A stretch of 64,000 nucleotides of DNA from Corallococcus sp. EGB. Its GTDB lineage: Bacteria > Myxococcota > Myxococcia > Myxococcales > Myxococcaceae. Below are positions 1 to 64,000 of this stretch, piece by piece (the stretch's first letter is position 1; each line of letters begins with the position of its first letter). The stretch spans positions 310,001 to 374,000 of the forward strand of contig NZ_CP079946.1 of the NCBI RefSeq assembly GCF_019968905.1. Reading direction: 5' to 3'. The position numbers and the translations under genes are program-made. The notes beneath the pieces were generated by a model. The model made no database searches and was not told where the DNA came from. It saw only the letters and a list, made by a program, of their open reading frames with translations.

Positions 1-435
1 GCGCTGTCCTCCAGCGGCAAGCCGGGTGCGGGCAAGGAGCTCGCGTCGGTGTCCGGCTTCGCGGGCTACCCGGCGGCGCCGGACGTGCTGCCCTCGGGCG
101 TGCCGCTGATGTGCTTCTTCGGCATCGAGCCGTCCTCCGGCTCCAGCGACCGGCTGTCCTTCTTCTCCATCAACGCGTCGTCGCTCAAGTCCCGGTCCGT
201 CGCGGCGAAGCAGGCCCTGGCCGGCGACGAGGACGACGCGCGCTTCGCCGCCAGCGGCGGCTCCGGGTTCGAACCGCCGCAGGACCCCGGCGCGCTGGCG
301 AGCGCCGCGACGAGCCCCGCACAGCAGGCGATGGCCGCCGGGTGTGGCGGTGGCAGCGCGATGCTCGCGGTGGGCGTGACGTTCTTCCTGATGGAGCGGG
401 GCCGCCGCCGTCGCACGCGGCTGCTGCCCGGCTAG
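1..435 (+). CDS. C-terminal part of a membrane-anchored protein of unknown function
   Basis: The frame is open from the first base, so the gene begins outside the window and only its last 144 residues are seen. They contain no domain I recognise. The tail has a Cys-Gly-rich stretch (AAGCGGGS), one hydrophobic helix and a basic cluster (RGRRRR), which is the layout of the MYXO-CTERM sorting tail of myxobacteria, although the hydrophobic part is short. I infer an exported, surface-anchored protein. It converges on infC, with two strong hairpins between them. Confidence 0.6.
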   Translation, partial: ALSSSGKPGAGKELASVSGFAGYPAAPDVLPSGVPLMCFFGIEPSSGSSDRLSFFSINASSLKSRSVAAKQALAGDEDDARFAASGGSGFEPPQDPGALASAATSPAQQAMAAGCGGGSAMLAVGVTFFLMERGRRRRTRLLPG

Positions 436-487
436 CGAGGCAGGGCCTCCCCGAAGCGGCGAGGCCAGGCCTCGAGGAAACGAACGC

Positions 488-557
488 GGGCGGTCTCCCC
501 GGGATGCCTCCCGAGGGGAACCGCCCGTGTGCGCGTCTCCCTGCGAGGGGAGACGCG
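488..557. terminator. Two tandem hairpins between convergent genes
   Basis: Arms 488-500 and 515-526 pair with a single bulged base. Arms 532-541 and 548-557 form a perfect 10-bp stem (CGCGTCTCCC) with a 6-base loop. They lie between the stop codons of the partial gene and infC, so a bidirectional terminator is likely. There is no U-tract, as is common in high-GC genomes. Confidence 0.6.
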
Positions 558-572
558 GGAAGCGCGCGACGG

Positions 573-1325
<753 letters not shown>

Positions 1326-1340
1326 GTGAACATCCTCCAA

Positions 1341-1536
1341 AAAGGGTTAGCGGACCCACCACCCGTGAAGATGTGGCGGACCCTCCAATGTGGCAGTCCC
1401 CTCCGGCGGAGAAGGCAGGCAGGCGTGCCTTCCGCCCCTAGGGGCAGGGAGACGTGCAACGGACTCTATCCGGTTCACGTCCCCCCGGGGCAAGGTAACG
1501 CGGGGCACCCCCCATTCCCATGACCCCCTGTTGCCT
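1341..1536. promoter_or_regulatory. Divergent upstream region of infC and the serine protease
   Basis: This gap must hold the infC promoter and leader, and possibly the protease promoter. It contains a 12-bp palindrome GCCCCTAGGGGC near 1434-1445. I see no clear -35/-10 pair. Confidence 0.3.
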
Positions 1537-2799
1537 ATGATGCGGCTCATGGTGAAACGCTCCGCCGCCTCCGCCCGGGAACGGACAGGATGCCGACCCT
1601 GGAGGGCGGTTGCGCTCGGGGCCTGGTGGGTGCTCGGCTGCCTGCCCTCCATCGGTCCGGTGGATGCCGCCGGCCCTTCCGATGCTTCCGGGCCTGCCGG
1701 GAGCCGGAAGGGAGCCCTGGTCCAGGGGACGGACGCGCCCGGGGACGCGGCGGCCGTGGCCCTGGTGGCCCGCCGCACGCGGTGTGGGGGGGAGGCGCCG
1801 GTGCTCCTCTGCTCGGGGGCCCTCATCGCGCCGGACGTGGTGCTGACGGCGGCGCACTGCCTGGCCATCTTCGGTGAGGCGGGCCCCTACGAGGTCTTCC
1901 TGGGCGCCCAGCTGCTCCCGGAGCCCGGGCCCGGAGGGCGGTTCGTGCGGGTCACCCGGGCCGTGGCCCACCCGGACTACGTCCCGGCCACGCACGCCTG
2001 GGACGCCGCGCTCCTGCGGCTGGCGGTGCCCGTGACGGACGTCGTGCCCTTCCGCCTCCCCGGGGCGGGGGACGCCCCGGTGGCGCCGGGAGAGGTCGTG
2101 CGGGCGGTGGGCTACGGGGACACGAAGGACGCCACCCGACCCGCGGGCCAGCGGCGGCAGGGCCCGCTCCAGGTGACGGGGGTGTCCGGCAGCGCCTTCC
2201 ACGCCGGCCCCGCCCCGGCCATGACCTGCGTAGGGGACAGCGGAGGCCCGGTGCTGGGAGGCCCCGCCGGGAGCGAGGTGCTCCAGGGGCTCACCGTCAG
2301 CGGCGACGTGGCCTGCCGGACGGAGGCGGTCCAGGTGCGGGTGGACGCGTTGGCGGACTTCCTCCGCCCCTTCCTGGCGCAGGCCCCGCCTCCGGCACCC
2401 ACCGCGCCGCTCCCCAGGGACGCCCTCTGCCGGGAGACGTGCGCGAGCGACGCGGACTGTCCCTCGGGCCTGCTGTGCGTCAGCGCCGGGGACGCCCCCG
2501 CCCGCTGCCTCCTGCCCGCGCTCCAGGCCGGGACCTACGGCGCGGCCTGCACGGAGGACTCCGCCTGTGGCACGCAAGGCATGTGCGCCCGGCTGGAGGT
2601 GGACGGGGACGCCGCCTGCCGCTGCTTCACCCCGTGCGAGGCCACCGTCGACCCGTCGACACCTGGGGACGAAAAGCCCGGGGAAAAAGGCGGCTGTGAC
2701 ACGAGCGCCGGAGACCTGGGTGCTACACTCGCCGTCCTGCTGGGGCTCTTCTGGCGACAGTCCCACCGCAGGATTCCGGGAGGCCGGTTCCGGGCGTGA
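1537..2799 (+). CDS. Secreted trypsin-like serine protease (S1 family) with Cys-rich region and MYXO-CTERM-like tail
   Basis: This is a predicted surface endopeptidase of 420 residues. The N-terminus has a signal region ending in a possible lipobox (VLGC). The catalytic triad is visible: His107 in TAAHC, Asp156 in WDAALL and Ser235 in GDSGGP. After the protease domain (about residues 65-285) comes a Cys-rich region (about 295-400, with DADCPSGLLC and DSACGTQGMC motifs), then a Cys, a short hydrophobic helix and an RR cluster, resembling MYXO-CTERM. A lipobox together with a C-terminal anchor is unusual, and one may be spurious. ATG codons at 1537, 1540 and 1549 are all possible, and none has a good ribosome site. 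Confidence 0.8.
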   Translation: MMRLMVKRSAASARERTGCRPWRAVALGAWWVLGCLPSIGPVDAAGPSDASGPAGSRKGALVQGTDAPGDAAAVALVARRTRCGGEAPVLLCSGALIAPDVVLTAAHCLAIFGEAGPYEVFLGAQLLPEPGPGGRFVRVTRAVAHPDYVPATHAWDAALLRLAVPVTDVVPFRLPGAGDAPVAPGEVVRAVGYGDTKDATRPAGQRRQGPLQVTGVSGSAFHAGPAPAMTCVGDSGGPVLGGPAGSEVLQGLTVSGDVACRTEAVQVRVDALADFLRPFLAQAPPPAPTAPLPRDALCRETCASDADCPSGLLCVSAGDAPARCLLPALQAGTYGAACTEDSACGTQGMCARLEVDGDAACRCFTPCEATVDPSTPGDEKPGEKGGCDTSAGDLGATLAVLLGLFWRQSHRRIPGGRFRA

Positions 2800-2907
2800 C
2801 TCGGCGTGAGAGCACCTACAGAACCGTAAATGTAGGCGAAACTCTGCGAATCAAACTCCGAGAATCAGGCACAGACGTTTTCGGCAGTCACAAAGGTCCT
2901 CCTCCCC

Positions 2908-3510
2908 ATGGACTACAAGATCAAGTCGGGCGACACGCTGAGCGCGCTGGCCAAGCGCTTCAACACGGACGTGGATTCGCTGGTGAAGGCGAACCCGAAC
3001 ATCACCAACAAGGACCTCATCTACGCGGATGCGAATCTCAACATCCCGGGCAGCAAGGATGAGTTCCAGGCGCAGGGTGTCGCCAAGGGGCCGGACCTGA
3101 CGGGCGGAACGCAGGGGGCGCAGTCCTCGCAGGCCGTGGGTGACGTGCCCCCGGGCCAGGTGGGTGACTGGATCAAGCAGGCCATGGACATCCTCAAGGC
3201 CAACGGCGTCCCGACGGACAAGATGAACCCCCAGGACATCGCGAAGATCATCGAGCACGAGTCCAGCGGCAACCCGAACGCCATCAACCTCTGGGACTCC
3301 AACGCCCAGAAGGGCACGCCGTCCATCGGCCTGATGCAGACCATCCAGCCCACGTTCGACGCGTACAAGCTCCCGGGCCACGACAACATCCGCAACCCGG
3401 TGGACAACATCATCGCCGGCGTCCGCTACTCCATCGAGCGCTACGGCTCCGTGTCCAACGTCCCCGGCATCCAGGGCCTGAACAGCGGCAGCGGCTACGT
3501 CGGTTACTGA
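2908..3510 (+). CDS. LysM and lytic transglycosylase (SLT-like) protein
   Basis: The 200-residue protein has an N-terminal LysM motif (residues 1-50, YKIKSGDTLSALAKRF and NITNKDLIYADANLNIPG) that binds peptidoglycan. A lysozyme-like transglycosylase domain (about 105-190) has the catalytic Glu in EHESSGNPNA and the motif SIGLMQTIQPTFDAY. There is no signal peptide: LysM begins at residue 2. It may therefore act after lysis or leave by a non-Sec route, as in phage-related or T6SS-associated enzymes, but nothing nearby shows which. It is a single gene followed by a strong terminator. Confidence 0.85.
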   Translation: MDYKIKSGDTLSALAKRFNTDVDSLVKANPNITNKDLIYADANLNIPGSKDEFQAQGVAKGPDLTGGTQGAQSSQAVGDVPPGQVGDWIKQAMDILKANGVPTDKMNPQDIAKIIEHESSGNPNAINLWDSNAQKGTPSIGLMQTIQPTFDAYKLPGHDNIRNPVDNIIAGVRYSIERYGSVSNVPGIQGLNSGSGYVGY

Positions 3511-3535
3511 CCGGCGCGCAAAGCCAGACGCACCG

Positions 3536-3580
3536 CGCCCCGCGGTGGAAGACGGTCCGTTCCGTCTCCCACGCGGGGCG
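3536..3580 (+). terminator. Hairpin terminator after the LysM gene
   Basis: CGCCCCGCG (3536-3544) pairs with CGCGGGGCG (3572-3580), and the inner parts GACGG and CCGTC extend the stem to about 19 pairs with one mismatch or bulge. It is followed by TCGTCATT. Confidence 0.7.
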
Positions 3581-3602
3581 TCGTCATTCCAGGAACAGGC
3601 TT

Positions 3603-3899
3603 CTAGCCCCCGTGCAGCGGAGAGCGGTCGCGCGGGCCGCCCGCGCTCTTGATGTGGAGCTGGCTGGGCGCCTTCTTGCGCCCGCGCAACCCCGTGCCCC
3701 GGTTGTTGCGCTTGGGGCCGTGGTCGCCCGCGGCGGGGCCCAGCGTCACGCGCTTCAGGGCCTTCTGCATGAGCAGCCGCAGCGCCTCGTCGTGAGGCAG
3801 GGTCTTGCGCCCATGGCTGGCCTGCACGCTCGGCTGGGCCGCATGGGGATCCACGCGGCGTCGGTTCTTGATGCCTGCCAATCGGGTCCGAACGGACAT
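3603..3899 (-). CDS. Small basic hypothetical protein
   Basis: The protein has 98 residues and is rich in Arg, Lys and His (MSVRTRLAGIKNRRRV at the N-terminus; GPKRNNRGTGLRGRKKAPSQ near the end). I recognise no domain. The start is well supported: AAAGGAGG lies 6 bases before the ATG at 3899. The composition suggests a nucleic-acid or ribosome-binding protein, but this is only inference. Confidence 0.7.
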   Translation of the reverse strand: MSVRTRLAGIKNRRRVDPHAAQPSVQASHGRKTLPHDEALRLLMQKALKRVTLGPAAGDHGPKRNNRGTGLRGRKKAPSQLHIKSAGGPRDRSPLHGG

Positions 3900-4080
3900 G
3901 AATGTCCTCCTTTGAAGTGGAGGTAGGAACCCCGGCAGGTCATTGCCATCCCTGGCGACGGGCGGGACAGGGGCCGCTCCGGGAGCATGCGGGACGCGCG
4001 GCGCCCGGTGGCGCGGGACGACAGCGGGCACGCGGACTGACGGTCTCCCCGAAGTGGGAATCACGTCAGGAGCGGCATGC

Positions 4081-4599
4081 TCAGGTGAGGTCTTCGTTGC
4101 TGCGGCGGGCGCGCTTCTTCGCCTTGGGCTTGCTGTACTTGGCCGCCTTCGCCTTCTGCGGCTTCTCCGTGGCCTCCGGCGGGAACAGCCAGCCGTCCTG
4201 GGGGCGGGGCGCGGAGGCGTTCACCGGCTCCAGGTGCTGGCCGCGGCAGCCCCGGCACCAGGACTGCGGACGGCGCTGGCCCTGGCTCATGATGCGGAAG
4301 CCGAAGTCCTGCTCCGTGGGCCCCACGTGGCCGCAGCGCGGGCAGCGCGTCATGGACGTGGTGCCCGTCTCCTTGGCCTTCTCCTTCCCGTGCTCCACCA
4401 CCAGCGCCAGCGCGGCGGCGAAGCCCAGCTTGCGCTCCGAGGGGACGTGGAACTGACGCCCGCGCTTGCGGCTGCCCCGGCCCATCACGGGCAGGAGGTC
4501 CAGGCCCCCCAGGAGGTTGCGCTGCTCCAGGACTCGCGACGGAGACGATGGCGGGGTCGAGTGGCTCACGCGATCATTTCTACGGGAGGGGTCTGACAT
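4081..4599 (-). CDS. Hypothetical protein with CxxC...CxxC zinc ribbon
   Basis: The 172-residue protein has a likely zinc ribbon, with one knuckle CPRCGH (about residue 85) and a second CRGCRGQH about 27 residues later. The C-terminus is Lys/Arg-rich (KAAKYSKPKAKKRARRS), suggesting nucleic-acid binding. I do not recognise the family. The ATG at 4599 has no clear ribosome site; a GTG at 4569 (VSHSTPPSS) is an alternative start. Confidence 0.65.
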   Translation of the reverse strand: MSDPSRRNDRVSHSTPPSSPSRVLEQRNLLGGLDLLPVMGRGSRKRGRQFHVPSERKLGFAAALALVVEHGKEKAKETGTTSMTRCPRCGHVGPTEQDFGFRIMSQGQRRPQSWCRGCRGQHLEPVNASAPRPQDGWLFPPEATEKPQKAKAAKYSKPKAKKRARRSNEDLT

Positions 4600-4807
4600 G
4601 GCCGCTTCACGCGGCGGGTCGCCCGGTCCCGCTCCGTTCGGAGGTCTGGACACATGTTCAGTAACCCCTGGCATTTCCAGGGGATTCCTCCGGAGGCCGG
4701 GCGGGGGTGGGGCGCCAGGGGGCGGGGCCTGCCTGCCTGCCGGGCGCGGGCCGGCGCTCCGGTATCCACCTTCAGGAGGTCCCGTCCCCTCACCTCCGGA
4801 GGCGCCC
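4600..4807. promoter_or_regulatory. Divergent promoter region
   Basis: The gap separates the zinc-ribbon gene and the DUF2267 gene, so both promoters should lie here. Only the GGAGG at about 4797 is recognisable, as the ribosome site of the rightward gene. Confidence 0.3.
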
Positions 4808-5266
4808 ATGGCCCAGGGCCACGAAACCGAAACCGAGAAGCAGGAACGTCACGCGCGGCGGCACGAAGCCCACGTGCGCGCCAGCTACGCGGCGTTCATC
4901 CGCCACCTGTGCGACCTGGGCGGCATGCCTCCCGCGCTCGCCGAGTCCGCCGCCGTGTCGGTGCTGAGCGCGCTGGAGCGCCGGCTCATGCCCAACGGGG
5001 CGCGCAACCTGGAGTCCCAGCTGCCGCGCCTGCTGGTGGAGTTCCTGCCTCCGCCGGAAGAGCGCCCGCCGCGCCCCCACCGCTTCGGCCGCGAGGAGAT
5101 GGTCGCGTCCGTGGCGGAGGACCTCCTGATGCCGGAGGACCAGGCGGAGGTGGTGGTCCGCACGGTGCTGCGCGCCGTGCAGGACCAGATTTCGGAGGGC
5201 GAGGCGGACAAGGTCGCCAGCAACCTGCCCTCGGACCTGCAGGCCCTCTGGCGCCTCACGCAGTAG
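4808..5266 (+). CDS. DUF2267 family protein
   Basis: The 152-residue soluble helical protein has two similar halves, typical of DUF2267: SAAVSVLSALERRLMPNGARNLESQLP, then FGREEMVASVAEDL...RTVLRAVQDQISEGEADKVASNLPSDLQALW. The molecular function of the family is unknown; members are often found near stress genes. The start is fixed by CCGGAGG 7 bases before the ATG. It converges on the nucleotidase gene, 25 bases away. Confidence 0.8.
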   Translation: MAQGHETETEKQERHARRHEAHVRASYAAFIRHLCDLGGMPPALAESAAVSVLSALERRLMPNGARNLESQLPRLLVEFLPPPEERPPRPHRFGREEMVASVAEDLLMPEDQAEVVVRTVLRAVQDQISEGEADKVASNLPSDLQALWRLTQ

Positions 5267-5291
5267 CGGCGGGGCGCCACGGGGACCCGCG

Positions 5292-6785
5292 CTACTCCGC
5301 GGATCCGCCGCCCGCGCCGTCGCCGGTGGTGAACACCGGGGTGCCGCCGGGGAGGCTGGGGTCGTGCGGGAGGCTGCCGCGCGGGCTGCGCAGGTAGACG
5401 AACGGCGTGGCGAAGAGGAAGTTGCTCACGCGCGACGTGTAGATGTCCGCGTAGCGCTCCACCTGCCGCGCCAGGTGGCTCTTGTCGTTGCCGGCGCGGG
5501 TGAGCAGGCCCCAGTGCGGGTTGGACAGCTCGCTGGCCGCGCGGGCCATGGGGCCCAGCTCCGCGTCCAGCGCCTCCAGCTCCGCGCGCAGCTCCGTGAG
5601 GCGCGTCACCAGGTCGCCCTCCGGGACGTCCGAGCGCGGGCCGTACTGGTGGCGCCGCCGCTGGAGCTCCAGGCGCACCTGGCAGCTCTCCGCCTCCAGG
5701 CGCTCCTTCTTGAGCATGCGCTCGCCGATGCGCAGCTCGGTGGCGCGGAAGGCGGCGATGGCGCGCACCTCGTCCTCCAGCTCGCGCAGGATGAGCGCCG
5801 TGCGCCAGCGCAGCACGTTCTTGCTGACGTGCACGTCGCCGAACATGTGGTCGCCCACGTAGAGGATCTCATCGCCGGACAGGCCCAGGTGCCGCTCCAG
5901 CTCCAGCGCGCTGCCGCCGAAGTAGGGCTTGTTCTTGTCGGGCGGCCCGGAGTGCGGACGCAGGAGCGCCTCGCCGCCCACCTCCACCACCTCGAAGAGG
6001 GTGGAGCGCGTGGTGAAGAACTCGGGCTTGCGCGCGCTGACGATGACCACGTCGAACAGCTGGCGCCAGGTCATGCCGTCCGGCAGGTGCCGGTCGAAGG
6101 CGAAGTGCATCATGGGCTCGGTGTAGGCCCACTCGCTGTTGGTGATGAGCAGCACCTTCTTGCCGGCGTTCTTCTGGTCCAGCAGCGCGAGCGGCGTCTC
6201 CGGGTCGTCGATGACGTAGCGCTCGGGGTCCGCGATGATTTCGGCCTTGAGGCGCCCCTGCATGTGCGTGGCGTCCAGGTTCTTGCGCACGTGCTCGTAG
6301 AGGTCCGCGTAGCCCATGGGGCCGGGGAGCTGGCCTGCGTCCAGGCGGTCCACCAGCTGCGCGTAGATGCAGGCCTCGGAGAGGGAGAAGAGCGTGTTGA
6401 GGAACACCCAGCGCCGGTCCGCCAGGTCGATGACGGTGCGGGTATAGGCCTCGCGCTGCGCCTCGAAGTCCATGGGGCGGCTGCCGTGCAGGGCCTTCTT
6501 CACGAAGCCGAAGCGGTTGGCCTTGAGGAGGTTGCCCTTGGCGGTGTCGATGATGAGCCCGCGGATGGCGAGCATCGGGTCGAACGTCAGGTCGGCCACG
6601 GGCCAGCCCTGCTCCACCAGCCGGTCGCGAATGTATTCGTAGGCCCGGCGTTCCCACGCCTCCACGCGGTAATGGATGAGCGTGTAGTCCATGTCGTAAC
6701 CCACGGCCTTGATGGCACGCATGTTGAGGGTGCGGTTGCAGAACAGGCCGCGCTCGGGCGGAGGACCGGAGTAGTGAGGACGCAT
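5292..6785 (-). CDS. HAD-superfamily 5'-nucleotidase (cytosolic purine nucleotidase-like)
   Basis: This is a predicted phosphatase that removes the 5'-phosphate of nucleotides. At 497 residues it has the size of the HAD-IG 5'-nucleotidase family. The phosphate-binding motif DMDYTLIHY lies near residue 30 (first Asp nucleophile, second Asp general acid). The last HAD motif is GDHMFGDVH, followed by a long charged helical region (about 345-425), also typical of the family. The ATG at 6785 begins MRPHYSGPPPERGLFCNRTLNMRAIKA; an ATG 22 codons downstream is less likely. Confidence 0.87.
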   Translation of the reverse strand: MRPHYSGPPPERGLFCNRTLNMRAIKAVGYDMDYTLIHYRVEAWERRAYEYIRDRLVEQGWPVADLTFDPMLAIRGLIIDTAKGNLLKANRFGFVKKALHGSRPMDFEAQREAYTRTVIDLADRRWVFLNTLFSLSEACIYAQLVDRLDAGQLPGPMGYADLYEHVRKNLDATHMQGRLKAEIIADPERYVIDDPETPLALLDQKNAGKKVLLITNSEWAYTEPMMHFAFDRHLPDGMTWRQLFDVVIVSARKPEFFTTRSTLFEVVEVGGEALLRPHSGPPDKNKPYFGGSALELERHLGLSGDEILYVGDHMFGDVHVSKNVLRWRTALILRELEDEVRAIAAFRATELRIGERMLKKERLEAESCQVRLELQRRRHQYGPRSDVPEGDLVTRLTELRAELEALDAELGPMARAASELSNPHWGLLTRAGNDKSHLARQVERYADIYTSRVSNFLFATPFVYLRSPRGSLPHDPSLPGGTPVFTTGDGAGGGSAE

Positions 6786-6946
6786 GGGAGCAAGGCTTGC
6801 CAAGGCTTCCACGCAAAGTCGAGCGGCCCGTGTGCCCGAGTCGCCTCGTGGGCAGGCCCGGGCCGTCCGGGTGTCGGAAAGATGGGATACAGGTGACGCG
6901 CGCGCCGCCAAGGGCCGGGCATGCGCGCAACCGAAGGGCAGAAGAC

Positions 6947-7591
6947 ATGTCGGGAATGACGCGGCGCTGGGGCCTGGCCCTGGCGGCGGTGCTGGTGGCG
7001 GGCGTGGCGGGGGCGGAGGAGGAATGGGACACGGTGGCCACCACGCCCTACCTGATCAAGGTGCGGCCCCGTCCGGGGACGAAGGCGAAGGACATCTGGG
7101 CGGAAGGGGAGCTCAAGGCGAGCGCGGCGCAGGTGCAGACGGCGCTGGAGGACCAGGAGTCGTACCGGCTCTTCATGCCGTACGTGAAGGAGTCACGGGT
7201 GGTGCGGCCCACGGATGACGGCGGGCGGCTCACGTACACGCGGTTGGATCTGCCGGTGGTGTCCTCGCGCGACTACATCTGCCACGTGGTGACGGAGTCG
7301 AAGGTCGCGCCGGACGGGACGGGCGTGTACCAACAGCACTGGAAGGCGGAGCCGGACGCGTTCCCCGCGCGCCGGGACGTGGTGCGGCTGCGGCTGAATG
7401 AGGGCAGCTGGAAGGTGGAGCCGAAGGGCGAAGGCACCTCCTGGGCCGTCTACAAGTTCACGGTGGACCCCGCGGGTTCCATCCCGGGGTTTCTGGCCAA
7501 CATGGGGCAGAAGGACGCGGTGGTGGACACGCTGCGCGCCGTGGAGAAGCGGGCGAAGTCGCTGAGCGTGGAGTCGCCTCCCACGAAGTAG
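6947..7591 (+). CDS. Exported START/SRPBCC lipid-binding domain protein
   Basis: The 214-residue protein begins with a signal peptide (TRRWGLALAAVLVAGVAGA-EE). The remainder fits a START-type helix-grip fold: KDIWAEGELKASAAQVQTALED, YRLFMPYVKESRVV, YTRLDLPVVSSRDYICHVV and the final helix near GFLANMGQKDAVVDTLRAVEKRAK. Such proteins bind lipids or other hydrophobic ligands; the ligand is unknown here. The location is probably the periplasm. Confidence 0.82.
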   Translation: MSGMTRRWGLALAAVLVAGVAGAEEEWDTVATTPYLIKVRPRPGTKAKDIWAEGELKASAAQVQTALEDQESYRLFMPYVKESRVVRPTDDGGRLTYTRLDLPVVSSRDYICHVVTESKVAPDGTGVYQQHWKAEPDAFPARRDVVRLRLNEGSWKVEPKGEGTSWAVYKFTVDPAGSIPGFLANMGQKDAVVDTLRAVEKRAKSLSVESPPTK

Positions 7592-7631
7592 GGGATGGAG
7601 GCATGCGGGCCGGCTGTTCCTCCCGGACGCC

Positions 7632-8486
7632 ATGGCTGACAACTCCAAGATTGAGTGGACGGATGCGACGTGGAACCCGGTGCGCGGCTGCGTGAAGCTG
7701 AGCCCCGGGTGCAAGCACTGCTACGCGGAGACGTTCGCCGAGCGCTTCCGCGGCGTGCCGGGCCACCCCTATGAGCAGGGCTTCGACCTGAAGCTGATCC
7801 CGGGGAAGCTCGCCGAGCCGCTGCGCTGGAAGGCATCCAGGCGCGTGTTCGTGAACTCGATGAGCGACCTGTTCCTGGACGACGTCCCGGAGGCGTACAT
7901 CGAAGCGGTGGCGCGGGTGATGGCGCTGGCGGACTGGCACACGTTCCAGGTGCTGACGAAGCGAGCGGAGCGGATGCAGCGGCTCCTGTCCACGCGGCTC
8001 GCGTTCGCGGCGAGGCTGCCGAACGTGTGGTGGGGCGTGAGCGTGGAGGACCGGAAGTACGGCCTGCCGCGCGTGAAGCACCTGCGGGCCACGCCCGCGA
8101 GGGTGCGGTTCCTCTCCATCGAGCCGCTGCTGGAGGACCTGGGCTGGGTGGACTTCACGGGCATTGACGGCGTGATTGTCGGAGGCGAGAGCGGCGCGAA
8201 GGCGAGGCCGCTGGACCCCGAGTGGGTCCGCTCCGTGCGCGAGCAGTGTGCCGCGGCGGGCGTGGCCTTCTTCTTCAAGCAGTGGGGCGGCAAGCGCAAG
8301 GCGGCGGCCGGGCGGGTGCTGGACGGTCGCACGTACGACGCGCTCCCCCGGAGCACGGCGGCGCCGTTCCCCGACGACGCCCGGCGCCTGCGGCTGTTGG
8401 AGGAGGCCGAAGCGCTGGCGGCCCCGTGGCTGTCGCCGCGTGTCCCTGGCGGCGGGGGCGTGATCAGCGCCGCCGTTTCACCTTGA
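7632..8486 (+). CDS. DUF5131 / phage Gp37-Gp68 family protein (radical-SAM-like)
   Basis: The 284-residue protein opens with IEWTDATWNPVRGC and CKHCYAE, the hallmark of the Gp37/Gp68 family. The three clustered cysteines (C-x6-C-x2-C) resemble a radical-SAM iron-sulfur site. Other family motifs are FVNSMSDLF, LTKRAERM, WWGVSVED, FLSIEPLLEDLG and VGGESG. The reaction is not established to my knowledge. The family is common in phages and mobile regions, but here it stands alone and base composition is like its neighbours. Its last 23 bases overlap the end of the convergent LysR gene. Confidence 0.85.
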   Translation: MADNSKIEWTDATWNPVRGCVKLSPGCKHCYAETFAERFRGVPGHPYEQGFDLKLIPGKLAEPLRWKASRRVFVNSMSDLFLDDVPEAYIEAVARVMALADWHTFQVLTKRAERMQRLLSTRLAFAARLPNVWWGVSVEDRKYGLPRVKHLRATPARVRFLSIEPLLEDLGWVDFTGIDGVIVGGESGAKARPLDPEWVRSVREQCAAAGVAFFFKQWGGKRKAAAGRVLDGRTYDALPRSTAAPFPDDARRLRLLEEAEALAAPWLSPRVPGGGGVISAAVSP

Positions 8487-9360
8487 AGAAGTCGATGAGC
8501 GCCTTGAGCTTGGGCGCCACCTGGGCGCGGCTCGGGTAGTAGAGGAAGAAGCCGGGGAGGGTGGCGGAGTACGGTTCGAGCACGCGCACGAGCCGCTTCT
8601 CCGCGAGGAGCTTCCGGGTGCGGCTCTCCGGGACGTATGCGAGCCCCAACCCGGCGACGGCGGCGTCCAACACCAGCTCCGAGTCATCGAACACCACGCG
8701 GCCCTCGACGGAGACCTCGATGCGTCTGCCGCCGTCGGTGAGGCCCCAGCGGTAGAGGCTGCCGGTGGTCCGGCTGCGGTAGTTGATGCAGTCGTGGTCG
8801 CGCAGGTCGCGAGGATGCTTCGGCTTGCCGCGGTTCGCGAAGTAGGCCGGCGAGCCGACCACATGCATGACGATGTCGCCGCTCACGGGCATGGCGATCA
8901 TCTCGCGGTCCACGAGCTCGCCCATGCGGAAGCCCGCGTCGAAGCCCTGCTGGACGATGTCGACGAGCGCGTCATCCAACTGGATGTCCACGCGGATGTC
9001 GGGATGGGCGGCGAGGAACTCCGCGAGCCGGGGCCCCAACACCTCCTGGTAGCCGAAGCGGGGCAGGGTCAGTCGCAGGAGTCCCGAGGGCCGGTCGCGC
9101 AGCTCGCCGAGGGACTCGAAGGCATCCTGCACGCCGTGCATCGCGGGCTCGAGCCGCGCGAGGAAGCGCGAGCCGGCCTCGGTGAGTCCCACGCTGCGGG
9201 TGGTGCGCTGGAGGAGCCGCACACCGACGCGTTCCTCCAGGGCCCGGAGGCTCTGGCTCACCGCGGAGGGGGTGACCTGAAGCTCCGCCGCGGCGGCGGT
9301 GAAGCTGCGTTTGTGAGCCACCGCGAGGAACGCCATCAGGCCGGAGAGGTCATCGCGCAT
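8464..9360 (-). CDS. LysR-family transcriptional regulator
   Basis: The 298-residue protein has an N-terminal winged helix-turn-helix (AFLAVAHKRSFTAAAAELQVTPSAVSQSLRALEERVGV) and a periplasmic-binding-like effector domain (about 90-295). It is transcribed away from the SDR gene across a 89-base gap, the standard layout for a LysR regulator and its target, so it probably controls that gene. The effector is unknown. Confidence 0.9.
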   Translation of the reverse strand: MRDDLSGLMAFLAVAHKRSFTAAAAELQVTPSAVSQSLRALEERVGVRLLQRTTRSVGLTEAGSRFLARLEPAMHGVQDAFESLGELRDRPSGLLRLTLPRFGYQEVLGPRLAEFLAAHPDIRVDIQLDDALVDIVQQGFDAGFRMGELVDREMIAMPVSGDIVMHVVGSPAYFANRGKPKHPRDLRDHDCINYRSRTTGSLYRWGLTDGGRRIEVSVEGRVVFDDSELVLDAAVAGLGLAYVPESRTRKLLAEKRLVRVLEPYSATLPGFFLYYPSRAQVAPKLKALIDFFKVKRRR

Positions 9361-9449
9361 TCCTTAGGGTAGCTACAAAGCGCATGCAGCGACGACGCGT
9401 TTCGGAGCGCGGGCCGCGGGCGTACTTCATGGACCACACGGAGGCGGTC
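9361..9449. promoter_or_regulatory. LysR/SDR divergent promoter
   Basis: The short shared region contains the 8-bp palindrome GTAGCTAC (9369-9376) within TTAGGGTAGCTACAAAG. It could be the LysR binding site, but its length gives little certainty. Confidence 0.35.
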
Positions 9450-10286
9450 ATGAGCGCACAGGGCAACAAGGTCTGGTTCGTCACGGGTTCGTCGTCGGGG
9501 TTCGGCCGGAGCATCGTGGAGGAGGTCATCGCAAGGGGGGAGCGCGTCGTCGCGACGGCGAGAGACCCGCGCACGCTGGAGGACCTGGTGGCACGGGCAC
9601 CGGACCGGGTGCTCGCGGCGCGGCTGGACGTGACGAGGCCGGAGCAGGTGCAGGAGGCCGTCACGGCGGCGCTGAAGCGCTTCGGCGCCATCGACGTGCT
9701 GGTGAACAACGCGGGCTACACCCTGCTGGGCGCGGTGGAGGAGACGAGCGACGCGGAATTGCGAGCGGCCTTCGAGCCACTGTTCTTCGGCGCGGTGGCG
9801 ATGACGCGCGCGGTGCTGCCGCACATGCGGGAGCGGAGGACGGGCACCCTCGTGCAGCTCACGAGCGTGGCCGGGCTGGTCACATACCCGGGAGTGGGGG
9901 CGTACAGCGCCGCCAAGCACGCGCTGGAGGGCCTGTCGGAATCGCTCGCGAAGGAGGTCGCGCCATTCGGTGTGAAGGTGCTCATCGTGGAGCCGGGCAT
10001 GTTCCGCACGAACCTGCTGGGCCCGTCGTACCGGCGGATGCCGGAGCTGGCGGCCTACGCGGAGTCCGTGGGCCCGATGCGCGCCCATGTGGCGCAGTCC
10101 GCCGGCACGCAGCCCGGGGACCCGGTGAAGGCGGCGAAGGCCATCGTGGACGCGGTGTCCGCGGGAGCCCCGACCCTGCGGCTCCCCCTGGGGCCGGACG
10201 CCCCCGGAGCCATCCGCGAGAAGCTGGCGCAGGTGCTGGAGGACGTGAACCGCACGGAGCAGCTCGCGCTGTCGATGGGGTTCTGA
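9450..10286 (+). CDS. Short-chain dehydrogenase/reductase
   Basis: This NAD(P)-dependent oxidoreductase of the classical SDR type has 278 residues. The cofactor motif TGSSSGFG is near the N-terminus, NNAG follows at about residue 88, and the catalytic Ser and Tyr-x3-Lys (YSAAK) are present. The C-terminal part (EPGMFRTNLLG) fits SDRs that act on small carbonyl compounds, but the substrate cannot be read from sequence. The start at 9450 is chosen for the GGAGG 5-6 bases upstream; ATGs at 9384 and 9429 also exist. Divergent from the LysR gene. Confidence 0.88.
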   Translation: MSAQGNKVWFVTGSSSGFGRSIVEEVIARGERVVATARDPRTLEDLVARAPDRVLAARLDVTRPEQVQEAVTAALKRFGAIDVLVNNAGYTLLGAVEETSDAELRAAFEPLFFGAVAMTRAVLPHMRERRTGTLVQLTSVAGLVTYPGVGAYSAAKHALEGLSESLAKEVAPFGVKVLIVEPGMFRTNLLGPSYRRMPELAAYAESVGPMRAHVAQSAGTQPGDPVKAAKAIVDAVSAGAPTLRLPLGPDAPGAIREKLAQVLEDVNRTEQLALSMGF

Positions 10287-10386
10287 GACCCGGCCCCTCC
10301 CCGTGAGGCAGGGACTCGCGCCCGGCCAAGCCCTTGGAGTATGAAGTCCGCCTCGCGCCCGGCCGGGGAACGCGGCGTGATTCACC

Positions 10387-12528
10387 ATGGGGAAGAAAGC
10401 CGTCAGCCGTTGGAGTCGCCTGGGCGCACTGCTGGGCGTGTTGTGCCTGCTCGGCGCGACCCGGGCCACGGCTTCCCCTGGCGAGGAGCCTCGCGCCGCC
10501 ATCCGGCGCTATGCCCTCCTCATCGGCTCCAGCGAGGGCGGGGCCGGGCGTGAGCGGCTGCGCTACGCCAGCTCCGACGTGCTGGCCCTCTCGCGCGTGC
10601 TCGAGGAGCTGGGGGGGGTGGCCGCGGAGGACCGGCTGCTGTTGCTGGAGCCGACCCGGGACACGCTGGTGTCCTCCATCGCGCGGATGCGCCAGCTCAT
10701 CTCCAGCACGCCTCCCACGGAGGCCCGGCGCGAGCTGGTGTTCTACTACTCGGGCCACTCGGACTCGGAGGGCCTGCTGCCTCGCGGTGAGAGGCTGGCC
10801 TACACGGAGCTGCGCCGGCTGCTGACCGACATCCCGGTCGAAGTGCGCATCGCCATCCTCGACTCGTGCGGCTCCGGCTCGCTCACCCGCTTCAAGGGCG
10901 GCGTGAGCCGGCTGGCCTTCCTCTCGGACGTGTCCTCGCAGGTGCGCGGGCACGCGTTCCTCGCCTCCAGCTCCGCGGACGAAGTGGCCCAGGAGGCGGA
11001 CTCCATTGGCGCTTCGTTCTTCACCCACTTCCTGCTCTCCGGCCTGCGGGGCGCCGCGGACACGAATGGTGACGGCCGCGTCACGTTGGACGAGGCCTAC
11101 CAGTTCGCCTACCACGAGACGCTCGCGCGCACGGAGCGCAGCCAGGGCGGGCCCCAGCACGCGTCCTATGACATGCAGCTGGCGGGCAGCGGCGACCTGG
11201 TGATGACCGACCTGCGCGGCTCGCAGGCCCGGCTCGCGCTGGCGAAGGAGCTGGAGGGCCGCCTCTTCGTGCGCAACTGGGGCAACCAGCTCGTCGTGGA
11301 GCTGCAGAAGCCCGCGGGGCGGCGCCTGTCGCTCGGGTTGGATCCGGGCCGCTACCACGTCACCCTGGAGCGCCCCTCGCAGCGCTTCGAAGCGGAGCTG
11401 GCCGTGGCGGGCCGGGGCGAGGCGGAGCTCCGGGTGGGCGACTTCATCCCCATGACGCTGCTGCACACCGCCCAGCGCGGCGGAGGCGATGCGCCCTTGG
11501 AGGACCGCGGCCCCTTGGATGCCCCCACCGTGCCGCTCAACGTGTCCTTGGTGCCGCCGCTGGCCACCAACACCTGGCTGGGGCCGCGGAGCCTGAACCA
11601 TGTCTCGTTCGGCGTGCTGGGCTCGCGCTCCCTCCAGGTCCGGGGCGTGGGGCTGGCGGGCGGCATGGGCTGGGTGGATGGGACCCTGGAGGGCCTTCAG
11701 GTCTCCGGGCTCGCCAACGTGTCGGGCGGCGAGGTGCGGGGCGGCCAGGTGGCGCTCGGCGGAAACCTCGCGTTCGGAGACGGGCAGGGCGCGCAGCTCG
11801 CGGGCGTCCTCAACATCGCCGAGGGCTCCTTCACCGGGGTCCAGCTGAGCCTCACCCTCAACCGCACCGACGCGGAGATGCGCGGCCTCCAGGGCGGGAT
11901 GATCAACACGTCGGAGGTGCTGCGGGGCATGCAGGTCGGCCTCATCAACATCGGCGGGGCCGTCACCGGGACGCAGGTGGGGCTGCTCAACGTGGGCGGC
12001 GAGGTGCGGGGGGTGCAGCTGGGCCTGCTCAACATCGCCGACGACGTGACGGTGCCCATCGGCGCGCTCAACATCGTGCGCAAGGGGCGGCTGGCGTTCG
12101 AGGTCTGGGCGGACGACATCGCGTCCGTGAACGTGGGCATCAAGTACGGCAGCCAGCGCGTCTACGTGCTGCTCACCCACGGCGTCCAACCCTGGGAGAA
12201 GACGTACCGCAGCTTCGAGTTCCTGGGGCTCGGGCTCCACTTCACCCCGTCGCCGTCGGTCTACCTGGACACCGACGTGAGCTATGGCAGGTGGAATTCG
12301 CAGTTCTTCGGAGCGGCGCCCCCGCATCGGCTCGGCCGGCTGCGGCTGATGGTGGGGTGGGAGCTGAAGCGGCGGCTCGCCTTCTTCACGGGCGTCTCCC
12401 TGAACTACTACGACGTGCCCAAGGACTCCGAGGACCGCGCGGTGAGCTGGATTCCCCAGCTGGCGTTGGGTGGGGAGGCCGCCGCCGACCGCCTCTGGCC
12501 CGGACTCATGCTCGGGGTCCGCATCTGA
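10387..12528 (+). CDS. Exported caspase-fold protease fused to surface repeats and a beta-rich C-terminus
   Basis: The 713-residue protein has a signal peptide (SRLGALLGVLCLLGATRATA). Next comes a peptidase C14/caspase-like domain (about 38-285) with catalytic His124 in YYSGHSD and Cys161 in LDSCGSG. Within it lies an EF-hand-like calcium loop, DTNGDGRVTLDE (about residue 225). The middle (about 400-565) has short repeats of the type GLQVSGLANVSG, GMQVGLINIGG and GVQLGLLNIAD, like the LA_2272-type surface repeats of outer-membrane proteins. The C-terminal 140 residues look like beta strands of a barrel (YVLLTHG, LGLGLHFTPSPSVYLDTDVSYG). I infer an outer-membrane-associated protease. It heads a cluster with exbB, exbD, tonB and a receptor gene. 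Confidence 0.85.
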   Translation: MGKKAVSRWSRLGALLGVLCLLGATRATASPGEEPRAAIRRYALLIGSSEGGAGRERLRYASSDVLALSRVLEELGGVAAEDRLLLLEPTRDTLVSSIARMRQLISSTPPTEARRELVFYYSGHSDSEGLLPRGERLAYTELRRLLTDIPVEVRIAILDSCGSGSLTRFKGGVSRLAFLSDVSSQVRGHAFLASSSADEVAQEADSIGASFFTHFLLSGLRGAADTNGDGRVTLDEAYQFAYHETLARTERSQGGPQHASYDMQLAGSGDLVMTDLRGSQARLALAKELEGRLFVRNWGNQLVVELQKPAGRRLSLGLDPGRYHVTLERPSQRFEAELAVAGRGEAELRVGDFIPMTLLHTAQRGGGDAPLEDRGPLDAPTVPLNVSLVPPLATNTWLGPRSLNHVSFGVLGSRSLQVRGVGLAGGMGWVDGTLEGLQVSGLANVSGGEVRGGQVALGGNLAFGDGQGAQLAGVLNIAEGSFTGVQLSLTLNRTDAEMRGLQGGMINTSEVLRGMQVGLINIGGAVTGTQVGLLNVGGEVRGVQLGLLNIADDVTVPIGALNIVRKGRLAFEVWADDIASVNVGIKYGSQRVYVLLTHGVQPWEKTYRSFEFLGLGLHFTPSPSVYLDTDVSYGRWNSQFFGAAPPHRLGRLRLMVGWELKRRLAFFTGVSLNYYDVPKDSEDRAVSWIPQLALGGEAAADRLWPGLMLGVRI

Positions 12529-12580
12529 GCGCCTCCTTCCGGAAAGTGAATGGCCCCGGTGACAGATTTTCCGGGGCACG

Positions 12581-12621
12581 GTGTTTCCCTTCGCGCCAAT
12601 TCGCTCCGCGAAGGGAAACAC
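12581..12621 (+). promoter_or_regulatory. Perfect 15-bp inverted repeat over the exbB ribosome site
   Basis: GTGTTTCCCTTCGCG (12581-12595) and CGCGAAGGGAAACAC (12607-12621) pair perfectly around an 11-base loop. The downstream arm holds the only ribosome-site-like sequence (GAAGGGA) for exbB, whose ATG starts one base after it. In RNA this would mask initiation; in DNA it could be an operator. It could also attenuate transcription from the caspase gene. Confidence 0.65.
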
Positions 12622-12622
12622 G

Positions 12623-13297
12623 ATGTCCTCGATGGTCTTTTTCGCCCAGGTCCCCACGCAGGGCCTGGGGTGGCTGAGCAGCAAGCTGCTGGGGGTGACG
12701 ATCTCCAGCGCGGAGTGGGTGCTGTGGGTGTTGGTGGTCCTGTCGGTGCTGTCCATCGCCGTGATGCTGGAGCGCTCGCTGTACTTCGCGCGCCACCGGC
12801 TGCGGGACTCGGAGGTGCTGACGCAGCGGCTGGCCCGGGGGGAGTTCGACGCCGTCCGTGAGTCGGTGAAGGGCCGGCGCGGCATGGAGGCCGCCGTCAT
12901 CCTGGAGGGCCTGGCCTCCTCCGGCCGGGGCGCGGACGCCGTGGAGGAGGTCATCGCCTCCATCATCGCGCGGGAGCGTCCCCAGTATGAGCGCTTCCTG
13001 TCCTTCCTGGGCACGCTGGGCAACAACGCGCCGTTCATCGGCCTGTTCGGCACGGTGCTCGGCATCATCAAGGCCTTCCACGACCTGGGCGCCATGAGCG
13101 TCAAGGGCGCGGCCATCCAGGAGACCATCATGTCCGGCATCTCCGAGGCGCTCGTCGCCACGGCGGTGGGGCTGGCCGTGGCCATCCCCGCGGTGGTGGC
13201 CTTCAACGTCTTCAACCGCCAGCTCAAGACGCTCACCAGCCGCACCAACGCCCTGGGCCACGCCCTCATGGGCAGCCTGCGCTCGGAGGTCCGCTAG
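12623..13297 (+). CDS. exbB: ExbB/TolQ-type proton channel protein
   Basis: This is the inner-membrane motor subunit that with ExbD uses the proton gradient to energise TonB. It has 224 residues with three membrane segments: about 25-48 (EWVLWVLVVLSVLSIAVML), about 125-145 (LGTLGNNAPFIGLFGTVLGI) and about 170-195 (ALVATAVGLAVAIPAVVAF). The family motif GNNAPFIGLFGTVLGIIKAF is clear. Start taken at ATG 12623, just after the hairpin; ATG 12632 is possible. The gap to exbD is 2 bases. Confidence 0.93.
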   Translation: MSSMVFFAQVPTQGLGWLSSKLLGVTISSAEWVLWVLVVLSVLSIAVMLERSLYFARHRLRDSEVLTQRLARGEFDAVRESVKGRRGMEAAVILEGLASSGRGADAVEEVIASIIARERPQYERFLSFLGTLGNNAPFIGLFGTVLGIIKAFHDLGAMSVKGAAIQETIMSGISEALVATAVGLAVAIPAVVAFNVFNRQLKTLTSRTNALGHALMGSLRSEVR

Positions 13298-13299
13298 CC

Positions 13300-13728
13300 A
13301 TGGCCGGGGGAGCCGCGGAGAACGACGACGAAATCAGCGGCATCAACGTCACGCCGCTGGTGGACGTGGTGCTGGTGCTGCTCATCATCTTCATGGTGAC
13401 GGCCAACTTCATCGTCCGGGAGACGGTGGAGGTGGACCTGCCGCGCGCCGCCAACGGCGGAGAGACGGTGCAGGGGCTGGTCAACGTGGTGCTCGACAAG
13501 GAGGGCCGCCTGTTCTTCGACGGCACCGAGCTCGGCGAGGAGGCCCTGGCGAAGCGCATCGCGCAGGAGGTCGCCAAGGACAAGGACACCCGCGCCATCA
13601 TCAGCGCCGACCAGTCACTGCCCTATGGCCGCGTGATGCACCTCATCGACGTGGTGAAGGGGCAGGGCATCGCGAAGTTCGCCCTCAACATCCAGCAGGA
13701 CGCGGCCCCCGCGAAGGCGGGGCTCTAG
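13300..13728 (+). CDS. exbD: ExbD/TolR-type protein
   Basis: The 142-residue partner of ExbB has a single N-terminal membrane helix (DVVLVLLIIFMVTANFIV, about residues 22-40). It starts with the family motif ISGINVTPLVDVVLVLLIIFM, which contains the proton-carrying Asp. The periplasmic domain follows (VNVVLDKEGRLFFDG, RAIISADQSLPYGRVMHLIDVVKG). It lies between exbB and tonB with gaps of 2 and 4 bases, so it is surely cotranscribed. Confidence 0.94.
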   Translation: MAGGAAENDDEISGINVTPLVDVVLVLLIIFMVTANFIVRETVEVDLPRAANGGETVQGLVNVVLDKEGRLFFDGTELGEEALAKRIAQEVAKDKDTRAIISADQSLPYGRVMHLIDVVKGQGIAKFALNIQQDAAPAKAGL

Positions 13729-13732
13729 CCCC

Positions 13733-14521
13733 ATGAGCCCGCTTGCCCTGGAAGATGGCGCATCCGCGTTCCCACGCAGCGGTGGCTCGCGATGGCTGGT
13801 GGGCTTCGTGGCCGGCTCGCTCGCGCTGCATGCCGGCGCGCTGGTGCTGCTCGATGCCCGGTCCGCGGACCGGCCCGTGCCCCAGCGTCCGGTGGAGCTG
13901 GTGATGGTGGAGGTCCAGAAGCCGCCGCCGCCTCCCCCGGAGGAGGTGAAGGAGGAGCCCAAGCCCGAACCGCCCAGGCCTCGGGTCGTCCCCCGGCCGG
14001 CGGTGAAGGTGGCCCCTTCGCCACGGCCCACGCCGCCGCCCCCGGTGGATGCGCCACCGCCGCCCAACGACGCGCCCGCGCCCACGAAGGCCGCGCCCCT
14101 GGTGGTGGGCCTCTCCATGTCCTCCACGACGAACGCGGGGAGCTTCGCCGCGCCGGTGGGCAACACGCTGTACGGGCGCGCCGCGGACAAGGCGACCGCG
14201 CCCAAGGACGTGAAGGCCTACTCGGCGCCGAAGTACACGCCCATCTACCAGGTGGACAGCGAGCCGCGGCTGGCGGGCGAGGTGAAGATTCCCTACCCGG
14301 ACGAGGCCCGCCGGGCGGGCATCGAAGGCACGGTGACGCTGTCCATCACCATCAACACGGAGGGGCACGTGGTGGCCGCGCGCGTGGTGTCGGGCCCGGG
14401 CTACGGGCTGGACGAGGCGGCGCGCGACGCCATCCTGCGCTTCCGCTTCAAGCCGGCCATCAAGGGCGGTGAGGCCGTCTCCACTGAAATGAAGTACGCG
14501 TACACGTTCCTGCTCGACTGA
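13733..14521 (+). CDS. tonB: TonB energy-transducing protein
   Basis: The 262-residue protein has an N-terminal membrane anchor (about 20-42, WLVGFVAGSLALHAGALVLL). A Pro/Glu/Lys-rich spacer follows (about 60-120, with runs of prolines) that crosses the periplasm. The TonB C-terminal domain is at about 175-262 (IPYPDEARRAGIEGTVTLSI, GYGLDEAARDAILRFRFKPA). It passes energy from ExbBD to outer-membrane receptors. The receptor gene follows 41 bases downstream and is the likely partner. Confidence 0.94.
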   Translation: MSPLALEDGASAFPRSGGSRWLVGFVAGSLALHAGALVLLDARSADRPVPQRPVELVMVEVQKPPPPPPEEVKEEPKPEPPRPRVVPRPAVKVAPSPRPTPPPPVDAPPPPNDAPAPTKAAPLVVGLSMSSTTNAGSFAAPVGNTLYGRAADKATAPKDVKAYSAPKYTPIYQVDSEPRLAGEVKIPYPDEARRAGIEGTVTLSITINTEGHVVAARVVSGPGYGLDEAARDAILRFRFKPAIKGGEAVSTEMKYAYTFLLD

Positions 14522-14562
14522 GCGCCGCCGTCCCGCCGTCCCACCCACCATCCCACCCCGAC

Positions 14563-17274
14563 ATGTCCTCGAACCTGAACGCCCGAGCCGCGCTCATCGC
14601 GGCCTCGCTCCTGACGGGTGCGTCCGCGCTCGCCCAGGGCCAGCCTTCCCGCCCGCCTCCCGCCACTGAAGCGGCGAAGCCCGCTCCACAGATGACCAAG
14701 GCGCCCGTCCTGGTGAAGTCCGTGGAGGCGGCCTATCCCCCCGACGCCGCGGCCCAGGGGCTCACCGCCGACGTGAAGCTGATCATCACCATCGCGGAGG
14801 ACGGCACCGTCGCCGACGCGCAGCCCGCCGAACCGGTGGGCCATGGCTTCGACGAGGCCGCCCTGGAGGCGGTGCGCGCCTTCCAGTTCTCCCCCGCGGA
14901 GGTGGACGGCGTGCCGGCCCCCGTGCAGGTGGAGTACGTCTATCACTTCACCCTCTCCGCGCCCGCCGCGTCCCCGGACGCCCCGCCCGAAGAGGTGGAG
15001 AGGCCCAGGGCCACGCTCACCGGTCAGCTCATCTCGCGCGGCAGCCGCTCGCGCGTGGCGGGGGCCACCGTGCGCTGCGGGGACGACCCGGAGGCGCCCG
15101 AGGCCCTGTCGGACGAGGAGGGGCGCTTCTCGCTCCAGGTCGAGCCGGGCGAGTGCGCGGTGCGCGTGGTGGCGTCCAACTTCCAGCTCTACCAGACGAC
15201 GGAGACGCTGAAGCCGGGGGAGACGACGGAGATCGTCTTCTACCTGGTGCCCAGGGGCGGGGCCTTCGAGACGGTGGTGCGCTCGGAGCGGCCGAAGAAG
15301 GAGGTGGTCCGCCGCACGGTGTCCCGCGAGGAGGCGCAGAAGACGCCGGGCACCTTCGGCGACCCCATCCGCGTCATCCAGGCGCTGCCGGGTGTCGCGC
15401 GCGCGCCGTTCAACTCGGGCGACCTGCTGGTGCGAGGCTCCAACCCGGGGCAGTCCGCCACGCTGATGGACGGGGTGCGCATCCCCCTGCTGTTCCACCT
15501 GCTGGGCGGGCCCTCGGTGGTCAACGCCGAGTTCATCGACTCGCTGGACTTCTACCCGGGCGGCTACGGCAGCCAGTACGGCCGCGCGGTGGGCGGCGTG
15601 GTGGACGTGGCCACGCGCAAGGGGGCCAGCGACACGGTGCACGGCTCGGTGAAGGTGGACTTCGTGGACGCCGCCTTCTTCCTCGAGGCCCCCGTCACGG
15701 AGGGCGTCAGCGTGGCCGCGGCGGCCCGGCGCTCGTATGTGGATGCGCTGCTGCCGCTCGTCCTCCCGAAGGAGGAGGGGCGCACGATGTCGGTGGTGCC
15801 TCGCTACTGGGACTACCAGCTCCGCGTGGACCTGGGCTCGCGCTCCAAGGAGGCCCCGGTGTCCGGCGCCGGGCGCAGCACCGGCTACATCATGGCCTTC
15901 GGCGCGGATGATCAGCTCTCCGTCGTGTCCTCCGGAGGCGACCAGTCGCGGGACATCAAGCTCGGCACCCACACCCAGTTCCACCGCATCAAGGGAGACT
16001 GGACGTACCGGCGCGGCGACTTCACCTCTGTCTTCACGCCCTATGTGGGCCTGGACAAGGTCCGCGCGGAGCTGGGGACCTTCCAGGAGGACGACCGCAT
16101 CTACTCCGCGGGGGCGCGCCAGACGCTGTCGCTGGACCTGTCCTCCGCGCTCACGCTGCGCACGGGCGTGGATGCGTACTTCGAGCACGTGGAGGTGTCC
16201 GCGCTGCTCCCCATCTCCGGGGGCACCGACTACGTGCCCTTCCCCGGCGCCGAGCCTCGGACCGAGATGCAGCGCAAGGTCATCACGCTCAACGGCTTCG
16301 ACGGAGGCCTCTTCCTGGAGGCGGACCTCAAGTGGGGCGCGTTCACGCTGACCCCCGGCGTGCGGGGCAACCTCCAGCACGTCAACGGCACGGACAACCT
16401 GGCCCTGGATCCACGGCTCTGGCTCCGGTACGCGGCCAGCGAGCGGACCGCTCTGAAGGGCTCGGCGGGCCTCTACAGCCAGCACGCGGAGACGTATCAG
16501 TTCATCCCGCTGCCATACGGTAACCCCAGGCTCGGGTATCAGCGGGCCTTCCAGGCCAGCCTCGGCGTCGAGCAGCGGGTCATGGACGCGGTGAACGTGG
16601 ACCTGACGGGCTTCTTCAACCGCCGCTTCAAGAACGTCGTGACGCCCGGGCAGCTGCTCCAGGAGGGGGGCGGGTTCCTCCAGGAGCGCTTCAGCAACGA
16701 CGGCATCGGCAAGGCCCTGGGCTTGGAGTTGATGGTGAAGAAGGCCCGGCTCTCTCCCACCGACAAGTGGAGCGGCTGGCTCTCGTACACCTTCAGCCAC
16801 GCCGAGGACGGGCGCGCCGGGCCGTTGCCGGCCGTCACGGGCGGCTCCCGCGCGAACGCGGAGGAGCAGGCCTACGGCCTGAGCCCGTGGGACCAGACGC
16901 ACATCCTCACGCTGGTGGCCAGCTACCTGCTGGGCAACGGCTGGGAGGTGGGCGGGCGCTTCCGCTACACCACGGGCCGGCCCACCACGCCGCTCCAGCA
17001 CTCCTACGACGTGTTCCGGGGGGATGGAAACCGGTTCGAGCCGACGCCGGGGCCCTACCTCTCCGCGCGCTCGGGCAGCTTCCACCAGCTGGACGTGCGC
17101 GTGGACAAGAGCTGGCGCTTCGAGAACTGGACGCTCACCACCTACTTGGACGTGCAGAACCTCTACAACCGGAAGAACGCCGAGTTCGACCTCGACGACT
17201 ACCGCTACCGCGGCAAGTACAAACTGCCGGGCATCCCCCTGCTCCCCGTCGTGGGTGTGAAAGGAAGCTTCTGA
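14563..17274 (+). CDS. TonB-dependent receptor with its own N-terminal TonB C-terminal domain
   Basis: The 903-residue outer-membrane protein has, in order: a signal peptide (AALIAASLLTGASALAQG); a TonB-CTD-like domain (about 45-128, AAYPPDAAAQGLTADVKLIITIAE, GFDEAALEAVRAFQFSPA); a carboxypeptidase-regulatory-like domain (about 150-225); a plug (about 260-345, GDPIRVIQALPGVARAPFNSGDLLVRGS, PGGYGSQYGRAVGGVVDVATRKG); and a large beta-barrel to the end. The TonB domain is normally on the inner-membrane partner, so finding it in the receptor is odd. The substrate is unknown; no iron or vitamin motif is recognisable. It overlaps the lipoprotein gene by one base. Confidence 0.9.
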   Translation: MSSNLNARAALIAASLLTGASALAQGQPSRPPPATEAAKPAPQMTKAPVLVKSVEAAYPPDAAAQGLTADVKLIITIAEDGTVADAQPAEPVGHGFDEAALEAVRAFQFSPAEVDGVPAPVQVEYVYHFTLSAPAASPDAPPEEVERPRATLTGQLISRGSRSRVAGATVRCGDDPEAPEALSDEEGRFSLQVEPGECAVRVVASNFQLYQTTETLKPGETTEIVFYLVPRGGAFETVVRSERPKKEVVRRTVSREEAQKTPGTFGDPIRVIQALPGVARAPFNSGDLLVRGSNPGQSATLMDGVRIPLLFHLLGGPSVVNAEFIDSLDFYPGGYGSQYGRAVGGVVDVATRKGASDTVHGSVKVDFVDAAFFLEAPVTEGVSVAAAARRSYVDALLPLVLPKEEGRTMSVVPRYWDYQLRVDLGSRSKEAPVSGAGRSTGYIMAFGADDQLSVVSSGGDQSRDIKLGTHTQFHRIKGDWTYRRGDFTSVFTPYVGLDKVRAELGTFQEDDRIYSAGARQTLSLDLSSALTLRTGVDAYFEHVEVSALLPISGGTDYVPFPGAEPRTEMQRKVITLNGFDGGLFLEADLKWGAFTLTPGVRGNLQHVNGTDNLALDPRLWLRYAASERTALKGSAGLYSQHAETYQFIPLPYGNPRLGYQRAFQASLGVEQRVMDAVNVDLTGFFNRRFKNVVTPGQLLQEGGGFLQERFSNDGIGKALGLELMVKKARLSPTDKWSGWLSYTFSHAEDGRAGPLPAVTGGSRANAEEQAYGLSPWDQTHILTLVASYLLGNGWEVGGRFRYTTGRPTTPLQHSYDVFRGDGNRFEPTPGPYLSARSGSFHQLDVRVDKSWRFENWTLTTYLDVQNLYNRKNAEFDLDDYRYRGKYKLPGIPLLPVVGVKGSF

Positions 17275-18194
17275 TGAAGGCCCTTGTGACGTGCGGCCTG
17301 GTGCTCGCGCTGGGCGCCGTGGGTTGTGTGGATCCAGAGGACTCGCCGGACCGGGTGCACGACTTCCGGGTGCTGGGGCTCGCCACCGAGCGCCCGGAGC
17401 TCATGGCTCCCAGCTGTGACTTCACGCAGGCGGACCTGGACGCGTTGCGCGAGCCGGTGACGTTCCGCGCGCTGTTCGCGGACCCGGCCGGCGGCGGGCG
17501 CTCCATCCAGTACACGCTCTGGGCCTGCGCGGACGTGGACGACACCACGTGCGCGGACACGGCCAATCGCGTGCAACTGGCGGAAGGCTCCACCACGGAG
17601 AGCGAGCTGTCGGTCACCATCCGCCCCGGCGATACCCAGGCCCAGGACGGCACCCCGCTCCTGGTGCGCGTGCGGGAGAAGGATCCCTATCTGGGGCTGG
17701 GCGGGCTGCGCATGCCGCTGGTGCTCCACGCCCGGGCGGGCGACGAGGCGGTGTACGCGCAGAAGCTGATGGTCTTCTCATGCCCGATAGTGGAGGGGAT
17801 GACCGCGAACGTGAACCCGGAGCTGCCGGGCCTGCGGCTCGACGACGCCCCGTGGGCGGTGGACGCGGTCCCGGAGCTGAAGGGCCAGGGGCCCTTCGTG
17901 ATCACCGTGGAGGACCTGACGGGGCTGGAGGAGCACTACGTGGTGCCGGGGCTGACGTCCGGGCCGGTGGCGCTCACGGAGGCGTGGAAGGTGTCGTGGC
18001 ACACCACGTTCGGTGAGTTCTCCGAAACGGAGACGGGCGGCGCGGACTTCGGTGGAGAGGTCGGGCGCCACCGCACGGAGTGGGAGCCTCCCGAGGAGGG
18101 CGGCTCCGCGCGGGACGTCACCTTCTGGGCCGTCGTGCGGGACGGGCGCGGAGGCCAGTCCTGGCTCACCCGCCGCGCGCGCTGGGCTCCTTGA
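17274..18194 (+). CDS. Lipoprotein partner of the TonB-dependent receptor
   Basis: The 306-residue protein starts with a lipoprotein signal (MKALVTCGLVLALGAVGC). The mature part is acidic and contains a few Cys (APSCDF, LWACADVDDTTCAD, VFSCPIV) but no domain I know. Its ATG overlaps the receptor stop codon (TGATG), so translation is coupled. By analogy with surface lipoproteins paired with receptors, it may cap or feed the barrel; this is inference. Confidence 0.8.
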   Translation: MKALVTCGLVLALGAVGCVDPEDSPDRVHDFRVLGLATERPELMAPSCDFTQADLDALREPVTFRALFADPAGGGRSIQYTLWACADVDDTTCADTANRVQLAEGSTTESELSVTIRPGDTQAQDGTPLLVRVREKDPYLGLGGLRMPLVLHARAGDEAVYAQKLMVFSCPIVEGMTANVNPELPGLRLDDAPWAVDAVPELKGQGPFVITVEDLTGLEEHYVVPGLTSGPVALTEAWKVSWHTTFGEFSETETGGADFGGEVGRHRTEWEPPEEGGSARDVTFWAVVRDGRGGQSWLTRRARWAP

Positions 18195-18267
18195 GGGGAT
18201 GCGGGGCGCGCTCGCGGCGGGGCTCCACGCTCATGCGGCCCGTCATGTCCTGACCCGCGTGGATGGA

Positions 18268-18750
18268 TCAGCTCGAAGGAAACCGCACTCCTGGCAGGAC
18301 GAGCAGCGGGGTGCCCTCCGCGTCCTGGAGCTCCAGCGTGTAGACACCACGCGCCTCAAGGGGCCGCGCTTCGGCTTCCACGATGATTCGGGCGGTTTCG
18401 GAGCCGGAAACCACCTCGAGCACCTCCACGACCCTCAGGGTTTGATGACTCGGACCGCGGAGGCTTGCCCTGGCGGCCCTGCCTGTCAGGGCCGTCCGGC
18501 CGGAGAACTCCAATTGCACCGCGACCCGGTGCACGGAGCGGAAGCTCCTGACCTGGAACTCCGCGCCCGCGAGCCCCATTTCGGGAGCATCCAATTGCAA
18601 CGTCTGGACCCCACGTTGATCCAGGAGCTTCGTGGACAGCATCGCCGCCAGTCCCACGTCGGGACAGGGCTGCTCGGAAAGCAGAGGGGCCGTGTCGCCG
18701 GACACGCCTCCATCCGCGGCTGCGAGGAACGGAAGCAGGAACAGGAGCAT
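18268..18750 (-). CDS. Small exported protein of unknown function, coupled to the kinase
   Basis: The 160-residue protein has a short signal peptide (MLLFLLPFLAAADGG). The remainder is rich in beta-strand patterns (GVQTLQLDAPEMGLAGAEFQVRSF, RIIVEAEARPLEARGVYTLELQD). I do not recognise the family. The start at 18750 is fixed by AGGAGG 7 bases upstream, only 11 bases after the kinase stop, so the two are one operon. It may be the extracellular partner or sensor of the kinase. Confidence 0.7.
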   Translation of the reverse strand: MLLFLLPFLAAADGGVSGDTAPLLSEQPCPDVGLAAMLSTKLLDQRGVQTLQLDAPEMGLAGAEFQVRSFRSVHRVAVQLEFSGRTALTGRAARASLRGPSHQTLRVVEVLEVVSGSETARIIVEAEARPLEARGVYTLELQDAEGTPLLVLPGVRFPSS

Positions 18751-18761
18751 GTGCTGCCCTC

Positions 18762-20603
18762 CTATTCGTCGTATCGCCACACGCCCCGGATGGACATCAG
18801 GTTGGGAACGACGGCGGTGTTCTCATTTCCCCCCTCGCTGCGAGGAACGCCTCGCGTGCGGTCATCCAGGAACCAGAGTTCGACGCAGACAGGAAATGTT
18901 TCACCCGTCTTGTTCTGACGCAGCTGCGTGAAACGGCCATAGACCCGTTTGGAGCCGACGTAGAGCGTGCCCGTGAGCATGGAGTTGTGCCTCACGTGCC
19001 CCTCGGTACCGACGGTGTACACAGCGGCACGTCCTTCTCGGACCGTGACGAGAGCGGAGCGCGTGCTCGGGTCGAACTTGGCGGCCCACTGGACGCCGTC
19101 AATCTCGAGCGCCGTCATGGCTGCCTTCGCGTCCTCCGGACAGTCCTCGGCGGGAGGCGTGGGCCGGTCCACCAGGGGGGCACTGGCGCAGGCCATGCCC
19201 GCCATGCAGGACGCGAGCGTCGCGGCCTTGAGCGCACGGTTGGCCTTCGGAGACGGCGGAGCAGGAGGCTTGTTCGTCACGGGAGCACGTTCCTCGGGAG
19301 GCGCCGCCGGGGAGGCAGCGGTCGCCGGGGGAGGGCCCGCGGGCTGCGGGGCGGCGACAGGAACACTGTGCGGGCGGTCCGGTGTGATCGCCAGTTTATG
19401 ACCAATGGGGGAGGAAAGACTCTCCGGAACCTGTGGGGTTGTATGGCGAGTCCAGCCGCGCAGCAGGACCTCCCAGGTCCCAGGTCCCGCCACCAGCAAC
19501 CCCAGGCACAGCACCACGCCCGCCCAGCCCCAGGCCGGGAACCGGCGCGGAGCCACCGCTTCCGCAGCCGCCCGGGGCCGGGGCGCGGGCGTCAGGTACG
19601 GCTGCGCCGGCCACGCCGGACGGCGGATCTGATTCGGCGTGCCCGGAATCTCATCGAAGACGTGCGCCTCGAACGCGGCCGCCCCTCCGGACAGCAGCCC
19701 CCGCATCAGCTCCGAATGGGCCGCCTCCCCCGTGCGCGGCCGCTGCTCCGGTTCCTTCTCCAACAGCCGCAGGATGGCCCGCGACAGGGGCTCCGGCACC
19801 TGGGGGTTGATGTCCCTCGGAGACGGCGGCAGCCGCTCCGTGATGGCCACCGCCAGCAGCTCCGGCTCCTGCTCCGGTGGGAACGGGTAGTGCCCCGTGA
19901 CGGCCCGGTACAGACACACGCCCAGGGCATACAGGTCGTCCGCTTCGCGATAGGGATACCGCAGCTCCGGCTGCCTCCAGTGGCGCTGCTGGAAGCGGAT
20001 GGCCTCCGGACTGCGCAGGTGCAGCGTCCCCGGGGGCAGGGTGGTGGTCGTGAGCGTCGTGGCCCCGGCCTGGTCCCCGGCCCCGAAGTCGATGAGCACC
20101 GGCACCTGCTCGCGAGCGCGGATCAGGATGTGCTCCGGCTTCAGGTCCCGGTGCAGCACGCCTCGCGCATGCAGCACCCCCAGCGTCATCGCCACCGAGC
20201 CCCCCACCATGGCCACCTGCCGGAACGTCGGGTTGACCGTCTCCACCCAGGTGTGGAGCGCCATCCCCTCCACCCAATCCATGACGAAGTACGGCAGCCC
20301 CTCCACCGGATCCGGCCACCGCCCCGTGGCATGCACCCGCACCACGTTCGGATGCCACGCGCGGTCCAACAGCAGCGCCATCTCCCGCAGCGCCCGGGCG
20401 GGCTCCGGATGCAGCGACACCTTGAGCGCGAAGCTCCGCCCCGGCGCCTCCAGCGGCTCCACCCGATAGACCGCGCCATACCCGCCCACCCCCAGTGTCC
20501 CCATCACTCGCCAGCACCCCACCACCGCGCCAGGCTGGAGCGCCCCCGGGAACACCTGTGACCCTTCCTGACCCATGGACGTGCAGGGTCTCATGAACAT
20601 CAC
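18762..20603 (-). CDS. Membrane Ser/Thr protein kinase (PknB/Pkn type) with unusual catalytic loop
   Basis: The 613-residue protein has an N-terminal kinase domain (about 25-300): glycine loop GTLGVGGYGAVYRV, FALKVSL lysine, HRDLKPEHILI catalytic loop (about residues 150-160) and LIDFGAGD. The loop has His where Asn is usual (HRDLKPxN), a position that helps bind magnesium. A membrane helix (about 355-378, WGWAGVVLCLGLL) follows. Beyond it lie a Pro/Ala linker and a second hydrophobic stretch ending ASCMAGMACASAP, resembling a lipoprotein signal, then a 120-residue extracytoplasmic domain (VYGRFTQLRQNKTGETFPVCVELW). Several in-frame ATGs (20603, 20594, 20576) could be the start. Confidence 0.88.
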   Translation of the reverse strand: MMFMRPCTSMGQEGSQVFPGALQPGAVVGCWRVMGTLGVGGYGAVYRVEPLEAPGRSFALKVSLHPEPARALREMALLLDRAWHPNVVRVHATGRWPDPVEGLPYFVMDWVEGMALHTWVETVNPTFRQVAMVGGSVAMTLGVLHARGVLHRDLKPEHILIRAREQVPVLIDFGAGDQAGATTLTTTTLPPGTLHLRSPEAIRFQQRHWRQPELRYPYREADDLYALGVCLYRAVTGHYPFPPEQEPELLAVAITERLPPSPRDINPQVPEPLSRAILRLLEKEPEQRPRTGEAAHSELMRGLLSGGAAAFEAHVFDEIPGTPNQIRRPAWPAQPYLTPAPRPRAAAEAVAPRRFPAWGWAGVVLCLGLLVAGPGTWEVLLRGWTRHTTPQVPESLSSPIGHKLAITPDRPHSVPVAAPQPAGPPPATAASPAAPPEERAPVTNKPPAPPSPKANRALKAATLASCMAGMACASAPLVDRPTPPAEDCPEDAKAAMTALEIDGVQWAAKFDPSTRSALVTVREGRAAVYTVGTEGHVRHNSMLTGTLYVGSKRVYGRFTQLRQNKTGETFPVCVELWFLDDRTRGVPRSEGGNENTAVVPNLMSIRGVWRYDE

Positions 20604-20833
20604 TCAACCTGGAAGGTCACTCCGGGCCGGGGGCCGGAGACAACCCTGGGTTCGTGTGTTCTCACGTCAGGAAGTCTCGCCCCGTGGACCCGGGCGGAAT
20701 GCTCCCAGCGGAACAGAGGGAGGGTGACCGAAATGTGACATGCGCAGGGCGCGTATCAGGCCGGTGGTGTCAGACGGATTTGATGTATTAAGCCGCGTCT
20801 CATCGCAGTAATCCCCCCATTCAGGAGTTCCTG
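20604..20833. promoter_or_regulatory. Divergent region between kinase and HhH lipoprotein genes
   Basis: Promoters for both genes should lie here. The stretch just before the lipoprotein gene (about 20770-20800) is AT-richer than the surroundings and contains GATGTATTAAG. AGGAGTT at 20822-20828 is its ribosome site. I see no firm -35/-10 pair. Confidence 0.35.
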
Positions 20834-21886
20834 ATGCGTCGTATTGGCTCAGCCCTTCTCGCCGTGAGCATGCTCGTGGGTTGTGGTGCGGGTTCCGAAG
20901 CTGGAACCACCCCCTCCGAGTCCGGCTCCACCACCCCGTCCGCCGAGCAGCAGCAGCAGGCGCCCCTCCTCACGACGACGAACGTCGACGTGGCCACCGA
21001 GTGCACGGGCATCCTCGAGTTCGCGAACACGGCGTCGTACACGCTCCTGGACCGCTACCTGCCCAGCAACGTGGTCACCAACATCGTGAACCGCCGCGCC
21101 ACCGCGCCGTTCACGTCGCTGGCGGACCTGTCCTCCGTGCCGCTCGTCGGCCCGGCCCGGCTCAAGCAGCTGGAGGGCGGCGCCCGGACGCTGGACTTCA
21201 TCGACGCGGACTGCGTCGGCATCATGGACGGCATCGCCATCTCCCATGACGACCAGGACGCCATCGTGGCGCTGGTGAACAGCATCTCCGACTCGGAGCT
21301 GCACGACGTCCTGCCGAACGCGTGGAACGGCGCCGTGAACCTGCTCAACGCGCGCAACGCCCACCCCTTCACCACCGCGCAGCAGATCGCGGACACGGCG
21401 GGCATCGGTGACGTGAGCTTCCGCAACATCCGCAACTCCGCCACCCTGAGCCGCCCGCTGGAGGCGCTCTTCGCCGCCATCAACGCCGTCTCCTCCAACG
21501 GCGACTACGGTGCCACCGCCCTGCGCCACTTCGACTGGTGGAACATCGCCATCCAGGATCACCACTACCGTGACAGCAAGGAGTGCTTCGGCCTGGAGCC
21601 GTCGAGCGTTCCGTACGGCGCCACCATCCGCCCGAACCTGGCCACCGCCGCCGAGGTGCGCGCCGCGGTCGAGAGCGCCTACCACTACGCCCGTGGCGAG
21701 ACGAAGATCCCCGACGCGGTCCGCGACGCGGGCCTGGCGAACCTGGACGCGCTGACCCAGGGCCGCTCGTTCAAGGGCTGCATCCTCACCTACGAGAACG
21801 ACCCCTGGAGCCGCAACACCGTCCACATCTACGTGGACACCACCAACGGCTTCAGCGTGATGACCGAGACCTGGTGGGCGGAGTAG
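20834..21886 (+). CDS. Lipoprotein with two helix-hairpin-helix regions
   Basis: The 350-residue protein has a lipoprotein signal (LLAVSMLVGC, Cys17). Two segments match the ComEA-type helix-hairpin-helix fold: LLDRYLPSNVVTNIVNRRATAPFTSLADLSSVPLVGPARLKQL (residues 72-114) and the weaker LLNARNAHPFTTAQQIADTAGIGDVSFRNI (about 170-200). The C-terminal 120 residues are unfamiliar (YHYARGETKIPDAVRDAGL, TVHIYVDTTNGFSVMTETWW). HhH motifs bind DNA, so a surface DNA-binding role is possible, but the fold also serves in protein contacts. A strong terminator follows. Confidence 0.78.
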   Translation: MRRIGSALLAVSMLVGCGAGSEAGTTPSESGSTTPSAEQQQQAPLLTTTNVDVATECTGILEFANTASYTLLDRYLPSNVVTNIVNRRATAPFTSLADLSSVPLVGPARLKQLEGGARTLDFIDADCVGIMDGIAISHDDQDAIVALVNSISDSELHDVLPNAWNGAVNLLNARNAHPFTTAQQIADTAGIGDVSFRNIRNSATLSRPLEALFAAINAVSSNGDYGATALRHFDWWNIAIQDHHYRDSKECFGLEPSSVPYGATIRPNLATAAEVRAAVESAYHYARGETKIPDAVRDAGLANLDALTQGRSFKGCILTYENDPWSRNTVHIYVDTTNGFSVMTETWWAE

Positions 21887-21916
21887 TCCTCCCCGCCTGA
21901 CGTCCCCGCCGTCCCG

Positions 21917-21954
21917 AAGCCCCGGGTTCCTCCCTCAGGAGCCCGGGGCTTTTT
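21917..21954 (+). terminator. Rho-independent terminator
   Basis: The arms AAGCCCCGGGTTCCT (21917-21931) and AGGAGCCCGGGGCTT (21937-21951) pair with one G-T wobble around CCCTC, followed by a T run. This is the clearest intrinsic terminator in the window. Confidence 0.9.
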
Positions 21955-22033
21955 CATGTCCGGAAGCAGGCAGGGCCCCGGCGGGCAGGCCGCTCGCGCC
22001 CTCCAGCCCGGGAAGGAAACCGTGCATCCCCAT

Positions 22034-22053
22034 GTGTCTATGGGTATAGACAC
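22034..22053. promoter_or_regulatory. 20-bp inverted repeat (candidate operator) at the HTH gene start
   Basis: GTGTCTAT and ATAGACAC form perfect 8-bp arms around GGGT, ending 4 bases before the ATG of the HTH gene. The position suits autorepression by the encoded HTH protein, which is an inference. Confidence 0.5.
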
Positions 22054-22057
22054 GCCC

Positions 22058-22294
22058 ATGTGCCCCCTGGTGAACACGAAGGACCTGATTGACGCCCAGG
22101 AAGTGGCGGGCCTGCTGCGCCTGCGCCACCCCAACAGCGTCAGCACGTACCTGCGCCGCTATCCGGACATGCCCCGCCCGGTGCTCGACCTGGGCGCCGG
22201 GCGCCCGCGCCTCTGGCTCAAACCCCAGATGCTCCGCTGGGCCCGCGCCCGCCAGGCCGCCACCTCCCACTCAAGCTCCCGAGACACCCGATGA
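22058..22294 (+). CDS. Small helix-turn-helix DNA-binding protein (AlpA/excisionase-like)
   Basis: The 78-residue protein is almost entirely a winged-helix-like HTH of the MerR/AlpA type (LIDAQEVAGLLRLRHPNSVSTYLRRYPDMPRPVLDLGAGRPRLWLKPQMLRWARAR). ATG 22058 is preferred; ATG 22040 would add six residues and place part of the inverted repeat inside the gene. Its stop overlaps the methionine aminopeptidase start (ATGA), so the two are coupled. Confidence 0.75.
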   Translation: MCPLVNTKDLIDAQEVAGLLRLRHPNSVSTYLRRYPDMPRPVLDLGAGRPRLWLKPQMLRWARARQAATSHSSSRDTR

Positions 22295-23292
22295 CCACCG
22301 CCACCCCCCGAACCGCCCCCGCCGTCCTCCCCGGGCCCAATGACGCCTGCTGGTGCGGCAGTGGCTCCAAGTACAAGAAGTGCCACCGCGGCGCGGACAC
22401 CGTGGAGGCCCGCAAGCGGGGCACCGACACGAACCGCAAGCCCGTCCGCAAGGGGCTCGTCAGCCCCCGCCGCGTGGTGCCCGCCACCATCGCCCGGCCG
22501 GACTACGCGGACTCGCTCAGTGGCCGTCCCTCGCGCTCGCGCAACGAGCCGGACGTGAAGTCGCCGGACGTCATCGCCCGCATGCGCCGCGCCTGCCAGG
22601 CCGCCGCGCAGGTGCTGGTGGAGACCGCGCAGCACGTGCGCGTGGGCATCACCACGGACGAACTGGACGCCATCGCGCACGAGGCCTACCTCAAGCGCGG
22701 CGGCTACCCCAGCACGCTCAACTACCACAAGTTCCCCAAGTCGCTCTGCACCTCTGTCAACGAGGTCATCTGCCACGGCATCCCCGACAACCGGGCGCTG
22801 GAGGACGGCGACATCGTCAACCTGGACATCACCATCTACCTGGATGGCGTCCATGGCGACTGCTCGGCGACGTACCTCGTGGGCAACGTGGAGCCCCAGC
22901 ACCAGCGCCTGGTGCAGATCGCCAGGGAGTGCCTGGACATCGGCATCGCGGCGGTGAAGCCCGGCCGGCCCATCAGCGACATCGGCCGCGCGGTGGAGGC
23001 CCACGCCGTGAAGAACGGCACCAGCGTGGTGCGCGCCTACTGCGGCCACGGCATCGGCGAGACCTTCCACACCGCGCTCCAGGTGCCGCACTACTACGAG
23101 CCGGAAGCCGACACCCTCATGCAGCCCGGGATGATCTTCACCGTGGAGCCGATGATCAACCAGGGCCACTGGGACCACCGCACGTGGAACGACGACTGGA
23201 CCGTCGTCACCGCGGACGGCATGCGCAGCGCGCAGTTCGAGCACACGCTGCTCGTCACCGACACGGGCGCGGAGATCCTCACCGTCCCCTGA
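22291..23292 (+). CDS. map: Methionine aminopeptidase type I with N-terminal SEC-C zinc motif
   Basis: The enzyme removes the initiator Met from new proteins. Residues 15-33 form a SEC-C zinc motif (NDACWCGSGSKYKKCHRG), proposed to guide the enzyme to the ribosome. The catalytic domain has the metal ligands of the family: Asp in VNLDITIYLDG and HGDCSA, His in GHGIGETFH, and Glu in TVEPMI and QFEHT. The length of 333 residues fits type Ic enzymes. ATGA overlap with the HTH gene is unusual for a housekeeping gene; it may be a second, regulated copy. Confidence 0.93.
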   Translation: MTTATPRTAPAVLPGPNDACWCGSGSKYKKCHRGADTVEARKRGTDTNRKPVRKGLVSPRRVVPATIARPDYADSLSGRPSRSRNEPDVKSPDVIARMRRACQAAAQVLVETAQHVRVGITTDELDAIAHEAYLKRGGYPSTLNYHKFPKSLCTSVNEVICHGIPDNRALEDGDIVNLDITIYLDGVHGDCSATYLVGNVEPQHQRLVQIARECLDIGIAAVKPGRPISDIGRAVEAHAVKNGTSVVRAYCGHGIGETFHTALQVPHYYEPEADTLMQPGMIFTVEPMINQGHWDHRTWNDDWTVVTADGMRSAQFEHTLLVTDTGAEILTVP

Positions 23293-23316
23293 CGGCTCCC
23301 CCGCCTTGAAACACCA

Positions 23317-23349
23317 CGGGCCCCGGACGCGCTTCGCATCCGGGGCCCG
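23317..23349. terminator. Bidirectional hairpin between map and pullulanase
   Basis: CGGGCCCCGGA (23317-23327) and TCCGGGGCCCG (23339-23349) pair perfectly around an 11-base loop. It lies between two convergent genes. Confidence 0.75.
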
Positions 23350-23374
23350 CTTCATGTCCAGGCGGTGACTTGCG

Positions 23375-26300
23375 TTACGCCCGGCGGCGGCGCAGCTTCA
23401 GCGCCAGGCCGCACAGCATCAGCAGGCTGGTGGCGCCCAGCGGGCCCGGCACCGTGCTCTGGCAGTTGCAGCCGTCGGACTCGTCCGGCTTCTGCGGGTC
23501 GTCCGGGTCCACCACCGCGTCGTCGGTGACGAACACCGCGGTGGTGCGCGCTGGCACCGTGAAGCCGCCCGTGGCCGCGTCGTACGCGGACGTGCGCACC
23601 ACGGGGTCCGTGGATGCCTGCTGCGCCGGGTGCAGCTTGAGCTTCAGGGACTTGTACCCGTCCGCCTTGAACGTCTGGGCGTCATCCGTGCCGTTGAAGA
23701 GCACGATGGCGCGCTTGCCCTCGGCGTTGGTGCCGTGGTCCTGCATGGCCATCACGATGAGGCCCGGAATCTGGTCCGGGCCGGTGTTCTCGAAGCGCAC
23801 CAGCTGCTTCACCTCGTCACCGGTGCGCAGGCGGAACAGCCGCGAGCTCTTGCGGATGGTGAGCATCTCCTCGAAGTGGTCGCGCGCCCGGAGGATGTCC
23901 GCGCTCGCCGGCTTCAGCGCGGCGTCCGCCAGCAGCGGCCCGAAGAGCGGCCAGTTGCCCGAGTTGTCCTGGGCCGGGGGCAGGCCCACGCCCCAGTTGT
24001 TGGACTGGTAGGTCCAGTCCACCTGGTTGAACCAGTCCCCGGAGTTGAAGCTGTTGCGGTCCAGCGACTTGGAGCGCAGCAGCTCGTCGCCCGCGTGGAA
24101 GAACGGGATGCCCTGGCCCAGCGCCACCAGCGAGATGCCCAGGTTGTGCATGCGCACGCGCTCCGCCATGGGCAGGTCGCGCCGCGCCTTCAACTGCACC
24201 GCGTCGAAGAGCGTCTCGTTGTCGTGCGCGGAGACGTAGGTGATGACCTCCTGCGGGTCCAGCGTGTAGCCGGCCTTGGCCCCGTTGTAGTCCACCCCCT
24301 CCCCCGTGACGGTCGCGCCGGTGCGGTCCACCAGCGAGTAGTCCTTCAGGTTGCCGGTGAGGCCCACGCGGATCCAATCGCTGTAGCGCAGGAGCTTGTC
24401 CTTCTGCTCGGCCTCCGTGCCCTGGCTCGTGCCGTTGGGGTCGGACAACAGGCCCGTGATGAAGCCCTGCTCCTGCAGGCCGCTGAAGGGGCCACCGCCG
24501 CGAGCGGCGTCGCGCAGGCGGTCGTTGAACGTGCCGATGCCCGTGCCCGCCATGTTGGCCTGCGTGGCGTTGATGCCGCGCGCGTTGTTCTGCACCTCGC
24601 CGAAGTCCCATCCCTCGCCGTAGACGTAGATGGCCTTGCCGTCCACGCCGTCCTTCTCCACGGTGAGCGCGTCCAGCGTGGCGCGCAGCTTCACCATGTT
24701 GGACTTCAGGTGGTGGCCCATCAGGTCGAAGCGGAAGCCGTCCACCTTGTAGGCCTTGGCCCATGTCACCACGGAGTCGATGAGCAGCTTCTCCATCATC
24801 GCGTTCTCGGACGCGGTGTTCTGGCAGCAGGTGCTCGTCTCCACGTTCCCGTCGTCGCTGAGGCGGTGGTAGTAGCCGGGGACGATGCGGTCCAGCACGC
24901 TCTTGGCGTCCTGCCCGGAGGAGTGGGTGTGGTTGTAGACCACGTCCATCACCACGCGCAGGCCGTGCTGGTTGAGCGACTGCACCATCTCCCGGAACTC
25001 CACCGTGCGCGTCGTGCCCTGCGCGTTGGTGGAGTAGCTGCCCTCGGGCACCGTGTAGTGGTACGGGTCATAGCCCCAGTTGAAGCCGTCCAGGTCCGCC
25101 ACGGCGCCCACCGCCGCCTGCTGCTTGTCGGAGTCCGGCGGCAGCGACACCAGGTCGCCCTGCGGGTGCTGCTGCTGAGCGCGGTCCTCGTTGATGGTCG
25201 CGATGTCGAACACCGGCAGCAGGTGCACGTGCGTCAGGCCCGCCTTCGCCAGCCGGGTCAGGTGCTTCATGCCGTCCGAGTCCCGGGTGAAGGCCTTGAA
25301 CGTGCCGCGCTCGGCCTCCGGCACCGTCTTGTCGTTGATGCTGAAGTCGCGCACGTGCAGCTCGTAGAGGACGATGTCCTCCGGCGCCTCCAGCGCGGGC
25401 TTCGCCAGCGTGCTCCAGCCCTGCGGCGCGAGCGCCGGGTCCGCCAGGTCCACGAGCTGGCTCAGCTCGCTGTTGATGGAGAGGGCCACCGAGTACGGGT
25501 CGGTGACGCGGCTGGTGACGACCTTGCCCTCCTTGCGGGCGTAGACCTCCACCTCGTAGAGGAAGTAGCGGCTCTTCCATGACGCGTCGCCCGTGACGCT
25601 CCAGACGCCCTGGGCGCCGGCCGTCATGGGCACGCGCGTGGTGGTGGACGTGGGGCTGCCGTCCGCGAACAGGAGCAGGTTCACGCTCCGGGCGGTGGGG
25701 GCCCACAGGCGCAGCGTGGGGATGCCGTTCTCGAAGGTCGCGCCCAGCGGCCCGGTGTACGTGTCCAGGTCATCCAGCACGCCCGCGAACTGCACGCTGG
25801 TGGCGTCCAGCATCACGCCGTCCGCGTTCGTCGCGGACACGGCCAGCTGGCCCTTGAGCCACGTGGCCGCGTTGGCCACGTCCGCCTGCGCGAGCTTCAG
25901 CACCGGCCGGCCCACCAGGTTCGGGAAGCGCAGCGCCTGCGCGGCGGTGAGGCCCGCGGCGTCCGCCGTCAGCGTCACCGCCGTGCCGCCCTGCACCCCG
26001 GTGCTGCCCAGGGTCATGCCGCCCGTGGGCGCCGTGTGCAGCTTGAACACCGTGCCCGCGGGCACCGCGACCTCCGGGCTCCACACCAGCGTGTCGCGCG
26101 CGATCCAGTGCGCCCGCGCCAGCAGCAGGTTGCCCGCCGGAGCGTCCGCGGCGCGGATGGTCACCTTCTTGGACGCGCCGGAGTCGAAGGTGAAGATCAT
26201 CTCCTGGCCATCCCTCTCCACCGCGAAGGCCGCGTTGCTGCCGGGGTAGGCGGTGGTCCACTGTTCATCGAGCGCGACCTTGCACTCGTAGCTGCCCGCG

Positions 26301-26794
26301 GGCAGCGCCTTCGTGGTGAAGGTGTAGATGCCGTCGCCGTCCGGGTCCTGCATCAGGGTGCGCAGGCAGTCCGGCGCCCAGTCGCCCGGACAGCCCAGCT
26401 TGCTCTGGAGCGTGCCCGCCACCGTGGCGATGGTGCCGGAGCGGTTGCTCGTCACGTACAGCGTGTTCGCGTCGAAGTAGAACTTCACCGCGCCCGCCGC
26501 CGCCTGGTTCAGCACCACGTCCGCGCCGCCGGGGCCGCCGTGCGTCTGTGACAGCGAACCGTCCAGCGCGACCTTGAAGTGCCAGGTGCCCGCCGGCACG
26601 TTGAACGAGCCCTGCCACTTGTCATCCGCCGCGTCGTACGTCAGCGCCGTCTGCGCGCAGGTGGGGTCGTTGTTGCTGGCACAGCCGGCGCCCTGCTGCA
26701 GGTCGCCAATGACAGTCACCGACGCGGGCGCCGCCAGCGACGACAGCGGAACGAGCGCGGCCATCAGCCCGCTGATCGCGAGCGCTCGCGTCAT
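23375..26794 (-). CDS. pulA: Surface type I pullulanase (GH13) with MYXO-CTERM tail
   Basis: This debranching enzyme cuts alpha-1,6 links in pullulan and starch. It has 1139 residues: a signal peptide; two X25-type starch-binding modules (about 25-120 and 122-218, the second beginning GTLQSKLGCPGDW); a pullulanase N2-type region; a CBM48-like module; and the GH13 barrel. Visible are FNWGYDP (about 572, the pullulanase signature), nucleophile Asp in DGFRFDLMGHH (about 686), acid Glu in YGEGWDFG (about 727) and AHDNETLFD (about 859). The end, DGCNCQ, a hydrophobic helix and RRRR, is a classic MYXO-CTERM tail. It is divergent from the amylase gene, starting the alpha-glucan island. Confidence 0.95.
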   Translation of the reverse strand: MTRALAISGLMAALVPLSSLAAPASVTVIGDLQQGAGCASNNDPTCAQTALTYDAADDKWQGSFNVPAGTWHFKVALDGSLSQTHGGPGGADVVLNQAAAGAVKFYFDANTLYVTSNRSGTIATVAGTLQSKLGCPGDWAPDCLRTLMQDPDGDGIYTFTTKALPAGSYECKVALDEQWTTAYPGSNAAFAVERDGQEMIFTFDSGASKKVTIRAADAPAGNLLLARAHWIARDTLVWSPEVAVPAGTVFKLHTAPTGGMTLGSTGVQGGTAVTLTADAAGLTAAQALRFPNLVGRPVLKLAQADVANAATWLKGQLAVSATNADGVMLDATSVQFAGVLDDLDTYTGPLGATFENGIPTLRLWAPTARSVNLLLFADGSPTSTTTRVPMTAGAQGVWSVTGDASWKSRYFLYEVEVYARKEGKVVTSRVTDPYSVALSINSELSQLVDLADPALAPQGWSTLAKPALEAPEDIVLYELHVRDFSINDKTVPEAERGTFKAFTRDSDGMKHLTRLAKAGLTHVHLLPVFDIATINEDRAQQQHPQGDLVSLPPDSDKQQAAVGAVADLDGFNWGYDPYHYTVPEGSYSTNAQGTTRTVEFREMVQSLNQHGLRVVMDVVYNHTHSSGQDAKSVLDRIVPGYYHRLSDDGNVETSTCCQNTASENAMMEKLLIDSVVTWAKAYKVDGFRFDLMGHHLKSNMVKLRATLDALTVEKDGVDGKAIYVYGEGWDFGEVQNNARGINATQANMAGTGIGTFNDRLRDAARGGGPFSGLQEQGFITGLLSDPNGTSQGTEAEQKDKLLRYSDWIRVGLTGNLKDYSLVDRTGATVTGEGVDYNGAKAGYTLDPQEVITYVSAHDNETLFDAVQLKARRDLPMAERVRMHNLGISLVALGQGIPFFHAGDELLRSKSLDRNSFNSGDWFNQVDWTYQSNNWGVGLPPAQDNSGNWPLFGPLLADAALKPASADILRARDHFEEMLTIRKSSRLFRLRTGDEVKQLVRFENTGPDQIPGLIVMAMQDHGTNAEGKRAIVLFNGTDDAQTFKADGYKSLKLKLHPAQQASTDPVVRTSAYDAATGGFTVPARTTAVFVTDDAVVDPDDPQKPDESDGCNCQSTVPGPLGATSLLMLCGLALKLRRRRA

Positions 26795-27147
26795 GCGGGA
26801 AACTGCGAAAGGAACTCTCAGGGGAAACCTCCAGGGGGATGGAAATCTCCGGCACCGTACCAGCCGCTCCTGTCACGAGCGCCCGCGGGTCGTTTCCAAG
26901 CTTTGGGTGACCTCCTGGATGACCCGGGTGGGGACATGACCATCCGCCCCATGAAGTCGGATGCGAAGGGCCATCAAACCAGGACGCGGAGCGGCAGAAA
27001 CCAGGCGCTCCGTTGAGCCCGCCCGCGCCATGCGTCACACGGGTGTACAGAGGAAGACATTGGGGACATGGCGCGTTGCGCCATCAGCCGATTGTTCCGA
27101 CGACCCTTCACCGCTTCCAAGACTGTTGGATACAGTGCCGCGCCCAG
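26795..27147. promoter_or_regulatory. 353-base divergent region of pullulanase and amylase genes
   Basis: No gene is seen here. It must hold both promoters. A near-operator-like repeat ATGGCGC-GTT-GCGCCAT (27068-27084, perfect 7-bp arms) lies about 64 bases before the amylase start and could bind a regulator of the island. No regulator gene is present in the island itself. Confidence 0.4.
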
Positions 27148-28782
27148 ATGTCCTCCAGCCGCCCCCGCCGACAACCGAACGCTGTTGCCCACCGCGGTCG
27201 GTGGCGTCCGATGCTCCAGGGCCTTGTCGCCCTGTGTCTGGCGGGGTGCGCCACGGCCCCTCCGACCCCCACGAAGCCCGCGACGGAGTCCGCCGCGACA
27301 CAGCCCGCCACGCCGGCGGCACCGGCCCCCGCTCCCGAACCCGTGAAGGAGGCCGCGCCCGCGCAGCCTGCTCCGGAGAAGAAGGAGCCCGCGCGGCCCT
27401 GGGCGGACGAGGTGCTGTACTTCGTGGTGGTGGATCGCTTCGCGGACGGCGACCCCACCAACAACGAGAAGGGCGACCTGACGGCCGCGGGCACCTTCCA
27501 CGGCGGCGACCTGAAGGGGCTCACCGCGCACCTGGACGAGCTGTCTTCGCTGGGCGTGACGGCGCTGTGGGTGACGCCGCTGTTGAAGCAGATCCCGGGC
27601 TTCGTCACCGGCTCTGGCTTTCCGGACTGGGGCTACCACGGCTACTGGGCGGACGACTTCCACGCGTTGGATCCGCGCTTCGGCACGGAGGCGGACTTCA
27701 AGGCGCTGGTGGACGCGGCGCACGCGCGCGGCATCCGCGTGCTCCTGGACGTCGTCTACAACCACCCGGGCTACGACTCGCGCTACCTGAAGGACCACCC
27801 GGACTGGCTGCGCTCCGAGGGCCAGGGCACCTGCGGCTCGGATGATGTGACCACGTGCGTGGCGGGCCTGCCGGACTTCAAGACCGAGCGTCCGGAGGTG
27901 GCGAAGTACCTGATGGACGCGCAGATTGACTGGGCGAAGCGCTCCGGCGTGGACGGCTTCCGGCTGGACACCGTGAAGCACGTGGCCCACGACTTCTGGC
28001 AGGAGCACCGCCGCCGCACGCGCGCCGAAATCTCCCCGGACTTCTTCCTGCTGGGGGAGGTGTGGGGCGGCGATGTGCAGGTGCTGGCGCCGTACTTCAC
28101 CCCGGACGAGATGGACGCGGGGTTCGACTTCGCCTTCCAGGGCAACGTGCTGGGCTTCATCCAGGGCCGCGGCCGCGCGGTGGCGTTCGACCACTACCTC
28201 CAGTCGCGTGGGAAGGTGACGCCGGGCCACCACCTGGCGCACTTCCTGTCGTCGCACGACGTGGACGGGGCGCTGCACCAGCTGCAGGGCAACGTGCCTC
28301 TCTTCCGCCTGGCCGCCACGCTGCAGCTCACCACCAGCGGCATCCCGGTCATCTACTACGGCGAAGAGGTGGGCCGCGCCGGCGGTGACTGGCCCGCGAA
28401 CCGCGGCGACATGCCGTGGGGCAGGCAGGCGGTGAGGCCCGGCGCGGGAAAGAAACGCGACGAGGCGCTGCGCGAGTATTACAAGCGCCTCATCGCCATC
28501 CGCCGCGCGCACCCGGCCCTGTCGCGGGGCACGCACGCCGCGCTCAACACGGAGGGCGACGTCTACGTCTTCCAGCGGCGCGACGAAGCATCCGGCGACA
28601 CGGTGGTGGTGGCGGTGAACCGCGGCAAGACGAAGGGCACGGCGTCGGTGCCGTGGCCGGAGGGCTGGACGGGCGTCGCGGAGGTGGAGGACCTGCTGAA
28701 CGGAGGGCGGACGAAGGCTGGCGCCACGCTGGACCTGGCGCTCCCGCCGCTGTCCGCGCGCATCCTCGGGCGCGTGCCGTGA
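27148..28782 (+). CDS. Lipoprotein alpha-amylase (GH13)
   Basis: The 544-residue enzyme cuts alpha-1,4-glucans. It has a lipobox (LCLAGC), a Pro/Ala/Glu linker (about 35-85) and the GH13 barrel (about 88-470): VVYNH, nucleophile in DGFRLDTVKHV, acid in LLGEVWGG and FLSSHDVDG. The lipid anchor places it on a membrane, probably the cell surface. ATG 27148 gives a long basic region before the hydrophobic core; ATG 27211 would give a very short signal (MLQGLVALCLAGC) and is also possible. The transport genes follow 79 bases downstream. Confidence 0.9.
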   Translation: MSSSRPRRQPNAVAHRGRWRPMLQGLVALCLAGCATAPPTPTKPATESAATQPATPAAPAPAPEPVKEAAPAQPAPEKKEPARPWADEVLYFVVVDRFADGDPTNNEKGDLTAAGTFHGGDLKGLTAHLDELSSLGVTALWVTPLLKQIPGFVTGSGFPDWGYHGYWADDFHALDPRFGTEADFKALVDAAHARGIRVLLDVVYNHPGYDSRYLKDHPDWLRSEGQGTCGSDDVTTCVAGLPDFKTERPEVAKYLMDAQIDWAKRSGVDGFRLDTVKHVAHDFWQEHRRRTRAEISPDFFLLGEVWGGDVQVLAPYFTPDEMDAGFDFAFQGNVLGFIQGRGRAVAFDHYLQSRGKVTPGHHLAHFLSSHDVDGALHQLQGNVPLFRLAATLQLTTSGIPVIYYGEEVGRAGGDWPANRGDMPWGRQAVRPGAGKKRDEALREYYKRLIAIRRAHPALSRGTHAALNTEGDVYVFQRRDEASGDTVVVAVNRGKTKGTASVPWPEGWTGVAEVEDLLNGGRTKAGATLDLALPPLSARILGRVP

Positions 28783-28861
28783 GGCACCCGCGGCATGCGC
28801 AGAACCAGACCCGGACGTGCTGTTGTCACCGGCGCGAGCGGGGCTCTTGCTGGAGGGCCTG

Positions 28862-29956
<1,095 letters not shown>

Positions 29957-29976
29957 TACCCCGGAGGATTTCCTCA

Positions 29977-31200
29977 ATGACGCACCTGCGAACGTTGCTC
30001 GCGGCCCTCTGTCTGTGCGCAGTCGGCCTGTTGCCCGTCCCGTCCTTCGCCGCCACGGAGCTGGTGCTCTGGCACGCCTACCGCGCGGAGGAGAAGGCCG
30101 CGCTGGAGAAGGTGGTCGCCGAGTACAACAAGGCCAATGAAGGCAAGGTGAAGGTCACCACGCTGGCGGTGCCCTACGACGCCTACGCGGACAAGATCAG
30201 CGCCACCGTGCCGCGCGGCAAGGGCCCGGACCTCTTCATCTTCGCGCAGGACCGCCTGGGCGGCTGGATTGAAGCGGGCAACACGGTGGAGCCCATTGAC
30301 TTCTTCCTGGATGACGCGACGAAGAAGCGCTTCATCCCCACGACGATGGAGGCGATGACCTACCGCGGGACGGCTTACGGCCTGCCGCTGAACTACAAGG
30401 TCATCACGCTCATCTACAACAAGAAGCTGGTCCCCACGCCGCCCAAGACATCCGGCGAGATGGTGACGATGGCCAAGAAGCTCACTGACGCGAAGGCGGG
30501 CCGCTTCGGCCTCGCGTACGCGTACAACGACTTCTACTACCACGCGGCGGTGATGAACGGCTTCGGCGGCGGCGTGTTCGACGCGAAGAGCGCCCCCACG
30601 CTGAACTCGCCCGCCAACGTGAAGTCGGTGGAGCAGGTCCTCAAGTGGAAGAACAAGGACGGCATCCTCCCCGCGGAGCCCTCCAGCGCGCTGATCACCT
30701 CGCTCTTCAACGAGGGCAAGGCCGCGATGGTGTTCTCCGGCCCGTGGTTCCTGGGCGAGGTCTCCAAGGACGTGGACTACGGCCTGGCCCGGCTGCCCAC
30801 GCTGGATGAGAACAAGGGCACGCCGATGAAGCCCTGGATGACGGTGGAGGGCGTGTACGTGGCCGCCCCGTCGAAGAACAAGGAAGCGGCGTACGACTTC
30901 GCGAAGTTCCTCACCGACGCGGGCCCCGGCAGGACGCTGGCCCTGGAGGGCCGCCAGAGCCCGGCCAACCAGGAGGTCTACAAGGACGCGAAGGTGGCCG
31001 CGGATCCGCTGCTCAAGGCGATGAAGGACCAGGTGGACGTGGCGGTGCCCATGCCCAACCTGCCGGAGATGTCCATGGTCTGGACCCCGGCCACCAGCGC
31101 GATGAACACCGTGTTCAAGAACACCGCCACCCCCAAGGCGGCGCTGGACGCGGCCCAGAAGAGCGTGGCGAAGGACGTCGCCGGTCTGCGCAAGAAGTAA
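29977..31200 (+). CDS. malE: Maltose/maltodextrin-binding protein
   Basis: The periplasmic solute-binding protein (family 1) has 407 residues and a signal peptide (LLAALCLCAVGLLPVPSFAA). Typical motifs are ELVLWHAYRAEEK, the early strand pattern of MBP; KGPDLFIFAQDRLGGW; and GTAYGLPLNYKVITLIYNKKL. The length matches E. coli MalE. The start has GGAGGAT about 9 bases upstream. The substrate assignment rests on these motifs and on the amylase and pullulanase neighbours. Confidence 0.93.
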   Translation: MTHLRTLLAALCLCAVGLLPVPSFAATELVLWHAYRAEEKAALEKVVAEYNKANEGKVKVTTLAVPYDAYADKISATVPRGKGPDLFIFAQDRLGGWIEAGNTVEPIDFFLDDATKKRFIPTTMEAMTYRGTAYGLPLNYKVITLIYNKKLVPTPPKTSGEMVTMAKKLTDAKAGRFGLAYAYNDFYYHAAVMNGFGGGVFDAKSAPTLNSPANVKSVEQVLKWKNKDGILPAEPSSALITSLFNEGKAAMVFSGPWFLGEVSKDVDYGLARLPTLDENKGTPMKPWMTVEGVYVAAPSKNKEAAYDFAKFLTDAGPGRTLALEGRQSPANQEVYKDAKVAADPLLKAMKDQVDVAVPMPNLPEMSMVWTPATSAMNTVFKNTATPKAALDAAQKSVAKDVAGLRKK

Positions 31201-31213
31201 GCGAGGAGCTGAA

Positions 31214-33262
31214 GTGAGCCAGAACGCCTCCCAGCAGCCCCCTTCCGCGGCCGGCGCCCCCACGCCGGCCCGCGTCTCTCCGAACGATTCAGCGCCGGGC
31301 CCTGCGACTTCGGGACCCGCTGGCCGTGCGGGCGGCTACCGGGGGCGCGTGCTGGTGGGGCTCGCGCTGGCGCTGGGCGTGTCCCTGGTCCTGGCGCACG
31401 GCCTGCTCGCGCGCGCCAACCAGGAGCGCGCGGCCGAGCGCGAGCAGCGCACGTCCACCGTGTCCCTGCTGGGGCTGGCGGACCTGGTGCAGCGCGCGGG
31501 CGGCTCCAGCGACGGCGTGAAGGCCGTGGTGGCGGGCTGGCCGGGCGTGCCGGGGAGCTCCGTGCGCGTCATCGCCTTCAGCGGCATCAAGCTGGAGGCG
31601 TCCACCTTCCCGGATGACACCGGGGACAAGGCGGCGCCGCGCCGGCTGTCGCGCGAGGAGAAGCCGCTGTACGACCGGGGCCAGCGCCTGCGCGCCGCGG
31701 TGGAGACGAACCGCGAGGAGGGCGGCGCGCGCAAGCCGGAGGTGGAGTCCGAGCTGCTCGACAACGGCGCGAGCCGCCTGCTCTCCGCGCCCGTGGAGGT
31801 GGACGGGCAGGTGGTGGGCTCCGTGGAGGCCCTCACTCCGGTGGTGGTGAAGGGAGAGGCGCCGTCGTGGACGCCGGTGCTGCTGGCCTTCCTGCTGCCC
31901 CTGGCGGCGTGCGCGGCGGCGGTGTTCGCGCTGTCGCGCCAGGGCGTGCGCGTGGCGGTGGCGGCGGCGCTGTTCCTGGCGGGCCTGGGGGGCTACACCG
32001 TCTATTCGCTGCGCGCGCTGGACGCGGAGCTGCGCGCGACGGAGGACGCGGTCAGCGCGGAGCTGCGCACGCGCGGCGAGAAGGCCCAGGCGCTCATCGC
32101 CGCCAACAACCTCAACGCGGAGCCCGCGCTGAAGCCGGGCGCATGGGACGCGGACTCGATGCGCCGCCCGCTGGGCCGGCTGACGGAGTCCGGCGCGCCG
32201 GATGAGGGCAAGCTCGCGGCGCAGGGCGCCCAGGTGCGCGGCAACGCGACGAAGGCGCTGGGCACGCTGGGCGTGCTGGGGCTCGCGGTGCTGCTGTTCA
32301 TCGGCCTGGGCGCGCTGCACCGCGCGGCGGCCACGGCGGTGGAGTACCGGCAGGCCTACGCCTACATCCTGCCCGCCATGGTGGGCATGGTGGTGCTGGT
32401 GTTCTTCCCCTTCGCCTACGGCATCACGCTGTCGTTCACGGACGCCAACCTCTACAACAGCAGCCAGCCGCTGTCGGAGCTGTGGGTGGGCTTCCGCAAC
32501 TACGTGGACATCCTGGGCGACTTCAGCTTCGCGAAGACGGCGGCGGACGGCTCGCTGGTCTTCAACTACCTGAACTTCTACTACACGCTGCTCTTCACCA
32601 TCGTGTGGACGGTCACGAACGTGACCATCGGCGTGACGGTGGGCCTGCTGCTCGCGCTGGCCCTCAACGTGCCGAACCTGAAGATGCGGCCGGTGTACCG
32701 CGTGCTGCTCATCCTGCCGTGGGCCATGCCCAACTACATCACCGCGCTCATCTGGAAGGGCATGTTCCACCAGCAGTTCGGCGTGGTGAACCACGTCATC
32801 CGGATGTTCGGCGGCGAGGGGCTCGCCTGGTTCGACTCCCCCCTCACGTCGTTCTTCACGGCGCTGGCCACCAACGGCTGGCTGTCCTTCCCGTTCATGA
32901 TGGTGGTGTCGCTGGGCGCGCTGCAGTCCATCCCCGCGGAGCTGTATGAAGCGGCGCGCGTGGACGGCGCCAGCCGGTGGCAGCAGTTCACCGCCATCAC
33001 GCTGCCCGCGCTGAAGCCCGCGCTGGTGCCGGCGGTCATCCTGTCGGTGGTGTGGACCTTCAACATGTTCAACATCATCTTCCTGGTGACGGGCGGCGAC
33101 CCGGGTGGCTCCACCGAGATCCTGGTCACCCAGGCCTACAAGTTCGCCTTCGAGCGCTACCGCCACGGCTACGCGGCGGCGTACTCCACCGTCATCTTCG
33201 GCATCCTGCTGCTCTACAGCATGGTGCAGAACCGCATGAGCCGCGCCACGGAGGCCGCGTAG
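31214..33262 (+). CDS. malF: MalF-type permease with large N-terminal sensor-like extension
   Basis: The C-terminal 300 residues are a normal MalF permease: membrane helices from about residue 380 (AYAYILPAMVGMVVLVFFPF) and the EAA loop YEAARVDGASRWQQFTAITLP (about 577) that contacts MalK. The first 370 residues are not typical. They have a helix at about 44-63, a 150-residue extracytoplasmic domain, two helices at about 218-238 and 246-264, an 80-residue loop rich in coiled-coil-like sequence, and a helix at about 350-371. This resembles the extracytoplasmic part of a receptor. The start is GTG with GAGGAG 8 bases upstream. At 682 residues it is longer than E. coli MalF. Confidence 0.88.
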   Translation: MSQNASQQPPSAAGAPTPARVSPNDSAPGPATSGPAGRAGGYRGRVLVGLALALGVSLVLAHGLLARANQERAAEREQRTSTVSLLGLADLVQRAGGSSDGVKAVVAGWPGVPGSSVRVIAFSGIKLEASTFPDDTGDKAAPRRLSREEKPLYDRGQRLRAAVETNREEGGARKPEVESELLDNGASRLLSAPVEVDGQVVGSVEALTPVVVKGEAPSWTPVLLAFLLPLAACAAAVFALSRQGVRVAVAAALFLAGLGGYTVYSLRALDAELRATEDAVSAELRTRGEKAQALIAANNLNAEPALKPGAWDADSMRRPLGRLTESGAPDEGKLAAQGAQVRGNATKALGTLGVLGLAVLLFIGLGALHRAAATAVEYRQAYAYILPAMVGMVVLVFFPFAYGITLSFTDANLYNSSQPLSELWVGFRNYVDILGDFSFAKTAADGSLVFNYLNFYYTLLFTIVWTVTNVTIGVTVGLLLALALNVPNLKMRPVYRVLLILPWAMPNYITALIWKGMFHQQFGVVNHVIRMFGGEGLAWFDSPLTSFFTALATNGWLSFPFMMVVSLGALQSIPAELYEAARVDGASRWQQFTAITLPALKPALVPAVILSVVWTFNMFNIIFLVTGGDPGGSTEILVTQAYKFAFERYRHGYAAAYSTVIFGILLLYSMVQNRMSRATEAA

Positions 33263-33265
33263 ACC

Positions 33266-34153
33266 ATGGCGCTCTTCTCTGAACGTCGCGAGGGCATCTC
33301 CCACGTGCCGCTGCACGCGGTGCTGGTGGCCTTCACCCTCTTCACCCTCTACCCCATCCTCTGGGTGGTGAGCCTGGCCTTCTCCGGCAAGCAGAGCCTG
33401 GCCATCGCCACGCTGCCGGAGAACCCCACCTTCTGGGACCGGCTGCGCGCGGTGACGCCGTGGCCGGAGACCTTCTCCGCCTCCAACTTCGTGTCGGTGA
33501 TGTCCGACCAGCCGTTCGCGAAGTGGATGCTCAACAGCGCCATCGTGGCCATTGGCACCACGGTGCTGGGCGTCTTCATGGCGTGCACGGCGGCGTACGC
33601 GTTCAGCCGCTTCAAGTTCCCCGGCCAGCGCGCGGGCATGATGGCGTTCCTCGTGTCCCAGATGTTCCCGGGCACGCTGATGCTGATTCCGCTCTACATC
33701 ATCCTGGTGCAGTGGCTGGGCCTGGGCAGCAGCCGGCTGGGCCTCATCATCGTGTACGCCACCACGTCCATCCCGTTCAGCGTGTGGATGCTCAAGGGCT
33801 ACTTCGACACGATTCCCAAGGACCTGGAGGAGGCGGCGCTGATGGACGGCGCGTCCGTGGGCCGCATCTTCTGGAGCATCATCCTGCCCCTGGCCAAGCC
33901 CGCGGTGGCGGTGACGGCGCTGTTCAGCTTCATGACGGCGTGGAACGAGTTCATCCTCGCGGCGACGTTCATGGACCAGGAAGCCATGTACACGGCGCCG
34001 GTGGGCCTGCGCTTCTTCGTGGGCGGCTTCAGCCAGCAGTGGGGCTACTTCGCGGCCGGCTCCATCATCGTGTCCGTGCCCGTCGTGTTCCTCTTCCTCT
34101 TTTTGCAGAAGTACCTCGTCTCCGGTCTCACCGCCGGCGGCGTGAAGGGTTAG
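33266..34153 (+). CDS. malG: Maltodextrin ABC permease MalG
   Basis: The second permease subunit has 295 residues and six predicted membrane helices. It has the EAA motif LEEAALMDGASVGRIFWSIILPLAKP and the MalG-type end LFLFLQKYLVSGLTAGGVKG, which in E. coli inserts into the substrate path. It starts 3 bases after malF. The residues around SQMFPGTLMLIPLYIIL match the family. Confidence 0.94.
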   Translation: MALFSERREGISHVPLHAVLVAFTLFTLYPILWVVSLAFSGKQSLAIATLPENPTFWDRLRAVTPWPETFSASNFVSVMSDQPFAKWMLNSAIVAIGTTVLGVFMACTAAYAFSRFKFPGQRAGMMAFLVSQMFPGTLMLIPLYIILVQWLGLGSSRLGLIIVYATTSIPFSVWMLKGYFDTIPKDLEEAALMDGASVGRIFWSIILPLAKPAVAVTALFSFMTAWNEFILAATFMDQEAMYTAPVGLRFFVGGFSQQWGYFAAGSIIVSVPVVFLFLFLQKYLVSGLTAGGVKG

Positions 34154-34196
34154 TCCCGCAGTCCTTTCGTCTGTCGTTGCAAGGAGCAAGCACCCC

Positions 34197-35156
34197 ATGA
34201 TCACCCCCCGCATTGCAGTCCTCACGCTGGCCGCCTCCCTGACCGCGGCACCGGCCCTGGCCGAGAAGGTGTCCTTCAAGGACCCCACCGGCGACGACAA
34301 GGGCCCGGGCAAGTACACCTACCCGACGGACCCCGTGTACAAGCCGGGCTCGTTCGACCTGACCGGCTTCAAGCTGGACCAGGGCGGCAACAAGACGGAC
34401 ATCGAAATCACGGTGAAGGCGTCGCTGGAGAACCCCTGGAAGATGGCGGACGGGTTCTCCGTGCAGGAGGTCTTCATCTTCATCGACACGGACCACAAGG
34501 TGGGCAGCGGCTTCACCGACAGCCCCCCGGGCCTGAACGTCGCCTTCGCGCCGGAAGACGCGTGGGACAAGGTCATCATCATCTCGCCGCAGGGCTCGTC
34601 GCGCGTGCGCGCGGAGGCCAACAACAAGGCCGGCGCGATGAAGAACGCCGTCGTGGTGCCCACCAAGGTGCGCGCCTCCGGCAACAAGATCACCGCCACC
34701 GTCATGAATGCGGACCTGGGCGCCGGTGACCCCTCCACGTGGGGCTACCAGGTCGTCATGCAGTCCAACGAGGGCTTCCCGGCGGAGAACGACCTGCTCA
34801 CCCGCCGCGTGAACGAGTACGAGGGTCAGCACCGCTTCGGCGGCGGCACCGACACCAACTGCGATCCGCACGTGATGGACGTGCTCGCGGGCCAGGGCAA
34901 GGGTGACAGCTCTGAGGTCAAGGCTCAGTACGACATGCTCTCGTACGAGTGCGCGGCGGACGGCACCGCGTCGAAGAAGGCCACGCTGAAGATGGTCTCC
35001 GGCGAGAAGCGCCCGGCGGCGCAGGGCGGCGCGGCGGCGACCCCGGCCCCCGAGGCGGCTCCGGCCGCTCCGGCCCCGGCTCCGGCGCCCACGCCGGCCG
35101 CTCCGGCTGGAACGACGGTCGCTCCGGCGCCGACGACGGCCACGCCGACGAAGTAG
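34197..35156 (+). CDS. Exported glucodextranase C-terminal-like (DOMON-like) protein
   Basis: The 319-residue protein has a signal peptide (AVLTLAASLTAAPALA). The mature part starts with FKDPTGDDKGPGKYTYPTDPVYKPGSFDLTGF, the hallmark of the glucodextranase C-terminal domain, a carbohydrate- or surface-binding beta sandwich. Further family features are VFIFIDTDHKVGSG, WDKVIIISPQG and TWGYQVVMQSNEGF. The last 50 residues are Ala/Pro repeats, perhaps a wall or membrane linker. It follows malG by 43 bases with AAGGAG upstream. It likely binds glucans at the surface or in the periplasm for the transporter. Confidence 0.85.
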   Translation: MITPRIAVLTLAASLTAAPALAEKVSFKDPTGDDKGPGKYTYPTDPVYKPGSFDLTGFKLDQGGNKTDIEITVKASLENPWKMADGFSVQEVFIFIDTDHKVGSGFTDSPPGLNVAFAPEDAWDKVIIISPQGSSRVRAEANNKAGAMKNAVVVPTKVRASGNKITATVMNADLGAGDPSTWGYQVVMQSNEGFPAENDLLTRRVNEYEGQHRFGGGTDTNCDPHVMDVLAGQGKGDSSEVKAQYDMLSYECAADGTASKKATLKMVSGEKRPAAQGGAAATPAPEAAPAAPAPAPAPTPAAPAGTTVAPAPTTATPTK

Positions 35157-35165
35157 TCGGTGGCG

Positions 35166-35234
35166 GACTGTTCAAAACAGTCTGTTTCAAGGTTTGATGC
35201 AACACGGGGAGGGCTGCCGCGGAGGACCCGCGGC
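35166..35234 (+). promoter_or_regulatory. Two inverted repeats before the outer-membrane barrel gene
   Basis: GACTGTT-CAA-AACAGTC (35166-35182) has perfect 7-bp arms and could be an operator or small hairpin. GCCGCGG-AGGAC-CCGCGGC (35216-35234) is a GC-rich hairpin. They sit just after the DOMON-like gene, so one or both may end or reduce transcription there, or control the next gene. Confidence 0.45.
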
Positions 35235-35297
35235 GGCCCCGGGAGAGGGGATGACCCCCCTCTGAATCAAGCATTCGAGAAGGGTTTTCCGGAAATC

Positions 35298-37496
35298 ATG
35301 AAGAATCGCAAGAACGTAGTGCGGGGAGCGTGTGCGCTCACCGTGGCGGTCGGCCTGCTTCCTGGGGCGGCCATGGCGCAGGACAGCGGCCCCAAGCTGA
35401 ACATCGGCGGCACGACCTATACGAAGTACCTCTGGGGCACGCAGCGTGACCAGGGCGCGATGTACAACTTCACCACCGTGCCCGGTGAGGGCTACGGCGA
35501 CAACGGCATCGGCACGGAGCTGGAGCTCCTGCTGAACGCGAAGATCTCCCCGCAGGTGGAGGTCAACGGCCGCATCCACAGCCGCTTCAACCAGAACTTC
35601 TGGACGAACTTCGGCGGCTTCGGTGGTGACCCGTCCAAGCCCTGTGTCGCGGGCGACTGCGGCGAGTTCGACCCGCGCTCCAACCAGTACATCAAGCTGC
35701 GTGGCATGTCCGTGACGCTGCGTCCGGGCTACCTCATCGACTCGGCGCTCATCGGCGCGACGGACCTGGGCCAGTTCGACCCGTTCGTCATCGGCCGCAT
35801 CCGCTATATCGACCGCGACAACGCGGCGGCCATCATGCTGCAGGGCTCCAACCTGGGCCGGAAGCTCACGTGGGACGCGGCGCGCATCGCGCTGCCCCGC
35901 CTCTGGGCGGGCCCGGGCTTCAACACGGGCATCTTCCACGCGCGTGACGCGGCGTACGGCTTCCAGGCCAAGTACACCCCGTCCGAGCTCTTCGACGTGG
36001 GCGGCATCTTCCAGTACGCCAACGACCAGGAGATCAACGCGGAGGACAACAACTTCGACGACGGCCGCGACCTCACGCCGCGCTACCGCAACGGCGTGGG
36101 CGGTCTGAAGGCGGGCCTGCACATGGGCTCGTGGCTGGACGTGCGCGGCGCCGCGTACACGTCGTACTCCAACGCGAGCCCCGTGCTGTCGCCGGCGAAC
36201 TTCGGCGGCATCGGTGGCTACAGCGCCGTGCTGGCCGGCCGTCACACGGACCAGACGTACATGCTGAACGCGTCCCTCAACGACCCGCTGGACGTGGGCC
36301 TGTCGCTGAACCTGCAGCTGTTCAGCATCGGCGCGGACTACGTGGCGGTGATGGCCAGCCGCCGCGAGGCGGACGTGCTCCTCACGGAAGGTCATGACGG
36401 CAGCTTCGCGTTCCCGGGCCCGTCCAACGCGGCCTACGGCATCTACAAGGGCAACCCCACCCGCATCGGCTACGGCGGTTGGACGAGCGAGGCCCAGCAG
36501 GTCGCGACCATCAACGTGGACAACGACTTCACGGACTTCGACGAGCCCATGGCGGAGACGGCCATTGGTTGGAAGGGCGTGACGGCGAACCCGGTCTACG
36601 CGAACGGCGCGCTGGAGGTGGGCGGTGAGTACTCGTTCATCACGTACAACACCAACTGGCAGGCGTACGGCAACGCGTCCAAGTCGCTGAACGACACCCA
36701 GTACCCGGGCACGGAGCTGGACTCCGGCGTGGGCCACAACTTCCGCACGGCCTACCAGCCCTTCCAGGACAAGAAGACGCACCTGGTCGCGCTGCGCGCC
36801 AAGTACGTCGTGGACGTGCTGAAGGGCATCGATGTGTTCGGCAAGTTCAAGTACATCCACGAGACGGACAAGCGCATGAACGACCCGCGCTTCCTGCCGT
36901 TCAAGGCGGGCGCGTGCCCGGGCGGCGCGGTGGCGTGCGACAACTCGCTCGTCAACGATTACAGCGACGGCAACACCACGGCCGGCCTCTACAGCAACCC
37001 GAACGTCATCACGAACAGCGCGGGTGACACGGGCTACCAGTTCAAGCCGTTCGACAACATCGCGGACGACGACCGCCTGCTGGACTACACGACGTTCACG
37101 GCTGGCGCGGGCTACCAGTTCACGGATGACCTGTACGTGTCCGCGAGCTACTCCAAGTTCTTCGCGGACCTGCTGGACGGCAACACGGCGTTCCAGGCGT
37201 ACAACAACCACGAGATGGCGTCCGGCAAGCACAACAAGAACCAGGTGCTCGTCAAGGCGCGCTACATCCTGTCCGGCGTGGAGTTCGGCCTGGAGGGCCA
37301 GTACGCGTTCGGCACGTTCCGTCCGGACTTCGGCGACGGCTTCGTGGTGCAGTACGCGGACGACACCATCGCGGCCGACCACGGCGTGGCGGTGGGTTCG
37401 CGCGGCTTCACCAACCGCAACGGCGGTTGGAACAGCCTGGAGGAGCGCCACTTCGAGCAGATGCGCGTCAAGGCGTTCATGAAGGCGCAGTTCTAG
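35298..37496 (+). CDS. Outer-membrane beta-barrel, probable glucan channel
   Basis: The 732-residue protein has a signal peptide (ACALTVAVGLLPGAAMAQ). The remainder alternates short beta strands and polar loops throughout and ends in Phe (VKAFMKAQF), the usual last residue of a barrel. There is no plug or TonB box, so it is a porin-like channel. I see no clear match to LamB. Its place between the transporter and a second glucan-binding protein suggests that it lets maltodextrins through the outer membrane, which is an inference. Codon use is very uniform (highly biased), suggesting high expression. Confidence 0.75.
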   Translation: MKNRKNVVRGACALTVAVGLLPGAAMAQDSGPKLNIGGTTYTKYLWGTQRDQGAMYNFTTVPGEGYGDNGIGTELELLLNAKISPQVEVNGRIHSRFNQNFWTNFGGFGGDPSKPCVAGDCGEFDPRSNQYIKLRGMSVTLRPGYLIDSALIGATDLGQFDPFVIGRIRYIDRDNAAAIMLQGSNLGRKLTWDAARIALPRLWAGPGFNTGIFHARDAAYGFQAKYTPSELFDVGGIFQYANDQEINAEDNNFDDGRDLTPRYRNGVGGLKAGLHMGSWLDVRGAAYTSYSNASPVLSPANFGGIGGYSAVLAGRHTDQTYMLNASLNDPLDVGLSLNLQLFSIGADYVAVMASRREADVLLTEGHDGSFAFPGPSNAAYGIYKGNPTRIGYGGWTSEAQQVATINVDNDFTDFDEPMAETAIGWKGVTANPVYANGALEVGGEYSFITYNTNWQAYGNASKSLNDTQYPGTELDSGVGHNFRTAYQPFQDKKTHLVALRAKYVVDVLKGIDVFGKFKYIHETDKRMNDPRFLPFKAGACPGGAVACDNSLVNDYSDGNTTAGLYSNPNVITNSAGDTGYQFKPFDNIADDDRLLDYTTFTAGAGYQFTDDLYVSASYSKFFADLLDGNTAFQAYNNHEMASGKHNKNQVLVKARYILSGVEFGLEGQYAFGTFRPDFGDGFVVQYADDTIAADHGVAVGSRGFTNRNGGWNSLEERHFEQMRVKAFMKAQF

Positions 37497-37541
37497 TCAC
37501 CGCTCGCCCTGCTTGCGGCGGGGCATGCGGTTGACGCAGTG

Positions 37542-37577
37542 GGAGCCCGGGGCGCCTGTGAAGGCACTCCGGGCTCC
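37542..37577 (+). terminator. Hairpin after the barrel gene
   Basis: GGAGCCCGGGGCGCC (37542-37556) and GGCACTCCGGGCTCC (37563-37577) pair at 13 of 15 positions around TGTGAA, followed by TTGCGTTT. Confidence 0.65.
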
Positions 37578-37641
37578 TTGCGTTTGGGGCACCGCGCGAT
37601 ACACCTGACGCGCTTGTTCCTCGTGCATGAGGTGCCCATCG

Positions 37642-38655
37642 ATGTTCGTGCGTCCCCGCGTGTCCGCGCTCCTGCTCGCCTCCACCCTGGCCGCGTGTTC
37701 CGGCGGCAAGACGCGCGAGGACGCGCTGCTGTTCCGGCTGACGGATCCGGTGGGGGATGACCACGGCGACGGCGAGCTGGTGTATCCGCGCCGGACGGAC
37801 ATGGGGCCCGGTGACCTGGACGTGGTGGCGGTGGCGGCGTTCGCGGATGACCGGGCGACGCGGTTCGAGGTGACGTTCGCGCACCCCATCGCGAAGCCTT
37901 CGCGTGCGCAGGCGCTGGACCTGGAGGGGGCGACGGTCGCGGAGCGGGCCCGGCACGGCTTCTACACGTTCAACGTGGACCTGTACGTGGACCAGGACCG
38001 GGTGCCCGGCTCCGGGCGCACGGACACGCTGCCGGGGCGTGGGCTGAAGCTGGCGCCGGATTCCGGGTGGGAGAAGGCGGTGGTGCTGACGCCGCGCCCC
38101 TATGAGGCGCGCGAGGCGCTGCGCAAGCAGTGGCGCCAGGAGGCGCTGGATGCGTACGAGAAGAAGTCGGGGGGCATTGGCAGCAAGGTGGAAGCGGAGC
38201 TGAACGCGGCCACGGAGCAGGAGCTGGAGGCGCGGGTGTTCTTCCCCACCGTCATCCAGGTGAGCGGGCGCACGGTGATGTTCCTGGTGCCGGACCGCTT
38301 CCTGGGTGGGCGCGCGAGCGCGGACTGGGGCTACGGCGTGGCGGTGACGGGCGCGACCATCGACCGGCGCGTGGCGCTGGGCGGGATGTTCGGTGGGGAC
38401 TCGTCCGCGAACCCGCGGCTGATGGCGATGGGCATCATGCCGGGGGAGCCGGTCCATGACCGCTTCGGCGGTGGGCGGAAGGGAGACCCGTCCCAGTCGC
38501 CGGTGGTGGACCTGCTGGTGGCGCCGGGGGCGACGCAGGAGGAGGTGCTGGGGCCTGCGAAGCCGGCGTGGCGCGCGGTGGTGCCTTCGGGGAAGGTTGT
38601 GGCGCCGGTGGAGGTGGCTCCTCCTGACGCGGAAGCGGGGGGCCCGTGGATGTGA
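37642..38655 (+). CDS. Lipoprotein with glucodextranase C-terminal-like domain
   Basis: The 337-residue lipoprotein (LLASTLAACSGG) begins its mature part with LTDPVGDDHGDGELVYP and MGPGDLDVVAVAAF, the same pattern as the exported protein at 34197-35156, so the two are distant paralogues. Other shared features are FYTFNVDLYVDQDRVPGSG, WEKAVVLTPRP and DWGYGVAVTGAT. A charged helical insert (about 155-195) is new. The start at 37642 has GAGGTG 7 bases upstream. It is probably a membrane-bound glucan-binding partner of the barrel. Confidence 0.8.
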   Translation: MFVRPRVSALLLASTLAACSGGKTREDALLFRLTDPVGDDHGDGELVYPRRTDMGPGDLDVVAVAAFADDRATRFEVTFAHPIAKPSRAQALDLEGATVAERARHGFYTFNVDLYVDQDRVPGSGRTDTLPGRGLKLAPDSGWEKAVVLTPRPYEAREALRKQWRQEALDAYEKKSGGIGSKVEAELNAATEQELEARVFFPTVIQVSGRTVMFLVPDRFLGGRASADWGYGVAVTGATIDRRVALGGMFGGDSSANPRLMAMGIMPGEPVHDRFGGGRKGDPSQSPVVDLLVAPGATQEEVLGPAKPAWRAVVPSGKVVAPVEVAPPDAEAGGPWM

Positions 38656-38681
38656 CGGACGCGGGGACCGTGGGTCCGTCA
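38653..38681 (+). terminator. Hairpin overlapping the stop codon
   Basis: TGACGGAC (38653-38660) and GTCCGTCA (38674-38681) pair perfectly; the first arm contains the TGA stop of the lipoprotein gene. It separates the glucan genes from the toxin gene. Confidence 0.55.
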
Positions 38682-38777
38682 TCGCCCGCCCCGTGACGGT
38701 CGCCTCGCGCGCTGTGCGCGGGAGGTCCTGGTTGCGGTGAGTCCGCGCGGCCGAGGATGGGTGCCTTGGAGGCATCC

Positions 38778-40136
38778 ATGTCCTCAGGCCGGAGCTGGGC
38801 GGTGGTGATGCTGCTGTTGTTGCTGGGCACGGGGTGTTCAGCGACGCGTGGCGTCCGGCTGAAGACGGGGCGCGGGGCTCCGGTCGTCCATGTGCCTCGG
38901 ACGGATGTCGCGCCTGTGGAGCTGGAGGAGGGTGCGTTCACCGAGGCGGTGCGGACGCTGGCGGAGGATGCGCCGGTGGCTTCGCGCCCTCGTGATGAGG
39001 CGTACCGGTTGTTCGCGGGCTCGTTCTCCATGAAGGCTTATGCCCGGGTCCGTGGGCGTTTGGGACTGGTCTCCGTGGCGGGGCCTTCTCGGGCTTCGTT
39101 GTGGATGGAGGACGGCGAACGGGAGTTGGCGAGCGCTTATGGGCGGTGGTGCCAGCGCAAGCAGACTCCAGGGGACTGTCTTCAGTTGCTGGAGGGCCGT
39201 TCCGCGCTGGATGAGGACGGACGGCGTTCGCTGGCGTTCGCCATCGCGCTGGATTCGGTGTGGGAGGAGACCGCGGATGCGCTGGTGGGGATGACGGACC
39301 GGCGCGCGGTGCTCACCACCATCGTCGCGACGAGCACCGTGTACCTGGCGCTGTGGTTGCTGCCCGAGCCCGTGTCGAAGGGCATCGCGGCGACGATGAC
39401 GGTGGTGCTCGTCGCCTACCTGGGCATCGACACGGTGTGGAACCTCATCCAGGGATGGATCGAGTTGTCCGAGCAGGCCCGGGTGGCCCGGACGTTCGAC
39501 GCGCTTCGTGACGCGGGGGAGGAGTACGGCGAGGTGATGGGGAAGAACGCGGCGCGCGCGTTCGTGATGCTGGCGCTGGCGGCGGTGGGGAGCACGGCGG
39601 AGACGTTCGCGGCGAGGGTCGCGACGCTCCCGGGTTCAGGGCAGGCCTCGCTGGTGGCCGCGGAGGTGGGGGGCTTCCGGCTGGGCGCGGCGGCGCAGGT
39701 GGAGTCCGCGGCGGTGACCTCTGAAGGTGTCACCCTGGTGCTGGCGCCGAACGCGGTGGCCATGTCCGCGCGGGATGACAAGGGACCCGTCGCGAGTGGG
39801 GCGGATGCGGAAGGGCACGAGCACCACATCGCATCCAACAAGTGGTGGAGCGCCACGAATCGCGGAGGCCCGTGGTCACCTCGGTTCCAGAAGATCTTCG
39901 ACAAGGCGGGGATGTCGTTGGATGACCCGGCGAACAAGGTTCGCGTTCCGGGACACAAGGGGCCCCATCCGGAGGCGTACCATCGGAGGGTATTCACGAC
40001 TTTGAGGGATGCGACGGCAAAATGCAGAACCATGCAAGACTGTCGCGCATCGTTGACGAAAGCGCTGCGGAGCCTTGCAAGCGAGATTCAAGAGAAGGGT
40101 ACCGACTTGAATCGTTGGGTCACCGGCTTGGAGTGA
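38778..40136 (+). CDS. SitA-like lipoprotein toxin with C-terminal AHH nuclease domain
   Basis: The 452-residue protein has a lipoprotein signal (VVMLLLLLGTGC). A conserved-looking N-terminal domain (about 30-175) is followed by two hydrophobic helices (about 178-225) and a Gly/Ala-rich hinge. The C-terminus is an AHH-type HNH/endonuclease domain (about 343-415): EGHEHHIASNK, then FQKIFDKAGMSLDDPANKV, then HPEAYHRRVF. Myxobacterial SitA toxins are lipoproteins with variable C-terminal toxic domains passed between kin by outer-membrane exchange; this gene has that build, next to an immunity gene. The ATG at 38778 has GGAGG 7 bases upstream. I see no SitB gene. Base composition drops near the 3' end. 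Confidence 0.8.
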   Translation: MSSGRSWAVVMLLLLLGTGCSATRGVRLKTGRGAPVVHVPRTDVAPVELEEGAFTEAVRTLAEDAPVASRPRDEAYRLFAGSFSMKAYARVRGRLGLVSVAGPSRASLWMEDGERELASAYGRWCQRKQTPGDCLQLLEGRSALDEDGRRSLAFAIALDSVWEETADALVGMTDRRAVLTTIVATSTVYLALWLLPEPVSKGIAATMTVVLVAYLGIDTVWNLIQGWIELSEQARVARTFDALRDAGEEYGEVMGKNAARAFVMLALAAVGSTAETFAARVATLPGSGQASLVAAEVGGFRLGAAAQVESAAVTSEGVTLVLAPNAVAMSARDDKGPVASGADAEGHEHHIASNKWWSATNRGGPWSPRFQKIFDKAGMSLDDPANKVRVPGHKGPHPEAYHRRVFTTLRDATAKCRTMQDCRASLTKALRSLASEIQEKGTDLNRWVTGLE

Positions 40137-40152
40137 CATAGGAGCGCCGCCC

Positions 40153-41403
40153 GTGCCGACGAAGTACTTCGACCTTTATGAGCATGTCGCTGAAGGATTC
40201 TGGTGCTTGGGGCATCCGCTCGATGCTCAAAGGCGAGAGCTCGATGACCCCTGGCAATTCACCGAAGGTGTGCCTGTCCAGTTCAAGGGGCGGATCAAGC
40301 TCCCACTGGACTTGGAGGGGGAGTCTCGTGACTACGCGCACGCGGCGTTCGGAACGCCGGTCGTCAATGCGAAGCTGGCTGCCATCTTCCAGGAGCTGGC
40401 TTCAAATGAAGTGGAGTTGATTCCTGTCGAGGTCGACTCCCACGCTGGGCCGTACTTCATCCTCAATGCCCTCCGCACCTTCCCATGCATCGATACCGAG
40501 GCTTCCTCGGAGGTGGCCTATTGGAGAGAGGAGGACGGCATACCCGAGAAGGTGGGGAAGCTCTTCTCCATCTCCGGAATGCGAATTGACCCGTCGAAGG
40601 TGGGCGATGCGAAGGTGTTCCGTCCTTCTGAGTGGAAGGGCTCTCTCATCGTCTCCGAGGACATCAAGGACGCGATGGAGCGCGCGGGCATTACAGGCGC
40701 GAAGTTCGAAGCAGTCACGGGGCCTCCGACCTTCGACCCTGTTCGGCGTGCGGAGACGAAGAAGCGCGCCGAGTTGTGGCACCAGGCGCGCCATGCTCGT
40801 GCAGCCGTGTGGCAGGGGCTTGGCACCCTGTCTGACGATCTCTACATCCCTCCTGTCGTGGGTGGTCCTTGGCCCGGCGAGCGACAGAACTGGATAGCCA
40901 TCGGCCGTCCTGATGGCCACATGCTCATCGTGACCGACGGTCTGTCCGACCCGTTCAACGACATCCTGGACCGTCCCACGGCGGGCTTCGGACTGGAGCT
41001 CGCCATCGAGACTCCGGAGCCACTGGGGGAGGTGTGGAAGAGCTGGCCGGTGCACCTGCTCGAACGCGTGGCCTACGAGGTCGCTGAGTTCGAGAAGCTC
41101 CGTGTCTCCCTGTCCAACGGCACGCTGTCCATGGAGGTGGACGGCGTGGGCATGCCGGAAACCCTCATCACCCCCGAGGGCCGCGTGGCCGTGCTCATCG
41201 GCATGGAGACGGATGCACTGCCCTCGCGCTTCACGCTTCCCGGTGGCGAGGTCCGGCTCCTCACCGTGAAGGCGCTGATGCCCGCGGAGCTGAAATGGCT
41301 GCTCCGTCAGGGCAGGAGCGCGGCAGCGGAGCTCATCCGCCGCTTCCACGCCGCGGGAGAGAGCTACCTCTCCCGCTCGTGGCGTCAGCCCGTCGTGAGT
41401 TAG
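40153..41403 (+). CDS. Dual-domain immunity protein (Imm11-like + SUFU-like)
   Basis: The 416-residue cytoplasmic protein starts 16 bases after the toxin, at a GTG with AGGAGC upstream. Residues 1-195 resemble immunity protein Imm11 (DUF1629): FILNALRTFPCIDTEAS, FRPSEWKGSLIVSEDIKDAMERAGITGAKFEAV. Residues 215-390 resemble the SUFU immunity domain: NWIAIGRPDGHMLIVTDGLSDP, FGLELAIETPEP, WPVHLLERVAYEVAEFEKL and LLTVKALMPAELKWLL. It should neutralise the AHH toxin. Two immunity-type domains in one chain suggest a fusion that protects against two toxin types. Its stop codon overlaps the convergent amylase stop. Confidence 0.8.
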   Translation: MPTKYFDLYEHVAEGFWCLGHPLDAQRRELDDPWQFTEGVPVQFKGRIKLPLDLEGESRDYAHAAFGTPVVNAKLAAIFQELASNEVELIPVEVDSHAGPYFILNALRTFPCIDTEASSEVAYWREEDGIPEKVGKLFSISGMRIDPSKVGDAKVFRPSEWKGSLIVSEDIKDAMERAGITGAKFEAVTGPPTFDPVRRAETKKRAELWHQARHARAAVWQGLGTLSDDLYIPPVVGGPWPGERQNWIAIGRPDGHMLIVTDGLSDPFNDILDRPTAGFGLELAIETPEPLGEVWKSWPVHLLERVAYEVAEFEKLRVSLSNGTLSMEVDGVGMPETLITPEGRVAVLIGMETDALPSRFTLPGGEVRLLTVKALMPAELKWLLRQGRSAAAELIRRFHAAGESYLSRSWRQPVVS

Positions 41404-43064
41404 CGCAGCCGCCAGATGCCCGTGGAGCGCGCCGGGAGGCTCGTCTTCCACGCTCCCGTGCCTCCCGAGAGCGGCGCCACGCCGGAGTCCAGGAACAGCG
41501 GCTCCGCCGTCGTGGCCTCCACGTCGAACGGGCCCACCGACTCCTGCGCGGTGGAGAAGTTGTGGATCACCAGCACCTGCTCGTCGCCCAGCGTCCGCAC
41601 GAAGGCGAGCGTGCGCGACATGCCCGTCGTCGCCGTGAACAGCCTCAGGCCCCCGTTGCGCAGCGCCTCTGAACCCTGGCGCGCGTGGATGAGGTTCCGG
41701 TAGCGCGACAGCAGCGACCCCGGGTTGCTCCGCTGCGACTCCACGTTCGCCGTCTCCCTTCCGCCGGAGAACGCGTACCAGGGCGAGCCCGTCGTGAAGC
41801 CTCCACCCGCCGCGGCGCTCCACGGCATGGGCGTGCGCTTGGACTCGTCGTTGTTGGCGTTGCCGTTCCCCAGGCCCACCTCCTCGCCGTAGTAGAGGAA
41901 CGGCGCGCCCGGCAGCGTCAGCAGCACCGCCGCCGCCAGCCCCAGCTTCGCTCCGTCGTTGGAGAACTGCGTCGCCAGCCGCACCATGTCGTGGTTGGTG
42001 AGGAACGGCGCGTCCGCCACCCCGGCCGGATAGTTGTTCTTCATCTCCAACAGCTTCGACGCCACGCCGCCGCTGTTGCCCGCGTTGATGCCTTCAATCA
42101 CCCGCGCGGACATGGGGAAGTTGAAGTTGAGCGGAAGCTCGTCCCCACCCGGCACCGTCGCCGTGGAGCCGTAGTACTTCGCCACCGACGGCGTCTCGCT
42201 CCAGGCCTCGCCCACCAGCACCGCGTCCGGCTTCACCGAACGCACGTGCGCGGCGAACTCCTTCCAGAACGCATGCGTCTCCGGCGTGTCCGCCTGCCCC
42301 GCGCCGCCACCCGTCTCGATGAGGTAGCGCGCGGCATCCAGCCGGAAGCCGTCCACGCCGCGCTGGAGCCACAGCGTCGCCAGCCGCTTCACCTCGTCGC
42401 GCACCGCGAGCGTCTGGAGGTTCAAGTCCGGCATGCCGCCCCAGAAGACGCCGTAGTACCAGCCGGTGTCCTGCTGGTGCCACGTGTTGGTCTGCGAGTA
42501 GATGTCCCACGGCTGCGCCCACGCGGGGTTGTTCGCGCGCCACTGATACCAATCCCGCTTCGCCGACTGCGGCGAGGACTTCGAGTCCACGAACCACGGA
42601 TGTTCCGTGCTGGTGTGGTTGATGACGAAGTCCAGGATGACGCGCATGCCACGGCGGTGCGCCTCGTCACACAGCCGTTGCAGGTCCTCCAGTGAACCGT
42701 AGGCCGTCTGGATGCGCTCGTAATCCGATACGTCGTAGCCGTGGTAGCTGGGCGACGCGAAGACCGGCATCAGCCACAGCGCGTCCACGCCCAGGTCATC
42801 CGTCGTCGCCGGGTTGCCGTCGTTCAGGTAGTCCAGCCGTGAGATGAGGCCCTGCAGGTCTCCCACGCCGTCGCCGTTGGAGTCCTGGAAGCTGCGGACG
42901 AACACCTCGTAGAACACCGCGCCCCGGTACCACGCGTCCCCCGCGGGCGCGGCGAGCGTGATGTTTCCAGGCGCGGACGGTGTCGGAGCCGGAGAGGGTG
43001 AAGAGCCGGCGCAGGCCGACAGCAGGGCCGCGCTGCAGAGGGAGAGTCCGCGGAGGGGGCGCAT
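41400..43064 (-). CDS. Lipoprotein alpha-amylase (GH13), second copy
   Basis: The 554-residue lipoprotein ([12 protein letters not shown]) has a short Pro/Ser linker and a complete GH13 domain: the N-terminal strand [31 protein letters not shown], nucleophile in [11 protein letters not shown], acid in VGEAWSE and [24 protein letters not shown] is a calcium-site motif of many amylases and glucosidases. It differs in family branch from the amylase at 27148. The ATG at 43064 has GAGGAAGAGG upstream. It faces the toxin-immunity pair. Confidence 0.93.
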
Positions 43065-43154
43065 GGCCTCTTCCTCTAACAGCGAACGATCCACGCGGGC
43101 CAGCGAGCGGCCCGGATGATGCGCGGCCACCCGGGCAGTAGGCTGGTGACCACC

Positions 43155-44498
43155 ATGTCTCATCCCGCGCGCCGCCTTCATTCCCTGCATATCCGGCAGG
43201 GGCACCCGGACTTCCTCGACCTCCCGTGGGAGCTGCCGCTGGAAGCGTGGCCGGAGCGTTCGCCGCGCGTGGTGGAGGTGCCGCGCGGCCTGTCCCGGCA
43301 CGTGGTGGTGTTCGTCAGCTACGGCGCCACCATCTACGCCTTCAAGGAGACCCCCGCGCGCGTGGCGCAGCGCGAGTACGACCTCTTGCGCGGCCTGGAG
43401 GAGCGCCGGCTGCCGTCGGTGGTGCCCGTGGGGCTGGCGGTGCAGACAGAAGAGGGGCTGGAGGCCGCGCCCGGGGACAGGCCCGGGCTGTTGATCACCC
43501 AATACCTGGCCTCGTCGCTGCCGTACCGCGCGCTGTTCATGCACCAGGGCCTGGAGCGCTACCGCTCAAGGCTGTTGGACGCGATGGCGGGCCTGCTCGT
43601 GCGGCTGCACCTGGGCGGCTTCTTCTGGGGAGACTGCTCGCTGTCCAACGTGCTCTTCCGACGCGACGCGGGCGAACTGCAGGCGTACGCGGTGGACGCG
43701 GAGACGTCCGAGCTGCACGAGCAGCTCTCCGCGGGCCAGCGGGAGATGGACCTTCAAATCATGGAGGAGAACATCGCCGGGGGCCTGGCGGATCTGTCCG
43801 CTCGCGTGGAGCTGGCGGAGGAATTGCCCCAGGAGCTGGAGGCGTGGCAGGAGACGGCCGCGAGCATCCGCCAGCGCTACGAACGGCTGTGGGCGGAGAT
43901 CAACCGCGAGCTCATCCTCCAGCCGCATGAGAGCTACCGCATCCACGAGCGGATCCGCACGCTCAACGACCTGGGCTTCTCCGTGGGCGAGGTGGAGCTC
44001 GTGGCGAGCGGGCAGGGCAGCCAGTTGCGCATGCGCACCATCGTCACGGACCGCGAGTACCACCGGCACCAGCTGCACTCGCTCACCGGCATCGTCGCGG
44101 AGGAGCGCCAGGCGAGCCTGCTGCTCAACGAGCTGCGGGAGATGAAGGCCACGCTCACGCGCAAGCTGGACCGCAGCGTGCCCCTGAGCGTGGCCGCGTT
44201 CCGCTGGCTGGACGAGCGCTACCACCCCACGCTGTCACGCCTGCAGAAGGACCTGGGCCGCGTGGCCGACACCGCGGAGCTCTACTGCCAGGTGCTGGAG
44301 CACAAGTGGTTCCTGTCCGAGCGCGCGAAGCGCGACGTGGGCCTGGACGCGGCCCTCCAGGACTACGTCGCGCTCACCCGCAAGCAGCCTGGCATCGTGC
44401 CGCTGTTGGAGGACGCGGCGCGGGCCGCGGGTTCCAGTTCGCAGGAGGTGGAGGAGGAGCCTCCTCGCACGCCTCCCGCGACGCGCTCGGCCGGGTAG
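43155..44498 (+). CDS. DUF4032 protein with kinase-like N-terminal region
   Basis: The 447-residue protein has a lipopolysaccharide-kinase-like core: [16 protein letters not shown], then [15 protein letters not shown], which resembles the catalytic loop HGDxxxxNIL, and YAVDAETSE, like the metal-binding DFD. The second half is the DUF4032 region ending [29 protein letters not shown]. The family is widespread in actinobacteria and myxobacteria with unknown function. It converges on the metallophosphoesterase gene with a 2-base gap. Confidence 0.8.
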
Positions 44499-44500
44499 CG

Positions 44501-46333
44501 TCAGCGGGAGACGCGGATGGGCGGTTCGATGAGGAACGGCTCGGTGGCCTTCGGGTCGTCCGGGTCGAACGCGGGCGACGCCGGCCCCGCGCCGGTGGGC
44601 TTCCACTTGCGCGGTACGCGCTCGATGCCCACGGGGTAGATGGTCAGCGCTCCGTCCTTCCCGATGCGCATGCGCAGGAAGTTCTTCCAGTCCGGCAGCG
44701 CGAGCGAACCGAAGGCCTCGTTGGAGTGCGCACCGAAGAAGTTCACGCTCAGCCAGAGGTACACGCCCAGGATGAACGGGCCCACGAGGAAGCCGCCCAC
44801 GAAGGTGAGCGCGGAGGAGAAGAAGAACTTGCCCGCGAGGTGCAGCCAGCCGTCCGCGCAGTTCGCCCCATCCGGGGACAGCACCGGACACACGCCCAGC
44901 TTGCTCACCGTGAAGTACGTGGCGCCCCAGGCGATGAAGAACGCCGCCACGATGTGCGCCGCGCCGTGCAGGCCGCCCAGGAGCGCGCGCCACCGGCCGA
45001 GCGCCGCGTCCGCCAGCCCGGCCAGCCCGCCCACCGTCACCATCCCGAGGATGAGCGTCCAGGGCCGGTTGACCATGCTGTTGGCCACCGCCGTCACCAC
45101 CTCCGGCAGGCGGGAGAGGCCCAGCGAGCCCACCTCCGCGTAGGCCGCGAGCGCGAGCAGCAGGTACCACATGCCGGTGATGAGGCCGAACAGCGGGCTG
45201 TAGCGGATGAGGAGCAGGTTCTTGCGCGCGAGCCTTCGCGACGTGGGCTCGTCCGGGAAGCTCTTGCGCAGCGTGGAGCCGTCGCGCAGCACGGGGGCCG
45301 CGGGCGCGTGCGTGGGGTGCATGAAGGCGCCGCCGCCTCCCGCGGTGATGCGGTGCTGGCCGGTGTCGTCCTCGTGCCGGCGGTAGTGGTGCAGGTCGCC
45401 CGCGAGGAACACGGCGATGCGCCTCCCCAGCACCTTCTCCTCCAGGTACTCCAGGTTGTTCTCCAGGTAGCTGCCCTTGGCTCTCCGCGCGGCCGCGGCC
45501 AGCACCCACGCGGGCTCCGCGTTGCAGAGGATGACGCGGTCGTCGGGGCCCATCTGCTCCGCGACGTGGCGGAAGTACTCCACCTGGGGCACGTCGATGT
45601 CGCTGTTGAGCTGCACGTCCGTGCCGATGAGCCACCAGTTCCTCGGCAGCTTCAGCGCGAAGTAGCTGCGGCTCTGCCGCGTGCGGCGCCCCGCCACCCA
45701 GCGCTGCGCGCAGAACAGCCGCATGAAGGCGGCCAGGCCGTCGTACCAGTCGTGGTTGCCCGGGATGACGAACAGGTCCGGGTGGGGCGCCTGCGAGCGG
45801 CGCATGGCGGCCTCATAGGGCTGCACCGTGCGCTCCTCGTACGTCTCGCGGCTGGCGCCGGGGTAGACCTCGTCCCCGCCGAACACCAGCACGCGGCCTC
45901 GCGGCGTGACGTGGGACGTCTTGCCGTCCTCCTCCGCGAGCTTGAGCTCTGGCAGCGCCAGGAGGCGCGCCACCGCGTAGGTGGAGTCCCAGCCGTCGCC
46001 GATGTCGGAGACGTAGTCGAGCCAGAAGTCGCCGTCCGCGCCCGACTCCTCCGAATAGTCGAAGTAGGGCTGCTGTGGCCGCACCACCGCCTCGATGAGC
46101 CGGTGGTCCGCGCGCGCGCCGAACACCGTGGCCACCACCGCGTCCAGGCCCGTGCGCAGCACCTGCGTGGGGTGCAGCCAGCGCACCATGTCCGCGTGCT
46201 TCCGCGGCTTGGTGGCGGTGGCGCTGCCCCGCTCGCGCACCTCGTGCGGCGCGGGCCTGGGGGCCGGTTCCTCCCAGGGCGCGGGCGGGTCGTAGCGGCG
46301 CTCCCCGTCGGGCTGCGTGGGCTCACCGGCCAT
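44501..46333 (-). CDS. Metallophosphoesterase with C-terminal membrane segments
   Basis: The 610-residue protein has an N-terminal metallophosphoesterase domain: DIGDGWDSTYA, FGGDEVYPGAS, IPGNHDWYDGL and AGDLHHYRRH give the metal ligands. From about residue 370 there are about five hydrophobic helices (SPLFGLITGMWYLLLALAAY, ILGMVTVGGLAGLADAAL, IVAAFFIAWGATYF, FFFSSALTFVGGFLVGPFILGVYLWL). The substrate is unknown. The first helix group is preceded by a basic region, so the catalytic domain is probably cytoplasmic. Confidence 0.85.
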   Translation of the reverse strand: MAGEPTQPDGERRYDPPAPWEEPAPRPAPHEVRERGSATATKPRKHADMVRWLHPTQVLRTGLDAVVATVFGARADHRLIEAVVRPQQPYFDYSEESGADGDFWLDYVSDIGDGWDSTYAVARLLALPELKLAEEDGKTSHVTPRGRVLVFGGDEVYPGASRETYEERTVQPYEAAMRRSQAPHPDLFVIPGNHDWYDGLAAFMRLFCAQRWVAGRRTRQSRSYFALKLPRNWWLIGTDVQLNSDIDVPQVEYFRHVAEQMGPDDRVILCNAEPAWVLAAAARRAKGSYLENNLEYLEEKVLGRRIAVFLAGDLHHYRRHEDDTGQHRITAGGGGAFMHPTHAPAAPVLRDGSTLRKSFPDEPTSRRLARKNLLLIRYSPLFGLITGMWYLLLALAAYAEVGSLGLSRLPEVVTAVANSMVNRPWTLILGMVTVGGLAGLADAALGRWRALLGGLHGAAHIVAAFFIAWGATYFTVSKLGVCPVLSPDGANCADGWLHLAGKFFFSSALTFVGGFLVGPFILGVYLWLSVNFFGAHSNEAFGSLALPDWKNFLRMRIGKDGALTIYPVGIERVPRKWKPTGAGPASPAFDPDDPKATEPFLIEPPIRVSR

Positions 46334-46496
46334 CGCGAGGACCCGGGACGAAGGGGTGGGACGGAGCGGCGGGCGGCGCCAGCGTGGACCGGAGAGCCAT
46401 GGACCCCTGGCTTAGCATGGCTGCACGGGACTCCTGGAGGGCAGGCAGGCGTGGTTTCCGTTCCCTGGCGGGATGGTCCCTGCGACCCTGGGGGGC

Positions 46497-46952
46497 ATGT
46501 CGAACGCTGCCCTGAGAGACTTCCCCGTCGTCGTGCCCTTCCCCGTGCACTGGAGCGAGATGGACGCGTACGGGCACGTCAACAACGCCCGCACGTTCAC
46601 CTGGTTCGAGTCCGCGCGCATCGCGTACATGGCCCGCATCGGACTGGTGGGGCCCTCCGCCGCGGGCGCGGACACCACGACGACGGACGGGGTGGGGCCC
46701 ATCCTGGCGAACACGCACGCGGACTACCTCAAGCCCGTGGTGTTCCCGGTGAACCTGGTGGCGGGCGCGCGCGTCACGCGCGTGGGCCATTCCTCCATCA
46801 CCTTCGAGCACGTGGTGGCGGGCGCGGACGACGGGGTGCTCTACACGCGCGGCGGCTCCATCATCGTGACGCTGCGCTACGCCACGCACGAGAAGGTGCC
46901 GGTGCCCCCGGCGGTGCGGGCCGCCATCGAAAAGTTGGAGGGGCGCGGCTAG
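46497..46952 (+). CDS. Hotdog-fold acyl-CoA thioesterase (YbgC/4HBT type)
   Basis: The 151-residue enzyme has the 4HBT signature VHWSEMDAYGHVNNARTFTWFESARIAYM with the catalytic Asp of SEMDAYGHVNN. It hydrolyses acyl-CoA esters; the chain length is unknown. ATG 46497 is chosen because the family starts shortly before VVVPFPVHWSEMD; ATG 46473 would add 8 residues. Confidence 0.88.
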   Translation: MSNAALRDFPVVVPFPVHWSEMDAYGHVNNARTFTWFESARIAYMARIGLVGPSAAGADTTTTDGVGPILANTHADYLKPVVFPVNLVAGARVTRVGHSSITFEHVVAGADDGVLYTRGGSIIVTLRYATHEKVPVPPAVRAAIEKLEGRG

Positions 46953-47039
46953 AGTGGGGGCGGGTGTGGCCGTTGGGGGTGGCACGGGGTCACCTGATCC
47001 CAGGGCCCACGCGGTACGTAGGTTGGAGCGGAGCCACCC

Positions 47040-48245
47040 ATGTCCCCATCCCCTTCCGCGAACACACCTTCCCGCTTCGCCGCGGACGTCGCGGCCGTGG
47101 GCCGCATCGAGGCCGTGAAGACGGTGCTGCGCGTGCTGACGCGCACCACGGGGCTGCGCATGGCGGTGGTGGCTCGCGTGACGCCCCAGGCGTGGACGTG
47201 CTGCGCGGTGCTGGACGAGCTGGGCTTCGGGATGAAGGCCGGGGACACGCTGGCCGTGGACACCACGTTCTGCGACACGGTGCGGGCCCTGGGAGGTCCG
47301 CTGCGCGTGAGCCACGCGAGCCAGGACCCGCGCTTCCGGGACCACCCCGCGCCGAGGCTGCACCACGTGGAGAGCTACATCGCGGCGCCGCTGTACCGGC
47401 GCGATGGAAACTTCTTCGGCGTGCTGTGCGCGCTGGACTCGAAGCCCGCGGACCTCCCCGAAGACGCGCTGGAGACCTTCCGCCACCTGGGGGACCTGGT
47501 GGGCTCCCAGCTGGAGCCGGAGGCGGCGCTGTCCGAGCGCGACCCGAAGCGGACGGGCACTGAAGAAGCGGCCCTCCTTCGCGAGCAGTTGATGGGCATC
47601 GTCAGCCATGACCTGCGCAATCCGCTCAACGCCATCTCGCTGTCCGCGGCGACGCTGATCCGCAGGACGGACCTGGATGAGCGGGCCCGCCGGGGGCTGC
47701 GGCGCATCCTCGACTCGTCGGACCGGGCGAACCGGCTCATCCGCGACCTGCTGGACTTCACCCACGTGCGCACGGGCATGCCCCTGCCGGTGAAGCCCCA
47801 GCCCATGGACCTGCACGAAGTCGCCGAGCAGGTGGTGGACGAGGTGCGGCTCACCGCGCAGGGGCGCTCGCTGGACCTGGTGTGCGAGGGCAGCGGGCGG
47901 GGGAACTGGGACCCCGACCGCATCGCGCAGGTGCTGACCAACCTGCTCACCAACGCCGTGCAGTACAGCGCGCCGGACGTGCGCATCCAGGTCGTGGCGC
48001 GCGGCGACGCGCGGGAGGTGGTGCTGGAGGTGACGAACGCGGGGACGCCCATCCCGCCGGCGCTGCTGCCCGTTCTCTTCGAGCCGATGACCCGGGGCAC
48101 CACGGAGGGCTGTGCGCGGCGCAGCGTGGGGCTGGGGCTCTTCATCGTGAACCAGATCGTCCGTGCGCACGGCGGCGCGGTGGACGTGGTGTCCACGGAG
48201 GAGGCGGGCACCACCTTCCGTGTGCACCTGCCGCGCGGGTGTTGA
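47040..48245 (+). CDS. Soluble GAF-domain histidine kinase (orphan)
   Basis: The 401-residue protein has a GAF domain (about 20-160, LRMAVVARVTPQAWTCCAVLD, YIAAPLYRRDGNFFGVLCALD). HisKA follows (about 185-255, phospho-His in SHDLRNPL), then a HATPase domain (about 290-398, N-box LTNLLTNAVQYS and G-box GLGLFIVNQI). There is no membrane segment and no response-regulator gene nearby. It senses a cytoplasmic signal, which is unknown. Confidence 0.92.
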   Translation: MSPSPSANTPSRFAADVAAVGRIEAVKTVLRVLTRTTGLRMAVVARVTPQAWTCCAVLDELGFGMKAGDTLAVDTTFCDTVRALGGPLRVSHASQDPRFRDHPAPRLHHVESYIAAPLYRRDGNFFGVLCALDSKPADLPEDALETFRHLGDLVGSQLEPEAALSERDPKRTGTEEAALLREQLMGIVSHDLRNPLNAISLSAATLIRRTDLDERARRGLRRILDSSDRANRLIRDLLDFTHVRTGMPLPVKPQPMDLHEVAEQVVDEVRLTAQGRSLDLVCEGSGRGNWDPDRIAQVLTNLLTNAVQYSAPDVRIQVVARGDAREVVLEVTNAGTPIPPALLPVLFEPMTRGTTEGCARRSVGLGLFIVNQIVRAHGGAVDVVSTEEAGTTFRVHLPRGC

Positions 48246-48246
48246 T

Positions 48247-48289
48247 CCGCATGCGTCGCGCAGGGACCGCTTGCGCACGACGCATGCGG
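48247..48289. terminator. Strong hairpin between histidine kinase and fruK
   Basis: CCGCATGCGTCG (48247-48258) and CGACGCATGCGG (48278-48289) pair perfectly over 12 bases, with a further inner CGCA/TGCG pair and a 2-base bulge. It lies 1 base past the kinase stop and serves both convergent genes. Confidence 0.75.
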
Positions 48290-48340
48290 GCGTGGTGACG
48301 TCCGCGCTGCGCGAAGGTTCGAGAGGGAACTGCCGCGGTC

Positions 48341-49297
48341 TCAGCCCTGTCCCAGGGGATGCATCCGGACCGCGCACATCAGCTCCGCGACCCGCTCCGG
48401 TGCGGGGGGCACCGGGCCCACCCTGGCGAGCTTCGCCGCTGCGAAGGCCGTGCTTCTCCTGGCGCAGGTCTCCAGGTCGTAGCCCTCCAACCTTGCCGCC
48501 AGCACCCCCGCCACCAGCGCGTCGCCCGCGCCCACCGTGCTCGCGACCTCCACGGGAGGCGGCAGCGCCCTCCACGCTCCGTCGTCCGAGATGAAGAGGG
48601 CTCCCTCGGCTCCCAGCGACACCACCACCAGCCCGATGCCTGCCGCGTGCAGGTCCTTCGCGGCTCTCGCCACTTCGCCCGCGTTCCTCAGCGGCCTTGC
48701 GACCAGCTCGCCCAGTTCGTGTGCGTTTGGCTTCACGAAGTCCGGCTTCGCGGCCACGGCGTGACGCAGGGGCTCTCCGCTGGTGTCCACCGCGACGACC
48801 GCTCCCCTGGCTCGCAGGCGCTCCGTCAGCGTGGCGTAGAGGGTCGTGGGCACTCCCGCGGGCACGCTGCCTGACAGCACGAAGCAGCCGTTCTCCTCCG
48901 CCAGCGCATCCAGCGTCGCCATCAGCGCTTCCAGGGCCTCCTCCGGCACTCGCGGGCCTGGCAGGTTCAGGTCCGTCACCGCGCCGCTCGTGCGGTCCAC
49001 GACCTTGATGTTCACCCGGCTGGTGCCCGGCAGCCGGAGACAGCGGTCCTGGATGCCTCGCTCGCGGAACAGCGTTTCGAACAGCGGCACAGTGTCTTCC
49101 CCCAGGAAGCCCGCCGCCGTCACCGGCCTGGGGCCTCCCGCGAGGAACGCCGCCACGTTGATGCCCTTGCCGCCCGGCGTGCGCGTCTCCGCCACCACCC
49201 GGTTCACCGCGCCCGCCGTGAACCCCGGACACTCCAACGTCTGGTCGATGGCCGCGTTCAACGTCACCGTCACCACGCCTGGCTTCTTCGGCCTCAC
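48341..49297 (-). CDS. fruK: 1-phosphofructokinase
   Basis: This PfkB-family kinase turns fructose-1-phosphate into fructose-1,6-bisphosphate. It has 318 residues with the motifs TPGGKGINVAAFL and STVGAGDALVAGVLAA (ATP site and catalytic Asp), and the substrate region FVKPNAHELGEL. Its GTG start overlaps the stop of the upstream phosphotransferase gene (GTGA), so translation is coupled. The family assignment (FruK rather than ribokinase) rests on TLNAAIDQTLECPGF and the PTS neighbour. Confidence 0.93.
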   Translation of the reverse strand: MRPKKPGVVTVTLNAAIDQTLECPGFTAGAVNRVVAETRTPGGKGINVAAFLAGGPRPVTAAGFLGEDTVPLFETLFRERGIQDRCLRLPGTSRVNIKVVDRTSGAVTDLNLPGPRVPEEALEALMATLDALAEENGCFVLSGSVPAGVPTTLYATLTERLRARGAVVAVDTSGEPLRHAVAAKPDFVKPNAHELGELVARPLRNAGEVARAAKDLHAAGIGLVVVSLGAEGALFISDDGAWRALPPPVEVASTVGAGDALVAGVLAARLEGYDLETCARRSTAFAAAKLARVGPVPPAPERVAELMCAVRMHPLGQG

Positions 49298-51774
49298 GCC
49301 TTCGTTCCCTTCCTCGCCAGCAGGCCGTGCACCAGGCCCCGCACCTCCGTGGCGTCGTCACACTCCAGCGCGCTCAGGGCCACCGCTTCCGCGTCCGCCA
49401 TCGAGATGCCCCGCAGCAGCGCCTTCACCGCCGGGATGCTGGGGATGGCCACGCTCAGCTCCGTCACGCCCAGGCCGGACAACACCACCGCTCCGGACGG
49501 GTCTCCCGCGATGCCTCCGCACGCGCCCACCCAGATGCCCGCCTTCCTCGCCGCCTTCACCGTGAGGTCCACCATGCGCAACACCGCCGGATGCAGGCCG
49601 TCCGCGCGGGGCGCGAGCACCGGATGCCGCCGGTCCATCGCCAGCACGTACTGCGTCAGGTCGTTGGTCCCGATGGAGAAGAACGACACGTCCCTCGCCA
49701 ACCGCTCCGCCATCATCACCGCCGAGGGCACCTCCACCATGATGCCCGTCTCCACCGGATCCGCGCCGACCTCCCGGCGCACGGACTCGGTGATGGCGCG
49801 GGCCTTCGTCAGCTCCTCGGGCGTCGCCACCATCGGATACATGATGCGGACCGGGCCCTCCTTCGACGCTCGCAGGATGGCGCGCAGCTGCGTGCGGAAC
49901 AGGTCCTCCCGCTCGAAGCACAGCCGGATGCCTCGCACGCCCAGGAACGGGTTGTCCTCCGCCGGCAGCGACAGGTAGGGCACGTGCTTGTCCCCGCCGA
50001 TGTCCAGCGTGCGCAGGATGAGCGGCAGGCCGTTCAGCGCTCGCACCATGGCGCGGTACGCGTGGAGTTGCTCCTCCTCGCCGGGCGGCTCATCGCGCTT
50101 CAGGAAGAGGAACTCCGTGCGCATCAGGCCCACGCCCTCGCCGCCCGCCTCCACGGCCTTGCCCGCCTCCGAGGCCTCGCTGATGTTCGCGGCCACCTCC
50201 ACGCGCCGTCCGTCGAGCGTGATGGCCGGCCGGTAGCGGTCCAGCTTCTCCTCCTCGCGCTTCGTGCGGATCCGCTCGCGCTGGTGCGCGGCCCGGGCCT
50301 GGTCCCGCCCCGACGGCCCCACGACGAGCACGCCCAGGTCACCATCCAGGATGCAGTGCTGGCCATCGCGCAGCTCCAGCACGGACGGGCCCACCGCCAC
50401 CACCGCCGGCAGGTCCAGCGAGCGCGCGATGATGGCCGTGTGCGACGTGGTGCCGCCGCCCGCGGTGCACAGGCCCAGGACCATGCTGGGATCCAGCTTC
50501 GCGGTGTCCGACGGCGCCAGGTCCTCCGCCAGCAGCACCACCGGGTGGTCCGGGAAGATGGGCTCGCCTTCCAGCACCCTGGCCAGGGGCCGCAGCACGC
50601 GCATGCCCACGTCCCGCAGGTCGGCGGCGCGCGCGGCCAGCACCGGCTCGTCCAGCGCGGCCAGGGCTGCCGCGCGGCTCTCGAAGACGCGGCGCCAGGA
50701 CTCGCCCGCGCTCAGGCCCGCGTCGATGAGCCCGTGGGACTCCGACAGCATCTCCGGGTCGTCCAGCAGCTCCAGGTGCGCCTTGAAGATGGCGGCCCGC
50801 TGCGCCCCGGCCTTCATCAGGAAGCCCTCGTGCAGCTGGCGCAGCTCCGCCGCCGCGCCGGCCAGGGCCTCCTCCAGCAGGAGGTGTTCCCTCGCGGCGT
50901 CGGCGGCCCGCTCCTCCACCTCCAGGCGCTTGCGCTGGAAGGCCCAGACCGGCCCGGCCGCGATGCCCGGCGACGCGGACAGCCCCGCGACCAGCGTCCC
51001 CTCGTAGTCGAGCACGACGGCGGGGGCCGGCGTGGGCGCGGCGGAGGGCTCGCCCAGGCCGACCTCGAAGGCGTCGCGCAGCGCGAGGAGCGCCGCCTCC
51101 GCGTCCTCTCCCATCGCGGTGAGCGTGAGCGTCGTGCCTCCCCGGGCGCCCAGCTGCAGGAGCGACAGGAGGCTGCGGGCGTTCGCCTGCCGCCTCCCGT
51201 GGTGCACGGTGACGTCCGCGCGGAAGCGGCGCACCACCTCCACCAGCACGGTGGCGGGGCGCGCGTGCAGGCCGTGCGGTGAAGGGGACAGGACCTGGAG
51301 CGAGGGCGCGTCGAGCACGGGAGCGGCGCGAGGCTCCAGCTCCTCGCTGGGGCCGTCGAGCGCCTGGATGATGGCGTCCACGTCCAGCGTGGACGCCAGG
51401 GCCATCGCCTGCGCCTCGTCGTCCAGTACACGGGTGAGGTTGGCGAGCACCTGGAGGTGCTCGTCGGACCTCGCGGCGATGCCCACCACGAGGCGCGCAT
51501 GGCCGCCCTCGCTCCAGACGACCCCGGCGGGGAACTGCACCACGACGACGCCCGTCTGGAGCACCAGGTCGCGCGCCTCCGGCAGGCCGTGCGGAATGGC
51601 GATGCCGTGGCCGAGGAACGTGGCGGACACCTGCTCGCGCTTGAGCATGCTGTCGACGTAGGCGGGCGAGATGAAGCCGGACTCCACCATCACCTGGCCG
51701 ACCAGGCGGATGGCCTCCGCCTTGTTCGTGGCGACCCATCCCAGGCGGACCTGCGACGGTGTCAGCATCAGCAT
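49294..51774 (-). CDS. EIIA(Fru)-HPr-enzyme I fusion (multiphosphoryl transfer protein)
   Basis: The 826-residue cytoplasmic PTS protein has three domains, each with its phospho-histidine: EIIA of the fructose/mannitol family (1-150, His62 in GHGIAIPHG), HPr (about 158-245, His170 in HGLHARPAT) and enzyme I (about 265-826, His445 in GGTTSHTAII, PEP-binding motifs GEGVGLMRTEF, LRTLDIGGDK and FFSIGTNDLTQYV). The start at 51774 has AAGGAG 7 bases upstream. It carries phosphate from PEP to an EIIB that is not in the window. The coupled fruK points to fructose. Confidence 0.94.
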   Translation of the reverse strand: MLMLTPSQVRLGWVATNKAEAIRLVGQVMVESGFISPAYVDSMLKREQVSATFLGHGIAIPHGLPEARDLVLQTGVVVVQFPAGVVWSEGGHARLVVGIAARSDEHLQVLANLTRVLDDEAQAMALASTLDVDAIIQALDGPSEELEPRAAPVLDAPSLQVLSPSPHGLHARPATVLVEVVRRFRADVTVHHGRRQANARSLLSLLQLGARGGTTLTLTAMGEDAEAALLALRDAFEVGLGEPSAAPTPAPAVVLDYEGTLVAGLSASPGIAAGPVWAFQRKRLEVEERAADAAREHLLLEEALAGAAAELRQLHEGFLMKAGAQRAAIFKAHLELLDDPEMLSESHGLIDAGLSAGESWRRVFESRAAALAALDEPVLAARAADLRDVGMRVLRPLARVLEGEPIFPDHPVVLLAEDLAPSDTAKLDPSMVLGLCTAGGGTTSHTAIIARSLDLPAVVAVGPSVLELRDGQHCILDGDLGVLVVGPSGRDQARAAHQRERIRTKREEEKLDRYRPAITLDGRRVEVAANISEASEAGKAVEAGGEGVGLMRTEFLFLKRDEPPGEEEQLHAYRAMVRALNGLPLILRTLDIGGDKHVPYLSLPAEDNPFLGVRGIRLCFEREDLFRTQLRAILRASKEGPVRIMYPMVATPEELTKARAITESVRREVGADPVETGIMVEVPSAVMMAERLARDVSFFSIGTNDLTQYVLAMDRRHPVLAPRADGLHPAVLRMVDLTVKAARKAGIWVGACGGIAGDPSGAVVLSGLGVTELSVAIPSIPAVKALLRGISMADAEAVALSALECDDATEVRGLVHGLLARKGTKA

Positions 51775-51989
51775 CGGGGCTCCTTGCTCCGGGGGCGCGC
51801 GGGCTTCACGTGAGGGAAGGCTGTGCATCCTGCCCGGGTCCGCCCGGGCCCGCGCGGGCTTCCCGAATCCCGTCTTCCGGGTAACAGCCCAGAGCGGGGA
51901 AGACCTCCCGCCGTGAACATGCCGGACAGCCGACGTCCCGCGTCCTCGCGCGTGACGCGCCGCGCGGGGGTGTTAAAGGGGAGGCCGTC
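51775..51989. promoter_or_regulatory. Divergent region between PTS and methyltransferase genes
   Basis: Apart from the AAGGAG for the leftward gene and GGGGAGG for the rightward gene I see no distinct promoter, operator or hairpin in these 215 bases. No FruR-type site is recognisable. Confidence 0.3.
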
Positions 51990-52760
51990 ATGTCTGACAG
52001 CGTCCTGGACTTCTACGAAGGGCTGGCCGAGGAGTACCACCTGCTCTTCGCGGACTGGGAACAGGCGGTGGACCGGCAGGGCGCGGTGCTGGACGCGCTG
52101 CTGCGCCGCTCGGGCATCGCGCCGCCTCGCCGGGTGCTGGACTGCGCGTGCGGCATCGGCACGCAGGCGCTGGGGCTGGCGTCGCGGGGCTACTCGGTGC
52201 ACGCCACGGACCTGAGCCCCTCCGCGGTGGCTCGCGCGGAGCGGGAGGCCCGCGCCATGCACGTGAGCCTCACGACCGGCGTGGCGGACATGCGGATGCT
52301 GGACTGGCAGGTGCCCGGCACCTTCCACGTGGTGATGTCGTGCGACAACGCGGTGGCGCACCTGCTGGAGGACTCGGACCTGGAGGACGCCGCGAACGCC
52401 ATGGCGTCGCGCCTGGTGCCCGGGGGCCTGCTGGTGGCGAGCCTGCGCGACCACTCGGCGCTGTTGGAGAAGCGGCCGCGCTTCACGGCGGAGCGGGTGC
52501 TGGACACGCCGCTGGGCCGCCGCGTGCTGTTTCAAGTCTGGGATTGGGCGGTGGATGAGAGGCAATACACCGTGCGCCAGTTCATCCTGCGCCAGGAGTC
52601 CGGCATCTGGCACACCACCGAGCACACCGGCGTCTACCGCCTGCTGCAACCCGTGGAGCTGGAGCAGGCGCTCACGAAGGCGGGGCTCGTGGATCCGCGC
52701 TGGTACACGCCGGAGGAGACGGGCTTCAACCAGCCGCTCATCACGGCCCGGAAGCCCTGA
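51990..52760 (+). CDS. Class I SAM-dependent methyltransferase
   Basis: The 256-residue protein has the SAM-binding motif LDCACGIGTQALGLA (about 53), the acidic end of strand 2 (VHATDLSPSAVARAE) and motif 3 region TFHVVMSCDNAVAHL. The pattern YDxxAxxYHxLFxDW at the N-terminus and RQFILRQ further on resemble the glycine/sarcosine methyltransferase group. The substrate remains uncertain. The ATG has GGGGAGG 7 bases upstream. Confidence 0.87.
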   Translation: MSDSVLDFYEGLAEEYHLLFADWEQAVDRQGAVLDALLRRSGIAPPRRVLDCACGIGTQALGLASRGYSVHATDLSPSAVARAEREARAMHVSLTTGVADMRMLDWQVPGTFHVVMSCDNAVAHLLEDSDLEDAANAMASRLVPGGLLVASLRDHSALLEKRPRFTAERVLDTPLGRRVLFQVWDWAVDERQYTVRQFILRQESGIWHTTEHTGVYRLLQPVELEQALTKAGLVDPRWYTPEETGFNQPLITARKP

Positions 52761-52766
52761 GCCGCA

Positions 52767-53078
52767 TCACGCGCGCGACGTCCGGGGCGCGCACCGGGAT
52801 GCCAGGGCCTCGTGCCACCACGACTCCAGCTCCGCGAGGACCAGCGGCGCCGCGTGACGGCGCACCGTGGCCGCGGCCTTCCACCAGACGCGGGCCGCGT
52901 CCTCCCCGGCGCGCAGCGTCTCCATCAGGTGCGTGTGGGGCAGCAGCGCGAGCAGCAGGTAGAACGCCAGGAGCCAGCCCAGGCCCTCGCGGAGGAACGG
53001 CGCGAGCGGCACCGGCTCCCGGGACGGAGCCTCGGCGCGTGCGTCAGGGCTCCCCTGTCCATGCGGCGGTCGGTCCAC
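52767..53078 (-). CDS. Small single-span membrane protein
   Basis: The 103-residue protein has one helix, LGWLLAFYLLLALLPHTH (about 33-50), then a charged region (KAAATVRRHAAPLVLAELESWWHEAL). The start is GTG at 53078 with AGGAGG 7 bases upstream; that site lies in a hairpin. It is third in an apparent leftward operon. Function unknown. Confidence 0.65.
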   Translation of the reverse strand: MDRPPHGQGSPDARAEAPSREPVPLAPFLREGLGWLLAFYLLLALLPHTHLMETLRAGEDAARVWWKAAATVRRHAAPLVLAELESWWHEALASRCAPRTSRA

Positions 53079-53120
53079 GGCATCCCTCCTGACGACATTT
53101 GTAGTCAGGAGGGATATGCC
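53079..53120 (-). promoter_or_regulatory. RBS-sequestering hairpin
   Basis: On the minus strand the first arm (53120-53101) contains CCCTCCTGACTAC and the second arm (53096-53079) contains GTCGTCAGGAGGG. They pair at 12 of 13 central positions, with GGCAT/ATGCC pairing at the base and an AAAT loop. The second arm holds the AGGAGG of the gene at 53078, so the ribosome site is masked unless the hairpin is opened. Confidence 0.65.
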
Positions 53121-53571
53121 ATGACTACGGCTGTAGTCAAGTGGTTGCCGGTGGACGGGTTGATGTCGGGTCCGCGCAGCCCGGGCTTGAGCGTCCCCGA
53201 GGGGTCCGCGCCTGCGCCAGGGTGGGGGCGCGCAGCTCGCCCGCGGGCGTGGGCAGGGCGAGGGACGCGTGGTGGACGCCCGCGCGGTAGCTGTGCGCCT
53301 GTCCCAGGCCCTGGACCCAATCCCGCTCGGAGGCCTTCACCTCGATGCCGGTGACGAGGACGCCCTCGGGTCGCGCCACGCTGCACAGGATGTCCGGACG
53401 GGTGCCCTCCAGCGTGAGCCGCGCCATGGGCTCCAGGTCACGGGCGAACGGGCTGCGGACATAGGAGGGATGCGCGTCCACCAGCAGGTGCACGACGCGC
53501 GACTCGCGCAGCCTCTGCGTGAGCAGGTGGTGCTTCAGCTCGCGGACGACCCTGGCCTCGGCGCGGGGCAT
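53105..53571 (-). pseudogene. PD-(D/E)XK nuclease-like protein, apparently frameshifted
   Basis: From ATG 53571 the frame gives a nuclease-like domain: RPDILCSV and GIEVKASERDWVQGLGQAHSYRAGVHHASLALP form the D...ExK core with its following helix, like restriction-endonuclease folds. In this frame the gene ends at 53137 (144 residues), but codons after about 53215 lose their G/C third bases. The next frame keeps them and runs to a TGA at 53105 (PSGTLKPGLRGPDINPSTGNHLTTAVV). A frameshift, natural or a sequencing error, best explains this. It starts 5 bases after the upstream gene. Confidence 0.6.
53122..53139. repeat. 7-bp inverted repeat inside the nuclease-like gene end
   Basis: TGACTAC-GGCT-GTAGTCA has perfect arms. 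The same half-sites occur in the neighbouring hairpin (53090-53107, TGACGAC-ATTT-GTAGTCA), giving two similar 18-bp elements with centres 32 bases apart. They could be tandem operators or alternative RNA stems. Confidence 0.5.
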
Positions 53572-53576
53572 GCGGC

Positions 53577-54620
53577 TCAGGCGCGCTTCGCGTCCGCGGG
53601 GGCGTTGGGGTGGCGCGCGAGCATCATGCGCAGCTGGGGCTGACGGCGGACCAGCTCCTGCTTGAGCAGGTGCGAGATGAGCGCGGGCGGCGCGGCGCTC
53701 CAGCGCGCGATGTTCTGCACCAGCATGGGGGAGCGGTACGTGCGCCCGCACAACAGCGACGTCGTCTTGCCGTCCACCGCCATGCCCACGAGCGCGCCCA
53801 GGGCCCGGCCCTCCGTGTTGAGGATGAGCTCCACCTTCTCCTCGGAGGGGCCGGTGGAGAAGCGCTGGCGCAAGAGCTCGCGCGCGGTGCGCCGGGTCTG
53901 CTCCGGCACGTCGCGGTCCACCGTGAGCTTGTGGTGCTCCATCAGGCGGCGCATCGCCCACAGGCGGCGGAACACCGCCACCGGCAGCTGCGGGTTGCGC
54001 ACGAGGAAGCGCCGCACGCCCGTGTCCGACGCGAAGGCCGCCCGGGCCACCAGCGCCTCCAGGCCCACGGGGTTGCGGTGGTGTCTCGCGATGAGCCTCG
54101 CGTGCGGAAGGCCCACGCGTGAGTTCTCCAGCACGGCCTTGATGACGGCGGGCACCGGGTCGAAGCACAGCGCGGACAGCTCCGGGTCCTCCGCCCCATG
54201 CGCGAGCGCCACCCGCTGGTCCTCCGGCAGCGCGTGCAGCCGCGTCTCGAAGAGCTTGCGGTAGTCGCCCAGCACGGCTTCGGGCACGTCGTCCGTGGCG
54301 GCGGCTTCGTCGTCCGCGCCATCCAGGGCTTCCGCCTCCGGCAACGGCTCCGAGTCGCTCGCGTCGAGCGTGGGCGGTGCTTCCGACGGCCGCACCGTGT
54401 TCACGGCACTGACAGGCTCCGCGCCCGGCAGCAGCGCCCCCTGCGACACCAGCCTCGCGAGGATGTCCCGCAGCTTGTCCGGGGGAAACCCCGTCAGCGC
54501 GGGCAGGTCCTTCTCGCGCGTGTGCCCGTCCAGCCGCGACAGCACGAAGCCTTCCTCCGCGTTCAGCGGAAGCCGCCGCAGGTCCACCGAGGGGTTCAGC
54601 TTGGGCGTCCAGTCACTCAT
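53577..54620 (-). CDS. Hypothetical protein, winged-helix-like N-terminus and helical repeats
   Basis: The 347-residue soluble protein begins with a region seen in many myxobacterial proteins (GFVLSRLDGHTREKDLPALTGFPPDKLRDILARLVSQGALL), which looks like a winged helix. A Glu/Asp/Ala-rich linker (about 65-105) is followed by repeated helices similar to HEAT-like repeats (VPAVIKAVLENSRVG, HARLIARHHRNPVGLEALV). No catalytic motif is seen. First gene of a leftward operon with the nuclease-like gene 5 bases on. Confidence 0.68.
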   Translation of the reverse strand: MSDWTPKLNPSVDLRRLPLNAEEGFVLSRLDGHTREKDLPALTGFPPDKLRDILARLVSQGALLPGAEPVSAVNTVRPSEAPPTLDASDSEPLPEAEALDGADDEAAATDDVPEAVLGDYRKLFETRLHALPEDQRVALAHGAEDPELSALCFDPVPAVIKAVLENSRVGLPHARLIARHHRNPVGLEALVARAAFASDTGVRRFLVRNPQLPVAVFRRLWAMRRLMEHHKLTVDRDVPEQTRRTARELLRQRFSTGPSEEKVELILNTEGRALGALVGMAVDGKTTSLLCGRTYRSPMLVQNIARWSAAPPALISHLLKQELVRRQPQLRMMLARHPNAPADAKRA

Positions 54621-54860
54621 GCGCGCCCCCGAGTCTTTCACGACACGCGAGGTTTGCGCCTCCCCACCCGCAGGCCATCCCCACCGGATTGTTCCCGGCC
54701 CGCCCGAAAACGACAGGGCGCGTCGAGGGCCGCCTGGCTGCCCGCCTGCCAACGGTCCCGTCCGGGTTGTCGTGCCACGGGGCCGAGCGGTGTCCCGACC
54801 GGCACGAAGGGAGCCCGCATGGGTTGACGGGAGGCGGGCAGCTGGACACAACTTCACTTC

Positions 54861-55235
54861 ATGTCCGACCGCATCCAGACCTATGCCGAGTTCTGGCCGT
54901 TCTATCTGCGCGAGCACTCGCAGGCGTCGACTCGCTGGCTGCACTTCGCCGGCACCACCCTGGGGGTGAGCCTGGGCGTCACCGCCGCCGTCACCGGACG
55001 TGGCGCGCTGATTCCCGCCGCCCTGGTGGCCGCCTACGGCTTCGCGTGGGCCAGCCACTTCAAGATCGAGCACAACCGGCCCGCGACCTTCAAGTACCCC
55101 CTCTGGTCGCTCGTCTCCGACTTCCGCATGGCCGCGCTGATGCTCACCGGCCAGCTGGGCCCGCACCTGGAGCGCGCGAACGCCGGCGCGACGGCCGCCG
55201 CCACCCTGGCGCCGGCCCCCGTCGAGAGCCGCTGA
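54861..55235 (+). CDS. Mpo1-like (DUF962) membrane protein
   Basis: The 124-residue protein has the family pattern [22 protein letters not shown], two hydrophobic helices ([27 protein letters not shown]) and [13 protein letters not shown]. The conserved histidines match those of yeast Mpo1, a dioxygenase that shortens 2-hydroxy fatty acids by alpha-oxidation. Activity in bacteria is not settled. No ribosome site is seen before the ATG. Confidence 0.85.
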
Positions 55236-55251
55236 CGCTTCCGCGGATCCG

Positions 55252-56115
55252 CTACCTCGGCGGTGGCGGGCCGAAGCGGCCCGCGCGGTACCCCTCGAAC
55301 GCGCTCAGGATGTCCGCCTGGGTGTCGCCGATGAAGGGCCCGTAGCTCACCAGCGGCTCCCGCTGCGGCTGGCCCGCGTACAGCAGCACCCGCGCCCGCG
55401 TCGCCCCGGTGACGCGGACCGTGCTGTCGCCTCCCGGCTCCGGCCGGTCCAGCCAGCCCACCTGCCCGGGCCTCAGCGCCCGGCGGTCCGGCCCCACCGC
55501 GACCTCGCCCTCCAGCACGTAGAAGAAGCCGTTGTACGACGCGGGCAGGTCCTGCTCGACGGACGCGCCCGGCTCCAACCGCAGCTCCGCCAGCGTGACG
55601 GGCACGTAGTTCTTCGTCGCCGACCGCACCGCGCCCGACGTGCCGCTGTAGACCCGCACCTCCACGCCCGGCTCGCGCCGCACCGGCAGCTCCGAATACG
55701 CCAGGTCCTGGTAGCCCGAGGGCACCCAGCGCTGCGCCTTCGGCAACGTGAGCCACAGCTGGAGGATGCGCGCCTGGGCCAGGTCACCCTCCAGTCCTTC
55801 CCCGTGGATGACGCCACGGCCGGCCGTCATCCACTGCGCGTCGCCCTCGCCCAGCCTGCCGCTGTCGTGGGTCATCCCGCCCTTCACCACGACGGTCACC
55901 GTCTCGAAGCCCGCGTGCGGATGCGGCCCTCCCATGGGCTTGCCGTCGATGCGGTCATCCATCAACAGGATGAACGGATCCGACCGCGCGTAGTCCTCCG
56001 GCGAGATGACCGGCACCACCGTGTGCGCCGGGCCGAACTGCCCCTGGGTGGGCTCCGGCAGGTTGATGATCCGGTCCAGCCGGCGCTCCACGACTTCGCC
56101 TCGCTGCGTGCTCAT
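55252..56115 (-). CDS. Pirin family protein
   Basis: The 287-residue bicupin has the pirin metal-binding motifs GGPHPHAGFETVT and GRGVIHGEG and the second cupin (NGFFYVLEGEVAVG). Pirins include quercetinase-type dioxygenases and redox-linked regulators; the role here is open. It follows the Old Yellow Enzyme gene by 18 bases and is likely cotranscribed with it. Confidence 0.9.
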   Translation of the reverse strand: MSTQRGEVVERRLDRIINLPEPTQGQFGPAHTVVPVISPEDYARSDPFILLMDDRIDGKPMGGPHPHAGFETVTVVVKGGMTHDSGRLGEGDAQWMTAGRGVIHGEGLEGDLAQARILQLWLTLPKAQRWVPSGYQDLAYSELPVRREPGVEVRVYSGTSGAVRSATKNYVPVTLAELRLEPGASVEQDLPASYNGFFYVLEGEVAVGPDRRALRPGQVGWLDRPEPGGDSTVRVTGATRARVLLYAGQPQREPLVSYGPFIGDTQADILSAFEGYRAGRFGPPPPR

Positions 56116-56133
56116 GACGGTCCTCCTTCCGGC

Positions 56134-57222
56134 TCAGGTCAGCGCCGGGTAGCTCGTGAAGCCCTTCTCCTCGCCCGCGAAGAAGGTCGCCGCGTCCGGC
56201 GTGTTGAGCGGCGCGGACCGGCGGAAGCGCTCCGGCAGGTCCGGGTTGGCGAGGAACGGCACGCCGTACGCCACGAGGTCCGCCTCGCCGCGCTCGAGCA
56301 CCGCCTCACCGGCCTGCGCGTCGTAGCCGCCGTTGGCGATGAGGGCCCCCGGGAAGGCCTCGCGGATCCGCGGGGTGATGCGCTGCTCGGGCGCCGGGGC
56401 GTTGGGGCCCGTGACGTTCTCCGTCACGTGCAGATAGCCCAGCCCCAGCCGTCCCAGCTCACGGGCCAGGTGCGTGAAGGTCTCCACGGGCGTGGAGTCC
56501 GTCATGCCCGCGTAGGGGAAGTTCTGCGGGTGGAGCCGGTAGCCCACGCGCTCCGCGCCCCAGACCTCCGCCACCGCCCGTGCCACCTCCAGCGGGAAGC
56601 GCGCCCGCTGCTCGATGCCGCCGCCGTACGCGTCCGTGCGGTGGTTGGAGCCGTCCCGCAGGAACTGATCCAGCAGGTAGCCGTTGCTGCCATGCAGCTC
56701 CACGCCGTCGAAGCCGGCCTCCTTCGCGTTGCGCGCGGCCTGGCGGAACTGTTCGACGACGCCGGGAAGCTCCTCCGTCTCCAGGGCTCGGGGCGTCACC
56801 GCGCGCTTCTTGCCCTGGAACGTGAAGACCTCCTGTTCCACCGGAATGGCGGAGGGCGCCACCGGCAGCGCGCCGCCGTGGAAGTCCGGGTGCGAGACGC
56901 GCCCCACGTGCCACAGCTGCGCGTAGATGCGCCCGCCCGCCGCGTGGACCGCGTCCGTCACCTTGCGCCAGCCCGCCACCTGCTCCGGCGAGTGGATGCC
57001 CGGCGTGCGGATGTACCCGACGCCCTGGGGGCTGACCTGGGTGCCCTCGGTGACGATGAGGCCCGCGGACGCCCGCTGCGCGTAATAGGTCACCGCCAGG
57101 GGGTTGGGGACGTTGCCGTCCGCCAGCGCCCGGCTGCGGGTCATGGGGGCCATCACCAGCCGGTTCTTCAGTTCGAGGCGGCCGAGGCCGAAGGGGGAGA
57201 GCAGCTTCAGTGTATTTGCCAT
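56134..57222 (-). CDS. Old Yellow Enzyme family alkene reductase (NemA-like)
   Basis: The FMN-dependent enzyme reduces activated C=C bonds using NADPH. It has 362 residues: LKNRLVMAPMTRSRA at the N-terminus, VELHGSNGYLLDQFLRDGSNHRTDAYGG with the substrate-binding His and Asn, and ANGGYDA for the FMN phosphate. The clan matches N-ethylmaleimide reductase and related xenobiotic reductases. The divergent AraC gene is the probable regulator, only 34 bases away. Confidence 0.93.
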   Translation of the reverse strand: MANTLKLLSPFGLGRLELKNRLVMAPMTRSRALADGNVPNPLAVTYYAQRASAGLIVTEGTQVSPQGVGYIRTPGIHSPEQVAGWRKVTDAVHAAGGRIYAQLWHVGRVSHPDFHGGALPVAPSAIPVEQEVFTFQGKKRAVTPRALETEELPGVVEQFRQAARNAKEAGFDGVELHGSNGYLLDQFLRDGSNHRTDAYGGGIEQRARFPLEVARAVAEVWGAERVGYRLHPQNFPYAGMTDSTPVETFTHLARELGRLGLGYLHVTENVTGPNAPAPEQRITPRIREAFPGALIANGGYDAQAGEAVLERGEADLVAYGVPFLANPDLPERFRRSAPLNTPDAATFFAGEEKGFTSYPALT

Positions 57223-57256
57223 GGCCGGTAGATGCTCCAGGCGCTATGGACGTGCC

Positions 57257-58240
57257 ATGGCCTCAAGTCCAAAGAAATTGACCGAGCGTCCAGAGCTGCC
57301 GGAGTGGCAGGGGGCGGATGTGCTCGCGGAAGTGCTGGACACGCTGAGGCTGTCCACCCAGATGCACGGCCGGTTCGAGCTGTTCGCGCCGTGGGGGCTC
57401 CAGTTCGGGAGCGCTCCAGGCGCGCACATCGTCCTCATCGCGCGAGGTGGGGCCCGGCTGGAGGTGGAGGGCGTCCCGGAGGCGCTGGAGCTGTCCGCGG
57501 GGGACCTGGCGGTGCTGCCGCATGGCGGAGGGCACACGTTGCGCGACGCGGAGGGCAGCCCCGTGCACGTCCTGGAGCACGGGGCCTGTGCGAGTGCTCG
57601 CGGCAAGGGCTCCATCCGGCTGGGCGGCGACGGCGAGCGGACGACGCTGGTCGCGGCGTCCTTCCAGCTGGGCGTCGCGCCGCGCACGCTCCTGTTCAAG
57701 GAGCTGCCCCGCGTCATCCACCTGGCCGCGGACGACGCGGCGACGGCGCCGTCCCTGGCGTCCACGGTGCAGCTGCTGTTGACGGAGAGCGCGTCTTCGC
57801 ACCCGGGCGCCACCGTCATCATGAGCCGGCTCGCGGACATCCTGCTGGTGCAGGCCCTGCGGGCGCACATCATGTCCTCGGGGTCGTGCCGGGAGAGCGG
57901 CCTGCGGGCGCTGGTGGATCCGCCCATCGCCAAGGCGCTCGCGCTCATCCACGAGCGGCCCGGGGAGCCGTGGACGGTGGAGAGTCTCGCGTCCGCGGTG
58001 GCCATGTCGCGGTCCGGCTTCGCCGCGCGCTTCAGCGAGCTCGTGGGGGAACCGCCCCTGGAGTATCTGGCGGGGTGGCGGATGATCAAGGCCGCCCAGC
58101 TCCTGCGCGAGAGCGAGCTGCCCCTGAGCGAGGTCGCGCCGGTCATCGGCTACCAGAGCGAGGCGTCCTTCAACCGCGCCTTCAAGCGCTGGGACGGGAC
58201 GGCGCCCGGCGCGTACCGGCGCAGCCACCGCCGGGCGTGA
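57257..58240 (+). CDS. AraC-family regulator with cupin N-terminal domain
   Basis: The 327-residue protein has a cupin_6-type domain (about 15-200: [46 protein letters not shown]). A double helix-turn-helix follows (about 235-325: [63 protein letters not shown]). It lies divergent from the reductase/pirin pair and likely controls it in response to an electrophile or oxidant. Confidence 0.92.
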
Positions 58241-58286
58241 GGCGTCAGCCCTCTTCCTTCGGAGGCGGGCCGCGCGTGACGCAACG

Positions 58287-58943
<657 letters not shown>

Positions 58944-59055
58944 GCTCTAGCTTTAGCCCCGAGGCTCCCCGTTTTCACGCCCGGCGCACGCCCACCCGCC
59001 CGCCCTGCATCCCACCAGGAATGCCCCGTCCTCCCGACGGTTTCCCAGGTCTCCC

Positions 59056-60684
59056 ATGCACACCCGCCTCCTCGCCGCCCTCTGTCTCCTGGCGCCCGCC
59101 GCCGCCCTCGCCGCCAAGGACCCCCGCTGCGCTGGCAAGCCCGCCGCCCGCGCGGCCCGCTTCTCCGACACCGCCCTGAAGGGCGCCTCCGCCGCGGAGC
59201 GTTACGCCGCCTACGTCCAGGCCTGCGCGCTGGATGACGTGGTGGCCCTCACCCAGACGCTCGTCCGCTTCAAGACGGTGAGCAGCGAGTCCCCCGCCGC
59301 GAAGAACCCGGAGATGGCCGCCATGGGCCGTGCCCTGGAGGCGTGGGCGAAGCAGCACGGCTTCGGCTTCCGCACCGTGGGCGACAACGACGTCTTCGAG
59401 CTGTCCTGGGGCGAGGGCGAGCCGCTCCTGGGGCTCGTGTTCCACGGAGACGTGGTCCCCGCGCCCGCGCATGAGTGGAAGCGCGCGCCCTTCAAGCCCG
59501 TGGTGGAGAAGGGCCGCCTGTACGGCCGCGGCGTGGAGGACGACAAGGGCCCCATCGCGTCCGGGCTCGTCGCGCTGGCCATGGCCAGGGACCTGGGCCT
59601 GAAGCCTCGCGGCAAGGTGCTGGTCATCATCGGCAACGGCGAGGAGAGCGACTGGAACGGCATGAAGCACTACGCGGACACGCAGCCCAAGCCCACGCAC
59701 GTCATCTCCGTGGACTCCGGCTACCCGGTGATGGCCGCGCAGTCCGGCTTCGTCGCGTGGACGCTGGAGGCCCCCGTGGGCACCGCGGCCGCCGCGCCCG
59801 GGGCGGGCACCGTCGCGCGCGCCGTGGACGTGAGCGCGGGCGAGTTCCTCACCCAGGTGCCCGGCGCCGCCACGCTGAAGCTCGAACCCGTGAAGGGTCA
59901 GACGCCGGACGCGGTGCTCGCCGCCGTGAAGGCCGCCATCTCCCAGGAGTCCCCTTCGCGCAAGGACCTCAAGGTGGAGGCGAAGCGCGAGGGCAACACC
60001 GTGGTGCTCACCGCCCACGGCGTGGCGGTGCACTCGTCCGTCGCGGACGAGGGCCACAACGCGCTCTGGGATTTGTCCGCCGTGGCCTCGCGTCTGTCAT
60101 TGGAGGACAACGGCATCGCGGCGCTCTTGCGCGTGGTGGCGAAGCGCTTCGACGGAGACCACCACGGCGAGAAGCTGGGCCTGAAGTACGAGGACGCGCT
60201 GATGGGGCCGCTGCTCGTGGCGCCCACCGTGCTGCGCGTGAAGGACGGCACCGCGTCCCTGGGCGTCAACATGCGCCGGCCGCAGGGCCAGGACGCGGCC
60301 ACGTTCAACGCGGCGCTGGACGCCGCCACGAAGCGGGTGGGTGAGGACTCCGGGGGCCTGGTGAAGGAGGGCTCCGGCCGCTACCTGGGTGACCCGCACG
60401 TGGCGGACACGTCCGGCCCGCTGGTGAAGACGCTGATGGACATCTACCAGCGACAGCGCAAGGCGCCGGACGCGGTGCCCGGCTCCATCCGCGGCGGCAC
60501 CTATGCGCGGCTCTTCCCCCGCGCCGTGGACTTCGGGCCCGCGTTCCCCAACGAGCCCTACACCGGCCACGCCCCGGACGAGTCCATCGCGCTGGAGACG
60601 CTGGACCTGGGCACGCGCATGCTCGCGGAGGCCGTGCACACGCTCGCCATCGCGCCCGTCTCCGAGGTGAAGGCCACGCCGTGA
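59056..60684 (+). CDS. Exported M20 family dipeptidase (PepV-like)
   Basis: The 542-residue zinc metallopeptidase has a signal peptide ([15 protein letters not shown]). The motifs are [12 protein letters not shown] (first zinc His and Asp), [10 protein letters not shown] (bridging Asp), [10 protein letters not shown] (catalytic Glu pair) and SVDSGYP. A lid domain lies at about 230-420 and the final ligand His is in TGHAPDESI. Signal and family suggest that it cleaves peptides in the periplasm. The stop codon lies in a hairpin shared with the next gene. Confidence 0.9.
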
Positions 60685-60700
60685 CGTCCGCTCACGGCGT
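60676..60700. terminator. Hairpin holding the stop codons of two convergent genes
   Basis: ACGCCGTGA (60676-60684) and TCACGGCGT (60692-60700) pair perfectly around a 7-base loop. The TGA stop of the dipeptidase and that of the kinase are both within the arms. Confidence 0.7.
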
Positions 60701-62746
60701 CAGGTAGGCCCTCGGCGGGGGGACGCGGGGCCAGCGCACGGTGAAGGTCGTGCCCCTGCCTGCGGAGGTCTCCACGCGCACGGTGCCCTGGTGCACCTGG
60801 ACGATCTCACTCACGATGTAGAGCCCCAGCCCCAGGCTGCGCTGCTTGGTGCTCTTTGCCGGCGGGGGCGACGGCTTGAACGGGTCGAACAGGTGCGGCA
60901 GCAGCTCCGGGGGAATGGGGTCGCCCTCGTTGCGCACCCGCATCACCACGTCCACGGCCTCGGCGGTGAGGGCGGTGACGACGGGCGTCCCGCTCTTCGC
61001 GTGTTGCAGCGCGTTCACCACCAGGTTGCCCAGCACCTGCGTCACCCGGTCCGGATCCCACTCCCCCCACAGGTCATCGCCGTGCACCTCCAGCAGGAGG
61101 GGCCGCTCCGGATAGACCACCTGCAACTCGTCCAGCATGCCCTGGCACAGCTCCACCATGTTGACGTGCTGGCGCGCCACGGGGATGCCCCCGCCCAGGC
61201 GGCTGCGCGCGAAGTCGAGGATGTCGTTGATCATCCGCGTCATCCGCGCCGTGGCCTTGCGGATGCGGTCCACGGAGCGGCGCGCGGCCGGGTCCAGCCC
61301 CGGGGCCTTCCCCAGCATGAAGGCCGACGCGTTCACCGCGTGTAGCGGGTTGCGCAGGTCGTGGCCCAGGACGGCGATGAGCTCCTCGCGGAAGTCGATG
61401 GCCTGCTCCAGCGCGACCTCGGCGCGCTTGTGGTCGGTGATGTCCACCACCGTGCAGCCCACCCCCAGCAGCGCGCCGTCCGGCGTGCGCACCGGGAAGT
61501 AGTCCGCGCGCCAGGTGCCCTCGCGGCCCCGCACCGGATCCGGCCCGACCAGGAGCGAGTCCAGCACGGGCTGCCCCGTCTCCAGCACCCGCCGCAACGC
61601 CTGCTCGATGGGGGCCACGGCGCCGCCGCGGACCATCTCCCGCAGCGTGCGGCCCCGGTGCGCCTCCACGGCCTTGTTGTTGAGGCGCGCGAGCATGCCG
61701 TTGATGCGAAGGTAGCGCAGGTCCGGATCCAGGAACGCGATGCCCACGGGCGCCGCGTCCAGCAGCGAATCCAGGAGCGCCAGCGACCGCTCGGCCTCAT
61801 TGCGCGCCGCGTGCTCGCGCGCGTGCAGCTCCGTCTGGGCGATGTGCGCGGACGCCCGCTCCGCCACCGCGTGGAAGAGCACCACGTCGGAGTGGGTGAA
61901 GGCGAAGGCCGTGCGCGACCCCATGTACGCCACGCCCAGGACCCGCTCGCCATCCACGAGCGGCAGGCCGTACAGCGCGCGCAGCTCCGCGCGGCGCAGC
62001 GGCTCCACGACGACGCGCGGATCCGTGGCGGCCGAGCGGACGAAGAAGGGCTTCCGCTCCAGCGCCGCATGCCCGCTCACGTCCAGGCCCACCGGCACGC
62101 GCAGGCCCTTCACCTCGTCCGTGGTCAGGCCCACCGCGGCGCGCACCACCAGCGCGTCCCCCTCCAGCAGCATCACCGCCGCCGTGTCCACGGTGAGCGC
62201 GGTCTCCATCAGCCGGGTGAGGAGGCGCTCCAGGAGCGTCTCCATGTCCGGACCGTCCAGCGTCGCCTCGGCCATGCGGTCCAGCGTCTGGAGGATGCGC
62301 TGCTTGGTGTCCCAGAGAAGCGTCATCGTCCGGGTGACCACCCGGTCGAGCGTCTCCTCCAGCCGCGTGAGGTCGCCGGACCGCAGCCGCTGCCCTCGCG
62401 CCTCCAGGCGGTGGAGGATGCAGCGGCGCAAGAGCGCGTACTCGCGCGCGACCTCGCCCAGGTTGAAGCCCGCATCCAGCCGGGCCGCCGCGTGCGCCGC
62501 CCCCAGCTGCTCGTCCAGCGCCTCCGGCCCCTGCTCCATCGCGTCCGCGAGCGCGGTGAGCAGCTCCGGCAGGTGGTCGAGGAGCCAGGGCTGGCGGGCG
62601 GGGGCCACCCGGCTCAGGTGCTCCATCACCGCCTGCTGCCAGTCCGCCAGCAGCGCCTCGTGGTTCGCGCGCAGGAACTCCGCCGCGGGCAGGCCGGAGC
62701 CGCCGCGCGCCTGCTCATCCACGGAGTGAGATTCCCGCTCCTGCAT
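60692..62746 (-). CDS. Soluble sensor histidine kinase, RsbRD-like + GAF + PAS (orphan)
   Basis: The 684-residue protein has an N-terminal helical RsbRD-like domain (about 25-150, LLADWQQAVMEHL, GFNLGEVAREYALLRRCIL) and GAF (about 170-320, YGLPLVDGERVLGVAYMG). PAS follows (about 330-450, LLDAAPVGIAFLDPDLRYLRINGMLARLN), then HisKA (His in GHDLRNPL, about 465) and HATPase (GNLVVNALQHA, GLGLYIVSEI). The last two domains look like those of the kinase at 47040. No response regulator is near. Confidence 0.92.
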   Translation of the reverse strand: MQERESHSVDEQARGGSGLPAAEFLRANHEALLADWQQAVMEHLSRVAPARQPWLLDHLPELLTALADAMEQGPEALDEQLGAAHAAARLDAGFNLGEVAREYALLRRCILHRLEARGQRLRSGDLTRLEETLDRVVTRTMTLLWDTKQRILQTLDRMAEATLDGPDMETLLERLLTRLMETALTVDTAAVMLLEGDALVVRAAVGLTTDEVKGLRVPVGLDVSGHAALERKPFFVRSAATDPRVVVEPLRRAELRALYGLPLVDGERVLGVAYMGSRTAFAFTHSDVVLFHAVAERASAHIAQTELHAREHAARNEAERSLALLDSLLDAAPVGIAFLDPDLRYLRINGMLARLNNKAVEAHRGRTLREMVRGGAVAPIEQALRRVLETGQPVLDSLLVGPDPVRGREGTWRADYFPVRTPDGALLGVGCTVVDITDHKRAEVALEQAIDFREELIAVLGHDLRNPLHAVNASAFMLGKAPGLDPAARRSVDRIRKATARMTRMINDILDFARSRLGGGIPVARQHVNMVELCQGMLDELQVVYPERPLLLEVHGDDLWGEWDPDRVTQVLGNLVVNALQHAKSGTPVVTALTAEAVDVVMRVRNEGDPIPPELLPHLFDPFKPSPPPAKSTKQRSLGLGLYIVSEIVQVHQGTVRVETSAGRGTTFTVRWPRVPPPRAYLTP

Positions 62747-62992
62747 CGCCCATCTCCCCGGGCCCTCGCCCGGTCGCGCCGCCCCTCGCGGAAAGTCTGC
62801 GCACGGAGGCCCCGTCGCGCCTCGCCCTCGCGGCGGGTGGACACCTCCGCCCCGAGCCCTCGGCCGCCGCCATCAGGCCGGGCCTTGGACGCGCCGCCCG
62901 GCCCGCCGTTCACCTTCATGCGCTCGGCCGTGCTCCCGGGACGTTCGCGCCCCAGCGCGGGGGGACGCTCGGGTAGGGTGGCCCGCAACAGC
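62747..62992. promoter_or_regulatory. Divergent region between kinase and cyclodeaminase genes
   Basis: These 246 bases must hold promoters for both genes. I see no recognisable operator, hairpin or small gene. Confidence 0.3.
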
Positions 62993-63955
62993 ATGCGCAC
63001 CCTCCTGCTCAACCGCTCCGCCGTGGCCCGCAACCTCCAGGCGCTCCTGCTCCTGGACGACCTGCGCGAGGCCTTCCGCACCGACGTCCTGGCCCGCACG
63101 GTGGCCCCGCAGCGGGTGCGCGCGCCGCTCCACTCGGAGGGCACCGCGATGGTGCTCTTCCCCGGCTGCGTGCCCGGCATCCCCGCGTACACGGTGAAGG
63201 TGCACGCGAAGTTCCCCGCGCAGCAGCCCGCAATCCAGGGCGTGGTGCACCTGCACGACCTGGTGACGGGAGGGCTGCTCGCGGTGATGGACTCCGGCCA
63301 CCTCACCGCCGTGCGCACCGGCGTGGTGGGCGCGCTGGCCGCGGACGTGCTGGCCCGGCCGGACGCGACGCGCGTGGCGGTGATTGGCGCCGGCCGACAG
63401 GGCGTGCTCCAGCTCAAGCAGCTGCGGCTGGTGCGCACGCTCAGCCAGGTGCGCGTCCACGACACGAACATCGCGCACGCGAACGCCTACGCCACGCGCA
63501 TGTACCAGGAGCTGAACCTGCCCGTGCGCGTGGAGACGTCCGTGGAGGACGCGGTGGCGGACGCGGACATCGTGGTGACGGCGACGTGGAGCCACCAGCC
63601 CTTCCTGCACGCGGGCATGGTGCGGCCGGGCACGCACATCACCGCGCTGGGCGCGGACGAGCCGGGCAAGGCGGAGCTGTCCAGGGATTTGCTCGAGCAG
63701 TCGCTGTTCATCTGCGACCACCGCGGCTTGAGCGTCTCCACCGGCGCGGCGGGCGCGGTGGGGCTCACGGAAGACGCCATCCACGCGGAGCTGGGCGAGG
63801 TCCTCGCGGGCCTCAAGCCCGGGCGCACCTCCCAGGACCAGGTGACGGTGTTCGCCGGGGTGGGGCTGCCCTTCCAGGACCTGGCCACCGCCTGGCACGT
63901 GTACCAGGCGGCGTCCGGCGACGCGGACGTGCCCACGCTCGACTTCAACGCGTAG
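62993..63955 (+). CDS. Ornithine cyclodeaminase/mu-crystallin family enzyme
   Basis: The 320-residue NAD(P)-dependent enzyme acts on amino acids or imines. It has the family motifs SGHLTAVRTGVVGALAADVLARP and the cofactor loop VIGAGRQGVLQLKQL, then TATWSHQPFL and GTHITALGADEPGKAEL. These match ornithine cyclodeaminase and alanine dehydrogenase of the mu-crystallin type; the substrate cannot be told. No ribosome site is clear before ATG 62993. Confidence 0.88.
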   Translation: MRTLLLNRSAVARNLQALLLLDDLREAFRTDVLARTVAPQRVRAPLHSEGTAMVLFPGCVPGIPAYTVKVHAKFPAQQPAIQGVVHLHDLVTGGLLAVMDSGHLTAVRTGVVGALAADVLARPDATRVAVIGAGRQGVLQLKQLRLVRTLSQVRVHDTNIAHANAYATRMYQELNLPVRVETSVEDAVADADIVVTATWSHQPFLHAGMVRPGTHITALGADEPGKAELSRDLLEQSLFICDHRGLSVSTGAAGAVGLTEDAIHAELGEVLAGLKPGRTSQDQVTVFAGVGLPFQDLATAWHVYQAASGDADVPTLDFNA

Positions 63956-64000
63956 CGCGGGCCGTCTCGCGTCCCTCAGGCCTCAGGGGGTGAGAAGAAA

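Follow-up and report, generated by a model that had tools for sequence, protein, structure and literature searches.

A MalF permease with an N-terminal, extracytoplasmic Cache-type domain in the maltodextrin operon of Corallococcus sp. EGB

In MalF of Escherichia coli, a P2 domain of about 180 residues lies between TM3 and TM4 (PMC2246101), and MalF-P2 is reported, in the title of Grote 2009 as cited in PMC3328499, to relay substrate availability to MalK. A further large periplasmic addition to a maltose permease, an insert of approximately 500 residues, is found in the MalG proteins of Thermotogales and was reported to have no similarity to known proteins (PMC2246101). Cache domains are described as the input part of signalling proteins: the survey that defined this superfamily names a known signal-transduction output domain for every family except one, and neither transporters nor permeases are mentioned in its main text (PMC4822843). 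Here, we analyzed a malF gene in a 64,000-nucleotide window of the Corallococcus sp. EGB genome (NZ_CP079946.1, positions 310,001 to 374,000), to which the coordinates below refer. The original prediction, made from the sequence alone, had described the product as a permease preceded by a receptor-like module and knew of no described MalF of such build. In agreement with this, our literature search, which covered few subscription journals, brought up no ABC permease with a Cache domain, no N-terminal MalF extension like this one and no MalE-MalF fusion.

The malF gene and its surroundings

The stretch 31214-33262 is a single intact malF in an amylase-malK-malE-malF-malG operon (cf. Table 1). 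Its 682 codons are uninterrupted; the frame starts with GTG, has a GAGGAG ribosome site just 5' of it, and is preceded by the malE stop codon 13 bp ahead. For malE itself, we placed the start at an ATG with GGAGGA 5' of it, though the mechanically called open reading frame begins at 29953. The nearest curated model for the whole 682-residue chain was MalF (PRK10999, 1.1e-55), with a score of 189 bits that falls under the cut-off of 392 bits set for enteric MalF, and BPD_transp_1 (PF00528), the EAA-loop permease domain, was found at residues 473-675 (1.1e-21). Residues 1-375, which correspond to the approximately 370 extra residues noted originally, are indeed surplus in comparison with a six-helix CUT1 permease, and all Pfam and NCBIfam models remained below their cut-offs in this part of the chain.

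Each of the 15 congeneric genomes contained a full-length match free of internal stops (85-95% identity), and several other genera did so at 59-74%, the N-terminal half included, which is far beyond chance. Because the frame is conserved without stops in congeners and other genera alike, the N-terminal half is not a separate gene, and a misreading or frameshift is ruled out by the same single open frame in every relative.

Several neighboring genes are worth describing. Between 34197 and 38655, two genes for Glucodextran_C-domain proteins lie on either side of a gene for a 778-residue protein without Pfam match, labeled only as a putative outer-membrane protein; the first of the two Glucodextran_C genes is kept beside malG across phyla. 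A pullulanase gene (23378-26794) and a second alpha-amylase gene (41403-43544), both on the minus strand and thus opposite to the transporter operon, flank the latter, and together they make up an alpha-glucan utilisation region. Near the mal locus, at 38757-41403, a gene for an AHH nuclease precedes one of the Imm11/SUFU immunity type, and the two are likely a toxin-immunity pair.

Table 1. Position of malF, its segments and its neighboring genes in the analyzed window
Feature	Position	Strand	Residues	Basis or remark
alpha-Amylase (GH13), leading gene of the operon	27013..28782	+		Pfam Alpha-amylase 1.2e-55
malK, ATPase subunit	28817..29956	+		ABC_tran, OB_MalK, TOBE_2
malE, separate periplasmic maltodextrin-binding protein	29977..31200	+		SBP_bac_1 2.3e-37; MalE model 2.7e-51
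malF with N-terminal module	31214..33262	+	682 aa	
TM1	31346..31408	+	45-65	Hydropathy (of a congener); AlphaFold2 helix 42-94
Extracytoplasmic single Cache domain (predicted)	31409..31864	+	66-217	H-H-E-E-H-E-E-E
K150-x-x-x-D154 motif (KPLYD)	31661..31675	+	150-154	K 97%, D 68/68
TM2	31871..31930	+	220-239	Hydropathy and AlphaFold2
TM3 and long periplasmic helix	31940..32104	+	243-297	AlphaFold2 helix
Enlarged P1 loop, WDxD...RPxG tip	32018..32248	+	269-345	
TM4	32249..32311	+	346-366	AlphaFold2 helix 331-364; equals E. coli MalF TM2
Six-helix CUT1 permease core	32339..33259	+	376-682	BPD_transp_1; MalF model 1.1e-55
malG	33266..34153	+		BPD_transp_1; MalG model 1.2e-52
Glucodextran_C-domain protein	34197..35156	+		Domain match; synteny beside module-type malFG in several phyla

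Topology and predicted fold of the N-terminal half

The four hydrophobic helices, the loop of about 150 residues and the loop of about 80 residues that had been read from the sequence were all recovered by hydropathy and AlphaFold2, which modelled residues 41-370 as folded (pLDDT 88-98). Unfolded filler is thus ruled out by a high-confidence fold. The helix that contains TM1 extends onward into the periplasm, and the cytoplasmic turn between TM2 and TM3 counts only about three residues. The view that all four helices are extra held for the first pair only: when 68 relatives were combined in a profile, TM4 and the helix that opens the core aligned with residues 49-104 of 9nxc_H, which are TM2 and TM3 of E. 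coli MalF, and TM3, judged by its position relative to TM4 only, occupies the place of E. coli TM1. Since TM4 aligns with TM2 and TM3 sits at TM1, the four helices comprise one new pair and the TM1-TM2 hairpin of the eight-helix MalF. The real additions to the eight-helix plan are therefore the unit TM1-domain-TM2 (about 200 residues) and the enlarged P1 loop. At the position of P2, a segment of only 33-52 residues was found in all of the 102 module-type and fused proteins. To see whether P2 and module exclude each other, we also drew 274 genomes of the class to which Algicola belongs, but these gave only two MalF-like matches, too few to judge from. In the two Anaeromyxobacter loci with a module-type MalF, the 80-residue P1 hairpin has shrunk to about a dozen residues and the Cache domain is kept. 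At loci L138 and L035-L038, the P1 region is beta-rich, spans approximately 125-150 residues and is possibly a further small domain.

A Foldseek search with the full-length model gave only permeases among the matches listed, and the domain was then modelled separately. From an alignment with 60 relatives, AlphaFold2 modelled residues 66-217 on their own with a mean pLDDT of 93.9 and a pTM of 0.88, as a long N-terminal helix followed by a PAS-like beta sheet with a helix. In the PDB, Foldseek matches at E ≤ 0.001 were confined to WalK/YycG, namely to its extracellular part (lowest E 5.8e-5, with a probability of 1.00 and TM 0.57-0.60), and the next ones were sensor domains of Tlp3, CtaA, CitA and Pct-type chemoreceptors, with a few PAS/GAF proteins interspersed; a viral structure library contained no match at this threshold. 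When the domain sequences of 38 members were compared with the Pfam Cache models, none scored above the cut-off, the best single-sequence hits being sCache_3_2 (0.0029, 2 of 38) and Cache_WalK (0.0076, 1 of 38). For a profile-profile comparison by hhalign, two chemoreceptors, a histidine kinase and an MFS protein of this genome supplied the Cache regions; it gave scores of 33-36, that is twice any shuffle, since the maximum in 60 column shuffles was 15.7 and the reversed profile scored 9-12. The comparison with Cache folds suggested at the outset was thus positive both by structure and by profile, and the modelled domain belongs to the extracytoplasmic PAS-like (Cache) class. We also considered a relic of a fused MalE, which found no support: the domain has a Cache fold, its length is 150 rather than 370 residues, and MalE is encoded separately.

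Over 68 sequences, D154 is invariant (68/68), K150 and P193 are conserved in 97% and G202 in 91%; the best-conserved positions of the module include the polar residues S130, T131, D135, R143, R147, E149, K150 and D154. Simple Nei-Gojobori counts, which give rough values in so GC-rich a genome, yielded a dN/dS of 0.30-0.56 for the domain vs 0.07-0.25 for the permease, so the domain is under constraint, though a weaker one than the core.

Distribution of the module and its relation to MalE-MalF fusions

The survey of myxobacteria proposed originally found the module conserved there, and the build proved to be spread far beyond this group. A scan of named genomes revealed it in at least (i) Acidobacteriota (Thermoanaerobaculia, Holophagales, Sulfidibacter), (ii) gammaproteobacteria (Algicola), betaproteobacteria (Rubrivivax, Ideonella, Gallionella) and alphaproteobacteria (Aquidulcibacter), and (iii) Cloacimonadota, Aminicenantes and Schekmanbacteria, with the helix spacing seen here. 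A myxobacterial invention is ruled out by this occurrence across several phyla. The order amylase-malK-malE-malF-malG-Glucodextran_C is repeated across the module-bearing phyla, and the alpha-amylase gene is equally placed in loci of Acidobacteriota as well as beta- and gammaproteobacteria. Among Myxococcota, the TM1-domain-TM2 profile matched 55 of 195 genomes (17 of 90 genera), in one copy per genome and nearly always within a frame of MalF length. In Corallococcus sp. EGB, the profile search found no second copy, the sole one being that of the mal locus.

The same genome also encodes another sensor-transporter chain, which is unrelated to the first. In this MFS transporter (676-residue frame, genome positions 4139211-4141238), the N-terminal part resembles a receptor and is composed of a TM helix, a Cache-like domain, another TM helix and a HAMP-like linker; the chain occurs in 6 of the genus's 16 genomes.

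Elsewhere, namely in Microbulbifer and in numerous further genomes of myxobacteria, one gene takes the place of malE and malF, and its product consists of a signal sequence, a binding protein of about 370 residues, one membrane helix and the permease core. None of the 18 fused chains (from 16 myxobacterial genomes and Microbulbifer) has the module. Conversely, malE is separate and adjoins malF in 83 of the 84 module-type loci, a set in which a few genomes are counted twice, and the 84th locus is cut by a contig end; no MalE match was found within the module-type chains, and the malE of our locus is the separate upstream gene. A tree restricted to the permease cores (quick LG+G4 search with SH-aLRT support, unrooted) requires at least three changes of the fusion state, which are enforced by strongly supported branches too, and places the Microbulbifer fusions deep inside the proteobacterial module clade. 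From these two features of the tree, we take the module as probably ancestral, with the binding protein taking its place on at least three occasions. The loss in the fusions is partly trivial, because the C-terminus of MalE can be joined only at a periplasmic point, and a junction in the P1 loop removes whatever lies ahead of it. Still, as judged from these chains, the module could be dispensed with whenever MalE became tethered, and its loss in 18 of 18 fusions points to a role in handling MalE as much as to gating.

Possible roles of the module and comparison with known systems

We tentatively favor, with chances close to even, a role of the Cache unit in cis at the MalE interface, where it may be, by analogy, a docking or allosteric platform that replaces P2. 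The single Cache domain would sit outside, held between the two added membrane helices, and would build, together with the P1 hairpin, a periplasmic platform on the outer face of MalFGK2. Such a platform would position MalE and couple its docking state to the permease, thereby doing the job of the E. coli P2 domain that is missing here. Once MalE became covalently fused to MalF, the platform would be needless and could be lost. Our analysis bears out the fold, the topology, the conservation, the synteny and the either/or relation between module and fusion, and docking with its coupling to transport is what we infer. Since plain six-helix CUT1 permeases operate with free binding proteins and manage without a docking domain, docking is not a necessary job, and the invariant Asp, the near-invariant Lys and the conserved Ser/Thr/Arg residues in the predicted Cache fold might just as well indicate a pocket for a ligand.

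In the main rival explanation, the Cache domain would bind a periplasmic small molecule (a sugar, a carboxylate, an ion or a cue of cell density), and this would act in cis, by way of TM2-TM3, to open or brake MalFGK2. The original prediction had likewise suggested that an outside signal could gate import, and several points speak for it: the nearest folds are sensor domains of receptors, the polar residues named above are well conserved, and no extracellular sensor that binds ligands is more common than the Cache domain (PMC4822843). However, a ligand gate should not disappear at every MalE fusion, the domain contains no known binding motif, and it drifts faster than the permease. Moreover, the closest fold is the extracellular Cache domain of WalK, for which we know of no established small-molecule ligand. 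We consider this explanation rather unlikely, and we are similarly doubtful that these proteins form an ancient, multi-phylum importer class whose permease has its own Cache sensor for a periplasmic ligand, by which import would be gated directly, without a signalling cascade.

It is improbable that the module merely aids the insertion or folding of MalF or its pairing with MalG, with no role in sensing or docking. Its faster evolution relative to the core and the dispensability of the P1 hairpin in Anaeromyxobacter would fit such an appendage, but it has been kept over phylum-scale time with an invariant D154 and with K150 and P193 at 97%, and was lost only along with MalE fusion.

The idea of a sensor welded to a transporter stood insofar as a Cache-type domain does lie between two membrane helices, though the chain lacks a cytoplasmic output domain: Pfam and NCBIfam models recognized BPD_transp_1 only, and no HAMP, kinase, cyclase or chemotaxis domain. 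This and the short TM2-TM3 turn make classical receptor signalling, and receptor-like output to other proteins, unlikely, so the module must act in cis, via the membrane helices or the outer face. Hence, we give very little credence to a MalF that doubles as a receptor and reports the transport state to a partner such as a sensor kinase or regulator, even though the TM-Cache-TM build resembles receptors and signalling transporters have a precedent in PstSCAB, as indicated in PMC5775613. A HAMP domain, an S-helix and an enzymatic domain are all missing, and the conserved neighbors are amylases, transporter subunits and the Glucodextran_C protein, with no conserved kinase or regulator among them (checked by homology to the window genes only). 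Finally, we found no point in favor of an artefact; that the N-terminal half is a gene of its own, the result of a frameshift or mere unfolded filler has virtually no chance in view of the stop-free frame of all relatives and the confidently modelled fold.

The predicted platform, our preferred reading, may be set against several described systems. In sensor kinases such as WalK/YycG and CitA and in related chemoreceptors, a single Cache domain of equal fold is likewise flanked by two membrane helices, and its long first helix continues TM1; these receptors carry HAMP plus a kinase or MCP part, whereas the domain of the MalF chain is joined to a transporter core and stays below Pfam cut-offs. 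Calcium-channel alpha2delta subunits are likewise a case of Cache acting on a transport protein and not on a kinase, as indicated in PMC9901441, yet they are eukaryotic, separate subunits with a double Cache, in contrast to the single, in-chain Cache described here. An ABC importer permease that owns a Cache domain across phyla would extend the role of this superfamily to transport control or scaffolding. A MalE-MalF fusion has reportedly been described for Bdellovibrio bacteriovorus by Licht and Schneider in 2019. The fusion importers share the locus, the permease and a periplasmic domain ahead of the last pre-core helix with the present protein, but this domain is the binding protein itself (about 370 residues) instead of a Cache domain; the repeated swap of one for the other is a natural experiment on binding-protein recruitment, an open question for type I importers. 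MalG1 and MalG2 of Thermotogales are also maltose permeases with a large periplasmic addition on the N-terminal side (PMC2246101), which we compare by description, and which lies in MalG, not in MalF. Lastly, E. coli MalF (PDB 2r6g, 3puy, 9nxc) has the CUT1 core, the operon partners and the pre-core TM1-TM2 hairpin in common with the Corallococcus protein; the enteric, eight-helix MalF has P2 and no Cache module, whereas the MalF described here has the Cache module and a long P1 hairpin in the absence of P2.
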